In this document: piece after piece, positions 1 through 48,196 of the stretch | How the letters are laid out: each line of letters starts with the position of its first letter | Position numbering within the stretch: position 1 is the stretch's first letter | DNA from: Candidatus Izemoplasma sp. | GTDB taxonomy: Bacteria > Bacillota_I > Bacilli_A > Izemoplasmatales > Izemoplasmataceae | Assembly (NCBI GenBank): GCA_007132465.1 | Contig: SLOP01000032.1 | Span: 1 to 48,196, forward strand | Direction of reading: 5' to 3' | Length of the DNA: 48,196 nucleotides | Translations under genes and position numbers: made by a program | Notes under the pieces: generated by a model | The model's input: the letters and a program-made list of their open reading frames with translations, nothing else | The model's database searches: none | Told to the model about the DNA's origin: nothing

Positions 1-122
1 CCTTCAGGTCCAATCAGGACCCCGGCCACAATCATGCCCACAAGGCCCGGCACGCGGATGAGCTTAAACGCCCACGCGCCCACCAAACCAAACACGATAA
101 CGTATGCCAAACTCATCATCAT
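1..122 (-). CDS. Cation:proton antiporter, N-terminal fragment (runs off window start)
   Basis: Only about the first 40 residues are present. They form one hydrophobic helix, then a short basic segment and the motif GLVGMIVAGVLIGPEG, which is the N-terminal signature of monovalent cation:proton antiporters of the CPA/Kef-NhaP type (an L-V-G-xx-x-A-G-xx-x-G-P pattern). The protein would be an integral membrane exchanger. Three ATGs lie in a row at 122-114 and a further in-frame ATG at 131; I chose 122 because AGAGG at 136-132 is then 9 nt away. The gene lies directly behind a fluoride riboswitch, which suggests a role in fluoride or associated ion stress. Ion specificity cannot be judged from this fragment. 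Confidence 0.75.
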   Translation of the reverse strand, partial: MMMSLAYVIVFGLVGAWAFKLIRVPGLVGMIVAGVLIGPE

Positions 123-140
123 GTCACTCATCCTCTCACA

Positions 141-171
141 ATAAAACTCCTACCCCAAAAGGGGCAGGAGT
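141..171 (-). terminator. Riboswitch-controlled intrinsic terminator
   Basis: On the minus strand ACTCCTGCCCC-TTTT-GGGGTAGGAGT pairs with one C/A mismatch and is followed by TTTTATT. It lies between the riboswitch promoter and the antiporter start, and probably also ends read-through transcripts from the heliorhodopsin gene. Confidence 0.85.
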
Positions 172-212
172 CATTAGCGTTAAGCAGTTATCGGAGAACT
201 CCATCTCCATCA
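141..212 (-). promoter_or_regulatory. Fluoride riboswitch (crcB motif) with terminator expression platform
   Basis: Reading the minus strand from about 212, the RNA contains GGAGATGGAGTTCTCC, then AACTGCTT, then GCTAATGACTCCTGCC. This is the conserved order of the crcB/fluoride aptamer (GGnGAUGGnGUUCnCC ... AACnGCU ... CUnAUGACUCCU). The 3' side of the aptamer (ACTCCTGCCCC) is also the 5' arm of an intrinsic terminator closing with GGGGTAGGAGT and TTTTAT. That is the layout of fluoride ON switches: without fluoride the terminator forms. A promoter at 219-247 would start transcription at about 212, so the transcript begins with the aptamer. It controls the antiporter at 122 and below. Confidence 0.9.
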
Positions 213-218
213 AAACCC

Positions 219-247
219 ATTATACACAAAACGCAGGGGTGTTACAA
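219..247 (-). promoter_or_regulatory. Sigma-A promoter for riboswitch-antiporter transcript
   Basis: The minus strand shows TTGTAA, a 17-bp spacer and a perfect TATAAT. The predicted start is about 7 nt downstream, at the first bases of the aptamer. Confidence 0.7.
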
Positions 248-253
248 GTGGCT

Positions 254-1063
254 TTAGGGCTGAAGCGCGCCGAAGAAGACGAGCCAGGCAAGAATCGTCT
301 TGGCGACGAGGCTTAAGATGATATAGACACGTTCACCATATAGGTAATCGGCCCATTTCCCGATGCCTTTGTATTGAAGAATCATGTTGATAGGGAAGGT
401 GTTAAAGGCGATGAAGTAGGTGACGACAATGGCCCAGACAAACCATGGCACCATGTCGAGGTTGCCGCTGCCGGCCATGTAGATGACGATGACGACCCAG
501 GGTGCGAGTCCGGCGATGGTTCCCCAGATAAACGGTCCCCAGTCGACGCCGCTTTTTTCTTTGCCGGCGTTGAGTTGTTCCATCACGAGACCGAAAAGAT
601 TCATGGTGGCGTTCACCACGAAAATTAACACGAGCGATCCAATGTCATACACACCGAAGAGCACGGCGATAAGCACAATCATAATCGATGAAGAAAGCGC
701 GTACTCAAACCAGCGGAACTTGTTGATGCCTTTTTCAAGGTCGCGATTATAGATGGCGTTGAACTTCTTTGGCACCGCAATCAACATGTGTGCCGCCGCA
801 GAGATAAACAAGAAGAGCGAGACCATCACGCCAAACGGCAAGTCGAAGAGTGCCCGGCGCGCAAACTCAAGTCCTCCCGCCCCGTCGTTTAACGCTGGGT
901 TATACGACAAATAATGAATGAAGATTTGCGGCGTAAAGTCGAACTCGGTGATTTGCTGAATAAAGGTGATGCCCAAAAACAGCATAATCACCGCTTGCAC
1001 AAAATGAATCGTTCCCATAACGAGGTTAAACTTCCGTAGATACTTGACGTTAATCGTTTCCAT
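254..1063 (-). CDS. Heliorhodopsin
   Basis: A 269-residue seven-helix membrane protein with the marks of heliorhodopsins, retinal-binding photoreceptors with inverted topology relative to type-1 rhodopsins. Helix 7 carries SLVAKTILAW, with Lys255 as the retinal Schiff-base lysine. Helix 3 carries RWFEYALSSSIMIVLI, with Glu120 as counterion, and the N-A-x-M-x-L-F-G-x-x-M-E motif follows at about 151-162. His20 and His92 match the two conserved buried histidines, and Ser251 lies one turn before the lysine. The start is supported by GGGAGGT upstream. The gene ends 7 nt before the -35 of the riboswitch promoter and has no terminator of its own, so it may be co-transcribed with the antiporter. No retinal biosynthesis gene is in the window. 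Heliorhodopsin function is unsettled; signalling or regulation of a partner protein is most often suggested. Confidence 0.93.
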   Translation of the reverse strand: METINVKYLRKFNLVMGTIHFVQAVIMLFLGITFIQQITEFDFTPQIFIHYLSYNPALNDGAGGLEFARRALFDLPFGVMVSLFLFISAAAHMLIAVPKKFNAIYNRDLEKGINKFRWFEYALSSSIMIVLIAVLFGVYDIGSLVLIFVVNATMNLFGLVMEQLNAGKEKSGVDWGPFIWGTIAGLAPWVVIVIYMAGSGNLDMVPWFVWAIVVTYFIAFNTFPINMILQYKGIGKWADYLYGERVYIILSLVAKTILAWLVFFGALQP

Positions 1064-1094
1064 ACATTACCTCCCTTTTTAGGTTTATACCCAT

Positions 1095-1100
1095 ATTATA
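1095..1100 (-). promoter_or_regulatory. -10 element of heliorhodopsin promoter
   Basis: A perfect TATAAT on the minus strand, 32 nt before the start codon. No good -35 is seen at 16-18 bp. Confidence 0.45.
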
Positions 1101-1157
1101 AACGAACTGGCGCAAAAATCCTTATGAATACATTAAAACCTGTCCGTGATAGGTGAC

Positions 1158-1184
1158 AAAAAAACGCTGGCGTCAACGCCAACG
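1158..1184 (-). terminator. Intrinsic terminator after rRNA methyltransferase gene
   Basis: The minus strand has CGTTGGCG-TTGA-CGCCAGCG followed by seven Ts. It ends the sdaA-rlmCD transcript. Confidence 0.85.
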
Positions 1185-1213
1185 CGGTTGATGAATGGCG
1201 ACGTGCTTTTACC

Positions 1214-2557
1214 TCAACGTTTTTCAAGCAACGTCACGGTTTCGATGTGCGCCGTTTGTGGAAACATGTCCACCGGCGTGACCTCAAGCACGTTATACCC
1301 GTTGGCCTGCAAAAAGTTCAGGTCGCGGGCCAACGTCGAAACGTTGCATGAGACATAGACAATGCGGGCAACATGGCTTTTAACCAACGATTCAAGCACC
1401 GCTTTCACCACGCCTTTTCGCGGTGGGTCCATGAACACGACATCGGGGTTTACTTCCAAACCCGGCAGCACCTCTTCGACGGTGCCATGGATGAAACGGA
1501 TGTTTTTTAGCTGGTTTTTCTTGGCATTTTGTGTCGCGTTTTTAACCGAATCTTTCACCGATTCGATGCCGATAACCTCACGAGCCTGCATGGCGGCGCT
1601 CATCGCGATGGTTCCGATGCCGGAGAAGGCATCAATCACGGTTTCTTCGCCTGTGAGTTTGGCGTACTCAAGTGCTTTCTTATAAAGTGCCACCGTCTGT
1701 GCCGGATTCACTTGGTAAAAGGCGCGGTGGGAGATTTCGTAATCCATGCCCAACAACTGATCTTCCAGCATATCCTTCCCGTAGAGCACTTTGTGTTTAG
1801 AGCCAAGGAAGACGTTCGTCTTCTCGGCGTTGACGTTTTGCACCACGCTGAGGACATGTGGGTATCGTTCGACAAGGCGCTGGACAATGTCATCGCGTTC
1901 CGGAAACTTCGGATGCGTCGTGACGATGGTAACCAAGTAAGCATCCTGTTTGGCGTTCGAGCGAAACATCACGCCGCGAACGAGTCCTTGATGCGTGGAT
2001 TCATCGTAGATGGACACGTCCAACTCTTGGAAAATCGAACGAAAAAACCGTATCATTTCACTATACATCTTCGGAAACACGTGGCAGCGTTTAATGTTGA
2101 CGATGTCATGTGAACGCGCTTTATACAATCCACCAATCACTTTGCCGTTGCGTCTGGCAAAGGGAATGATGGCTTTATTGCGGTAATAGTAGGGATTGTT
2201 CATGCCGATGGTGGCTTTCACGTCAGTTTCGATTTTGCCAAGACGACGCAACGTTTCGGTGGTGCGATGCCGTTTAAAATCCAGTTGGGTCTGGTAGTTC
2301 ATGTGCATCGTGTTACAACCACCACAAGTATGGTAGTGCTCACAAATCGGGATTTTTCGGAAGGGCGATTCGCTTAAAATTTCGATTAACCGACCAAAGC
2401 CGAAATTTTTGTTCATACGCACCACTTTTATTAGCGCTTTTTCACCCTTGAGCGCATCTTTGACGAAGATTGGATAGTTGTCCACTTTGCACACACCCAT
2501 GGCATCGTGTGTTAAATCCGTGAATTCAACTTCGTAGTAGCCATTCTTTTCGACCAT
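1214..2557 (-). CDS. rlmCD: 23S rRNA (uracil-5)-methyltransferase, TrmA/RumA family (RlmCD-like)
   Basis: A 447-residue SAM-dependent RNA m5U methyltransferase. An N-terminal TRAM-like beta domain (EVEFTDLTHDAMGVCKVD) is followed by a cysteine cluster CEHYHTCGGC that in this family binds a 4Fe-4S centre, and then the Rossmann methyltransferase core with DAFSGIGTIAMSAA (SAM motif I), FMDPPRKG (motif IV) and VYVSCNVSTLARD, whose Cys is the catalytic nucleophile. In Bacillota one enzyme of this group commonly methylates both U747 and U1939 of 23S rRNA. The reading frame is open a further 123 nt upstream, but ATG at 2557 has AAGGTG 5 nt before it and starts the conserved domain. It follows sdaA by 16 nt and shares its terminator. 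Confidence 0.88.
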   Translation of the reverse strand: MVEKNGYYEVEFTDLTHDAMGVCKVDNYPIFVKDALKGEKALIKVVRMNKNFGFGRLIEILSESPFRKIPICEHYHTCGGCNTMHMNYQTQLDFKRHRTTETLRRLGKIETDVKATIGMNNPYYYRNKAIIPFARRNGKVIGGLYKARSHDIVNIKRCHVFPKMYSEMIRFFRSIFQELDVSIYDESTHQGLVRGVMFRSNAKQDAYLVTIVTTHPKFPERDDIVQRLVERYPHVLSVVQNVNAEKTNVFLGSKHKVLYGKDMLEDQLLGMDYEISHRAFYQVNPAQTVALYKKALEYAKLTGEETVIDAFSGIGTIAMSAAMQAREVIGIESVKDSVKNATQNAKKNQLKNIRFIHGTVEEVLPGLEVNPDVVFMDPPRKGVVKAVLESLVKSHVARIVYVSCNVSTLARDLNFLQANGYNVLEVTPVDMFPQTAHIETVTLLEKR

Positions 2558-2573
2558 GGTCACACCTTGCTTT

Positions 2574-3767
2574 CTAGGAGTCTTTTTTGTAACGCATCGC
2601 CAAGCCACCGCAACTGGTTTCACGGTAATTTGCCGGCATGTCGCGTCCGGTTTCGAACATCGTCTCAACGACGGTGTCAAACGATATTTTTCGTGAATCG
2701 CTCAAGAAATACGCCAACCCACATGCGTCAATCGCACGCAGCGCCGCCACGGCGTTTCGTTCGATGCACGGAATCTGCACATAGCCCATGATCGGGTCGC
2801 ACGTCAACCCAAGGTGGTGTTCAAGGGCAATTTCGGCGGCGTACTCAATTTGATCAAGCGATAAGCGAAAGAGCTGCGCGTGAGCGGCGGCAGCCATGCT
2901 GCAAGCACTGCCTACCTCGGCTTGGCAACCGGCTTCGGCGCCGCTGATTGACGCGTTGTGCTTAATGACATTGCCGATGATGCCGGCAGTCATTAGCGCG
3001 CGTAACACACGTTTGTCGCCAAACCCGTGTCGTTCTTGCATGTATTTGAGCACCGCGGGCATGGTGCCACTGGCACCACACGTGGGGGCGGTCACAACAT
3101 GTCCACCGCTTGCGTTGGTTTCGTTCACCGCAAAGGCGTACGCACTAACTAGCCGGTTTTCCAAAATCTCTGCCGGTTCCTTGTCCATGGCATTCACATA
3201 TAAGTGCCGTGCCCGCCGTTCAACCTTTAGTTCACCGGGAAGCACGCCATCTCGACTCAATCCGTTTTCGATCGATGCTTGCATGGCGTTCCACACACCT
3301 TGTAAAAATGTGCCGATGTCCGCGTCTTCAAAACGCAAAACATAGTCGGGGAGGGTGATTTTCTCTTGGTCGCAGTACTGCTTAATTTCCGCAAAGGTCG
3401 AATGAGGATAAACGTGCGGTGTTTCTTCATGGGTCTCCCCTTCGAAACGAATCGTCCCGCCACCAATGCTGTACACACGGTCACGGCCAATCTCCGCTTG
3501 ATCTTTATAGGCAATCAAATCCATTGTGTTCGGATGGGCGTCGATAAAATCGCTGCTGAAAACAACGTCGACGTTTTTCATGGTTTCTTTGATGACGACG
3601 TCGGTAAGGTGACCTTTGCCGGTTAAACTGAGTGAACCGTACAAAATGACGCGGTAACGATCGGCCGGAAAACGACGCATAAAGACCCGACAAGCCTTCT
3701 CGGGTCCCATGGTATGCGAACTGGATGGTCCTCGGCCAATTTTATACAGTTCACGAATCGATTTCAT
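2574..3767 (-). CDS. sdaA: L-serine ammonia-lyase (L-serine dehydratase), iron-sulfur dependent, single chain
   Basis: A 397-residue enzyme converting L-serine to pyruvate and ammonia. The N-terminal beta domain begins with SIRELYKIGRGPSSSHTMGP, a hallmark of the family. The C-terminal alpha domain carries APTCGASGTMPA and the CDPIMGYVQIPC pair, whose cysteines ligate the 4Fe-4S cluster, and ends with ETSCGGLA. Alpha and beta parts are fused, as in E. coli SdaA, rather than split as in Bacillus SdaAA/SdaAB. The start at 3767 has GGAGG 6 nt upstream. It is first in a two-gene unit with the rRNA methyltransferase and has an extended -10 promoter. Confidence 0.93.
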   Translation of the reverse strand: MKSIRELYKIGRGPSSSHTMGPEKACRVFMRRFPADRYRVILYGSLSLTGKGHLTDVVIKETMKNVDVVFSSDFIDAHPNTMDLIAYKDQAEIGRDRVYSIGGGTIRFEGETHEETPHVYPHSTFAEIKQYCDQEKITLPDYVLRFEDADIGTFLQGVWNAMQASIENGLSRDGVLPGELKVERRARHLYVNAMDKEPAEILENRLVSAYAFAVNETNASGGHVVTAPTCGASGTMPAVLKYMQERHGFGDKRVLRALMTAGIIGNVIKHNASISGAEAGCQAEVGSACSMAAAAHAQLFRLSLDQIEYAAEIALEHHLGLTCDPIMGYVQIPCIERNAVAALRAIDACGLAYFLSDSRKISFDTVVETMFETGRDMPANYRETSCGGLAMRYKKDS

Positions 3768-3795
3768 AATGCCTCCAAAAAAATAAGTATACCTT

Positions 3796-3804
3796 ATTAT
3801 AACA
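3796..3804 (-). promoter_or_regulatory. Extended -10 promoter of sdaA
   Basis: The minus strand reads TGTTATAAT (TGn plus perfect TATAAT), 28 nt before the sdaA start. The -35 is weak. Confidence 0.65.
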
Positions 3805-3828
3805 TATTGCACGCATCTCTCGACGTAG

Positions 3829-3856
3829 AAAAAAAGACCGCACAATGCGGTCTTTT
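3829..3856 (-). terminator. Intrinsic terminator of the microprotein/SHOCT operon
   Basis: AAAAGACCGC-ATTG-TGCGGTCTTTT hairpin with a T run on the minus strand. It lies between the SHOCT-like gene and the sdaA promoter. Confidence 0.9.
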
Positions 3857-3861
3857 ACGCT

Positions 3862-4245
3862 TTAGTCGACGTAGACTTTGACGGTGTCACCGTCTGCGCT
3901 TTCAATGTTGACGAGTTGCCCGATTTGCCCTTCGTCGATCATGTCGAAGATCTGTTCAAAGTCAAGTTCGATGTTCGACAGCCTCGTTGTGCCGAATTTT
4001 TTCGATCCGTTGACCAGTGTTCGAGCGAAATGAATCGGTACCTGTACGTTGACTTTGTCGCCATCCGAGCTCCGTATGTCGATGCGAAAGATTTTTCCTT
4101 TCTTGACCGTGGTCTTAACCTCGGGCTCCTCAGTTTCAGCGGGTTTGCTCAGTTCGTTAAGCAGGCGTTCCGCTTCCGCTGCGGTGATTTCCTTTTTCTC
4201 AAGTTGATCGAGAATTTTCATTTTTGCTTCTACGTTGTCTGCCAT
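3862..4245 (-). CDS. SHOCT-like domain protein (YvlB/LiaX N-terminal-like), 127 aa
   Basis: The N-terminus KMKILDQLEKKEITAAEAERL is the short helical SHOCT-like module seen at the start of many Bacillota envelope-stress proteins. A charged linker with Glu and Lys runs to about residue 48. The C-terminal half has the beta-type pattern FRIDIRSSDGDKVNVQVP ... GQLVNIESADGDTVKVYVD, with a repeated S-x-D-G-D-x-V-x-V element at both ends. There is no signal peptide or membrane segment. ATG at 4245 is preferred over the ATG 9 nt upstream, because AAGGAG directly abuts that earlier ATG. It is the last gene of the unit headed by the tiny ORFs. Related proteins are often tied to cell-envelope stress; the function here is not known. 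Confidence 0.7.
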   Translation of the reverse strand: MADNVEAKMKILDQLEKKEITAAEAERLLNELSKPAETEEPEVKTTVKKGKIFRIDIRSSDGDKVNVQVPIHFARTLVNGSKKFGTTRLSNIELDFEQIFDMIDEGQIGQLVNIESADGDTVKVYVD

Positions 4246-4321
4246 GCGTTTCATCTCCTTATATATTTTTATGATATTCCTTTGTCGTTGTGATGTGTTA
4301 CTCAGCTGCTGATATCGCTAT

Positions 4322-4423
4322 CTAGCATTGGTAACGCGAATCGCACATTTTTTCTTGACGCTTGTCTTCTTGTATTTTTTGTTTTTCGCACCAATAGGTC
4401 ATTTGCATGTGATAGGTAGACAT
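4322..4423 (-). CDS. Candidate microprotein D, 33 aa, Cys/Met rich
   Basis: A short frame starting MSTYHMQMTYWCEKQK and ending in CDSRYQC. AAGGAGG lies 7 nt before the ATG, a near-perfect ribosome site. It has three Cys, four Met including the start, a strongly charged Gln/Lys/Glu middle that looks helical, and no membrane segment. The Cys spacing (12, 27, 33) could suit metal binding or disulfides, but no known family is recognised. It lies between the repeated tiny ORFs and the SHOCT-like gene on the same strand. Confidence 0.55.
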   Translation of the reverse strand: MSTYHMQMTYWCEKQKIQEDKRQEKMCDSRYQC

Positions 4424-4450
4424 CCCCATTCCTCCTTCGTTCATTATTGC

Positions 4451-4528
4451 TTAATGGCGTTTTTTCATGATGGGTTTCGTTTGGTCACTTTTAATCTTTT
4501 CATAGGTTCTAATCATCGCTTCGTTCAT
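4451..4528 (-). CDS. Candidate microprotein C, 25 aa, diverged paralogue of A and B
   Basis: It starts MNEAMIRTYEKIK, identical over 13 residues to microproteins A and B, then diverges to a basic tail (SDQTKPIMKKRH). AAGGAGG stands before the ATG at the same spacing as in B. Synonymous changes in the shared part (ATT for ATC, GAA for GAG, AAG for AAA) suggest that the protein sequence rather than the DNA has been kept. Confidence 0.6.
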   Translation of the reverse strand: MNEAMIRTYEKIKSDQTKPIMKKRH

Positions 4529-4715
4529 GGGTGAATCCTCCTTGGTTTTTGTCGTTATCGGGTTTTCCGGATGGCTTCGTTGGTTTTGATTTTCTCATAG
4601 GTTCTGATCATCGCTTCGTTCATGGGTGAATCCTCCTTGGTTTTTGTCGTTATCGGATTTTCCGGATGGCTTCGTTGGTTTTGATTTTCTCATAGGTTCT
4701 GATCATCGCTTCGTT
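4526..4715. repeat. Two 95-bp direct tandem repeats, plus a partial third
   Basis: 4526-4620 and 4621-4715 are identical except for one base (G/A near 4561/4656). Part of a third, diverged unit continues at about 4494-4525. Each unit holds one complete tiny ORF with ribosome site and stop. The near-identity points to a recent duplication or gene conversion. Confidence 0.95.
4555..4623 (-). CDS. Candidate microprotein B, 22 aa (tandem copy)
   Basis: It begins MNEAMIRTYEKIKTNEAIRK and ends TR, with a predicted basic amphipathic helix (Met, Ile, Tyr, Ile on one face). AAGGAGG is 7-8 nt upstream. It differs from microprotein A by one residue near the C-terminus (Thr for Ile). It is encoded by one of two near-identical 95-bp repeats, each bringing its own ribosome site and stop codon. 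No family is recognised. Confidence 0.6.
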   Translation of the reverse strand: MNEAMIRTYEKIKTNEAIRKTR

Positions 4716-4718
4716 CAT
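4650..4718 (-). CDS. Candidate microprotein A, 22 aa (tandem copy)
   Basis: Same protein as B except for Ile in place of Thr near the end. AAAGGAGG precedes the ATG. This is the first complete repeat copy behind the promoter. Its upstream ribosome-site region differs from the other copies, which marks the edge of the duplication. Confidence 0.6.
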   Translation of the reverse strand: MNEAMIRTYEKIKTNEAIRKIR

Positions 4719-4753
4719 GGGTGGGTCCTCCTTTAGTTTGTGAGTGTCGTTGG

Positions 4754-4825
4754 TTATCGATTCATCGGACTTTGTGTTGGACGTCGGCTTATGAAGATCG
4801 ATCGTTGATTTGATTGTGTTTTCAT
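4754..4825 (-). CDS. Possible leader microprotein E, 23 aa
   Basis: The first ATG frame behind the promoter, starting MKTQSNQRSIFISRR: basic, Ser/Arg/Gln rich, unrelated to A-C. AAGGG lies about 11 nt before the ATG, which is weaker than for the others. It could be a leader peptide or a chance frame. Confidence 0.35.
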   Translation of the reverse strand: MKTQSNQRSIFISRRPTQSPMNR

Positions 4826-4904
4826 TTCGGCATCATCCCTTAATTTAATTAATCTATTTATTGTCTAAATTGATTTTTGAATTAATTTTCTTGATTACAA
4901 CTTC

Positions 4905-4933
4905 ATGATATAGCATTAATTTTAATATGTCAA
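4905..4933 (-). promoter_or_regulatory. Strong sigma-A promoter with A-tract (UP-like) upstream region
   Basis: The minus strand has TTGACA, exactly 17 bp, TATCAT, with A-rich tracts immediately upstream of the -35 (about 4934-4975). The surrounding block 4843-5003 is very AT-rich against a roughly 50% GC background. It would drive microproteins E, A, B, C, D and the SHOCT-like gene. Confidence 0.8.
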
Positions 4934-5006
4934 TGGTTTTTTTAATATTTTTAACCTTTTTTTTAATTTTATTAATTTATACATTGATTTTGTTAATCTA
5001 ATTACG

Positions 5007-5044
5007 AAAAAAAGACGTCAGCCCTTAAGGGTCCTACGTCTTTT
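5007..5044 (-). terminator. Intrinsic terminator (bidirectional) after ABC exporter operon
   Basis: Outer arms GACGT/ACGTC enclose CCCTTAAGGG, with A/T runs on both sides. It separates the exporter operon from the microprotein promoter. Confidence 0.75.
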
Positions 5045-5128
5045 CTAATCGCCTATATCGCTTGTTAAAGCCGTTTTCTCGCGACGGTTAATCGTGTTAT
5101 TGACTTGTTTGTCGGTTTGGTCATGACG

Positions 5129-5194
5129 GGGTGCTTATGGTTTCCTTACGTGTGCGTGTGCGCGCACACGTATTCTTTACGTGATTGGGCACCC
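5129..5194. other. Nested inverted repeats in the exporter 3' region
   Basis: GGGTGC (5129-5134) and GCACCC (5189-5194) flank a perfect 9-bp hairpin, ACGTGTGCG-TGTGCG-CGCACACGT (5148-5171). There is no T tract, so it is not an ordinary terminator. The rest of the gene-free stretch 5045-5201 shows no convincing frame. Confidence 0.5.
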
Positions 5195-5201
5195 TTTTAC
5201 A

Positions 5202-5990
5202 TCATCCTTTGATGGCGCGATCAAAAATGCGGTACATCGCATATATGAGCAAGCCCATGTATAGGATGCCAATAATCATATAAAGATGGCCTGGAAGGTT
5301 GTGGGTGTGGTCCAATAAGCCTGATTGAACAAGAAAGCCTTTTAACGGCCAGAAGTTTGGGACAAGCCCAAGAAAGTACTGTCGATAGTTTTGTAACGCT
5401 TCGAGCAAAGAAAGCACTGGAACAATGATGATCATGCCGCTAGCCTTCATAAAAGCGAAGCCTTCAATTTTGTTTTTTGACACCGCGGCGAGGAAAAACG
5501 CGAACACCGGCGTGAAGAGTCCGGCGACCAAAGCATAATATACAATGTTGACGGCGGTAAAATGGTCGAGCAGGTTCTCGCCCATCACGGTGTAGTTATC
5601 CCCGGCGAGGAGCTTGACACCCATGAGAATCACGACCGTGCCAACGGCGCTAAAGGCGTACGCATACAGCGCTTTAAATGTCATGTACCCGCGTAGCGAC
5701 AAGGGCGTCACACGAATCGTGTCTAACGTGTTTTCATCACGATGATCCAACAAGTTAAACCCCAGCATCGCCGCGCCGATGAACGGACCAACTGATGTCA
5801 ACACCACCAAAACAAACAGCGACGCGGTGCGTTCACCAGGCCCACCGTCTCCGAAAACATCGATGATTGCCGGTATCACAAATGAACCGATGATTACCAT
5901 CATGAGCGGGTAGACAATCATCACAAACGTCATGCTGTCACGGATGAGATTTTTCAACTCGAAGCGAAGCAGGCGCAAGTATTTATCCAT
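5202..5990 (-). CDS. ABC-2 type exporter permease (second subunit)
   Basis: A 262-residue membrane protein with about six transmembrane segments. The short cytoplasmic N-terminus MDKYLRLLRFELKNLIRDS is typical of ABC-2 permeases, and LLDHRDENTLDTIRVTPLSLRGYM matches the DE-T-x-x-x-I-x-V-T-P-L coupling-helix motif. ATG at 5990 has AAGGAG 8 nt upstream; the upstream extension of the frame overlaps the preceding gene and looks artefactual. It is the last gene of tetR-ATPase-permease-permease and probably pairs with the next permease. The substrate is unknown; drug or ion export is typical. Confidence 0.85.
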   Translation of the reverse strand: MDKYLRLLRFELKNLIRDSMTFVMIVYPLMMVIIGSFVIPAIIDVFGDGGPGERTASLFVLVVLTSVGPFIGAAMLGFNLLDHRDENTLDTIRVTPLSLRGYMTFKALYAYAFSAVGTVVILMGVKLLAGDNYTVMGENLLDHFTAVNIVYYALVAGLFTPVFAFFLAAVSKNKIEGFAFMKASGMIIIVPVLSLLEALQNYRQYFLGLVPNFWPLKGFLVQSGLLDHTHNLPGHLYMIIGILYMGLLIYAMYRIFDRAIKG

Positions 5991-5995
5991 GGCGT

Positions 5996-6715
5996 TCACT
6001 CCTTCACCGCGGTTTCGACGTATTTCGGCACGACAACCCACTTAATCAGCGCCACACCAACGACCAACAAGTACACCGCACCAATGGGCAGGAGCACCGT
6101 GCGTACATCGAGGCCGTAAGCAAACTCAATCAACAACAACGATGCATGGGTCGGCGAGAACATCAACCACACCTCAGCGCTTTCGCCAAACACGCCCAAG
6201 GCATAGAAGATGCTGGGAAAAGCAAACACGAACATGTACAGAATTAATAGCGCCAACAGCCCGGTGAAATCCTTGACAAACACGGTGAACAAAAAACCGA
6301 GGGCAGTGTGCATGAACGTAATCAGCGCCACTCCCATAAACAACCACCCAAACGACACCGTCACGTCAAAGAGAAAATACGCAAAAAGTGAGATGACCGC
6401 TGTCGATTGAAAGGCAAGCACGATGGCGCTTAAAAACTTGCTTGTCATTAAGGCGGCAAAGCCGCTTGGTGTGATGAGCAGTGTTTTTAAGGTGTTTTCT
6501 TGTTTTTCATAGAACAAATTGGCACCGACGAGCATGACCGTCATCATCGTCGCATCCATAAAGATGAAAAGCGGCACGAACTGCGCTACGCTGTCCTCCC
6601 CGATAAGAAACAAGACAGCCAGCCACAACAAAGTCACAACGAACGCGATTTGTAGGATTTTGTATTTCACAAGACGCTGCATTTCGCCTTTAAAAAGCGG
6701 CACGAAGTTATGCAT
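5996..6715 (-). CDS. ABC-2 type exporter permease (first subunit)
   Basis: 239 residues and about six transmembrane helices, beginning MHNFVPLFKGEMQRLVKYK. EKQENTLKTLLITPSGFAALM is the coupling-helix motif equivalent to that of the neighbouring permease. The ATG overlaps the end of the ATPase gene by 8 bp, implying translational coupling. Two different permeases with one ATPase suggest a heterodimeric membrane domain. Confidence 0.85.
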   Translation of the reverse strand: MHNFVPLFKGEMQRLVKYKILQIAFVVTLLWLAVLFLIGEDSVAQFVPLFIFMDATMMTVMLVGANLFYEKQENTLKTLLITPSGFAALMTSKFLSAIVLAFQSTAVISLFAYFLFDVTVSFGWLFMGVALITFMHTALGFLFTVFVKDFTGLLALLILYMFVFAFPSIFYALGVFGESAEVWLMFSPTHASLLLIEFAYGLDVRTVLLPIGAVYLLVVGVALIKWVVVPKYVETAVKE

Positions 6716-7577
6716 CGACTTCCTCTCCCGTCACGGCAATGAAGATTTCGTCCATCGACGTCTCACCGCTGTGTATTGTCTCGATGGTCTTATCCTTCAA
6801 TAAGGCCATGAATTGTTCGTTCTCACCAATGCCATCCAACGCGAATGTGGCCTGTTTCGTTTTCCCGTTATCGAAATACTCGACGTTAACTTCACGTTGA
6901 CCGTGTTTGATTTTTAGCTCGCGAGGCGTCGCGATTTCCACAATCTCGCCGCGTCGAATGAAGGCCACACGGTCGCATAGTTCTTCCACGTCGTTCATCA
7001 GATGGGTCGATAGAAACACGGTGCCTCCGTTGTTTTTGAACTCACGGATGGCGTCTTTGATGATACGCGCGTTTTTCGGATCGAGCCCGTTGGTTACTTC
7101 ATCCAAGAAGAGCACGTTGGGATTGTTGAGAAGGGCGCGCACAAAATTCAAGCGCATCTTCATGCCTTTGCTGTATTCACCGACCAATCGGTCTTTGTCT
7201 TCAAGCAAGCCAACCCTTTCCATCAACGGCTCGATTTCAGTGCGCGAACGGTAAAGTTCGGAAAAGAACTTCATGTTCTCCATGCCCGTCAGTTTAGAAA
7301 AATGGACAGGCAGTTCAAACCCGACGCCAATGTCTTCGTAATACTGGTTATCGTAGCTCTTAAGGTTTTGTCCACGATACATAATCTCACCTTGATAATC
7401 GGTGTACAACCGTGTCAAAATTTTCTGTGTGGTGCTTTTTCCTGCACCGCTTGGCCCTAGCAAACCGAAAATCTCGCCTTCATGCACCTTAAACGAGATG
7501 CCGGCGACAGCTTCAATCGAGCTTTTGCGATACGTAAAGCGTAAATCTTTGACGTCAAATACCGGTGTTTTTGCCAT
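6708..7577 (-). CDS. ABC transporter ATP-binding protein (exporter)
   Basis: 289 residues. Walker A is GPSGAGKST, the signature region is EYSKGMKMRLNFVRALL (SKGMK rather than the classical SGGQ, as in many ABC-2 exporters), Walker B is NVLFLDEVTNGLDP, and the switch His lies in FLSTHLMNDVEELCDR. After about residue 215 there is the small C-terminal domain usual for NatA/DrrA-like ATPases. GAGGAGGAAACCC precedes the ATG, which overlaps the tetR end by 23 bp. It energises the two downstream permeases. Confidence 0.93.
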   Translation of the reverse strand: MAKTPVFDVKDLRFTYRKSSIEAVAGISFKVHEGEIFGLLGPSGAGKSTTQKILTRLYTDYQGEIMYRGQNLKSYDNQYYEDIGVGFELPVHFSKLTGMENMKFFSELYRSRTEIEPLMERVGLLEDKDRLVGEYSKGMKMRLNFVRALLNNPNVLFLDEVTNGLDPKNARIIKDAIREFKNNGGTVFLSTHLMNDVEELCDRVAFIRRGEIVEIATPRELKIKHGQREVNVEYFDNGKTKQATFALDGIGENEQFMALLKDKTIETIHSGETSMDEIFIAVTGEEVDA

Positions 7578-8190
7578 GGGTTTCCTCCTCTATGCCGTGG
7601 CGAATGATATCGATAGTTTGACGGGCCATGGTTTGCATCTCATCGACGCTTTTTCCCGCCAAAAAGGCATCCATAATATCGATTGACTGAAAACGGTAAA
7701 GCAAACGCGAAAGCGCCAAGGTGTTCACGTCGTTGCGGATGAAGCCGGCTGCTTGATCCTTGCGCAAATACGTCTCAAGTAAAGTCACGCTTCGATGTTC
7801 AAAATCTCGCCATGCGCTTTGCATGCCGGGATCTCTTGAGGCGAAGAAGCCGACCCAGACGGCCACGTAATCGGGATGTGCTTTCGCAAAGGCGATGCCC
7901 GCATCAACCATGGCATAATACAAGTCGAAAAACGGTTCTTGTCCAATGCGTTTAATCAATCCATCCAAATACGCCATCTTTTTGTGTTGCGCTTCGTCGA
8001 TGACGGCTAAGAAAGCGTCGTATTTATGGTTAAAATACTGATAGAAGCTGCCGCGTGGTATGCCGCACGTTTTCACGATGTCGGCCACGGTCGCTTTGTC
8101 GTATCCCAAACGGGTAAATACGGTCGTTAATCCTGCGATAACCTGTTGCTTTTTCGCGGGTTTTAACCGCCTGAATGTCTCCCTGGGCAT
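7555..8190 (-). CDS. TetR/AcrR family repressor of the ABC exporter operon
   Basis: 211 residues. The N-terminal helix-turn-helix (TVADIVKTCGIPRGSFYQYF, about residues 37-56) is the classic TetR_N motif, and the rest is a helical ligand domain. It is first in the operon, directly behind a promoter containing a perfect 16-bp palindrome, so autoregulation and control of the exporter by a bound small molecule is the natural reading. The inducer cannot be guessed from sequence. Confidence 0.9.
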   Translation of the reverse strand: MPRETFRRLKPAKKQQVIAGLTTVFTRLGYDKATVADIVKTCGIPRGSFYQYFNHKYDAFLAVIDEAQHKKMAYLDGLIKRIGQEPFFDLYYAMVDAGIAFAKAHPDYVAVWVGFFASRDPGMQSAWRDFEHRSVTLLETYLRKDQAAGFIRNDVNTLALSRLLYRFQSIDIMDAFLAGKSVDEMQTMARQTIDIIRHGIEEETHGKNTGI

Positions 8191-8207
8191 GACATCACCT
8201 CACCTCG

Positions 8208-8237
8208 ATTATGACACATGTGTCATTTTTTTGTCAA
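8208..8237 (-). promoter_or_regulatory. tetR-ABC promoter with embedded operator palindrome
   Basis: TTGACA (8232-8237), an 18-bp spacer, CATAAT (8208-8213). The perfect palindrome ATGACACATGTGTCAT (8211-8226) fills most of the spacer and runs into the -10, so a bound TetR dimer would block RNA polymerase. The -35 abuts the T tract of the uvrB terminator. Confidence 0.85.
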
Positions 8238-8271
8238 GAAAAATCCGCGCGTCACATGGTCGCGCGGATTT
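8236..8271 (-). terminator. Intrinsic terminator of uvrB
   Basis: AAATCCGCGCG ... CGCGCGGATTT with a 9-nt loop, then TTC TTG on the minus strand. The stop codon and last codons of uvrB lie inside the hairpin. Confidence 0.8.
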
Positions 8272-10219
8272 CAAGGATTAAATCGCGATATTCAGCCGCG
8301 TGTTCGAAATCCAGTTCACGCGCGGCTTTGTTCATGTCTTTTGTTAACTCATCAATCAACTTCGTCTTCTCGGCGCGGGAAAGTGTGGATAAATCCTTCA
8401 CCGCGTCATCAACGACTGCTTCAAGTTTCACACGGATGCTGTCACGCACGCCTTTTTTAATCGTGGTGGGAACGATGCCGAAGCGCTCGTTGTGAGTCTG
8501 TTGAACTGCGCGACGTCGGTGCGTCTCGTCAATAGCAAACTGCATCGCTTCGGTCACTTTATCGGCGTATAAGACGACCTTGCCATCGACGTTTCGTGCC
8601 GCGCGGCCAATCGTTTGAATCAAACTGGTCGCCGAACGTAAAAATCCTTGCTTGTCAGCATCCAAAATGGCGATAAACGAAACTTCGGGAAGGTCGAGGC
8701 CCTCCCTGAGTAGGTTGATGCCCACAAGCACATCATAGACGCCGAGACGCAAATCACGAATGATTTCGATACGCTCTAGGCTCTTGATTTCCGAATGCAA
8801 GTAGGCGACCTTTATGCCGAGTTCTTTTAAGTAACTGGTCAAGTCCTCAGCCATCTTGATGGTTAGGGTCGTGATTAAGGTCCGTTGTTTGTTCTCAATG
8901 CGGCGATACATTTCAGCCACCAAATGGTCGATTTGGCCATCTTTCTTTTGAACCTCGACCACAGGATCAAGCAGCCCGGTGGGGCGAATGATCTGTTCAA
9001 CAACATACGGCGTGCGCTCAAGTTCATAGTCACCCGGGGTGGCGCTGACGTAAACGGCTTGATGGATTTTCTCATTAAACTCCTCGAAATTCAGCGGTCG
9101 GTTGTCTAGCGCGCTGGGCAGACGGAATCCGTAGTCGACGAGGGTTTGTTTGCGTGAGCGGTCGCCGTTAAACATGCCCCGTACTTGCGGTAAGGTAACG
9201 TGGGATTCGTCGACCACGAGCAAATAATCATCCCCGAAAAAATCCATTAAAGTCGACGGGGTCTCCCCGGCTTCTCGCAAGCTCAAATGGCGAGAATAGT
9301 TCTCCACCCCTTTACACGTCCCGATTTCTTTTAGCATCTCAATGTCGTAATTGGTGCGTTGACGGAGCCGCTCGGCCTCAACAAGGTTTCCCGCTTGTTC
9401 AAAATACGCAAGTTGTGCTTCGAGTTCTTGTTCGATGCGCTGGATGCCTTCGTCGATTTTAGCTTTATTCGTCACAAACTGGGTTGCTGGAAACAACGTC
9501 ATGACAGTGTACTCTTCCAAAATTTCGCCGCTCACCACATCGAACAAACGAATGCGTTCAATCTCGTCGTCGAAAAACTCAACGCGAATCGCTTGGTCTT
9601 TTTTATACGTTGGCAGGATTTCAACAACGTCGCCTTTAACGCGAAACGACCCGCGTTCAAAATCAATCTCGTTGCGCACAAAAAGCATGTCGACGAGTTT
9701 GTTTAACAGCGCGTCACGATCCATGTTGTCGCCTTGACGTAGCGTTAAGGTGGCGTCACGGTAATCCTCGGGATCGCCAATCCCATAGATGCACGACACG
9801 CTCGCCACGACGATGACGTCGCGACGTTCAAGAAGCGATGCGGTGGCGCTGTGGCGCATTTCATCGATTTCATCGTTGGTCTGGGCATCTTTTTCAATGT
9901 ATAAATCCCGACTCGGGACGTAGGCTTCGGGTTGATAGTAATCGTAATAGGAAATAAAATATTCCACGCGGTTGTCGGGAAAGAACTCTTTAAACTCTGA
10001 GTACAGCTGCCCGGCCAGGGTTTTGTTGTGGGCGAGCACGAGCACCGGTTTGTCTAAATGTTGAATCACGTTGCTCATGGTGAACGTTTTCCCCGTGCCC
10101 GTCGCGCCCAAAAGCACAACCTCTTTTTCACCGTTTTCAATGTGTTCAACAATCCGTTTGATAGCCGCGGCTTGGTCGCCTTTTGGTTGGTACTCGGTAC
10201 GTAGTTTGAAACTACTCAT
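8252..10219 (-). CDS. uvrB: Excinuclease ABC subunit B
   Basis: 655 residues, the normal UvrB length. Walker A is [12 protein letters not shown]; the damage-probing beta-hairpin region [21 protein letters not shown] is intact; [11 protein letters not shown] is helicase motif [22 protein letters not shown] and QTIGRAARN are motifs V-VI; and the C-terminal UVR domain ([21 protein letters not shown]) binds UvrC. It is a core nucleotide excision repair helicase loaded by UvrA, which is not in this window. It is transcribed alone, divergent from the radical SAM gene, from an extended -10 promoter. No LexA-type box was seen in its short leader. Confidence 0.98.
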
Positions 10220-10237
10220 GTCATCACCACCGTTATT

Positions 10238-10246
10238 ATTCTACCA
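10238..10246 (-). promoter_or_regulatory. Extended -10 promoter of uvrB
   Basis: TGGTAGAAT (TGn plus TAGAAT) on the minus strand, 19 nt before the uvrB start. The -35 is not conserved. Confidence 0.55.
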
Positions 10247-10262
10247 CACCTTGAGGCATCCG

Positions 10263-10271
10263 TGATACAAT
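10263..10271 (+). promoter_or_regulatory. Extended -10 promoter of radical SAM gene
   Basis: TGATACAAT (TGn plus TACAAT) on the plus strand, 24 nt before the start codon. Confidence 0.55.
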
Positions 10272-10295
10272 GAACCATGCAAAGGATGTGCTGCC

Positions 10296-11942
10296 ATGGA
10301 TGCGCTTTTTATCGCCATTAACGCAAAATATATTCACCTGAATCCGGCCGTTCGGTCGCTTGTCGCCAACAGCCGTTTTACCACGGATTTTCGTGAGTTC
10401 ACCATCCATGATACGCTCGAGACCATGGTCGATGACATTTTGGAGGCAGCGCCCGCGTTAATCGGCATCAGCACCTACATTTGGAACGTCAACGTAGTCA
10501 GAAACTTGCTGAGGGTGTTGCGTGAACACACACAAACACCCATCGTCCTTGGCGGGCCCGAAGTCGCCTATGACGCCGAACACTTTCTCACCACCACCTC
10601 AGCCGATTTCATCGTCACCGGCGAGGGCGAAGCCGTCATCGATGAACTCATTGAGCATGTCATCAGCGGCGCGCCACGTCCCGACCACAACCTCGCCACC
10701 CTTGTCAACACACGCCTCTGCGACACCCCACGGGTTCCCATCAAAGACCTCAGCACGCTAAAAAGCCCTTACGCACCTTCCCATGGCGTCGCCGACATGC
10801 CACACCGCATCGTCTATGTCGAATCGAGCCGCGGTTGCCCATATCGATGCAGTTATTGCCTTTCCTCGCGCGACACAGGTGTGCGGTTTATTCCCGTTGA
10901 AACCGTCGTGAAAACCCTTCACGGCGTCACGGAAATGGGCGCACGCACAATCAAGTTCCTCGATCGCACGTTTAACGCCAACCCTAACACCTTGGCCTTG
11001 TTGACATCGATTATCGAAACCCATCAACCCGGCCAGACCTACCAGTTTGAAATCACCGGAGACGTGCTTGACGTTCGCATTGTCGACTTTATCCACGCGC
11101 ATGCACCCAAAGGGTTGTTTCGCTTCGAAATCGGCATACAGTCGACTCATGAACCGACCAACCGCAGCGTCGATCGCATTCAAGACACAACCAAACTCTT
11201 CTCCGTCATCCGCTCGATTCGCGATCACGACATCATCGACTTGCATCTCGATTTGATCGCCGGGCTTCCCTTGGAGACCTTACCACGCTTCACACAAACC
11301 TTTAACGAGGTCTATGCACTCAAGGCCCGCGAACTACAGCTTGGCTTTCTCAAAATGTTGCGTGGCACAAAAATTCGCCGAGAAGCAGCGCGTTATTCCT
11401 ATGAGTATGATGCTGATTCTCCCTATGAAATACGCCATCACGACGCCTTGAGTGCCGAGGATGTCACACGCATCAAAGGTGTTGAAACGGCGCTGAACGC
11501 TTACCACAACAAACAACACATTGGCGATTTGCTTCCGGAGATTGTCGAGGTGCATGGCAATGCGTTTGTGTTTTTTGAAGCCCTGCACACCATGACAATT
11601 AAGCGACACGTCGACTTCCACCGCTTTCAACTCGACGAACTATACGCGACGCTTGATGCCTTCATCGACACACACCATCTCCCCGTGTCGATGCGTGATC
11701 GGCTAAAACGCGCTTATGTGAAACGATTCACGGTGAAACCCAAATGCTACTTTCCCGTGGTAAAAAAAGGGGTGGCGCACCACCGTGCCATCAATGACGC
11801 CGCGTTGCGTTTGGGGGTGGCGGCGGGAGAGGTCGGTAAACACGCTCTCGTCTTCGCCACATCAGACGGCATCAATGTGGCGTATTATCGACACGGCACC
11901 TGTCGTGTCATCGACGGTAAAAACCGTTCGCTTTCGGTGTGA
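10296..11942 (+). CDS. B12-binding-domain radical SAM protein (DUF4080-type)
   Basis: 548 residues. Residues 1-130 resemble a cobalamin-binding Rossmann domain (ALFIAINAKYIHLNPAVRSL, GISTYIWN, VLGGPEVAYD, FIVTGEGE). The radical SAM core follows, with SSRGCPYRCSYCLSS supplying the CxxxCxxC cysteines for the 4Fe-4S cluster, and FEIGIQST and LIAGLPLET as later strands. The C-terminal third (about 370-548) matches the DUF4080-type extension of Bacillota proteins in this group. These are often annotated as magnesium-protoporphyrin cyclase-like, but the real substrate is unknown. The gene stands alone with its own promoter and terminator. AAAGGATG precedes the ATG. Confidence 0.88.
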   Translation: MDALFIAINAKYIHLNPAVRSLVANSRFTTDFREFTIHDTLETMVDDILEAAPALIGISTYIWNVNVVRNLLRVLREHTQTPIVLGGPEVAYDAEHFLTTTSADFIVTGEGEAVIDELIEHVISGAPRPDHNLATLVNTRLCDTPRVPIKDLSTLKSPYAPSHGVADMPHRIVYVESSRGCPYRCSYCLSSRDTGVRFIPVETVVKTLHGVTEMGARTIKFLDRTFNANPNTLALLTSIIETHQPGQTYQFEITGDVLDVRIVDFIHAHAPKGLFRFEIGIQSTHEPTNRSVDRIQDTTKLFSVIRSIRDHDIIDLHLDLIAGLPLETLPRFTQTFNEVYALKARELQLGFLKMLRGTKIRREAARYSYEYDADSPYEIRHHDALSAEDVTRIKGVETALNAYHNKQHIGDLLPEIVEVHGNAFVFFEALHTMTIKRHVDFHRFQLDELYATLDAFIDTHHLPVSMRDRLKRAYVKRFTVKPKCYFPVVKKGVAHHRAINDAALRLGVAAGEVGKHALVFATSDGINVAYYRHGTCRVIDGKNRSLSV

Positions 11943-11959
11943 AAGCGAACGGTTTTTTT
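11919..11959. terminator. Bidirectional terminator between convergent genes
   Basis: AAACCGTTCGCTTTC and GAAAGCGAACGGTTT form a 15-bp stem around GGTGT. Ts follow on the plus strand and TTTTT on the minus strand. The radical SAM stop codon spans the loop edge, and the TetR stop codon sits at the far end of the T run. Confidence 0.92.
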
Positions 11960-12542
11960 ATTGATGCAGCTGTGTCACACAATGCGCAATTTCATCAATG
12001 AACGCTGCAATATCGGGATTAGCAAGCGGGTTGGTCACCGCAAACACGCTGCCAATGAGAAGCGACTCGATGACATGCAAGCGGTGTTCAGACACCGCCT
12101 CTCCCAACAAACCTTCGTCGATGCCTTTACGAAGAATCGTCATAACGTGTTCATGCAGGGTCTGGTACACCTCGAACACCTTGCGTTCGATCTGCGCACG
12201 ATAATCGGCTGAAATCGTCACAAAATCCACGTTATGCATCATTTTTTCAAAGGTCTTGTTTTCGCGTGCGAGGTGGAATGAACGCCGCATGTGGGTTCGG
12301 ATTGCGTCGTCATAGTTTAACTCATCGAACCCCTCGACATCCAGCAAGTACCTCACCTGCTCGTCGATGGCCATGGCCACCGCTTCGGCGACCATGGCGT
12401 CCTTTTCATCAAAGTACTCATACACCGTGCTTTTACCGATATCTAGGGCGTTGGCAATGTTGGATATCGTGAGTTTCTCGTGTTTCTCGTTGGTAAGAAA
12501 ATCAAGCACCATGCGTAAAATCGCTTCGCGTTTTGGTTTCAT
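11958..12542 (-). CDS. TetR family regulator of the RND exporter
   Basis: 194 residues with the helix-turn-helix LTISNIANALDIGKSTVYEYF at about 24-44, followed by a helical ligand domain without a clear signature. Its ATG shares one base with the stop codon of the RND gene (TAATG), so the two are translationally coupled. Being promoter-distal in the same transcript, it should repress its own operon through the palindrome at 15963-15986. Confidence 0.88.
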   Translation of the reverse strand: MKPKREAILRMVLDFLTNEKHEKLTISNIANALDIGKSTVYEYFDEKDAMVAEAVAMAIDEQVRYLLDVEGFDELNYDDAIRTHMRRSFHLARENKTFEKMMHNVDFVTISADYRAQIERKVFEVYQTLHEHVMTILRKGIDEGLLGEAVSEHRLHVIESLLIGSVFAVTNPLANPDIAAFIDEIAHCVTQLHQ

Positions 12543-15500
12543 TATTTCATCATCCCTTGGATAAAGGATTCGACATCGTTGTCGTCAGTGGTCCTTGTTT
12601 TATCGTCGGTGTTAACTTGAAGGGGGGCATCTGGTAAAAACCACGTAATGATAAGAAACACAGCTGCTACTGCGGTTGCGATGATGCCATAAAGCCACAT
12701 GCTATCGTAAAACATGTAACCCGCAACGGCGGCTGATAAAAACGCAAAGAGCCCACCAAAAATGTATTTTCCACGAATGGTGAAGCTGTAATAAAGCAAT
12801 GGCACGACAAAGATGGTCAAGAGCGTCGCGTAGATGAGACCGCCGATCGCCGTGAGGGCGAGCGGTTGGATAAGTTCAGCCCCATCACCAAAACCGATAG
12901 CCATCGCCGATAAGGCTAAAATGGTTGTCAGCGCGGTCATGAAAATCGGTCGCATTCTGACCTTGCCGCCTTCGATAATAGCTTCTTTGAGTTCCATGCC
13001 ACCGGCACGCAGTTGGTTAATGTAATCGACCAGCACGATGCCGTTATTCACCACGACACCGGCCAGCACAATCAACCCGATCATCGCCACGATGGAGACG
13101 CGCATGCCGAAGATGTAAAGAATTAGGAATCCGCCGGTAAATGCTAGGGGGATGGTAATCATGATAATGAAGGGGTAAAGCAATGATTGGAACTGGCTGG
13201 CCATGATCATGTAAACGAGTGCAATCGCCAACACCGCCATCAACAACAACGTTTCAATGGCTGCTTGAATCTCTTCATCCTCGCCAAGAATGTCCACAGT
13301 ATACCCCGTGGGTAACATGTGTGCTTCCAAGGCCTGAGCGACGTCGGCCGCCACTTGTGTGGTGTTGACACCGCTTGCGTACTCAGCGCTAATTGTGAGT
13401 GAACGCACACCATCAACACGCGTGATGGTGGCAAAGCCCGGTTGCATGACCACCTCGGCGACCTCGCCGAGGGTGACGAACTCAAAGTCACCACCCATGC
13501 TGGTTAAATTCACACCGACCACGGTGTTTTGGATGGCTTCTATGCTCATTTCCTTGCGTTTCACATCACCTTCTTCATACACATACATGGCATAACTTCG
13601 ATTATCCAAGCGCACATTCCCGATGGGTTGTGCGCCGGCAATTTCCACGGCCACCATCATCCAGATGGATTCAACGGTGAGCGGTTTAGGATTGCCGTCC
13701 ATGGCACTCAGCATATCGACGTACTGAGCGGCGGCTTGTTTATCGACGGTGATTTTTATTTCTCGTGATTCTCGGCCAAAGCCTGGATCAATTTCCCTTA
13801 AGCCGTCGATGCTTTCCAACATGTCAACCAGTTCAAGCGCTTCAGCGCGAAGCACATCCAAATCGGCGCCTTTCAACCGCAGTTGAATGCCTTGTCCAGT
13901 CAACATCGCCACGTCACCTTGGGTTCCTTGCACCTCGAAGACCAAGGTGTCGTAGTCGCGATCAAGCAGTTCGATGACGGCCTCGCGGAAGGCTTCGGTT
14001 GACATGTCGCGGTCGGGGCGCAGAACCACGTTGATGTTTGCGCGGTCGGTGGCGGTTTGGCCAAACATGCCCATCATCCCACCACCCAGTGAAATACCGA
14101 CGGTTTTTACGTCATCAAAATCGCGCAAATCATCGTGCAAGCGATCAAGCGTGTTCGAAAAATCATCAAAATCAAGCGGCGCATCAGGGTCCATTTCCAC
14201 AGAAATCGTTAACGTGCCCTCATCGCTGGTGGGGAAGAACTCAAACCCTCTCCCTGTCGCAAGCAACACAGAACCGGCAAACAGCACAAGCACACCGGCA
14301 ATCACCAATCCGCGGAACTTGAGCAGTTTCTCGATGGCGCGGCCATAAACCTCATGCAGCCGTTCGAACACCGTGGGTTTTTGTCGTGTTTTAGCCGGGG
14401 CGTTGTTCTCGCGCATGATTCGGCCAGCCAACGCCGGCACAAGCGTCAAGGCAATCGCCAACGACGCGGCGAGCGAAAACGCGACGGTCAAGGCCAGCTG
14501 GTAGAAAATTTCACGGATAAAATCTTCAATAAACATAATCGGTAAGAAAACACCGATCGTGGTGAGGGTGCTTGCGGTGATGGCGCCGGCGACTTGGTAG
14601 GTTCCGACAATCGCTGCTTCGGTGCGTGAAGCCCCTTCTTTTCGCATGCGGAAGATGTTTTCCATAACCACAATCGAGTTGTCCACGAGCATGCCAATGC
14701 CGAGGGCGAGCCCACCGAGCGACACGAGGTTAAGCGTAATGCCCGACAGGTATATCAGCACAATAGCAAACAGTAAACTGATGGGAATGGCCACACCGAC
14801 AATCAGCGTGACACCGAGGTTTCGCAGGAATATAAAGAGAATAATCAGCGCCAAAACGCCGCCGATGATAAGGTTGTTAGTGACGCTGCCGGTTGACGCG
14901 CTGATGTATTCGCCTTGATCGAACAACATCGTGACGTTGATGTCATCATCGTCGTCCATCATCGAAGCGATGACCGCGTTAACGCCCTGTGTCACGTCGG
15001 TGGTGGCGTACTCAGACCCTTTTTGGATGGCGATGGTCAGCGCGTTTTCACCGTTGACCTTAGAGTACGTGCGTTCATCGGCCGGGGCGAACGTGACCTC
15101 GGCAATGTCGCTGAGCTTCACGTCATCCAAGGCGCCCGGCAAGCTAACGATGATTAAATCTTCCATCTCCTCAAGCGAGTCAATGGCGTCGCCCACGCGC
15201 ACAAGGTAATCGACACCAGAAACACTCACGAATCCGGCAGGGAAACTGAAATCGTGCCCCATTAACACATCGCCAATATAGGCTTTATCCAACGTAAAAT
15301 CAATCTGATCTTCGGGTGGAAGCATGGCGTTTAAGTCATCAATTTGACTGTTGAATACATCGATGGCGTCTTGATCGAGAAGCACACGGATCTCCGCTTC
15401 ATACGCGCCGCTAATCATCATGCTTGCCACGCCTGGCACGCGTTCAATTTGCGGTCCGAGTTCATTGTCGACCCAATCGGTTAACGCTTGCAAGTCTTTC

Positions 15501-15943
15501 CCCTCGTAGGTCACGCTAAAGGTCATGATTGGAATCATGTCGGGGTTAAGACGGATGATCATTGGATTGCCCGCTTCCTCAGGTAGTTGGTTGAGGACGA
15601 GGCCAATGCTCTCTCGCATTTCAACCACTGCCGCGTTCATGTTGGTCGCGGCGTTAAACTCAATCATCATCATCGAGACATTCTCTTGTGACATCGACGT
15701 GAGTTCAACCACGTTGGTCGTGGTCTGAAGTGCTTGTTCAAGCGGAATGGAAACATCGCTTTCGACCTCTTCTGGGCTAGCGCCCGGGTAGGTTGTCACC
15801 ACCACCGCAAAGGGGATGTTGACGTTTGGGAAAAGGTCAGTTGTCAACCGCGTGAACGACACGAAACCAAACACGGCCACGGCAATGACAACCATGAACA
15901 CGGTGATGGCTTTATTGACTGAAAATTGAATGAGATTTTTCAT
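12542..15943 (-). CDS. RND family efflux transporter (HAE-1/SwrC-like), stand-alone
   Basis: 1133 residues with the duplicated RND architecture: helix 1 at the N-terminus (IQFSVNKAITVFMVV), a large outer loop (about 35-330), helices 2-6, second helix-loop repeat, helices 8-12. The proton-relay motif GGLALGIGMLVDNSIVVMEN is present in helix 4. The second half carries FTGGFLILYIFGMRVSIVAMIGLIVLAGVVVNN. ATG at 15943 has AAAGGA 8 nt upstream; the longer frame to 15964 runs into the operator. No membrane-fusion or outer-membrane partner is encoded nearby, as for SwrC/YerP of Bacillus. The C-terminal tail past helix 12 carries extra membrane segments and an acidic end. Substrate unknown; drugs, lipids or surfactant peptides are usual. 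Confidence 0.93.
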   Translation of the reverse strand: MKNLIQFSVNKAITVFMVVIAVAVFGFVSFTRLTTDLFPNVNIPFAVVVTTYPGASPEEVESDVSIPLEQALQTTTNVVELTSMSQENVSMMMIEFNAATNMNAAVVEMRESIGLVLNQLPEEAGNPMIIRLNPDMIPIMTFSVTYEGKDLQALTDWVDNELGPQIERVPGVASMMISGAYEAEIRVLLDQDAIDVFNSQIDDLNAMLPPEDQIDFTLDKAYIGDVLMGHDFSFPAGFVSVSGVDYLVRVGDAIDSLEEMEDLIIVSLPGALDDVKLSDIAEVTFAPADERTYSKVNGENALTIAIQKGSEYATTDVTQGVNAVIASMMDDDDDINVTMLFDQGEYISASTGSVTNNLIIGGVLALIILFIFLRNLGVTLIVGVAIPISLLFAIVLIYLSGITLNLVSLGGLALGIGMLVDNSIVVMENIFRMRKEGASRTEAAIVGTYQVAGAITASTLTTIGVFLPIMFIEDFIREIFYQLALTVAFSLAASLAIALTLVPALAGRIMRENNAPAKTRQKPTVFERLHEVYGRAIEKLLKFRGLVIAGVLVLFAGSVLLATGRGFEFFPTSDEGTLTISVEMDPDAPLDFDDFSNTLDRLHDDLRDFDDVKTVGISLGGGMMGMFGQTATDRANINVVLRPDRDMSTEAFREAVIELLDRDYDTLVFEVQGTQGDVAMLTGQGIQLRLKGADLDVLRAEALELVDMLESIDGLREIDPGFGRESREIKITVDKQAAAQYVDMLSAMDGNPKPLTVESIWMMVAVEIAGAQPIGNVRLDNRSYAMYVYEEGDVKRKEMSIEAIQNTVVGVNLTSMGGDFEFVTLGEVAEVVMQPGFATITRVDGVRSLTISAEYASGVNTTQVAADVAQALEAHMLPTGYTVDILGEDEEIQAAIETLLLMAVLAIALVYMIMASQFQSLLYPFIIMITIPLAFTGGFLILYIFGMRVSIVAMIGLIVLAGVVVNNGIVLVDYINQLRAGGMELKEAIIEGGKVRMRPIFMTALTTILALSAMAIGFGDGAELIQPLALTAIGGLIYATLLTIFVVPLLYYSFTIRGKYIFGGLFAFLSAAVAGYMFYDSMWLYGIIATAVAAVFLIITWFLPDAPLQVNTDDKTRTTDDNDVESFIQGMMK

Positions 15944-15962
15944 GATAACCATCCTTTCTTGC

Positions 15963-15986
15963 ACCCGACCGAACGGTCGGTCGGGT
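15963..15986. promoter_or_regulatory. TetR-type operator upstream of RND operon
   Basis: ACCCGACCGA and TCGGTCGGGT form perfect 10-bp inverted half-sites 4 bp apart, with an inner GACCG-AA-CGGTC palindrome. It lies between the -10 element and the start codon, where a bound repressor would block transcription initiation. Confidence 0.8.
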
Positions 15987-15988
15987 TT

Positions 15989-15997
15989 ATTTTATCA
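15989..15997 (-). promoter_or_regulatory. Extended -10 promoter of RND operon
   Basis: TGATAAAAT on the minus strand, immediately upstream of the operator. No good -35. Confidence 0.55.
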
Positions 15998-16029
15998 TAG
16001 GTGATGTCGATTTAGTATATGAAAGGCAT

Positions 16030-16057
16030 AAAAAAAAGAGGGCTATTCATCGCCCTC
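16030..16057 (-). terminator. Intrinsic terminator of dnaE-pfkA-pyk
   Basis: GAGGGC-GATGAATA-GCCCTC followed by eight Ts on the minus strand. The pyk stop codon is in the loop. Confidence 0.85.
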
Positions 16058-17482
16058 AGTGATATCGATAATTCGTAAGCTGTTGGTTGGGGTACCGATG
16101 GGGAACCCCCCGGTGATGACAATGCGGTCTCCCGGTTTTGCCAGTTCGTGGTCTCGCACGTAATCTATGGCGATACGCATCAGCGCTTCGGTGTCTTTTG
16201 GCAATGCAAATGGCACCGCGTTCACGCCGCTGTTAAGCGCAAGGCTTCTTGCTTTCTTCGCATCAGGCACCAACGCGAGAATCATCGTGTTCGGTCGAAA
16301 CTTTGACAACAAACGCGCCGTGTTGCCGCTCACCGTCGGTGCGATGACCATGTTGGCTTGCCCTTGCATGACCGAATGTGCGACCGACATGGCGATGTTG
16401 CTGGCAATGTCGTTTGTGACGGTCTTCGATGCCCGACGGATAAGGGCCGTGCGGTCGATTTCTTTTTCTAATCGCTTCGCGATGTGGTGCATGACGTTGA
16501 CGCTTTCCACAGGATACTTTCCGATGGCGCTCTCTCCCGACAACATGATGGCGTCGGTGCCATCCAAGATGGCGTTGGCCACGTCGCTCACTTCAGCGCG
16601 CGTCGGCCGTGGATGAAGCTGCATGCTTTCAAGCATCTGTGTGGCGGTGATGCTTATTTTCCCCTTGCGATGACACATCTTGATGATGTTCTTTTGGATG
16701 ACCGGGACTTCTTCAGGCGGCACTTCGACGCCGAGGTCTCCGCGGGCGATCATCACGCCATCGACGATGTCGGTGATTTCATCGAGGTTGTTCACGCCTT
16801 CTTGGTTCTCAATTTTGGCGATAATTTGGATTGCTTCGCCACCGTGATTATCCAACAAATCGCGAATTAATGTAACGTCATCGGCATGACGGACGAACGA
16901 AGCTGCGACGAAATCGGCGCCGTGATCGCAGGCCCATTTAAGGTCTTCCATGTCTTTTTCCGATAAATACTCGAGGTTTAACTCGACACCGGGAACGTTA
17001 ATACCACGACGATCACGAATTGTGTGTGTGTTGAAGGACTCGGTTAACACGACTTTCGCGTCGGTATCGATGTCGACCACTTTCAACGTCAAATACCCGT
17101 CGTCGACAATGATGCTGCCGCCGATTTCAATGTCTTTGTACAAATCCGGGTACGTCACACTGAACTTCGTGTTATCGCCGACGATTTCTTTCATGTGAAT
17201 GGCGACTTTTTGACCGAAGGTGATCGTCGCTTGACCATCTTTGAACGTGTGTGTGCGAATTTCCGGTCCACGTGTGTCAACCAGTGAGGCGACGGTTGTG
17301 TTCAGTTCTTCGTTAACGGCTTTCAGAGTGTCTAGGCGCGCTTTGTGTTCTTCATAGTTGGAGTGCGAGAAGTTCAATCGCATCACGTCCATGCCGGCTT
17401 GCACAAGGCCGCGCATCATCGCCTTGGTTTCGGTGGCTGGCCCGATGGTGCAAACAATCTTCGTTTGATTGAATGGAATCAT
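16043..17482 (-). CDS. pyk: Pyruvate kinase
   Basis: 479 residues; phosphoenolpyruvate plus ADP to pyruvate plus ATP, the last step of glycolysis. It shows TKIVCTIGPAT at the N-terminus, the active-site region IIAKIENQEGVNNLDEI with the catalytic Lys, MIARGDLGVEVP, and the K+/Mg-binding TATQMLESM segment. It stops after the allosteric C domain and lacks the extra C-terminal PEP-utiliser-like domain of Bacillus enzymes. AGGAGG precedes ATG at 17482. It follows pfkA by 10 nt. Confidence 0.97.
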   Translation of the reverse strand: MIPFNQTKIVCTIGPATETKAMMRGLVQAGMDVMRLNFSHSNYEEHKARLDTLKAVNEELNTTVASLVDTRGPEIRTHTFKDGQATITFGQKVAIHMKEIVGDNTKFSVTYPDLYKDIEIGGSIIVDDGYLTLKVVDIDTDAKVVLTESFNTHTIRDRRGINVPGVELNLEYLSEKDMEDLKWACDHGADFVAASFVRHADDVTLIRDLLDNHGGEAIQIIAKIENQEGVNNLDEITDIVDGVMIARGDLGVEVPPEEVPVIQKNIIKMCHRKGKISITATQMLESMQLHPRPTRAEVSDVANAILDGTDAIMLSGESAIGKYPVESVNVMHHIAKRLEKEIDRTALIRRASKTVTNDIASNIAMSVAHSVMQGQANMVIAPTVSGNTARLLSKFRPNTMILALVPDAKKARSLALNSGVNAVPFALPKDTEALMRIAIDYVRDHELAKPGDRIVITGGFPIGTPTNSLRIIDITEGDE

Positions 17483-17492
17483 GCTATTCCTC

Positions 17493-18452
17493 CTAATGAA
17501 CCAATCTTCCCACAATGCCATAACGTTTGCGGGAGATGGTCTTTTTCATGGTTAAGGCTTCATCAATGCCGTAGTCCTTATAATCCATGCCGCGAAGGCC
17601 AACGACGCGGCCACCGATGCCGCGGCTCAGAAGCTCAACACCGTATTCCGCCATCTCTGCTGCGAGCACACGATCAAATGCGCTTGGCGTTCCACCACGT
17701 TGCACATGCCCGAGCACGGTCGTGCGCGTTTCGTAGCCGACCTCTTCTTGAATGGACTTGGCTAGGTCGTTGATGTCAACCATGTGTTCGGTCACAACGA
17801 CGACCGTATGGCGTTTATTACGCTGATACGAGGTTTTGACGGCATCAATGGTTTGTTGTTTGTTGTAGCCGGTTTCTGGGGTGACGATGAACTCGCTGCC
17901 CACGGAAATTCCAGCGTACAAGGCCAAATCACCACAATGACGTCCCATCACTTCGACCACGCTACACCGCTGGTGTGAAAATGACGTATCACGTAGTTTG
18001 TCAATCGATTCAACCGCCGTGTTTAACGCGGTGAAAAAACCGATGGTGTAGTCGGTGGAGGCGATGTCATTATCGATGGTGCCGGGGAGACAAATGCATT
18101 GGATGCCTAACGTGTGTAGGTCACGTGCCCCGCGAAATGACCCGTCACCGCCAATGACAATTAATCCGTCAATGTTTCGCCGCTTCAAGTTTTCGACGGC
18201 GCGTTGTTGAACCTCGACTTGTTTGAATGCTTCGTAACGGGCGCTTCCCAAAATGGTGCCGCCGCGGTTCAAAATACGAGATACCGTTTCGCGCGTCATT
18301 TTCTTGATGTCATCTTCCACCAAGCCTTTAAACCCGTTATAAACGCCATACACGTTGAATCCGTGATGGAACCCGCTTCGCACGACGGCGCGAATGGCCA
18401 TGTTCATGCCTGGCGCGTCGCCGCCTGATGTCAACACTGCGATGTTTTTCAT
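17493..18452 (-). CDS. pfkA: ATP-dependent 6-phosphofructokinase
   Basis: 319 residues, normal for bacterial PfkA. It phosphorylates fructose 6-phosphate. LTSGGDAPGMNMAIRAVVR binds ATP, VIGGDGSFRGA and PGTIDNDI (with the catalytic Asp) form the active site, EVMGRHCGDLALY binds sugar phosphate, and LGHVQRGGTPSAFDR closes the effector/substrate site. The Gly of the ATP-site GGDGS motif marks an ATP rather than a PPi enzyme. The order dnaE-pfkA-pyk is common in Bacillota, though accDA is missing here. Confidence 0.97.
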   Translation of the reverse strand: MKNIAVLTSGGDAPGMNMAIRAVVRSGFHHGFNVYGVYNGFKGLVEDDIKKMTRETVSRILNRGGTILGSARYEAFKQVEVQQRAVENLKRRNIDGLIVIGGDGSFRGARDLHTLGIQCICLPGTIDNDIASTDYTIGFFTALNTAVESIDKLRDTSFSHQRCSVVEVMGRHCGDLALYAGISVGSEFIVTPETGYNKQQTIDAVKTSYQRNKRHTVVVVTEHMVDINDLAKSIQEEVGYETRTTVLGHVQRGGTPSAFDRVLAAEMAEYGVELLSRGIGGRVVGLRGMDYKDYGIDEALTMKKTISRKRYGIVGRLVH

Positions 18453-18475
18453 GGAATCACCTTCATCTTATGTAA

Positions 18476-21400
18476 TTATTCCGTTGTTTTACCCACACGT
18501 TCAATCACAAATTGCAGCCGCTCTTCTTTTAGTTTAACGCTTCCCGCCAACCTCAGCAACGCACCGATCAACAATCGCTCACCATAGACGCCATAAGTTT
18601 TAGGAAAGCAGACGGCATCGAGTTTCCCGCCGTCGTCTTCTAAGGTCACAAAAGCCATCGCATCACCCTTCTTGGTGGTGATTTCCCTCACCTCAGCGAT
18701 GACGGCGGTCAGTTCGAGACGCTGGTCGCGATGGCGCCGCGTGATTTTTGAGGGCGTTATTTTGGCCCGCTTGAGTGCTGAAAGATGGCGTCGTATAGGG
18801 TCGTGTGTCAAATTAAACCCAAGGCACTCCAGCTCTTTTTCCTTCAACAACGCGTCATCAAACTCTGCTTTCTTATCATACACGAACTCGTTTAGTGCCT
18901 CAGCACCCTGATACTCGATGTAATGATCGAGCGCCTCAAGGTTTTCGATCATGGTCTGTTTGGTCAGGTTGAACCCATCGCAGGCGCCGGCAAAAATAAG
19001 CGATTGCATGGTTCGGCGGTTCACCGTGCCTCGTGTCCGTTCAACCATATCCGCAAACGACGCAAAGGGTTTGTCTTGCCGTGCTTCCTCAATCGCTTGG
19101 AGCACGCTCTTACCGACGTTTCGAATGCCAGTCAACGGATAATATAGTGCGTGTTTATGATGCGTAAAGCGGTCGGTGCTGAGGTTGATGTCAGGCGCCA
19201 TAACCGTGAGGCCGTGGTGTGTCGCTTCGCGAATGTACTCACGCATCAATGTCTCGTTGGCAAGAGCGCGTTGCATCAACACGCCAACGAAGTAGGCGGG
19301 GTAATTGGCTTTAAGATACGCCATCCAGTAACTGATGATGGCATAGGCGACCGAATGGCTCTTATTGAATCCGTAGTTAGCGAACTTAACAATGTAATCG
19401 TAGATTTCATCGGCGAGCTGGTGGTCGCGTCCCGCTTGGACGGCTTTTCTCACAAACCGTTTTCGTTCGTTTTCCAAGCCTTCGGCGTCCTTCTTGCTGA
19501 CGGCACGGCGCAACAAATCCGCTTCGCTCATCGAATAGTTCGCAAATGCCGCTGCCATGGCCATGATTTGTTCCTGATAAAGCAATATGCCTTCGGTGTC
19601 ACGCAGTATCGCGTCTAAGGATGGGTGCGGGGTGCGCACCGGTTCTTTTTTCTGCCGGCGTCGCAAATAGGTGTCGATGCTCTCCATCGGGCCGGGACGA
19701 AACAGCGCTAAGATGGTGACGATATCGTCAAACGAACGGATTTTCATGTCGCGTATGAGGCGTCGCATGCCGCGGGATTCAAGTTGGAAAATGCCGCTGG
19801 TCGAACCTTCCCGCAGCATGGTGAACGTCTTTTTGTCATCCAAGTTTACGCGGTAGATGTTCACACGTTTACCGATGTGACGTTCGATGTCACCAAGCAC
19901 GGTTTCGATGAATGTTAAATTTCTCAATCCTAAGAAGTCCATCTTAAGGAGGCCCATGTGTTCGAGGTCTTGTTGCTCGTATTGTGTTTGGTGACTGTTG
20001 TTTAACCCGGGTTGAATCGGGGTGTATTCAATCAGGGGTTCGTGCGTGAGCACAATGCCGGCCGCGTGCGTGCCAACGTGCTTGGGTAGCCCTTCAATGC
20101 GTGCGGCGACGCGCAGCCACTCGGCGATGCTTTCGTGTTGTGAGATGCGGTTTTGCACATCTTTGTCAGCCTTAACCATCAGGGCAATCGACGAATATTT
20201 GTCGAGCCGCCGCGCCATTTCTTCCACATGCTTTGGCGCCACCTCAAAGACACGGGCACTTTCCCTGAGCGCGCTTTTTTTCAAAAAGGTACCAAACGTG
20301 CATATCGTCGACACAAACTCATTGCCATAACGCGTTCGTGTGTAGGCGATAACCTCGTCACGGGCATAGTCGGGAAAATCAATGTCGATGTCGGGCATGC
20401 TTTGTCGTGCCGGGTTCAAAAAACGTTCAAAGACAAGGCCGTATTGCAAGGGGTCCACGTCGGTGATGCCAAGGGCGTATGCAACCAAACTGCCGGGCGC
20501 GCTGCCTCGTCCTGGGCCGACGAGCATGCCGCGTTGCTTCGCATAGCGCACTACATCCCACACAATAAGGAAGTAGTCGTCATAGCCAAGGGTGTGAATG
20601 GTTTCGAGCTCTTCTTTTAATCGCCGTCGATACGGCGTCATGTCCTTTTGCGTATGTTTAAGCCGTTTGTCCAAGCCTTTTTGAGCCAACGCAGCCAAAT
20701 ACCCGTCGCTTGACAACCCTTGTGTATCAGGGTAGGTGGGTAAACTCGGTGAGGCCAAATCAAGCGTGATGGTATGCTCGGTGATGAAGGTCGTTAGCGT
20801 GTGAGCGTCTGCCTCATCCAACGTGCGGTGTTTCTGCGTGGAATCTCCGTGCGCATCAACGTCATCAACGGTGTGATCGACGGGCAATTGGAAGATGCGT
20901 CGCAGCGCGTGGTAAACGTCTTTATCTTGACCTTCGCGGTATTTCACATAATCCGTGGGCAACCGTTTGACCTTAGCGTCTTCAGGCAATGCGTAGGCCG
21001 GATGATCGGCCACGTAAAGCGTGGTGGTGATGGCTTTGAGTGCTTCGGTGAGTTGCTGGAACCCGCGGGGGTTTTCGCATGTTGTGCGTCCTTCGCCTTC
21101 GTGGACACCTAACACCGTCGTCACCTCGTTTGCGTATTTTTTATACAACGAAAACGACAACGTCTTATTAAAGCTTTGCAAGGATGCAATTTTCATTAAA
21201 CTCTTGTATCCCCGCGTGGATTGCGCGTAGGCAACCACGTGAATGTAGGGTCCATCAAAGAGCGGTTCAAGTCGGCATTGCAAGCCCAACACCGTCTTCA
21301 ACCCAGCCGCGGCACCTTCTTGAAGAAATCGATAAGCCGCGTGCATGCGATTATCGGTTAATACCACCGAATCCTGACCGGTTTCCTTAGCATGTTCAAT

Positions 21401-21478
21401 CAGCCATTCCACGGTGATGTTTGACCCCGAAAAACTGTATCCGCTCTCGACGAAAACGCTTGGCAAGGTCACAGGCAT
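18476..21478 (-). CDS. dnaE: DNA polymerase III alpha subunit (DnaE type)
   Basis: A 1000-residue replicative polymerase of the DnaE class. GPGRGSAPGSLVAYALGITDVDPL and MPDIDIDFPDYARDEV (metal-binding Asp pair) mark the palm; GLLKMDFLGLRNL and FRPGPMESI are further polymerase motifs; NYGFNKSHSVAYA is in the fingers; the C-terminus is an OB-fold (ELTAVIAEVREITTKKGDAMAFVTLEDDGGKLDAV region). The N-terminal PHP domain is degenerate (LTDNRMHAAYRF where active PHP domains have H), so it should lack PHP nuclease activity. ATG at 21478 is chosen because GAAGG lies just upstream and the sequence before it is not family-like. First gene of the dnaE-pfkA-pyk unit. Confidence 0.95.
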   Translation of the reverse strand: MPVTLPSVFVESGYSFSGSNITVEWLIEHAKETGQDSVVLTDNRMHAAYRFLQEGAAAGLKTVLGLQCRLEPLFDGPYIHVVAYAQSTRGYKSLMKIASLQSFNKTLSFSLYKKYANEVTTVLGVHEGEGRTTCENPRGFQQLTEALKAITTTLYVADHPAYALPEDAKVKRLPTDYVKYREGQDKDVYHALRRIFQLPVDHTVDDVDAHGDSTQKHRTLDEADAHTLTTFITEHTITLDLASPSLPTYPDTQGLSSDGYLAALAQKGLDKRLKHTQKDMTPYRRRLKEELETIHTLGYDDYFLIVWDVVRYAKQRGMLVGPGRGSAPGSLVAYALGITDVDPLQYGLVFERFLNPARQSMPDIDIDFPDYARDEVIAYTRTRYGNEFVSTICTFGTFLKKSALRESARVFEVAPKHVEEMARRLDKYSSIALMVKADKDVQNRISQHESIAEWLRVAARIEGLPKHVGTHAAGIVLTHEPLIEYTPIQPGLNNSHQTQYEQQDLEHMGLLKMDFLGLRNLTFIETVLGDIERHIGKRVNIYRVNLDDKKTFTMLREGSTSGIFQLESRGMRRLIRDMKIRSFDDIVTILALFRPGPMESIDTYLRRRQKKEPVRTPHPSLDAILRDTEGILLYQEQIMAMAAAFANYSMSEADLLRRAVSKKDAEGLENERKRFVRKAVQAGRDHQLADEIYDYIVKFANYGFNKSHSVAYAIISYWMAYLKANYPAYFVGVLMQRALANETLMREYIREATHHGLTVMAPDINLSTDRFTHHKHALYYPLTGIRNVGKSVLQAIEEARQDKPFASFADMVERTRGTVNRRTMQSLIFAGACDGFNLTKQTMIENLEALDHYIEYQGAEALNEFVYDKKAEFDDALLKEKELECLGFNLTHDPIRRHLSALKRAKITPSKITRRHRDQRLELTAVIAEVREITTKKGDAMAFVTLEDDGGKLDAVCFPKTYGVYGERLLIGALLRLAGSVKLKEERLQFVIERVGKTTE

Positions 21479-21499
21479 CCCACCTTCTTTGTCGATACC

Positions 21500-21508
21500 A
21501 TTGTACCA
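21500..21508 (-). promoter_or_regulatory. Extended -10 promoter of dnaE operon
   Basis: TGGTACAAT on the minus strand, 22 nt before the start codon. A perfect hairpin, CCTCGC-GCA-GCGAGG (21518-21532), sits in the -35 region instead of a recognisable hexamer. Confidence 0.6.
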
Positions 21509-21535
21509 CGTTTCACCCTCGCTGCGCGAGGACAA

Positions 21536-21570
21536 TAAAAATCCCGCCCCGGTTTTCGGGGCGGGTTTTT
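21536..21570 (-). terminator. Intrinsic terminator of surface-protein gene (bidirectional)
   Basis: CCCGCCCC-GAAAACC-GGGGCGGG followed by ATTTTTATTG on the minus strand, with A/T runs on both sides. Confidence 0.92.
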
Positions 21571-22846
21571 AGCAGGTTTTCTTACGCCAAGACCACCACA
21601 CACCACCCGCAATTAACACCGTGCCCACCGCAAACAAACCGACTTCCAATATGATCATCTCGCGGTTGGTGTTGGATTCTTGCATTTCGATGTCAAACGC
21701 ATGGGTTTCACGGTAATCGTTAACGCCGAATATCTCCAGTGTGTAATGGCCTTGTTCATCCACGACGACCCCGGATTCAACCAAGCGTCCATTCAAAAAG
21801 CCCGTGCCGTTAAACGTTAAGGTTTGCGGGGTGTCATAACGGTTGCCATCGTAAATGCCTTTGAGGTTCGATGTAACAGTGAAGTTCAAGGTTTTCTTGT
21901 AACCTCCGAGCCCTTCAACCGTCAACTCGTGATGTCCCGGTGCTTCGATTGTTTCGCCGCTTGTGAAGGGTTGACCGTTCAGTCGCACGTATCCTTCCAT
22001 CACCACAACCATCACCCCAGGCGCGACCACATCTCCTGCTTCGATACCTTCAATAATGGGTTCGACCGTGAAAGGCAGGATTTTTCCAGCATAATGCAGT
22101 TCGTAGTGCCCAGGATACGCCACCGAAAAAGCTCCGTGTACAAGTTCATCATTCAACAGGCCGGGATTAAGCACAAAGCCCTCAACTTCGCGCGTGTAGG
22201 TGGCGTGTGGGGTAATGCCATACACCGCGTCTGCGGTAAGCACGTTAAGTTCCGCATCGAGGCCATAACGCGGCGGATATGTGTCATAATAATACAGACA
22301 TAAAAGGGTGTCGCACCTCTCCACATGTGGCAGCGCTTCGTTGAAGCTGGTCGAACGCATCGCCCCGGTGGCAAAATCAATAATCATAAAGTGGGTGGCT
22401 TGAAGCGATAAGGTGCGGCGTTCATCCATCTCGACGTGTTCATCGACTTGGAAAATCAACGTGTCGTGAAGCAAAAAAACACCACGAACCTCTTGGTGAT
22501 TTTCCTCGGTGTACCACGTGTAAACAGCCTTTCCTTCGGTGTCATAAACGTGAATAAAGGCCACGTAGCGTCGCGTGTCGCCATCGGTTTGGATGGCAAA
22601 TCCGGCCAACACGAAATGCTCGCCATCGGTGGTGATATGTGACGGTGTGTAGCGGCGCGTCTGCGATTCAACGGTGACATCGAACTGGTGTTCGCCACGC
22701 ACTCGGATACGCATTACGTTGGTGTCACCCTGTCGCTCGGTTTCAACGGTGATGTCGCTTCCGAGCACCGTGTCTGTGTTGCTGGTGGCGGATACATCGT
22801 GCGATGCAAGCGCCATGATTGCCAATATAAAAGCCATGATTTTCAT
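21569..22846 (-). CDS. Secreted surface protein with Ig-like repeats and C-terminal membrane anchor
   Basis: 425 residues, not a recognised family. It has a signal peptide (MKIMAFILAIMALASHDVSA), a beta-rich central part (about 30-220) with many Thr/Val strands, then at least two repeats of about 60 residues (263-323 and 325-388) sharing L-N-G-x-x-x-x-S-G ... G-H-x-x-L-x-V/I-x-G-x-x-x-Y, with a weaker one at 222-262. A hydrophobic helix at about 398-420 and a basic tail RKKTC anchor it. Cys at the very end and a pair C-D-T-L-L-C in the middle are its only cysteines. AGGAGG lies 6 nt before the ATG. The gene follows ackA by 61 nt. Probably an extracellular adhesin or sensor-like protein. Confidence 0.65.
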   Translation of the reverse strand: MKIMAFILAIMALASHDVSATSNTDTVLGSDITVETERQGDTNVMRIRVRGEHQFDVTVESQTRRYTPSHITTDGEHFVLAGFAIQTDGDTRRYVAFIHVYDTEGKAVYTWYTEENHQEVRGVFLLHDTLIFQVDEHVEMDERRTLSLQATHFMIIDFATGAMRSTSFNEALPHVERCDTLLCLYYYDTYPPRYGLDAELNVLTADAVYGITPHATYTREVEGFVLNPGLLNDELVHGAFSVAYPGHYELHYAGKILPFTVEPIIEGIEAGDVVAPGVMVVVMEGYVRLNGQPFTSGETIEAPGHHELTVEGLGGYKKTLNFTVTSNLKGIYDGNRYDTPQTLTFNGTGFLNGRLVESGVVVDEQGHYTLEIFGVNDYRETHAFDIEMQESNTNREMIILEVGLFAVGTVLIAGGVWWSWRKKTC

Positions 22847-22907
22847 ATCATACCTCCTCATTCGTATGATACGCATCTCACGGCTTTTTGCTTGTCGGGT
22901 TTTTGCG

Positions 22908-24101
22908 TTACGCGCTTTCTTCCATCAAACGCAAGGTGTCGCGAGCAATCATGACTTCTTCGTTGGTCGGAACCACCAACAGCGTCACCTTCGATGCCGC
23001 GGTCGAAACGACGCGTTCGACGCCGCGAACTTCGTTGGCTTTGTGGTCCAATTCCGTCCCCAGCGCAGACAAGCGCTCGACAATCATTTCTCGTGTGTTC
23101 GGTGCGTTTTCACCAACGCCGGCGGTGAACGCAATGGCATCTACGCCACCCATTCTCAGCACGTACGCGCCAATGTAATCGGCAATCATTTTCGCTTGTT
23201 TTTGGATTGCCAGCAAGGCGCGTTTATCGCCTTTGTAAGCAGCGTCCCAAAGATCACGAGAGTCGCTGGAAACACGTGATACGCCAAGGTATCCCGAACT
23301 CTTGTTCAAATCGTTCATAACTTGTTGGACGGTTTTGTTCTCTTTTGTCGAGATGTACTCGACAATCGCCGGATCGATGTCGCCGCTGCGTGTCCCCATG
23401 GGAATGCCAGCAAGTGGCGTAAACCCCATTGAAGTGTCAACACTGATGCCTCCGTCAACGGCACAGATGCTCGCGCCGTTGCCGATGTGTAAGACGATGG
23501 TCTTGAGTGCTTTTATGTCCTTATTGAGCATGGTCGCCACGCGTTGCGAAACGTATTTATGGCTTGTGCCATGAAAACCGTACTTGCGCACACCGTATTT
23601 CTCATACCATTCATACGGTGTTGAATACATGTAGGCATCTTCTTTCATCGTCTGGTGGAACGCGGTGTCAAACACGGCGACCATCGGCGCATCAGGAAGT
23701 GCGACCTTAAATGCTTTGATGCCGGTCAAGTTCGCCGGATTATGAAGCGGTGCGAGATCGCTGACTTCGTTGATGGCATCGAGGACTTCGTCGTCGATTA
23801 GCACCGAATCACTAAACTTCTCGCCACCATGCACGACACGATGGCCGACGCCTTTGATTTCATCAAACGATTTGACAATTTTCAGTTCCACAAGCTGCTT
23901 AAGAAGCATCTTGACGGCGATGGTGTGATCCGGAATTTCCAGTGTTTCCGAGTGCTTCTCTCCGTTCACTTTAATGGTGAACACGGCGTTGGGCAATCCA
24001 ATACGCTCAACCACACCACTGGCCACGACGCGTTCGTCGGGCATCTCGAGCAATTGAAATTTGAGTGAGGAACTTCCTGCGTTTACAGCCATGATTTTCA
24101 T
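22908..24101 (-). CDS. ackA: Acetate kinase
   Basis: 397 residues, full length. Reversible acetyl phosphate plus ADP to acetate plus [17 protein letters not shown] is the N-terminal ASKHA signature, [10 protein letters not shown] and [13 protein letters not shown] carry active-site Asp, Arg and His, [23 protein letters not shown] is the second signature, and [13 protein letters not shown] is near the C-terminus. It overlaps the upstream methyltransferase-like gene by 4 bp (ATGA), the ytxK-ackA arrangement known from Bacillus. It implies acetate fermentation or overflow. Confidence 0.98.
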
Positions 24102-25045
24102 TGCACATCTCTCGCTTTCTTTTGAAACCAGTGATTCATGTTGACTAATGCCTTCTGAAAAGCTTCCTCGTCGGTAAACGGTGGAAGGTCCACAAGAAGG
24201 AAATCGTCCTTGGTTTCGTCTTTATCTACTTTTTTCTTTACGATAAGCACGCTTTTCGGATGCGTCGTGAACATGGTCTCATCCAGCTTCACAAGACCAA
24301 AGAGGTGCGCTTTTTCCATCAGTTTTTCGCGAAACAGCGTGTGTTTCTTCTGACTGAAGAAATCGTTCTCAATGAGTGCGATAAAGTATCCGCCTTCACG
24401 TAGGTGGTCCAGGTGGTGCAAAATTACCGGATAGGGGAAATAGCCCAGCGGATCATCAAGCTTGTGTGGCGGAAAATCCGTCACAATGAGATCAAACGCC
24501 CCGCCTTCGTAAGTCACTGTGTTTTGGTGGAACACTTGGTTCTCAATGTCCATGGCATCACACAGGTTACGGGCGAGCGTGCACATGAGCCAATCATCAT
24601 CCACGCCAACGATACGCATGGGTGTGTCAAGTTGTAGCGCCATGGTGACTGCCATGTTCGCCGTCCCAATGAGCGGGTCGAACACCGTTTTTGGATTCTC
24701 GTTCGGATACAAACGATCAACGAGGTAAGCGATAAACATGCCGATGCTGTCTGGCGTCATCTGTGCGTTGGTGATGCGCGCATCCTTAAACCCTCTAAGC
24801 AACGCCAGCTGAACCGCTTTGCGCACGGTCTCTTTTTCGAACGCCCGGTCGCGCACAGACGCTTTCGCTTGGTGATACGTGGCGAGAAGTGCATCGTCGA
24901 TGTCGCGCTTCACGGTGTCATCTAGCAAATAATCAAGGGCGTCGTTGACACCCTCGAGGTACGTGATTCCCAACGTTTCTTTAGCGGCGCCAGCCACGGC
25001 GTCGATGTATGCATAGAAGGCTTCGACATCGGTCGTTTTCGCCAT
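24098..25045 (-). CDS. ytxK: Class I SAM-dependent methyltransferase-like protein, YtxK family
   Basis: About 315 residues. A helical N-terminal half is followed by a methyltransferase fold like that of N6-adenine DNA methylases: [19 protein letters not shown] (motif I) and [23 protein letters not shown] (catalytic loop with D-F-P-P, where true methylases have (D/N)PPY), followed by [14 protein letters not shown]. The position just before ackA is that of B. subtilis YtxK. A second ATG starts 3 nt upstream (25048). The target is unknown, and the altered catalytic loop leaves activity in doubt. Confidence 0.8.
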
Positions 25046-25062
25046 CATTATCACCACAAGCC

Positions 25063-25091
25063 ATTTTACCATAAACGGCCCTTGATGTCTA
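25063..25091 (-). promoter_or_regulatory. Promoter of ytxK-ackA
   Basis: TAGACA, 17 bp, TAAAAT, with TG before the -10 (TGGTAAAAT) on the minus strand. Confidence 0.65.
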
Positions 25092-25121
25092 TGATTATCA
25101 GGGCAGTTCAAGCCGTCTTCA

Positions 25122-25150
25122 TCGACAAACAGGGCGGCCTTTGGTATGAT
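25122..25150 (+). promoter_or_regulatory. Promoter of yidD-bcp
   Basis: TCGACA, 17 bp, TATGAT on the plus strand, 19 nt before the start codon. Confidence 0.65.
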
Positions 25151-25169
25151 TGATGTGAGGAGTGTTGCC

Positions 25170-25847
25170 ATGCGGAAACTCGCCATTCGGTTTATCGATT
25201 GGTACCAGCATATCACGCGCGGTCGCGCACCAACATGTCGGTACCGTCCAACCTGCAGCAACTACGCTAAAGAAGCGTTTCAAACGCGGTCCTTTCCCGT
25301 GGCTCTGTGGTTATCTATCACACGCATCCTCCGCTGTAACCCTTTGTCAAAAGGCGGTTACGATCCCGTGCCACGCAAACAAAAAAAGAAGGAGCGAAAA
25401 CCCATGGATTATCTCGATATCGAACTCCAAGGCCACGACGAAAAAACACATAAACTCCGCGATTACCTCGGTCAAAAAGTCGTGCTTTACTTTTACCCCA
25501 AAGACAACACCAGCGGTTGCACCCTGGAGGCCAAAGCGTTTAGCGACGCAAAAGCTGAGTTTCTCAAACGCGGTGCTCACGTCATCGGCGTCAGCAAAGA
25601 CTCCGTTAAATCCCACCAAAACTTTTGCGACAAACACGACCTCGACCTCATGCTGCTAAGCGATCCCAATCGCAAACTCATCAAAGCCTTCGACGTCTGG
25701 AAGAACAAAAAACTATACGGAAAAACCTTCCTCGGCATTGAGCGGGCAACCTTCATCCTCGATGAAACGGGTCGTGTGATTCAATCGTTTCGAAACGTCA
25801 AAGTCAAAGACCATGCCGAGGAGGTAATACGAGCCCTTGAAGCGTAA
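25170..25847 (+). CDS. yidD: YidD - Bcp-type peroxiredoxin, single open reading frame
   Basis: One frame of 225 residues with two complete proteins end to end. Residues 1-70 are YidD, the membrane-protein insertion efficiency factor: [15 protein letters not shown] and [15 protein letters not shown] are its signatures. A basic linker [10 protein letters not shown] follows, with no stop codon, and then a full Bcp peroxiredoxin. GAGGAG precedes ATG at 25170. A seven-A run lies in the linker, and AAGGAG lies 9 nt before the peroxiredoxin Met (25404). So either the fusion is real, or translation restarts at 25404, or a lost stop/frameshift explains it. YidD normally acts at the inner face of the membrane with YidC; a peroxidase tethered there would be unusual. 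Confidence 0.85.
25404..25847 (+). CDS. bcp: Peroxiredoxin, Bcp/PrxQ type (internal start)
   Basis: 147 residues from the internal Met, the normal length for Bcp. It reduces H2O2 and organic hydroperoxides with thiols. [21 protein letters not shown] holds the peroxidatic Cys39 in the P/T-x-x-C setting. The resolving Cys expected five residues later is a Lys (K44), so it is a 1-Cys or atypical variant. [12 protein letters not shown] matches the conserved strand near the C-terminus. The strong ribosome site at 25390-25395 argues that this protein is also made separately. It ends in the shared terminator. Confidence 0.85.
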
Positions 25848-25869
25848 AGCAGTTTACGCTTTTTCTTTT
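25841..25869 (+). terminator. Intrinsic terminator after yidD-bcp
   Basis: AGCGTAAA-GCAG-TTTACGCT followed by TTTTCTTTT. The stop codon is inside the 5' arm. Confidence 0.88.
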
Positions 25870-25928
25870 CACCCACGGTTTGTTTACTTTTACTATACTT
25901 TATAATTAAATATACTGTTATATTTTAC

Positions 25929-25956
25929 TTGCGTTTCATGGCGCATCTGATACAAT
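25929..25956 (+). promoter_or_regulatory. Promoter of metK-spe operon
   Basis: TTGCGT, 16 bp, TACAAT, with TG before the -10 (TGATACAAT). The leader is only about 28 nt, so there is no room for a SAM riboswitch. Confidence 0.75.
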
Positions 25957-25990
25957 AGTATCGACTATGATTTAGAAAGGAACGATACCC

Positions 25991-27163
25991 ATGGAAAACA
26001 AACGACTCTTCACATCGGAATCAGTTACTGAAGGGCATCCAGACAAAATCTGCGATCAAATATCCGATGCGATTCTCGATAACATCCTCAAAGACGACCC
26101 TGACGCACGCGTCGCATGCGAATGCGCCGTCACAACCGGCCTGGTGCTGGTGATGGGTGAAATCACGACCACCACGTATGTCGACATTCAAAAAATTGTC
26201 CGAAGCACCGTCAAGGAGATTGGATACGACCGTGGAAAATACGGTTTTGACGCCGAAACCATGGGTGTTTTAGTCGCCATTGACGAACAGTCTCCCGACA
26301 TTGCCCAAGGCGTTGACGAAGGCAAAGGCGCATACCTCGAACAAGGTGCCGGTGATCAAGGCATTATGTTTGGTTACGCCACCGATGAAACCGACGAGTA
26401 CATGCCGCTCACCGCGGTGCTCGCGAGCAAACTCGCACGCCGACTTGCTAACGTCCGTAAAGACGGCACGCTGTCGTATTTGCGCCCCGACGGGAAAACC
26501 CAGGTCACCGTCGAGTTTGACGATGACGGTAAACCGCTTCGTTGCGACGCCATCGTCGTGTCTACCCAACATGCCCCCAACGTCAAACAAGAGCTCATTC
26601 ATGCGGACATTCGCACACACGTCATCAACGCGATCATCCCTGCCGACCTTATCGACGACAACACAAAGATTTTTATCAACCCCACCGGTAAGTTCGTCAT
26701 CGGCGGTCCCTTGGGCGACGCCGGATTAACCGGGCGAAAAATCATCGTCGACACCTACGGCGGCTACGCCCGCCATGGCGGCGGCGCGTTCAGCGGAAAA
26801 GACGCCACCAAGGTAGACCGAAGCGCGGCCTACGCTGCGCGCTATGTCGCCAAAAACATCGTTGCGGCCGGTTTTGCTAAACGCTGTGAAATTCAACTAT
26901 CTTACGCCATTGGTGTCGCCGAGCCCACAAGCATTGGCATCGCCACCTTCGGCACCACAACGGTTGATAACGATGCGCTTGTCAGCGCTGTGAAACGCGT
27001 GTTCGATTTGCGTCCACGCGGCATCATTGAGATGCTCGACTTGAAACGGCCGATTTTCAAACAGACTGCTGCATACGGACACTTTGGACGAAATGATCTT
27101 GACTTACCTTGGGAAAGAATTGACCGCGTCAACGCCCTAAAAGACGCATTAAAATCACGTTAA
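25991..27163 (+). CDS. metK: S-adenosylmethionine synthetase
   Basis: 390 residues; ATP plus methionine to [24 protein letters not shown] at the N-terminus contains the ATP-binding and metal residues, [14 protein letters not shown] is the hexapeptide signature, [31 protein letters not shown] is the phosphate loop, and VAEPTSIGI follows. AGAAAGGAA precedes the ATG. It leads an operon whose next gene (speD) decarboxylates SAM, so supply and use of SAM are coupled here. Confidence 0.98.
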
Positions 27164-27174
27164 GGAGGGGCCGC

Positions 27175-27984
27175 ATGGAAAAACCTAAACTCGCCCTTTA
27201 TGGCTTCAACAACCTCACAAAATCACTTTCCTTCAACATCTACGATGTCTGCATCACGGAAACCAAAGCCGAGCGCGAAGCCTACATCGAGTACATCGAC
27301 GAGGTCTACAACTCCAAACGCCTCACCGAAATCCTCGAAAACGTGACCGACCGCATCGGTGCCAACATTCTCAACGTGTCCAAACAGGACTACGAGCCCC
27401 AAGGCGCTAGTGTCACCATCTTAATCAGTGAAGAGGAAGTCCCCGTCCACGCCATCGACGACTCTTGCAACCGCGGCGTCATCAGTCCGATAAACCACAC
27501 CGTCGTCGGCCACCTCGACAAATCTCACATCACTGTCCACTCCTACCCTGAAAGTCATCCCGAAAAAGGGATTTCAACCTTCCGCGTCGACATCGACGTG
27601 TCCACCTGCGGTGAAATCTCTCCGCTCAACGCCCTAGACATCTTGATTGGCAGTTTCGACTCCGACATCATCACCGTCGATTATCGCGTGCGCGGTTTCA
27701 CCCGCCTCGCCAACGGCCAAAAAGTCTTCATCGACCACGACATCGACACCATTCAAGACTACATCAACGACGACACGGTCAAACGCTACAAAATGATCGA
27801 CGTCAACATCTATCAAGAAAACATCTTTCACACCAAAATGATGCTGAAAGAGCTCAACCTGGACAACTACCTTTTTGGCAAGCATAAAGATGAGCTTCCA
27901 CCGCGCCGTCAAGAAAGTCTTCTCAACAGCCTTAAACGCGAAATGAAAGAGATTTACTACGGAATGAACCTCTATGAAAAATAA
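27175..27984 (+). CDS. speD: S-adenosylmethionine decarboxylase proenzyme, E. coli SpeD type
   Basis: 269 residues, close to the 264 of E. coli SpeD and far longer than the Bacillus SpeH type. [12 protein letters not shown] is the self-cleavage site; Ser117 becomes the pyruvoyl cofactor, and [14 protein letters not shown] contains the proton-donating Cys145. It supplies decarboxylated SAM for SpeE. AAGGAGG lies just before the ATG, 11 nt after metK. The frame of the next gene begins inside its end. Confidence 0.95.
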
Positions 27985-29437
27985 CCAAAGCGACGCACCG
28001 CTTTTCAATGCCCTCATCGATTACGGGCTAACAAGCGGCGCCACGCCTTTTGACGTGCCCGGTCACAAATTCGGCAAAGCCATTCCTGAAGCGTTTAAAG
28101 ACGCGGTCGGCGAAACCATCTTTAAACTCGACGTCAACAGCATGAAAGAACTTGATTCCTTATCCAACCCAACCGGTGTCATCGCCGAAGCCGAAGCGTT
28201 AGCCGCCGATTTATTCGGTGCCGACCACGCGTTTTTTCTCGTCAACGGTTCCACCAGCGGTGTGCAAAACATGATCCTTTCCACCTGTGGCGATTACGAT
28301 AAAATCATCATGCCGCGCAACGCCCACAAATCGACCTACAATGCCTTGGTGTTGTCCGGAGCCCATCCCGTCTACCTTGAACCCCTCAACGACGATCGCA
28401 GCGGGGTTTCCATGGGCGTCACCGTAGAATCCGTTCAGCGCGCGCTCGATACACATCCTGATGCCAAGGCGCTTTTCTTGTTGCACCCGACCTACTTCGG
28501 TTACACACAGAACCTCAAAGCCATCATCGACATTGCCCACGCACGAAACGTCCCGGTGCTTGTCGACCAATCGCATGGCAGCCATTTCTCATTACACGAG
28601 GCGTTTCCTCCTTCAGCCATGGCACTCGGTGCCGATATGGCCACCATCAGCATGCACAAAACGGGCGGTTCGTTGACGCAAAGTTCGATTTTGCTGCATC
28701 AGGGCACGCGGATTAAAAAAAGCTACGTGCGATCCACCATCAACGTGTTTCAAACCTCCAGCGCAAGTTACTTGCTGCTTGCCTCCTTGGATATCGCCCG
28801 CCGACAACTGGCCTTGGAAGGCAAACAACGCTTTACCGACCTTCTCGGTCTCATCGCCACGGCACGAAAGAACATTGGTGCCCTCAACGGCCTAGAGGTA
28901 CTCGACACGGACCGACTGGACGGCGATGCGGCCTGCGGTTTCGACCCGACCAAAATCACCGTCGACATCAGCGCCTACGGCATCAGCGGATTCAAGGCCT
29001 ACGATTACTTTAAATCCAAACACAACCTTCAACTCGAACTCGGCGAATCACACGTCGTGCTCGCCGTGGGGTCCCTCGGTGACGATAAAGCCGCCTTCGA
29101 ACACCTTTTCCTAGCGTTTCAGGCGTTTACCAAGGACTACGACCTGAACCGAAAAGCGCCGGTCCGAAAAGTCAGCATCCACATCCCTGAGATGGTCTAC
29201 ACCCCACGCCACGCCTTTTTCCAGCCTAGCTCGCTCCTCAAGCTCAGCGAAAGCGAAGGGATGATCGCCGGCGACAGCATCATGGTTTACCCGCCGGGGG
29301 TGCCACTAGTCGTTCCGGGTGAGCGTATCACCGCCCAAATCATCAACGACTACCGTTACCTTGAGCGCGAAGGCAACGTCCTCATCGGCGCCCATCAACG
29401 CCGCGATGGAATCCATATCAACGTGCTTAACCCTTAA
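27974..29437 (+). CDS. speA: Orn/Lys/Arg decarboxylase family, probable arginine decarboxylase
   Basis: 487 residues, the short PLP fold-type I decarboxylase of Bacillota (Bacillus SpeA type). FDVPGHKFG at the N-terminus, [13 protein letters not shown] (cofactor phosphate), VDQSHGSHF (Asp that pairs with the pyridine N) and [15 protein letters not shown] with Lys229 as the Schiff-base lysine; the C-terminal domain has [14 protein letters not shown]. Lysine or ornithine could also fit the family, but an agmatinase two genes on makes arginine to agmatine the best reading. It overlaps speD by 11 bp. Confidence 0.9.
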
Positions 29438-29448
29438 AGGAGGTCCTT

Positions 29449-30309
29449 ATGAAAAAAACCGTTTATACCGAGAAATGGACCGACGATGTGCATTTAACGA
29501 TTGCCGACGTCGACCATATTCATCATGAAAAAACACCTTTTCAAACCATTGACTTTTACCGTTCAATCACCCTGGGCATCTTCTTCACGCTCGACGGGTT
29601 GATGATGGCCAATGAAAAAGATGAGTTCATTTACCACGACATGATTAGCCATGTGCCTTTGGCCGTGAACCCCACTATTCGTCACGTCCTCATCATCGGC
29701 GGTGGCGATGGCGGCACCGCCAGAGAAGTGGCCCGTTATCAACACATCGAAACCATCGACATGGTGGAAATTGACGAACGCGTCGTTCGTTTGTGCCAAG
29801 ACCATCTCCCGCAAACCGCCCATGCCCTCGACACCGACCCGCGCATCAGGCTTCATTTCGAAGACGGGCTTGCCTTTGTGAACGGTGCCAAAGCCGGTCG
29901 TTACGACCTCATCCTCGTCGACTCAACCGATCCCATCGGTCCCGGCGAAGGGCTGTTCTCACACGCATTTTACCAAGCGTGTTACCGCGCTTTAAGCGAT
30001 GACGGCATCCTGATTAACCAACATGAATCCCCTTACTTCGACAAAGAACGTCGGGAAATGGTCCGCGCACACGAGAAAATCAATGCGTTGTTTGCCATCT
30101 CTGAGGTGTACCAGTTCCATCAACCCACATACCCATCAGGCCATTGGCTATTTGGGTTTGCGTCGAAACGATACCATCCCATCAATGACCATCAACCGGC
30201 AAAATGGGAAACGTTTAATCTGCACACGCGATACTATAACAGCGATCTTCACAAAGCCGCGTTTATGCTTCCAACCTACGTTAAGGAGGCCCTTCACAAT
30301 GCGCGCTAA
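29449..30309 (+). CDS. speE: Spermidine synthase
   Basis: 286 residues. It transfers the aminopropyl group of decarboxylated SAM to putrescine. TPFQTIDFYRS, LDGLMMANEKDEFIYHDMISHVPL (active-site GG-less variant with DE-x-x-YHE-like motif here YHDM), VLIIGGGDGGTAREVARY (dcSAM-binding GGGDGG) and VDSTDPIGPGEGLFSHAFY (catalytic Asp in D-S-T-D-P). AAAGGAGG precedes the ATG. It overlaps speB by 11 bp. Confidence 0.96.
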   Translation: MKKTVYTEKWTDDVHLTIADVDHIHHEKTPFQTIDFYRSITLGIFFTLDGLMMANEKDEFIYHDMISHVPLAVNPTIRHVLIIGGGDGGTAREVARYQHIETIDMVEIDERVVRLCQDHLPQTAHALDTDPRIRLHFEDGLAFVNGAKAGRYDLILVDSTDPIGPGEGLFSHAFYQACYRALSDDGILINQHESPYFDKERREMVRAHEKINALFAISEVYQFHQPTYPSGHWLFGFASKRYHPINDHQPAKWETFNLHTRYYNSDLHKAAFMLPTYVKEALHNAR

Positions 30310-31159
30310 CCCGTTGGTTTTCATGGGGTTCACCGGCCCGTACGAAAAAGCTCAGGTGGTTTTGTTTGGCGTCCCGTTTGACGGTACGACAAGTTATCGT
30401 CCAGGGACGCGCTTTGCGCCGGCGCGTATCCGGTTGGAGTCAGACGGCATTGAAACCTATTCGCCCTACGCCAATGATGATCTCGAGCATTACACCTTGG
30501 CCGATGTGGGCAACGTAACCATCCCCTTCGGCAACCCCGATAAAGCCCTCTGCATCGTGAAAAACCATGTCACCAGGTTGCTTCATGATGGTAAAACGCC
30601 ATTGATGCTCGGCGGCGAGCATTTGTTGACGCTTAGCGCGATTGAAGCGTTGGTGGTAAAACACCCTGACCTTCATGTGATTCAACTTGACGCCCATGCC
30701 GATTTGCGCGACGATTACCTGGGTGAAAAGCGCTCGCATGCTACGGTCATGCGTCGCGTCCATGACCTGCTTGGTGATGACCGTATCCACCAATTGGGCA
30801 TCCGCTCAGGCACGGCTGCTGAGTTCACCTTCGGCCGACGTCACAACGATTTTCACCCCTTTGATTTCTCGTCAATCAAGCACGTCGTCGACAACATAGG
30901 TGAGGCACCGGTGTATGTAACGCTCGACCTCGACGTCCTCGACCCCTCGATTATGAGTGGCACCGGCACGCCGGAACCCGGCGGCGTCACATACCAGGAA
31001 TTATTAGATGCGTTTACGGCGATGCGGGGTTTGCGTTTTGTCGGCGCCGATATCGTCGAGTTGTCACCCGATTACGATGCCTCCGGTGTCTCCACCATCG
31101 TCGCCTGTAAGACCGTTCGAGAACTTGCGCTTTTGTTGGCGGTCGCATCCAAACGATAA
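30299..31159 (+). CDS. speB: Agmatinase (ureohydrolase family)
   Basis: 286 residues. Hydrolyses agmatine to putrescine and urea with two Mn ions. GVPFDGTTSYRPGTRFAPARIR, LGGEHLLTLSAIEAL (first metal His), VIQLDAHADLRDDYLGE (DAHAD), SHATVMRR, and YVTLDLDVLDPSIMSGTGTPEPGG (DxDxxDP) are all intact. The ATG at 30299 has AAGGAGG 9 nt upstream and lies inside the end of speE; the frame is open further upstream, but that part is the out-of-frame speE. This gene closes the arginine-agmatine-putrescine-spermidine route. Confidence 0.95.
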   Translation: MRANPLVFMGFTGPYEKAQVVLFGVPFDGTTSYRPGTRFAPARIRLESDGIETYSPYANDDLEHYTLADVGNVTIPFGNPDKALCIVKNHVTRLLHDGKTPLMLGGEHLLTLSAIEALVVKHPDLHVIQLDAHADLRDDYLGEKRSHATVMRRVHDLLGDDRIHQLGIRSGTAAEFTFGRRHNDFHPFDFSSIKHVVDNIGEAPVYVTLDLDVLDPSIMSGTGTPEPGGVTYQELLDAFTAMRGLRFVGADIVELSPDYDASGVSTIVACKTVRELALLLAVASKR

Positions 31160-31190
31160 AAAACCACTTCATCGCTGAAGTGGTTTTTTT
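31158..31190. terminator. Bidirectional terminator after spe operon
   Basis: AACCACTTCA-TCGC-TGAAGTGGTT with Ts on the plus strand and Ts on the minus strand. Shared by speB and the convergent flavodoxin gene. Confidence 0.92.
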
Positions 31191-31670
31191 CTACCCCTCG
31201 TGGTCGAGGCTCGATAGCGCCGCTTGCACGATCGCCTCAATCTGTCTCGGACCACGCTTTTTACGCGCGCGATTCCAAACGCCAAGCGTCTTCGGATGTG
31301 CGCCTTTGCTGCGAAGTTTTTTCGCCATCACCCGGAGCGCCCGGTTTCCACCAAGGCATGGAAAAGGAAAAAACTCCGTCACAAACAGCAACGTGTCATG
31401 GGGGGCTTCTTCGAGCGTGTCAAGGTAGGCCTTCATGACACCTGACAGCGAAAACGCCCAGACCGGTGAACCGAGAATGGCGACGTCACAGTCATCTAGC
31501 GTCGGTGTCTGTTGAAGTCGCGGGGGCGATTCCGTTTGCGGTTTCTCGCTGATGGTGGTGATGGGTTCTAACACAACATCATGACCTTTTTCTTGTAATG
31601 CTTCCTCCAAACGGAGGGCGACGGACTTCGTAAAGTTCGTCTGCGAATAATAAACAATTTTAATTTTCAT
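31191..31670 (-). CDS. Flavodoxin family protein
   Basis: 159 residues. KIKIVYYSQTNFTKSVALRLEE matches the FMN phosphate loop of flavodoxins (S-x-T-x-x-T-x-x-x-A), ILGSPVWAFSLSGVMKAYLD matches the second flavin loop, and TEFFPFPCLGGNRALRVM the third. Probable FMN-binding electron carrier or small oxidoreductase. The C-terminus is basic (NRARKKRGPRQ). It is last in the group that starts with the VOC protein, 18 nt after the methyltransferase-GNAT gene. Confidence 0.8.
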   Translation of the reverse strand: MKIKIVYYSQTNFTKSVALRLEEALQEKGHDVVLEPITTISEKPQTESPPRLQQTPTLDDCDVAILGSPVWAFSLSGVMKAYLDTLEEAPHDTLLFVTEFFPFPCLGGNRALRVMAKKLRSKGAHPKTLGVWNRARKKRGPRQIEAIVQAALSSLDHEG

Positions 31671-31688
31671 TGGTGTGCTCGCTTTCTT

Positions 31689-32870
31689 CTATAATGGTTT
31701 AATCATCATCAAACACGGGTTTGATAAATCCCAAAGGGTTTTGAATGTCTCCAGTTTAACAAAGCCGTTTTGTTCGTAAAACATACGTGTTTTCGCATAA
31801 TCTGTATTTTCTCTTGATGGGTCTAGCGTTTTTACGGTGTAATATTGATAGCCGTTTTGAACCGCGTGAAGTTCGGTCATCCGAAGCAAGTGTTTGCCGA
31901 TTCCTCGACGGTGGTACGCCTCAAGCACACCCGTGACATAGAGTTCAACGGCGGCGTCGCTCGTCGGGCGGTAGGCCATAAAGCCGACAACGTGCTTATC
32001 GATTTCACACACCGCAACCGGGATGGTGGCAACGTTTTTGATGTACTCATCGTTAGCCGATTCGATGCCAAACCACGAAGGAAGTTGGGTGATTACTGCC
32101 TTTGCGGCAGTGCTTTTTTCGTTGGCGTCATCGAGGAAACGGTACGTTTGTGGTTCGGTTTTTTGAGCGTGTTTGGATGCTTGCAGCACCAAGGGAATCG
32201 ATGTTTCTTTCACAAACGCACTGGCATCGAAGCCTCCATAGACAGCGATGCTGTTAAAGCCAACACGCCGAAGGATAGCCACCAAATTGTTAGGGCGAAT
32301 CGGGGTGAGTTTCACCCGGTTGTCGTAACGTTTTTCATCGGGTGTTATCAAGGTCGTGTCGAACCAGATGTGTGAACCACCCTGTTCATAGCGTCGTTCG
32401 AAACGGTACCCTTCGCGTTCGATCGTCGGCAACCCTATCTCATTCTGATTGAGAATGCGATCGTAGTTGATGATCTGAATCACCAGTTCACCCTCATCCT
32501 TTAACGCCGCATGCCAGCGCGTGAGGGTTTCTTCAATCGACGTCGCATCAGGCAGGTGCACGAGCGAATTACCAATGCAGGCGATGCCATCGTAGATGCC
32601 ACGTTCTTTGATATCTTGCATGTCGCCAGTGCGGTAGGCAACGCGCTTATCTGTATCGCGCACCTTCGCCTCACGTATCATTGCCGCGTCTAAATCCACC
32701 GCATGAACCTCGCGACCCCTTCGCGCGAGTTCACGTGCGTATGCGCCGGTTCCGCAGGCGATATCAAGCACCTTTCCAGCGGGTAAGATGCGCGTTAAAA
32801 ATGTCGCTATTTTTTCTTGGTATGGAAATATCTTGTCGTAATGCGTTGCGAAATCATCGTAAAAAGTCAT
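31689..32870 (-). CDS. Class I SAM methyltransferase fused to GNAT acetyltransferase
   Basis: 393 residues in two domains. Residues 1 to about 235 form a SAM methyltransferase: FYDDFATHYDKIFPYQ start, VLDIACGTGAYARELARRG (motif I), VHAVDLDAAMIREAK (motif II), IACIGNSLVHL (motif IV). Residues about 245-393 are a GNAT domain: LPSWFGIESANDEYI, VVGFMAYRP, ELYVTGVLEAYHRRGIGKHLL (acetyl-CoA pyrophosphate loop R-x-x-G-I-G-K) and FYEQNGFVKLE. GGAGG lies 7 nt before ATG at 32870, which overlaps the upstream gene by 4 bp. Neither substrate is known; the fusion suggests two modifications of the same molecule. Confidence 0.85.
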   Translation of the reverse strand: MTFYDDFATHYDKIFPYQEKIATFLTRILPAGKVLDIACGTGAYARELARRGREVHAVDLDAAMIREAKVRDTDKRVAYRTGDMQDIKERGIYDGIACIGNSLVHLPDATSIEETLTRWHAALKDEGELVIQIINYDRILNQNEIGLPTIEREGYRFERRYEQGGSHIWFDTTLITPDEKRYDNRVKLTPIRPNNLVAILRRVGFNSIAVYGGFDASAFVKETSIPLVLQASKHAQKTEPQTYRFLDDANEKSTAAKAVITQLPSWFGIESANDEYIKNVATIPVAVCEIDKHVVGFMAYRPTSDAAVELYVTGVLEAYHRRGIGKHLLRMTELHAVQNGYQYYTVKTLDPSRENTDYAKTRMFYEQNGFVKLETFKTLWDLSNPCLMMIKPL

Positions 32871-34057
32871 GCGTCGTCCTCCCATGTGAGTAAGCGGCGT
32901 TCACCCTGTAGTTCACGAACATCCGTCACGTCTTGTGAGGTTTCTAAGACCCCTAGGTAGTTCCCTTCGGTGTCACGTACCGCAACGTATCGAATAAACA
33001 AAAACCGTTCTTTGAAACGAATCCAAAACGTCGCGACGCTTTGGTCTCCCCGTTTAAACGCTTCGACGATTTTCACCACCGTGTCGACGCTTTTTGGTGG
33101 GTGGCAGTGTTCGACCAAGCGCCCGATAACCGATGGGCTCCTCGGGAAATGACGCTCGCCGGTTTCGTTGAAGTAGCGAACTTTATCGTCTGTATCGACG
33201 AAGGTGATGTCGAGGGGGAGGTGGTTTAAGAGCCCTTCGAGTTGATCAAAATCAAGCGTGCCGGTTCGACTTGTGAACCGTCCATCATCAGCTTCTGTTT
33301 TCGCTTTGGTCGACAATGCAGGCGGTGTGGGGGCGATGAATGCATAGCCGATGTCAAAACATTCCTCCAACAAGGAGTCGCGTGTGTCATCCCCAAGCAA
33401 CCCGTCGGCTACTGGGAATAAGATAAAGCGTTCCTTATCGACAATGCCGTAGATGAGGTAGTAGTACTCACCGATATCCGTCTTGAGTTTCGTCTCGTCA
33501 TCCATCCTCTCAAGGCCACGTAAGATGCGCTTACGCAAGGCTCTCGCATCATCGTGAAGCGACCACATGACTTTGAGCGGTGTGGTCGAGGGCGCTTTTG
33601 ATTCGATCGCGGGAAAGAGAATGTTTTCTTTTTTGACGAACTTTTTCTCGAACACCTCACACGCTTCAAAGCCTTTAATAAGCGCCTCGCGATGGTCGGA
33701 AATCGCCCCCTCTTTAAAGTGTTTTTTCATCCCTTGCATGTGGTTGAGCACGGCGTTGTTTTCTTCAAGCAAATGCGCAAAGAAAGGGTGGTCGTGTGTT
33801 TCCATCGCATGCGCGCTTAAGCCCTTCCGGAAAACGTTGACGAAACGGTTCGCCTGCGCTTTGATGTCGCCGACAGAAAGGCTTGTGTTTTCGCGGTATG
33901 CCTCCACGTAAAACAGATCGATGGGCCGTATGGCATCGAGGATATCGCGGTATTGATTCACGATTGCGGTTTTCTCTGCGGGCTTCGCATTCGTCAGTTC
34001 ACGCATGAAGGCGTTGATCTTGCGAATGCGTTTTTCGTCTTTATGTAGGGTTTCCAT
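32867..34057 (-). CDS. DUF438 / hemerythrin HHE / PAS domain protein
   Basis: 396 residues. Residues 1-75 look like DUF438 (IRKINAFMRELTNAKPAEK). About 78-235 is a hemerythrin-like four-helix domain with iron-ligand candidates in HAMETHDHPFFAHLLEEN, NHM, KKENILFPAIE, LHDDARALR and DKERFILFPVAD. About 262-385 is a PAS domain ending in the typical TSQDVTDVRELQGERRLL. This arrangement occurs in anaerobes and is thought to sense oxygen, NO or redox state. No output domain is attached, so it may act on a partner. It shares single-base and 4-bp overlaps with its neighbours. Confidence 0.9.
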   Translation of the reverse strand: METLHKDEKRIRKINAFMRELTNAKPAEKTAIVNQYRDILDAIRPIDLFYVEAYRENTSLSVGDIKAQANRFVNVFRKGLSAHAMETHDHPFFAHLLEENNAVLNHMQGMKKHFKEGAISDHREALIKGFEACEVFEKKFVKKENILFPAIESKAPSTTPLKVMWSLHDDARALRKRILRGLERMDDETKLKTDIGEYYYLIYGIVDKERFILFPVADGLLGDDTRDSLLEECFDIGYAFIAPTPPALSTKAKTEADDGRFTSRTGTLDFDQLEGLLNHLPLDITFVDTDDKVRYFNETGERHFPRSPSVIGRLVEHCHPPKSVDTVVKIVEAFKRGDQSVATFWIRFKERFLFIRYVAVRDTEGNYLGVLETSQDVTDVRELQGERRLLTWEDDA

Positions 34058-34428
34058 CAGGCGTCTTTCTCGTCCTCTTGGAGGCCGATGACGTTGCCGC
34101 TTGGGTCTTCAATCAGCGCATAAAAGCCGTAATCCCCACCGACGGCGGTGCGCGGTTTCACCACGCGTGCGCCTTTGAAGTCCCCGATTCTAGGCAAAAG
34201 CGCGCTGATGTCGGTGCATCCAATGTACAGCGTCGGACCGGTTTTTGTGGGCTTTTTCTTGGCATCAAACCCGCCGGATAAGCACCCACCGGGTGTTTCA
34301 AACATGAAGTAACGTCGCTCAGATAGGAAGCTTTCCGTGATGCGCCAGCCAAACAGGGTGCGGTAAAACCGTAACGTCCCGTCAATATCATGAATCGGAA
34401 GTTCCACATACACAATGTCGGCGTTCAT
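34057..34428 (-). CDS. VOC (glyoxalase/bleomycin-resistance) family protein
   Basis: 123 residues with the paired beta-alpha-beta-beta-beta modules of the vicinal oxygen chelate fold: IVYVELPIHDIDGTLRFYRTLFGW at the start and YGFYALIEDPSGNVIGL at the end. ATG at 34428 has AAAGGA 8 nt upstream. First in a group of four overlapping genes with the hemerythrin/PAS protein. Substrate unknown. Confidence 0.85.
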   Translation of the reverse strand: MNADIVYVELPIHDIDGTLRFYRTLFGWRITESFLSERRYFMFETPGGCLSGGFDAKKKPTKTGPTLYIGCTDISALLPRIGDFKGARVVKPRTAVGGDYGFYALIEDPSGNVIGLQEDEKDA

Positions 34429-34560
34429 GGGTATCATCCTTTCTACATACCTTATCTTTATCATACCCGATGCGCGTTTGAATAGCCATATGGGTTCACT
34501 ATAATTCTTTCATTTTTACATATTACATGGAAATTCAACGTTTTTTTGATGGGTTTGTCA

Positions 34561-34589
34561 AACAAAAAACACAACTCGAAAGTTGTGTT
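34561..34589 (-). terminator. Intrinsic terminator of tRNA operon
   Basis: AACACAACT-TTCG-AGTTGTGTT followed by TTTTG on the minus strand, just past tRNA-Leu. The stretch 34429-34560 otherwise shows no gene. Confidence 0.88.
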
Positions 34590-34598
34590 TGTGTGTGA

Positions 34599-34681
34599 TG
34601 GTGCGGGTGACAGGAATCGAACCTGCACTCCGAAGAACTAGATCCTAAGTCTAGCGCGTCTGCCAGTTCCGCCACACCCGC
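34599..34681 (-). tRNA. tRNA-Leu(TAG)
   Basis: Acceptor GCGGGTG/CACCCGC, long variable region of a class II tRNA, anticodon loop CTTAGGA (anticodon TAG), TTCGATTC T-loop, CCA encoded. Last of three tRNAs in one transcript. Confidence 0.93.
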
Positions 34682-34693
34682 GTAAAAGAAAAA

Positions 34694-34768
34694 TGGCTGG
34701 GCTAGGTGGATTCGAACCACCGATGTCGGAGTCAAAGTCCGATGCCTTAACCACTTGGCCATAGCCCA
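34694..34768 (-). tRNA. tRNA-Gln(TTG)
   Basis: Acceptor TGGGCTA/TAGCCCA, anticodon loop CTTTGAC (anticodon TTG), GGTTCGAATCC T-arm, CCA encoded. Confidence 0.93.
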
Positions 34769-34772
34769 TCCA

Positions 34773-34849
34773 TGGGGCGACTGAAGGGACTTGAACCCTC
34801 GAGTGCCGGAGCCACAATCCGGTGCGTTAACCTCTTCGCCACAGCCGCC
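34773..34849 (-). tRNA. tRNA-His(GTG)
   Basis: Extra 5' G (G-1) opposite C73 as required for tRNA-His, acceptor GCGGCTG/CAGTCGC, anticodon loop TTGTGGC (anticodon GTG), CCA encoded. First of the cluster. Confidence 0.94.
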
Positions 34850-34880
34850 GTGTCGGTCTTTCAGTGAAAAGACTATTAAC

Positions 34881-34909
34881 ATTGTATGCAATTACGCCCT
34901 GATTGTCAA
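34881..34909 (-). promoter_or_regulatory. Consensus promoter of tRNA-His-Gln-Leu operon
   Basis: TTGACA, exactly 17 bp, TACAAT on the minus strand, 32 bp before tRNA-His. Confidence 0.9.
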
Positions 34910-34957
34910 GACAAACTCACGCTATCCTTATGCCTTTATTTTTCACCTTTCGTGGGT

Positions 34958-34963
34958 TATAAT
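34958..34963 (+). promoter_or_regulatory. -10 element of ltaS-like gene
   Basis: Perfect TATAAT on the plus strand, 31 nt before the start codon; -35 weak (TTTATT at 17 bp). Confidence 0.55.
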
Positions 34964-34994
34964 ATGGTTAACTCTTTTTGAGGGTGAGGACATC

Positions 34995-36998
34995 ATGGAA
35001 CGACTTAAATCTGCCATTAATCTGTATGTGTTACTTGTGGTCATTATGTTGTTTTTTGAAATTACCTTTAAAGCGCACGTATTATTCGAAGAGTTTGGAT
35101 GGGCCAACTACTTCAGTTTCGATTCGCTGAGGAACATCCTCTTCGTGATCACGTACGCGCTTTTTGCGATGCTTTTGCTTAGGTTATTTAAACCCAAAGG
35201 CGTGCGTTGGGCTTTCGCCATGGTCATCGTCGCGCTTTCAACGTTATACATATCGCAAGACATCTATCGTCAGATTACCAATAACTTCTACTCGTTTGCG
35301 ATGTCTGGCGACCTTGCGGCGGGCTTCACGTTTTTCTACCGCATTCCCCAAGTGCTTTCGTGGGTTCATGGTATTTACCTCGCCCCCTTTGTGCTGACCA
35401 TCATTCTCATCCAGATGGAGGCTAGAGGAAAGCTTTCCTTCTTTAACATACGTTACCAATCCTATAAAGAGCCATTTATCGTGGTGCTGAGCGCCATGTT
35501 CTTGCTGTACGTCAGCGTGTTAACCATCGCTGATGACAAAGGGGAAGACCCCTTTGCGTTTTCCGATTATGATTTGTACCGAGAGCCTATCGTGCCCACG
35601 GCGACGATGCAAAAGTTTGGTCTGATTACCTACACGCGGATTGACCTTGTGCATCATTTGTCGACCGGCGGCCCCAACGATTCTTTCAGCGAAAGCGATG
35701 TCGATTTCTGGTATGACATCCATCCGGGGCACGAACCCAACGCCATGACGGGTGTGCTTGATCTCGATGAAAACAACTTAAATGTGATCATGATTACGGC
35801 TGAATCACTTGATACATACGCCATTCATCCCGAGTTAACACCAAATCTTTATCGCCTCATCGTCGGTGATGACGACCATGACTCACTGAATGGATCGTGG
35901 TATTTCAATCGATTTTATGCGCCGCTTTATTACCGGAACACCGCGGACACTGAGTTTATGATTCAAACCGGCTTTTACCCGAACCGTACCGTGCATTTAA
36001 GCATGCTAAATTACCTTGATAACACGTTCCCGCAAAGCCTCCCGAATCTTTTTAACGCTCGTGATTATACGACGCTGGCGTTTCACAACTTTTCTGATCA
36101 CTTCTACCCACGCGAAACGTTCCACCCAAACGCGCTTGGGTATGATGCCTATTTTAGTGAGGAGCGGATGGGATTTGTGACGCCCTCGAGCGACGAACGC
36201 GACGCCACGGGTCATTATTGGCACAGCGATCTTGAGATGATGAAACGAGCGCTTCCTTACGTGCTTAAAGAAGACAATTTCTTTACCTACTTCCTAACCG
36301 TGACAGGTCATCTGCCCTATGAAAGCGGCCGTCACGATTACGCGCAAAAGCACTACCCCCTCATCGACGACATCCTTACCAACATTGGCCGCGAAGATAT
36401 TCCTGAAGCCCTCAAGTATTACCATGCAGCCCATTGGGAGTTTGATCTCGCCCTCGGTTACCTGCTTGATGCACTTGAAGCAGAAAACCAGTTAGACAAC
36501 ACCGTCATCGTGGTATATGGCGATCACTACGCTTACGGTCTAAGTTCTGATGACATCTGGGATTATGAGGAGTATCGTTCGCTTGAGAATAACGACAGCT
36601 TCACCCACATTAAAGACGATGAAACCAACCTCAACATCCATAACGTCCCCTTCTTTATTTTCCATCCGACACTCACTTCGTTCCACGAGTTTGACCACCT
36701 GATGTCGAGTGTCGATGTCTTACCAACCCTTGCTAACATGTTTGGTCTTGATTTCATTCCTGAAGAACTCATGGGTGGCGATGCCTTCAGTGAGGAATAC
36801 AAGAACACCGTTATTTTCTCCAACGTCAGCTTCATGACCGTCGACTACCGATATGAAATCGAACGGGAGGTTTTCATCAGCAAAACCCGTCAATACACTT
36901 CTCAAGAAATCCGTTCATTGCTTGGTGAAATCCTCTTCCGAAACCGCATTAACAACTTTATCCTGGAACACGATTATTTCGCTGAAGAAGACGATTAA
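34995..36998 (+). CDS. LtaS-type lipoteichoic acid synthase / sulfatase-fold phosphatidylglycerol transferase
   Basis: 667 residues. Five transmembrane helices in the first 180 residues, then an extracellular alkaline-phosphatase-fold domain: NVIMITAESLDTYAI with metal-binding Glu270, YRNTADTEFMIQTGFYP with catalytic Thr316 (LtaS has G-K-T-S-D-x-E), YFLTVTGHLPY and VIVVYGDHYAYG with the metal-binding Asp/His. It would polymerise or transfer glycerol phosphate from phosphatidylglycerol outside the cell. GAGGTGAGGA-like ribosome site (GAGG) lies before ATG at 34995; the frame is open upstream but overlaps tRNA-His. Transcribed alone. Acidic C-terminus. Confidence 0.9.
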   Translation: MERLKSAINLYVLLVVIMLFFEITFKAHVLFEEFGWANYFSFDSLRNILFVITYALFAMLLLRLFKPKGVRWAFAMVIVALSTLYISQDIYRQITNNFYSFAMSGDLAAGFTFFYRIPQVLSWVHGIYLAPFVLTIILIQMEARGKLSFFNIRYQSYKEPFIVVLSAMFLLYVSVLTIADDKGEDPFAFSDYDLYREPIVPTATMQKFGLITYTRIDLVHHLSTGGPNDSFSESDVDFWYDIHPGHEPNAMTGVLDLDENNLNVIMITAESLDTYAIHPELTPNLYRLIVGDDDHDSLNGSWYFNRFYAPLYYRNTADTEFMIQTGFYPNRTVHLSMLNYLDNTFPQSLPNLFNARDYTTLAFHNFSDHFYPRETFHPNALGYDAYFSEERMGFVTPSSDERDATGHYWHSDLEMMKRALPYVLKEDNFFTYFLTVTGHLPYESGRHDYAQKHYPLIDDILTNIGREDIPEALKYYHAAHWEFDLALGYLLDALEAENQLDNTVIVVYGDHYAYGLSSDDIWDYEEYRSLENNDSFTHIKDDETNLNIHNVPFFIFHPTLTSFHEFDHLMSSVDVLPTLANMFGLDFIPEELMGGDAFSEEYKNTVIFSNVSFMTVDYRYEIEREVFISKTRQYTSQEIRSLLGEILFRNRINNFILEHDYFAEEDD

Positions 36999-37005
36999 CG
37001 CACGT

Positions 37006-37040
37006 AAAAACGCGAACCTAAACTCAGGTTCGCGTTTTTT
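37006..37040. terminator. Bidirectional terminator between ltaS-like and ligase-like genes
   Basis: AACGCGAACCT ... AGGTTCGCGTT around AAACTC, with Ts on both strands. Confidence 0.92.
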
Positions 37041-37051
37041 GAATGTTTCAT

Positions 37052-38425
37052 TCAGAGATTATCGCCTTGTTGATTCACTCTATCCAGAACCACAAACATC
37101 GTCAGAAACAGCGCCACGAAGAAAGGTGCATGATACCCGACATTCACCAATGAGTACGACGCGAAACCAAGAAATGATAACCCGACGAACGCATTGAACG
37201 GGGTGAATCGCGCCACCATTGTCTTGATGCGCACCCATTCTTGGTATCCATAGGCGAGAATGCCGACAATCCCGGTGCTGCCGATGACTTGCGCGACCGT
37301 CGAATGATACCAGTTCATCGACATGGTCGCGGGGTTGTAGCCATGGTCGGCCGTGCTCATGCCAAGACCAGTGCCGAAGATTGGATGTGCCATGAAGTTT
37401 TCCCATGCGTAACGCATGAGACGCCACCGCGAATAATCAAAGTCGTCGGTCGCTTGCCTAATACGTATTTCCAAGCGATCCACGAGTTCGTGGACAGGCT
37501 CTAACCACACGTTCATGACGTAAAGGAAGTAGCCAGCGAACAAACTGAGCACCGCCATTAAATGCAGCCTGAGGTGCCTTCCGAACCACCACGTCGTCCC
37601 CACAACCAAAGGGAACATTATCGTCCCAAAAACAATGCCCCCGCGGGAGAACGAAAAGACAAGCGCAACGTACTGCAAGGTGCCGATGACCATCAAGGTC
37701 CCCGGGTATTTGCTCTTAAGGGCCAAGTAAAACGCGAAGGGCATCGACATCAGCAGCATGTTCGATAGGTTGTTGCGCCACTGAAAGTGTGCACCAACCG
37801 TAAAATCATCAAGCGCATCAAAGCGCGCAACGTAGGATTGCGCAAGCATAAACGCTCCCACCGCGCCCACCGCAACCATCATCCGGGCAAAATCGTCGCC
37901 CATCGACGGGCGGGTGATGAGGTATCGCTCCACGATGAAATACACGATAACCATGCCTACGCCAAGCGTGGCCGTGTGAAAGATGGTCGCGCCCGCAAAA
38001 TAGGCATCCCAAGAAATAACGAAAAGCCCGCCGAGCGTGACCGCGATCGCCACAGCCAACGTCGGGTAGAAAAAACGCCCCTTCACGAAGCGAAACGGCT
38101 GGATAAAGAGCTTGACGATAAACGCCGGCACCACAAAAATCGGGGTGTAATACAGCGGCACAAAATGGTATAAGCCTTCACGAGGAATGCGCAGACCGAT
38201 TAGGCCCATCACCGCAACCAGCGCGAAACTGGGCAAAATATCCTCCACAAGCAACCAGCTTACGACCGCCAACACAAGCAACACGAAAATGGCCACGACT
38301 TCTTGGTTAAACGTCAACCCGAGCGCTGCCACCGCAAACACGATGACCAAATACGCGGTGGAATGAAAAAACACATCCGCGCGCGCTTTGATGTGTGTAA
38401 GCAGGGTTTTTCGTGTCGATATCAT
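37052..38425 (-). CDS. O-antigen ligase-like (Wzy/WaaL) polysaccharide membrane protein
   Basis: 457 residues with about 11-12 transmembrane helices. FSFSRGGIVFG is the S-R-G motif in the central helix, and the large outer loop between two late helices has RWRLMRYAWENFMAHPIFGTGLGMS followed by WYHSTVAQVIGSTGIVGIL, the classic O-antigen ligase (Wzy_C) pattern with Arg and His residues. In a monoderm it would polymerise or ligate cell-surface polysaccharide. GGTGGTGA precedes the ATG. Alone in its transcript. Confidence 0.85.
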   Translation of the reverse strand: MISTRKTLLTHIKARADVFFHSTAYLVIVFAVAALGLTFNQEVVAIFVLLVLAVVSWLLVEDILPSFALVAVMGLIGLRIPREGLYHFVPLYYTPIFVVPAFIVKLFIQPFRFVKGRFFYPTLAVAIAVTLGGLFVISWDAYFAGATIFHTATLGVGMVIVYFIVERYLITRPSMGDDFARMMVAVGAVGAFMLAQSYVARFDALDDFTVGAHFQWRNNLSNMLLMSMPFAFYLALKSKYPGTLMVIGTLQYVALVFSFSRGGIVFGTIMFPLVVGTTWWFGRHLRLHLMAVLSLFAGYFLYVMNVWLEPVHELVDRLEIRIRQATDDFDYSRWRLMRYAWENFMAHPIFGTGLGMSTADHGYNPATMSMNWYHSTVAQVIGSTGIVGILAYGYQEWVRIKTMVARFTPFNAFVGLSFLGFASYSLVNVGYHAPFFVALFLTMFVVLDRVNQQGDNL

Positions 38426-38455
38426 AGGTCACCACCATGGCAATTTGTTTGATTT

Positions 38456-38484
38456 ATGATAGCACCTTACCGACCAAATGTCAA
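38456..38484 (-). promoter_or_regulatory. Promoter of the ligase-like gene
   Basis: TTGACA, 17 bp, TATCAT with TGC before the -10 on the minus strand. It is the same hexamer pair and spacing as the microprotein promoter at 4905-4933. Confidence 0.85.
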
Positions 38485-38502
38485 AGCGAGAGCGTCGCTT
38501 TG
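38482..38502. repeat. Perfect inverted repeat overlapping the -35
   Basis: CAAAGCGA-GAGCG-TCGCTTTG, 8-bp arms. It overlaps three bases of the -35 and could be an operator or only a hairpin. Confidence 0.5.
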
Positions 38503-38559
38503 TTAGGGGAAAACCTTAATGATAGGCACCGCGTTACTCAAACGCTTGTGTCTTATGTA

Positions 38560-38589
38560 TAAAAAAAGCACCCTTTCACAGGGTGCTTT
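38560..38589 (-). terminator. Intrinsic terminator of hlyIII-degV transcript
   Basis: AGCACCCT-GTGAA-AGGGTGCT followed by seven Ts on the minus strand. Confidence 0.9.
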
Positions 38590-38607
38590 GCGCTTGTCAC
38601 GCGATGT

Positions 38608-39462
38608 TTACTCGTAAAACCAGGCGAGGCCGAAGCCTTTTTTCCCGATGTGAATTGAGAACACGGGGCCGAGGTAATCGGTCACCACAACTTTCGGGTT
38701 CTTGAACTCGGCTTTCAGCATAGCTTCAATCGCTAAGGCGTGTTCTTCTGAGCTTCGGTGGATGACGCGTGCGTTCAATCGCTTGTTATCGCCAGCGTTT
38801 TCATCTTCCTTAATTTGTTTAAGCAAGTACTCGTACACTTTTTTGTGCGTGCGCTCTTTGTGCGTCAACTTCAGTTTTCCATCCTCGATTCGGATGATTG
38901 GTTTCACCCGTAAGACGGTTCCTAAGAACGCTTGAGTTTTGGATAAACGTCCACCTTTTTGCAGGGAGTATAGGTTTTCGACAGTGAAGTAAAGACGCGT
39001 GTTTTCGATGATGGCGTTCATCTTCTTGATGACGCTGTTAAGGGTTTTCTCAGCTGCCAATAAATCCACCAGTTTTTCAAGCAAAAGCTCATTGCCATAG
39101 GCGGCGTTGTTCGTGTCAAAGACGTAGATATCTTCTTTCTCATCGAGCATGTTCTTGCCGAGGATGGCGCTTTGATACGTCCCACTCAATCCCTTGGATA
39201 GCGTAAGCACGAGGATTTTCTCGGCGCCTTCATCAAAACATTTTTGGTAGGCGTCAACAAATTCTGACGGCGACGGTTGCGAGGTTGTAAGTCCTGCTTT
39301 AGCGTCTTGACGCTCAAAGACAAAATCGTTGTCAACCTCAAGTTCTTTGTATGACTTATCGCCATCAATGATGTTTAAACTAACCACTTTAATCTTGTGT
39401 TCATCCAAATACTTTTTCGGTAGGTACACCGTTGAATCGGTGATAAGAGCCACTTTTTCCAT
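38608..39462 (-). CDS. DegV family fatty-acid-binding protein
   Basis: 284 residues. KVALITDSTVYLPKKYLDEH is the DegV N-terminus, TSQPSPSEFVDAYQ the T-S-x-P-S loop, ILVLTLSKGLSGTYQSA the second loop (Ser and Thr hold the fatty acid carboxylate), and YSLQKGGRLSKTQAFLGTVLRVKPIIRI the C-terminal domain signature. In Gram-positives these proteins (FakB) present fatty acids to the FakA kinase. ATG at 39462 is used; an in-frame TTG 9 nt upstream is possible, and no strong ribosome site decides between them. It follows the hemolysin III-like gene by 17 nt. Confidence 0.92.
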   Translation of the reverse strand: MEKVALITDSTVYLPKKYLDEHKIKVVSLNIIDGDKSYKELEVDNDFVFERQDAKAGLTTSQPSPSEFVDAYQKCFDEGAEKILVLTLSKGLSGTYQSAILGKNMLDEKEDIYVFDTNNAAYGNELLLEKLVDLLAAEKTLNSVIKKMNAIIENTRLYFTVENLYSLQKGGRLSKTQAFLGTVLRVKPIIRIEDGKLKLTHKERTHKKVYEYLLKQIKEDENAGDNKRLNARVIHRSSEEHALAIEAMLKAEFKNPKVVVTDYLGPVFSIHIGKKGFGLAWFYE

Positions 39463-39479
39463 GGTAATCAACTACTTTC

Positions 39480-40100
39480 TTAAAGGATTGTGTAAATCGA
39501 TATGACGTGCATCAGTGAACCTGCGAGTACAAAGATATGCCAAACAAGATGCGTAAAGAGAAATTTCGCGGCGTAAAACGCCACACCAACCGTGTAAGCA
39601 ACGCCGCCAAGGATAAGCCAACGAAGCGTCAAAGGCGAAATAACGGCGCGCACATCCGGCCAAATAAACATCACACTCCACCCCATCAGCACGTAGATTG
39701 CCACATGAACCCACTTGAATCGGTGGATCCAAATCGACTTCAACACGACACCGAAGATGGCGGTTCCCCAGAGCACACCGAGAAGAACGTAGCCTTGTCC
39801 GTTGGGCACCAACACCATCACAAACGGCGTGTATGTGCCGGCAATCAGCACGTAAATGGCGCTGTGATCGAGCCGTTGAAAGACGTTGACTACACGCTTC
39901 ATCGATCCCGGAAATGCGTGATAGAGCGTGCTTGCGGTGTAAAGCAGCAAGAGCGCAAAACCAAAAATTACCACTGAGATAACTTCCACGGTGCTTGTCG
40001 CTCTAATCACCAGCAACACGGTCGCAGAAATCGCCAGGGCGATGCCGAGTCCGTGGCTCACGGCATTGGCAATCAGTTCACCAAGCGTTTCCCTCTTCAT
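39480..40100 (-). CDS. Hemolysin III / PAQR family membrane protein
   Basis: 206 residues, seven transmembrane helices. GELIANAVSHGLGIALAI at the start, STLYHAFP with the first metal-site region (S-x-x-x-H), RLDHSAIYVLIAGTYTPF (D-H), and FTHLVWHIFVLAGSLMHVISI with the final His pair: the zinc-site layout of the PAQR/HlyIII fold. Function in bacteria is poorly defined; a hydrolase role in lipids is suspected. First of two genes with degV, which hints at a lipid link. Confidence 0.93.
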   Translation of the reverse strand: MKRETLGELIANAVSHGLGIALAISATVLLVIRATSTVEVISVVIFGFALLLLYTASTLYHAFPGSMKRVVNVFQRLDHSAIYVLIAGTYTPFVMVLVPNGQGYVLLGVLWGTAIFGVVLKSIWIHRFKWVHVAIYVLMGWSVMFIWPDVRAVISPLTLRWLILGGVAYTVGVAFYAAKFLFTHLVWHIFVLAGSLMHVISIYTIL

Positions 40101-40127
40101 CTGTTCACCTCATTGTAAGTTACCATT

Positions 40128-40156
40128 ACTCTATCAAACATTACTCTAACTGTCAA
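40128..40156 (-). promoter_or_regulatory. Promoter of hlyIII-degV with direct repeats
   Basis: TTGACA, 17 bp, TAGAGT (TG before the -10) on the minus strand. Two exact copies of TAGAGTAATG, 15 bp apart (40139-40148 and 40124-40133), cover the spacer and -10. Confidence 0.75.
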
Positions 40157-40167
40157 GGTAATTGCGT

Positions 40168-40193
40168 GAAAAAAAGGCGCCAAAAGCGCCTTT
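40168..40193 (-). terminator. Intrinsic terminator of hut-GT8 operon
   Basis: AAAGGCGC-TTTTG-GCGCC followed by seven Ts on the minus strand. The GT8 stop codon is in the 5' arm. Confidence 0.85.
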
Positions 40194-41214
40194 AGAACAA
40201 CTGTTTTACGTTGGGAAGCTGTCGTCTGGTGAAACGATACGATGGTTGCTTAACCATGGTCTCGATCGTCTTATGCATGCGACGAATCTTTGGGTGGTTA
40301 AGCGTATCCGGATACCGTGAAACCATGGCAAGAAACGTTGCGTACCAAAGCCTATAATCCTCGTTCTTAGCAAAATGCATGATGGAACGATGGGTGAGTT
40401 GCCAGGGTTTGAGTCCGGCATAGTGTATGCCCTTCAATACGGCGATGTCAGGGTAGCCGTTAAAACTCGCAAATCGCAAATCAAGGTTGTGCCATTGGCC
40501 GCTTAGTTTCATCGTCAAGTATTGCATCTCAGGCCAGGGGAAAGCCCGTATTTTAGCCAACATATCCTCGTTGACCACATCCTCGATCATCGCATCGTAC
40601 CATGCCATCGTCGGTGCGAGCACATTAAGCGCCGTATTGACCCCCATGTTTTTATGGTCGTCGAGCACTCGATCCGTGATGGATTTAGGAATGGGACTGC
40701 CATGCGGAATGTCCCGGTAGTGGTCGTGCCAAATCCATGTGCCTGAGTCGTAAACGCTCTTTGGAATGACATACTTTCCCTGTTTGCTTTCCATGCACAG
40801 CGCTTTATCCTCATTCAGTATGCCGCTGGGGGCCGGTAAATCAAAAAGGGTTTCATAATCCGCAAGCGGCAACACATCGGCATCTGCCATCACAATTTTG
40901 TCATAGTCGCATCCGAGGTCGCCGTCCTCGCCTAAACGAAACGCGTGAAACCGCGTGAACAAAAACGGCCGGTCTTGGCGTTTGTGGCGCTCATCGTGGG
41001 GCACAAACAACTCGTCGATTACCAACACATCGTCAAACACGATGCTTAACGTCGCCACCCCACGGGCGGTCAGTTCATCGCTGGCAAGGCATAGGATGTC
41101 GGCGGTGACGCCTTGGCACTTTAACGCATAGGCAAAAACAAGCGCGCCGGGAATGAACGAATCATTGCGAATGACAAAGGTGACAAACGCGCGTTTGTGA
41201 GGCGTTGGGCTCAT
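40192..41214 (-). CDS. Glycosyltransferase family 8-like protein
   Basis: 340 residues. AFVTFVIRNDSFIPGALVFAYAL is the N-terminal nucleotide-sugar strand of glycogenin/GT8 enzymes, KIVMADADVLPLADY holds the D-x-D metal motif, and NMGVNTALNVLAP, WPEMQYLTMKLSG and IHYAGLKPW match later GT8 motifs (H-x-x-G-x-K-P-W). Cytoplasmic, no membrane segment. It overlaps fchA by 4 bp and has no strong ribosome site, so it should be translated by coupling to the histidine operon, an odd partner. Acceptor unknown. Confidence 0.85.
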   Translation of the reverse strand: MSPTPHKRAFVTFVIRNDSFIPGALVFAYALKCQGVTADILCLASDELTARGVATLSIVFDDVLVIDELFVPHDERHKRQDRPFLFTRFHAFRLGEDGDLGCDYDKIVMADADVLPLADYETLFDLPAPSGILNEDKALCMESKQGKYVIPKSVYDSGTWIWHDHYRDIPHGSPIPKSITDRVLDDHKNMGVNTALNVLAPTMAWYDAMIEDVVNEDMLAKIRAFPWPEMQYLTMKLSGQWHNLDLRFASFNGYPDIAVLKGIHYAGLKPWQLTHRSIMHFAKNEDYRLWYATFLAMVSRYPDTLNHPKIRRMHKTIETMVKQPSYRFTRRQLPNVKQLF

Positions 41215-41852
41215 GCCAAGGACTCGTGAATCGCCTTAAGCAGTTGGTCGGTCATCGTTTTCGCATCATGCATCAGCGTTTCAACTTTGTCACGATACGC
41301 GGCTTTGAGGGTGTCGTCAGATAAGCCCGATAAGTTGATCTTAATGTTGAGGCAAGCGCCTTCTAAGCCCGCATAAAGCATCAGGGCGCCGACGCCGACG
41401 TCGCTTAAGGCGTTTTGGTTGCCGTGTCGGCGGATAAAATCGGCTGTCTTGAGCGCCTCATAGGCGGTATCGGCGATGCCTTCTGGCACTTCGATGGCCT
41501 TCAAGGTCGCTTGCTCGATGGCTTTGGTGCGTTTCTTTTTCTCGGCGTCGGTCTCCTTGGGCATTTTGAACGCATGCATGATGTCGTTAAAAGCATCCGT
41601 GTCCCGGTCTGTCAAATCCAGGAGTTTGTTGCTGTGGTTTTTGAGTTTCTCATGGATGCTGATAAACGCTTGTTGTGTCTCTTCATCGAGTTTCTTGAAT
41701 TTCTTCTTTGGGATGGTCAAATGGCCGAGCATCCGCAACAGCCCGTTGCCCATCGCCGCCGCGACGGCACTCACCGAGCCACCGCCCGGGGCTGGCGACG
41801 CGGAATCAACTTCGCGCACGAATTCACGTACGCTGTGATCAATGAGTTTCAT
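41211..41852 (-). CDS. fchA: Formimidoyltetrahydrofolate cyclodeaminase
   Basis: 213 residues, all-helical FTCD_C/cyclodeaminase family. VDSASPAPGGGSVSAVAAAMGNGL is the conserved N-terminal folate-site motif. It converts 5-formimino-THF to 5,10-methenyl-THF and ammonia, taking the product of the separate FtcD transferase encoded in the same operon (in mammals both are one polypeptide). It overlaps hutI by 14 bp. Confidence 0.93.
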   Translation of the reverse strand: MKLIDHSVREFVREVDSASPAPGGGSVSAVAAAMGNGLLRMLGHLTIPKKKFKKLDEETQQAFISIHEKLKNHSNKLLDLTDRDTDAFNDIMHAFKMPKETDAEKKKRTKAIEQATLKAIEVPEGIADTAYEALKTADFIRRHGNQNALSDVGVGALMLYAGLEGACLNIKINLSGLSDDTLKAAYRDKVETLMHDAKTMTDQLLKAIHESLA

Positions 41853-43122
41853 GGTCTATCTCCTCCCACATTGGTATTTGGTTTTTCACCACGAGACGTC
41901 CATGTTTATACACGTCTTGGGTGTGGTTGACAGCGAAACGATACAGCACATAAGGCCAGTTGGGTGCGTCGAATATCACGAAATCAGCCTGCATGCCCGG
42001 GGCAATCCTGCCGACCTTGTCGGCGCGATCGATTGACCATGCGGCGTTGTGTGTGACCGCGTTCAAAATCTCATGCGGGCTCAAGCGCAGGTGAATGGCG
42101 GCTAAGTTCAACGCAAATTGAACGTTCTCCGAAGGGCTGCTGCCGGGGTTGTAATCGCTTGAAATTGCCACAGCGAGGTTACGCTCGATCATCGTTCTAA
42201 CCGGTGCGTAGTTGCTTTTCAGATTGAACGAGGTGCTCGGCAACACGTTGGCGATGGTGTCGTGCTTCGCCAGGGCCTCAAGCCCCGCCTCATCAATTGC
42301 CATCAGATGGTCGGCGCTGTGAGCGCCGAGTTCGGCCGCAAGCGGTGTGCCGCCTAAGGCGACAACTTCATCAGCGTGGATTTTGAGCTTAAAACCATGC
42401 TCTTTTGCCGTTTCAAGCATCCGGCGACTTTCCTCGACGGTGAACGCGCCATCTTCACAAAAGACGTCGACAAACTCGGCTAAGCCCTTTTCCTTCACCT
42501 CTGGCAAGATGGCCACAATCGACGCTAAAAACGCGTCACGGTCGTTTTCATATGCCTTAGGCATGGCGTGAGCACCGAGGAACGTCGAGACAATATCGAT
42601 GGGGTGGTCCTCATGCAGGCGTTGTTGGACGGTGAGCTGTTTAATTTCGGTGTCGCGTTCAAGCCCATAGCCGCTCTTGCCTTCAACGGTTGTCACGCCA
42701 TAAGCCAACATTCGATTGAGGCTTTTTTTCGACTGCGCATAGAGGGCTTCTTCACTCATCTCACGCGTCATTTTCACCGAGGCGTGAATGCCACCGCCGG
42801 CTTTCAATATGTCGAGGTATGGCACCCCGCGCATCTTTTGCTCAAACTCAAACTCACGGCTGCCGCCATGGACGACGTGAGTGTGTGAGTCAACCAGACC
42901 GGGGGTCACCAGTTTTCCGCCGGCATCGACAATCCGTGTCTGCGGCTCCACGTGCTCGTTGCCGTCGCCTTCGCCAAAAGCGAGAAAGAGCCCGTCTTTG
43001 ATGGCGAGGTAGGCATCATGAACCTCAATGACCTCATCCATCGCCCGACCACGAAGCGGATGACGCACGTCAGGCGGGGTGACTAACACACCGATGTTTC
43101 GTACGACGACATCAGCTTTCAT
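41839..43122 (-). CDS. hutI: Imidazolonepropionase
   Basis: 427 residues, amidohydrolase fold. VTPGLVDSHTHVVHGGSREFEFEQKMRG has the metal His pair and substrate Arg, GVTTVEGKSGYGL, LKIHADEVVALGGTPLAAELGAHSADHL (metal His and Glu) and SSDYNPGSSPSENVQFALNLA (metal Asp) are intact. It opens 4-imidazolone-5-propionate to N-formimino-L-glutamate, third step of histidine breakdown. 3 nt after ftcD. Confidence 0.97.
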   Translation of the reverse strand: MKADVVVRNIGVLVTPPDVRHPLRGRAMDEVIEVHDAYLAIKDGLFLAFGEGDGNEHVEPQTRIVDAGGKLVTPGLVDSHTHVVHGGSREFEFEQKMRGVPYLDILKAGGGIHASVKMTREMSEEALYAQSKKSLNRMLAYGVTTVEGKSGYGLERDTEIKQLTVQQRLHEDHPIDIVSTFLGAHAMPKAYENDRDAFLASIVAILPEVKEKGLAEFVDVFCEDGAFTVEESRRMLETAKEHGFKLKIHADEVVALGGTPLAAELGAHSADHLMAIDEAGLEALAKHDTIANVLPSTSFNLKSNYAPVRTMIERNLAVAISSDYNPGSSPSENVQFALNLAAIHLRLSPHEILNAVTHNAAWSIDRADKVGRIAPGMQADFVIFDAPNWPYVLYRFAVNHTQDVYKHGRLVVKNQIPMWEEIDHETH

Positions 43123-43125
43123 CGT

Positions 43126-44091
43126 CTAGGTCACGTTCGCTTCGATGATTTTGTTGGCGTCGAAATCACGGAACTTCAGATGCGCCTTGGCGAGGGACGC
43201 GAGCTCATCAAAGCCAAGCCCTTCATCAAGCGATTTCCCAGCAGCATCGAAGTAATACTTTAACGACCGCACGAGCGTGTCTTTAGGGACGAGCCCCACG
43301 ATTTCAGCGCTTGGCACGTCGATGTGGTAGCGCTTCGCTTCGGTGCGCACGGTTTCAAAAACGCGGTAGATGGGATTTTGTTTGTAATTGAGGATGTTCA
43401 TCGTCACCTGCACGTGTTTGCGTTCTTCGAGGAACACAGGCCCCGCTTGGATGTGTTTAAATCCTCCGCTTGAACCCCGGATGGCTCGAGCAATCTTTTT
43501 GGCAACGTCAATATCGTCGGTGGCCAAATCGATGTTGTAGGCGATCAGCGGCATCCGAGCACCAATGGCGGTCACACCGGCGGTTGGGTGGGTTGAGGGT
43601 TTGCCGTAGTCGGGATGCCACTTGGGGTCGCGGATCTTTTCAATCATGCCTTCGTACTCGCCTTTGCGGATGGTTGGAAGCTTCTTGCGGCCTTTTTGAA
43701 CCGCGGCTTCGGCGTAGGTGTAGACCGGGATGTCGAGGCGTTCGGCCACGTCTTTGGCGAGGCGATGTGCGATGTCGACGCATTCCTCCATCGTGATGCC
43801 ATCGATGGGAATGAACGGCACGACGTCGATGGATCCCATGCGTGGATGTTCACCTTGTTGGTGGTTCATGTCAATGGTGTCCCGTGCTATTTTCATGAAC
43901 TCTAGCAACGGTTCAATCATGGCTTCAGGATCCCCGAGCAGCGTCACCACGGTACGGTTGTAGTCTTTATCGGGTTCGTAACTGACAAGCTTGAATCCCT
44001 CGCGATTTTTGAGCGGTTTGACGATGGTTTCGACGGCGTCGAGGTCCCGTCCTTCAGAGAAGTTTGGTACACATTGGACAATGCGTGGCAT
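43126..44091 (-). CDS. ftcD: Glutamate formimidoyltransferase
   Basis: 321 residues, the transferase domain alone. RIVQCVPNFSEGRDLDAVETIV is the signature start, MNHQQGEHPRMGSIDVVPF contains the catalytic His, and the C-terminal half has HIQAGPVFLEERKHVQVTMNI. It moves the formimino group from N-formiminoglutamate to THF, giving glutamate. Begins 1 nt after the hutU stop codon. Confidence 0.96.
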   Translation of the reverse strand: MPRIVQCVPNFSEGRDLDAVETIVKPLKNREGFKLVSYEPDKDYNRTVVTLLGDPEAMIEPLLEFMKIARDTIDMNHQQGEHPRMGSIDVVPFIPIDGITMEECVDIAHRLAKDVAERLDIPVYTYAEAAVQKGRKKLPTIRKGEYEGMIEKIRDPKWHPDYGKPSTHPTAGVTAIGARMPLIAYNIDLATDDIDVAKKIARAIRGSSGGFKHIQAGPVFLEERKHVQVTMNILNYKQNPIYRVFETVRTEAKRYHIDVPSAEIVGLVPKDTLVRSLKYYFDAAGKSLDEGLGFDELASLAKAHLKFRDFDANKIIEANVT

Positions 44092-44092
44092 G

Positions 44093-46114
44093 TCAATTGC
44101 CTCCTTTTTGGTATTTGTTGGCGACCAACGCTTCGAGTTGCGGGCGATGGCTTGTGTTGGGAAGCGTGATGCGCCCTTCGTGGTTATCGTTGAACGTGTC
44201 GCTGGTTTTGATGGCGTGGGGGTTTTGCGCCCAGGCCCGACGGGCGACGCCGGCCATGACGTCCCACATCATGGCTTTGCGTAAGATGTCGTCGGTTTCA
44301 TGCGACCCATCAAGGACCATGCCATACCCACCATTGACGGCTTTGGATACGCCGACACCGCCACCGTTATGGAGCGCCACCAGGCTCATGCCTCGCGCGG
44401 CGTTGCCGGCAAACACGTGCGTGGCCATTTCGCTCATCACGTTGGACCCGTCTTTGATGTTCGAGGTTTCTCTAAACGGTGAGTCGGTGCCGCCGGTGTC
44501 GTGGTGATCGCGCCCAAGCATAATCGGGCCTACCTCACCTTCGCGCACCATCTCGTTAAAACGCAAAGCAATGCGGGTGCGTCCCCACGCATCTTGGTAC
44601 AGAATGCGCGCCTTGGTGCCGACAACCATGTTGTTCTTTTTGGCGTTCTTAATCCACTCGTAGTTGTCGCGATCTTGAAAACGTCGCGTCGGATCAATCG
44701 CATCCATCGCCGCTTTGTCAGTTTTGTCAAGATCGGACGGGTTGCCCGAGAGGCAAACCCAACGGAACGGTCCGTAGCCGTAATCAAACAACACCGGACC
44801 CATGATGTCTTCCACGTAGCTCGGCCAAATGAATCCGTCAAGATCGTTTTCCTTGTTTTTGCAGATGGCAATCACCCCGGCATCGTACACGGCTTTCATG
44901 AAACTGTTGCCATAATCGAAGAAATACGTGCCGCGTTCGCTTAAGATCTTGATGGCCTCGTAGTGTTTCACAAGGCCTTCGTCCACGCGTTGTTTAAACG
45001 TCTCATGATCTTCTTTGAGCAGTTTCGTTCGCGCGTCAAACGAAAGACCGTACGGCGTGTATCCACCGTCATACACGTTGTGGCAACTGGTTTGGTCACT
45101 GAGTAAATCGATGGTCACATCGTGAGCGGCCGCATACACCAACAGATCCACGACGTTGCCGTGGTATGCCAAACTTGCGCCTTCACCCTTGGCTTTGCAT
45201 TCCAACGCTCGAGCAAAAGCGGCGTGTGGCGTATCGATGATTTCATCGACCCACCCTTGTTCATGACGGGTATCGATGCGTGAACGGTCAACTTCGGCGA
45301 TTAACCCCACACCACCAGCTATTTTCGTTGCTTTTCCTTGGGCGCCGCTCATGCCACCAAGGCCGCTGGACACAAAGAGGACGCCGGCTAGGTTTTTTTC
45401 CGTGGCAATGCCAAGTTTTGAGCGACCGGCATTGAGCAACGTCGAATAGGTCCCATGCACAATCCCTTGCGGACCGATATACATCCAGCCGCCGGCGGTC
45501 ATTTGCCCATAATTCGCAACCCCCATGCTGGCGGCGCGGTTAAAATGCATCGGGGTATCGTACATGCCGACCATCAACCCGTTGGTCAGCATCACACGTG
45601 GTGCGTTAGGCGGCGATTTAAAGACGCCAAGAGGATGGCCCGACATCAAGACTAGGGTTTCATCCGACGTAAGTTCCTGTAAAGCTTTTTTTACTAACTG
45701 GTATTGCATCCAGTTTTGAAACACGGCTCCCGACTCGCCGTATGTCACGAGCTCATATGGGTAAAGCGCAATGTCAAAATCGAGGTTGTTGTCGATCATC
45801 ACTTGGAACGCTTTGCCTTCCAGCGTTTTACCTTCGTAGTCATCCACGGGTAAACCGCGAATGCGTCCGTTGGGACGAAAACGGTATCCGTAGATACGGC
45901 CATGCGTGAGCAACTCATCTAAAAACTCCTTGGCCAATGCATCATGCCACTTCGTTGGCACATAACGCAAAGCATTTTCAAGGGCTTGCACCGTTTCTTT
46001 TTCCGTTAACGTAAAGGGCCGTTTAGGGGCGCGACGAATGCCTGGTTCAAAGGTGCATGGTTCAGGCAGTCGATCAAACACGGCCTCTAAGGTAAAGCGT
46101 TTGTGTGCTTCCAT
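44093..46114 (-). CDS. hutU: Urocanate hydratase
   Basis: About 673 residues, the long form of the enzyme found in many Bacillota and Bacteroidota (E. coli-type forms have about 555). SGHPLGVFKSPPNAPR, SSGLGGMSGAQGKA (NAD-binding region), YTPYGLSFDARTKLL, and the C-terminal GRDHHDTGGTDSPFRETSNI and HNGGGVGVSKAVNGG motifs. Uses NAD+ as an electrophile to hydrate urocanate to imidazolonepropionate. Several ATGs follow AAGGAG; ATG at 46114 gives 8-nt spacing, 46117 is also possible. Confidence 0.96.
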   Translation of the reverse strand: MEAHKRFTLEAVFDRLPEPCTFEPGIRRAPKRPFTLTEKETVQALENALRYVPTKWHDALAKEFLDELLTHGRIYGYRFRPNGRIRGLPVDDYEGKTLEGKAFQVMIDNNLDFDIALYPYELVTYGESGAVFQNWMQYQLVKKALQELTSDETLVLMSGHPLGVFKSPPNAPRVMLTNGLMVGMYDTPMHFNRAASMGVANYGQMTAGGWMYIGPQGIVHGTYSTLLNAGRSKLGIATEKNLAGVLFVSSGLGGMSGAQGKATKIAGGVGLIAEVDRSRIDTRHEQGWVDEIIDTPHAAFARALECKAKGEGASLAYHGNVVDLLVYAAAHDVTIDLLSDQTSCHNVYDGGYTPYGLSFDARTKLLKEDHETFKQRVDEGLVKHYEAIKILSERGTYFFDYGNSFMKAVYDAGVIAICKNKENDLDGFIWPSYVEDIMGPVLFDYGYGPFRWVCLSGNPSDLDKTDKAAMDAIDPTRRFQDRDNYEWIKNAKKNNMVVGTKARILYQDAWGRTRIALRFNEMVREGEVGPIMLGRDHHDTGGTDSPFRETSNIKDGSNVMSEMATHVFAGNAARGMSLVALHNGGGVGVSKAVNGGYGMVLDGSHETDDILRKAMMWDVMAGVARRAWAQNPHAIKTSDTFNDNHEGRITLPNTSHRPQLEALVANKYQKGGN

Positions 46115-46126
46115 CATCATCACTCC

Positions 46127-47614
46127 TTACAGCTCACGTCGCTTCAGCACGCCAGTGCACGCATCAATCAACGGTTTCATTATCCGATCTTCTGACACAA
46201 AAGGAACGTGCTTACGCAAGGCATCGTAGGTTTTTCTATTGCTTGGCGAAAGCGTTTCTTTCCCGCGGAAATCAAGCGCTTGTGCCACCGTCATTAGTTC
46301 CATGGCCAACACCTCACGTGTGTGTTTGGTGATGCTAAGCGCTTTGCGTGCCGCGATGGTTCCCATCGACACATGATCTTCTTGATTGCCACTTGAAGGA
46401 ATCGAGTCCACGCTCGCCGGATGCGCGAGCGACTTGTTTTCGCTAACCAAGGACGCCGCGGCATATTGCACAATCATGAACCCTGAATGCAACCCTTTTT
46501 CTTGCACCAAAAACGGCGGAAGGCCTTCGTTGAGATGAGGATTCACCAAACGCTCTAACCGTCGTTCGGCGATGTTGGCAAGCTCGGCCACAGCAATCGC
46601 TACGTAGTCGGCAACCAACGCAATTGGCTGCCCATGGAAATTGCCGGCACTAATGGCGTCGCCATTGTCCATGATAACTGGGTTGTCGGTGACCGCGTTC
46701 ATCTCCCGCTCAACCACCAGGCGTGCATGGTCAAGGGCATCCATGGTCGCCCCATGCACTTGCGGTGTGCAGCGAATGGCGTAGGCATCTTGGACGCGTA
46801 GCTGGGCTTGTTTAGTCACGTTTTTGCTGCCTTCTAGCAACGTTCTTATGGTTTGGGCGACAGCAATTTGACCTGGCTGCTTGCGAACGGCATGCACGCG
46901 TTCATCAAGCGCATCAACAATTCCGCGCAACGCTTCATAGACTAAGGCGGCGTTTTTATTAGCAACCTCCAGCAGATACTGTGCATCATACACAGCAAGC
47001 GCCAACACCGCACTCATCGCTTGTGTGCCGTTAATCAAGGCTAACCCTTCTTTGGCATGTAGGGCATCGATAGGTTCTATGTTCGCCATTTTAAGCGCTT
47101 TCCCAGCATCCATGATGGTCCCTTTATAACGCACTTCCCCCATGCCAATGAGCGGCAACGCCATGTGCGCAAGCGGCACAAGATCGCCGCTTGCCCCAAG
47201 CGATCCTTGTTCATAGACCACCGGCACAATGTCTTCGTTCAAATACAGCATCATCTGCTCAATGGTTTCGGGTCGAATGCCGCTGTATCCTTGAATGAGT
47301 GCGTTGATGCGAAGGGTCATCATCGCCCGGACGACATCACACGAAAAAGGCTCGCCGACGCCACATGCGTGACTCATAAGCAAGTTGACCTGCAATTTAT
47401 CAACGTCAGCTTCTTCAATCCGCATGTCAGAAAGTTTTCCAAACCCTGTATTAATTCCATAAACAGTCCGTTTATCACGGACGATATTTTCAACCAATTC
47501 ACGAGACTTCACGACGCGTCTTCGTGCTTGTTCAGACCATGACACGGACACTTTATCCCGCGCAATGGCGACCAATTGTTCAATCGTCAAATGGTCCCCT
47601 GTCAATTCAATCAT
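46127..47614 (-). CDS. hutH: Histidine ammonia-lyase
   Basis: 495 residues. YGINTGFGKLSD binds substrate, GSLGASGDLVPLAHMAL contains Ala141-Ser142-Gly143, which cyclise to the MIO electrophile, and NGTQAMSAVLAL, RCTPQVHGA, SAGNFHGQP and SIPSSGNQEDHVSMG are all conserved. It removes ammonia from histidine to form urocanate, the first hut step. GGAGG lies before the ATG. Head of the hut operon behind a promoter with a cre-like site. Confidence 0.98.
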   Translation of the reverse strand: MIELTGDHLTIEQLVAIARDKVSVSWSEQARRRVVKSRELVENIVRDKRTVYGINTGFGKLSDMRIEEADVDKLQVNLLMSHACGVGEPFSCDVVRAMMTLRINALIQGYSGIRPETIEQMMLYLNEDIVPVVYEQGSLGASGDLVPLAHMALPLIGMGEVRYKGTIMDAGKALKMANIEPIDALHAKEGLALINGTQAMSAVLALAVYDAQYLLEVANKNAALVYEALRGIVDALDERVHAVRKQPGQIAVAQTIRTLLEGSKNVTKQAQLRVQDAYAIRCTPQVHGATMDALDHARLVVEREMNAVTDNPVIMDNGDAISAGNFHGQPIALVADYVAIAVAELANIAERRLERLVNPHLNEGLPPFLVQEKGLHSGFMIVQYAAASLVSENKSLAHPASVDSIPSSGNQEDHVSMGTIAARKALSITKHTREVLAMELMTVAQALDFRGKETLSPSNRKTYDALRKHVPFVSEDRIMKPLIDACTGVLKRREL

Positions 47615-47646
47615 GGTATCCTCCTGTGTGTCTAGACATCGTTAAT

Positions 47647-47655
47647 ATAATACCA
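47647..47655 (-). promoter_or_regulatory. Extended -10 promoter of hut operon
   Basis: TGGTATTAT on the minus strand, 32 nt before hutH; the -35 (TTTCAT) is poor and lies inside the cre-like site. Confidence 0.6.
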
Positions 47656-47669
47656 CATAAACCCCGTAA

Positions 47670-47685
47670 ATGAAAACACTTACAA
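47670..47685 (-). promoter_or_regulatory. cre-like site (CcpA operator) at hut promoter
   Basis: TTGTAAGTGTTTTCAT matches the cre consensus WTGNNARCGNWWWCAW at 15 of 16 positions (T for the central C). It covers the -35 region, where CcpA with HPr-Ser-P would repress the operon when preferred sugars are present. The ccpA gene is not in the window. Confidence 0.65.
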
Positions 47686-47825
47686 CGCCGTTCAGTTCCC
47701 AAAAAAAACCACAAAAACAGCGTTAAAACCGTTGCGTTTCAAGCGTTGTCTATCGATTGATATCTCTCGTTTCACGTTGCCGGGCAAACTGCCTAAAAAA
47801 CGGCATTCGATGTGTCATGGAGAAA

Positions 47826-47930
47826 TCAGTGTTTATTCACGATTCCTTTGTTCTTATATCGGCGTTGATCAACTATGCTAAGCATGATGATGGCGATGAA
47901 TGCAATCACAATCAAAAACTCCAATCCCAA
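47826..47930 (-). CDS. Possible small membrane protein, 34 aa, TTG start
   Basis: A frame starting at TTG with GGAG 7 nt upstream encodes one hydrophobic helix (LEFLIVIAFIAIIMLSIV) and a basic tail (DQRRYKNKGIVNKH), a typical small membrane protein layout. There is no ATG and no clear promoter or terminator, so it may be chance. The rest of 47686-48061 holds no other frame I can support. Confidence 0.25.
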   Translation of the reverse strand: MGLEFLIVIAFIAIIMLSIVDQRRYKNKGIVNKH

Positions 47931-48061
47931 CCTTATGCTCCATGAACTCAATCAAGCGTCAAGCACCCATGAAAGCATTCTCTGATGCATCCAATGATCC
48001 CACACAAAAAAAAAGCATTCAACGCCAAGGGTCTCGCGCTCTGATGTGGCTGAAAACGCAC

Positions 48062-48090
48062 AAAAAAAGAAGCCTGAAACGGCTTCTTTT
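48062..48090 (-). terminator. Intrinsic terminator after tRNA-Trp
   Basis: AAAAGAAGCC-GTTTCA-GGCTTCTTTT followed by Ts on the minus strand. Confidence 0.9.
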
Positions 48091-48100
48091 GTACGTTTTA

Positions 48101-48175
48101 TGGCAGGGGTGACAGGATTCGAACCCGTACTAACGGTTTTGGAGACCGCTGTGCTACCATTGACACCACACCCCT
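48101..48175 (-). tRNA. tRNA-Trp(CCA)
   Basis: Acceptor AGGGGTG/CACCCCT, anticodon loop CTCCAAA (anticodon CCA), GGTTCGAATCC T-arm, encoded CCA end. Anticodon CCA fits use of UGA as stop, which many genes in the window show. Confidence 0.93.
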
Positions 48176-48182
48176 ACTATGA

Positions 48183-48196
48183 TGGTGGAGGGGGAC
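48183..48196 (-). tRNA. Partial tRNA, 3' acceptor end only
   Basis: The minus strand reads CCCCCTCC-A-CCA at the window edge, 7 nt before tRNA-Trp. This looks like the acceptor 3' strand and CCA end of another tRNA; tRNA-Tyr is a possible match, but identity cannot be settled. Confidence 0.55.

Follow-up and report, generated by a model that had tools for sequence, protein, structure and literature searches.

A run of very short open reading frames (ORFs) directly upstream of a SHOCT-like gene in a Candidatus Izemoplasma genome raises two questions: whether such frames are genes and what their products would do beside this particular neighbor. The frames lie in the window, by which we mean the whole stretch of 48,196 nucleotides that was analysed, and follow the order promoter, leader ORF, A, B, C, D, SHOCT-like gene and terminator on the minus strand (Table 1). 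The original prediction described four frames with strong Shine-Dalgarno (SD) sequences and a weaker frame of 23 codons, all behind one promoter and before one terminator, and this layout was borne out in its coordinates, SDs, promoter match and terminator. The common N-terminus that it reported for A, B and C was likewise found, since MNEAMIRTYEKIK is present in all three and the copy in C carries synonymous differences. The SD of A to D is AAGGAGG at 7-8 nt from the start, and a hairpin with a T-run directly follows the stop of the SHOCT-like gene on its 3' side. The start of D was set at 4423 rather than 4444 because of SD spacing and homologues, and 4245 is the most likely start of the SHOCT-like gene, since an ATG at 4254 overlaps the gene's SD. 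As A and B arose by a recent tandem duplication of 95 bp, their match alone is weak evidence; the proof that these ORFs are genes comes from sequence comparison with relatives.

Table 1. Features of the micro-ORF operon in the window.
Feature	Position	Strand	Remarks
Leader micro-ORF, 23 aa, MKTQSNQRSIFISRRPTQSPMNR	4825-4754	minus	weak SD; homologue MKKQQNPRSIFNSQRPTQSPMNR in L032
Micro-ORF A, 22 aa, MNEAMIRTYEKIKTNEAIRKIR	4718-4650	minus	AAGGAGG SD
Micro-ORF B, 22 aa	4623-4555	minus	recent tandem copy of A (95-bp repeat)
Micro-ORF C, 25 aa	4528-4451	minus	N-terminus as in A and B, C-terminus different
Micro-ORF D, 33 aa, MSTYHMQMTYWCEKQKIQEDKRQEKMCDSRYQC	4423-4322	minus	homologues in L032, L005 and L015
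SHOCT-like gene, 127 aa	4245-3862	minus	N-terminal SHOCT-like_DUF2089-C domain and unnamed conserved C-terminal domain
Sigma-70-type promoter, TTGACA-17-TATCAT	4933-4905	minus	11 of 12 consensus positions matched; kept at the array loci of relatives
Tandem TYAA boxes, alternating 9 and 12 bp (21-bp period)	4840..5001	minus	15 boxes, on both sides of the promoter
Rho-independent terminator, AAAAGACCGCA-ttg-TGCGGTCTTTTTTT	3855-3830	minus	read by eye; not picked up by a scan

A strong-SD ORF was defined as one of 20-45 codons with AGGAGG or AAGGAG 5-10 nt from an ATG. Both strands of the 48 kb contain only five of these, four of which are A to D, and among 5000 dinucleotide shuffles of positions 4255-4933 no such ORF was found in 4968, one in 32 and two in none. 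A genome of the same genus whose SHOCT-like protein is 70% identical (G002, locus L032) has seven such tiny ORFs, namely a homologue of the leader, a variant MTETMTRTYEKIK ORF, four MNEAMIRTYEKIK ORFs and a homologue of D, and frames, SDs and peptide sequence are kept between the two loci. Because copies in tandem in one genome have been partly homogenised and do not count as independent, selection was judged from comparison between genomes. The matched ORFs of the window and G002 gave a pooled pN of 0.136 and pS of 0.52, indicative of purifying selection, and their 13 shared first codons showed 0 nonsynonymous changes at 33 sites against 4 synonymous changes at 6 sites. For the leader ORF by itself (pS 0.17, pN 0.12) selection was not clearly visible. 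Twelve further ORF comparisons in seven other genome pairs gave a pooled pN of 0.18 and pS of 0.53. Neither unconserved frames nor a dN/dS near 1, which the original prediction had named as observations against it, was found. Frames, SDs and position are kept throughout the family and several genome pairs show purifying selection, so the original claim of real microproteins is strongly supported, and we are nearly certain that the operon encodes translated microproteins.

The SHOCT-like protein was then used as the anchor for a search of 90 genomes of the order, in which two forms of the locus were recognised; the counts are approximate because they depend on our own ORF filter and some genomes are incomplete. 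The array form, with 2-6 diverged tiny ORFs before a SHOCT-like paralogue located away from DUF2089, occurs in 19 genomes of the window's family. The single-copy form, in which DUF2089 and the SHOCT-like gene enclose exactly one ORF (34-42 codons), occurs in 17 genomes from five other genera of that family. The copy number of the micro-ORFs varies between genomes, and in all 19 array and 17 single-copy genomes they stand immediately upstream of the SHOCT-like gene. The two arrangements exclude each other, since the DUF2089 locus carries no micro-ORF in any of the 16 array genomes in which both loci could be read; there, about 30 nt at most separate the end of DUF2089 from the SHOCT-like start, and a micro-ORF would not fit. 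No significant similarity between single-copy and array microproteins was detected by hhalign, and it is their position, size, motif and mutual exclusion that speak for a common origin. A second family with SHOCT-like matches (f3) had no micro-ORF at the loci examined, a third (f2) gave no SHOCT-like match, and none was found in genus g5 of the window's own family, whose genomes are about 1 Mb. One contig (L051, PULU01000115.1) is titled 'Thermoplasmata archaeon' and is probably a binning error, because its SHOCT-like protein is identical to that of a Mollicutes metagenome-assembled genome (L053).

The 88 distinct microproteins have a median length of 33 aa, a mean net charge of +2.6 and a mean GRAVY of -1.05, and Gly, Pro and Trp are scarce in them. 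Their charge is unevenly distributed, with -0.74 in the first ten residues and +3.0 in the last ten, and the C-terminal charge (+2.9) exceeds that of shuffles (+0.9). The motif Y[EDQNT]xx[KR] was found within residues 5-20 in 40 of 92 microproteins versus 5.8 in shuffles, a count inflated by kinship. AlphaFold2 modelled the single-copy form as one helix (pLDDT 71). Over the first 16 residues, the helical hydrophobic moment was not above that of shuffles (mean z -0.2), which leaves an amphipathic helix unsupported. Thus, of the amphipathic basic helices originally proposed, the helix (for the single-copy form) and the basic C-termini agree with the data and the amphipathy does not. Searches of PHROGs and, for the window peptides only, Pfam and NCBIfam returned no match, in line with the earlier impression that no described family is represented, and by hhalign the microproteins mimic neither DUF2089 nor the SHOCT-like protein to a significant degree.

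The SHOCT-like protein of the window matches PF22746 (SHOCT-like_DUF2089-C) with an E-value of 3.9e-06 and 26.7 bits, just under the cut-off of 27, and the second SHOCT-like paralogue of the same genome scores 35.1 bits, above the cut-off. The C-terminal domain of the window's protein, SSDGDKVNVQVP...ESADGDTVKVYV, is conserved and unnamed. In G012 (L092, 1995-2294), four micro-ORFs precede a protein that has this C-terminal domain and does not match SHOCT. The array-linked protein of G005 (L081) likewise keeps the C-terminal domain and the micro-ORFs, and by eye its N-terminus is not recognisable as SHOCT-like. Since both loci have lost a recognisable SHOCT domain and retained the other two elements, the C-terminal domain is more likely to be the conserved partner of the micro-ORFs. 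The AlphaFold2 model of the SHOCT-like protein is of low confidence (pLDDT 62.6); Foldseek gave no significant match to it, the best being a peptide-binding CCT domain (E 0.15), a weak resemblance that may serve as a lead only, and a sequence search for structural relatives returned chance matches.

The array promoter sits in a stretch of 83% AT that is filled with TYAA boxes at alternating distances of 9 and 12 bp. Box distances of 9, 12, 21, 30 and 42 are enriched in the window alone (z 4.6-10.6), and over 14 array promoters, which are related by descent, the same distances are enriched 8- to 16-fold above dinucleotide shuffles (z 11.8-26). DUF2089 operon promoters follow the same box grammar. 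In the 1.43-Mb genome of the window, the exact pattern TYAA-N5-TYAA-N8-TYAA-N5-TYAA has just two occurrences, one at the array promoter and one at that of the DUF2089 operon on another contig (C5), and the reversed four-box pattern used as a control does not occur. With one mismatch allowed, further boxes within the array were recovered along with eight isolated sites, scattered over the rest of the genome, that do not form box arrays, and no further regulon member with the exact four-box pattern was found in this genome. A single-copy genome (G031) has an additional perfect four-box site between a minus-strand and a plus-strand gene (C2:154231; L130 around 1501), possibly marking a further regulon member. 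The genome of the window has one DUF2089 gene, which lies at the C5 locus outside the array operon, and its product scores above the cut-off for PF22747 (zinc ribbon) and PF09862 (HTH) and below it for PF22746 (20.6 bits). Based on these data, the tandem TYAA boxes very probably place the array operon under joint control with the genome's only DUF2089 operon, and by association the DUF2089 zinc-ribbon/HTH/SHOCT protein is probably the regulator that binds them, being the best candidate for that role. The simplest reading is one regulator that would govern the array as well as its own operon.

This arrangement resembles the envelope-stress neighborhoods in a survey of the PSP system, where, in the portion of the text available to us, a DUF2089 zinc ribbon-HTH-SHOCT regulator appears with SHOCT-like partners (PMC11237479). 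The window's genome has such a DUF2089 operon, whose protein at C5 combines a zinc ribbon, an HTH and a SHOCT-like C-terminus below the cut-off, and its promoter boxes are those of the array. Unlike the present case, that portion describes no microproteins, second array locus or tandem 9/12-bp boxes (PMC11237479), and neither a Toastrack nor a PspC domain was identified in the array operon. The enterococcal envelope-stress effector LiaX may, going by its description, be a functional analogue of the SHOCT-like protein. LiaX reportedly responds to peptides in envelope stress and has distinct N- and C-terminal domains. The window's protein is only 127 aa long, and we know of no microprotein array beside liaX.

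Several other explanations of the array were weighed. Because the ORFs lie between a promoter and a main gene, they could be regulatory uORFs or the by-product of a structured leader RNA, but selection on amino acids and variable copy number make this very improbable; no Rfam match was obtained and the leader folds worse than shuffles (z +1.43), so a structured leader or riboswitch was rejected. Secreted peptides are a more serious possibility. Leaderless bacteriocin clusters (bawcin, enterocin DD14 and thucin) encode short cationic leaderless peptides, sometimes in tandem and in one cluster from three tandem structural genes, together with a DUF2089 family protein and an ABC transporter (PMC10707071, PMC7332713, PMC9484092). 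The window array could by analogy produce multi-peptide leaderless bacteriocins or phenol-soluble modulin-like peptides that the neighboring ABC transporter exports, with the SHOCT-like protein as immunity protein or chaperone. Its ORFs are short, cationic, leaderless and in tandem, they directly follow genes for an ABC transporter (ATPase and permeases) with TetR, and 15 array loci have a permease homologue upstream. However, the peptides here are hydrophilic and tied to a SHOCT-like protein; their mean GRAVY of -1.05 compares with printed average hydrophobicities of +0.20 and -0.11 for the EntDD14 peptides, although the scales are perhaps not the same. They show no excess of amphipathy and hence neither the hydrophobic or amphipathic, membrane-active sequence of leaderless bacteriocins nor the strongly amphipathic hydrophobic helices of phenol-soluble modulins, the latter judged without a modulin sequence as yardstick. 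Moreover, the ABC operon ends in a terminator of its own and is served by a different promoter, where a TetR-type palindrome is present and a TYAA array absent; the permease was not found upstream of the G012 array, and single-copy forms occur in DUF2089 operons that lack it. Secretion is therefore improbable in our estimate.

Within the TetR-ABC operon, the promoter (8161-8330, minus strand) contains the palindrome ATGACACATGTGTCAT, which overlaps the -10 region and is likely a TetR operator, and with this promoter of its own the operon looks separately controlled. In the promoter regions of L063, L082, L084, L086 and L089, the inner stem and loop of the hairpin that terminates the upstream ABC operon are often formed by a TTAATNAAATTAA-like sequence, which carries the box-like motif into the hairpin. 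A heliorhodopsin gene (PF18761, E 3.2e-95) lies at 254-1063 on the minus strand of the window, and a homologue is near the array in L032.

The microproteins could instead act inside the cell on something other than the SHOCT-like protein. They may be feedback ligands of DUF2089, anti-regulators through which the regulon would respond to the state of the SHOCT-like protein. Boxes common to both promoters, a single copy directly between DUF2089 and the SHOCT-like gene, and the SHOCT-like C-terminus of the regulator itself would fit this, but profile comparison showed no mimicry of DUF2089 and the array micro-ORFs adjoin the SHOCT-like paralogue rather than DUF2089; we consider it unlikely. The basic C-termini and low hydrophobicity would also suit proteins that bind nucleic acid or the ribosome and are merely co-expressed with the SHOCT-like protein, but this leaves the constant adjacency and the exclusion pattern unexplained and seems distinctly improbable.

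We tentatively favor a stoichiometric microprotein-effector system under a DUF2089-type regulator, which as a whole has somewhat less than an even chance of being right. A single transcript would yield several small, helical, C-terminally basic proteins in molar excess over one SHOCT-like protein, an excess that is expected because each of A to D has its own strong ribosome site. The microproteins would have the SHOCT-like protein as their cognate partner, dock on its conserved C-terminal domain and control how it oligomerises or attaches to the membrane's inner face. The single-copy locus would then be the basic form of the system, and the array, which has a paralogue dedicated to it, an expanded one. 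The original suggestion that the microproteins act with the SHOCT-like protein is supported by the constant adjacency of their genes, and a stoichiometric partnership would be the most likely reading. DUF2089 and SHOCT-like domains occur in membrane-stress neighborhoods and have been proposed to anchor proteins at the inner leaflet; these contexts suggest a role perhaps in membrane stress (PMC11237479), and the low hydropathy of the microproteins counts against a place at the membrane. More speculatively, and with only a small chance of being correct, this lineage-specific and fast-diversifying helical array may be the specificity part of a SHOCT-like effector system. One effector domain would then be contested by several different small subunits, and a DUF2089-type regulator would spread over boxes set in helical phase (10.5 bp on average). 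To our knowledge, no bacterial system has a swappable microprotein repertoire of this kind.

A literature search on tandem microproteins and on SHOCT with small-protein operons, mostly outside subscription journals, returned nothing relevant, and neither the microproteins nor the two-locus circuit was found described there. The array and its relatives constitute a new, rapidly evolving microprotein family, and the two loci a regulon. Gene callers easily overlook proteins of 22-40 residues. A whole family of them, under clear selection and variable in copy number, is linked here to a defined DNA element and, in 36 genomes, to one effector gene. For DUF2089, an uncharacterised regulator, this provides a concrete candidate for its binding site and its target, and it allows direct tests of what SHOCT-like proteins do.
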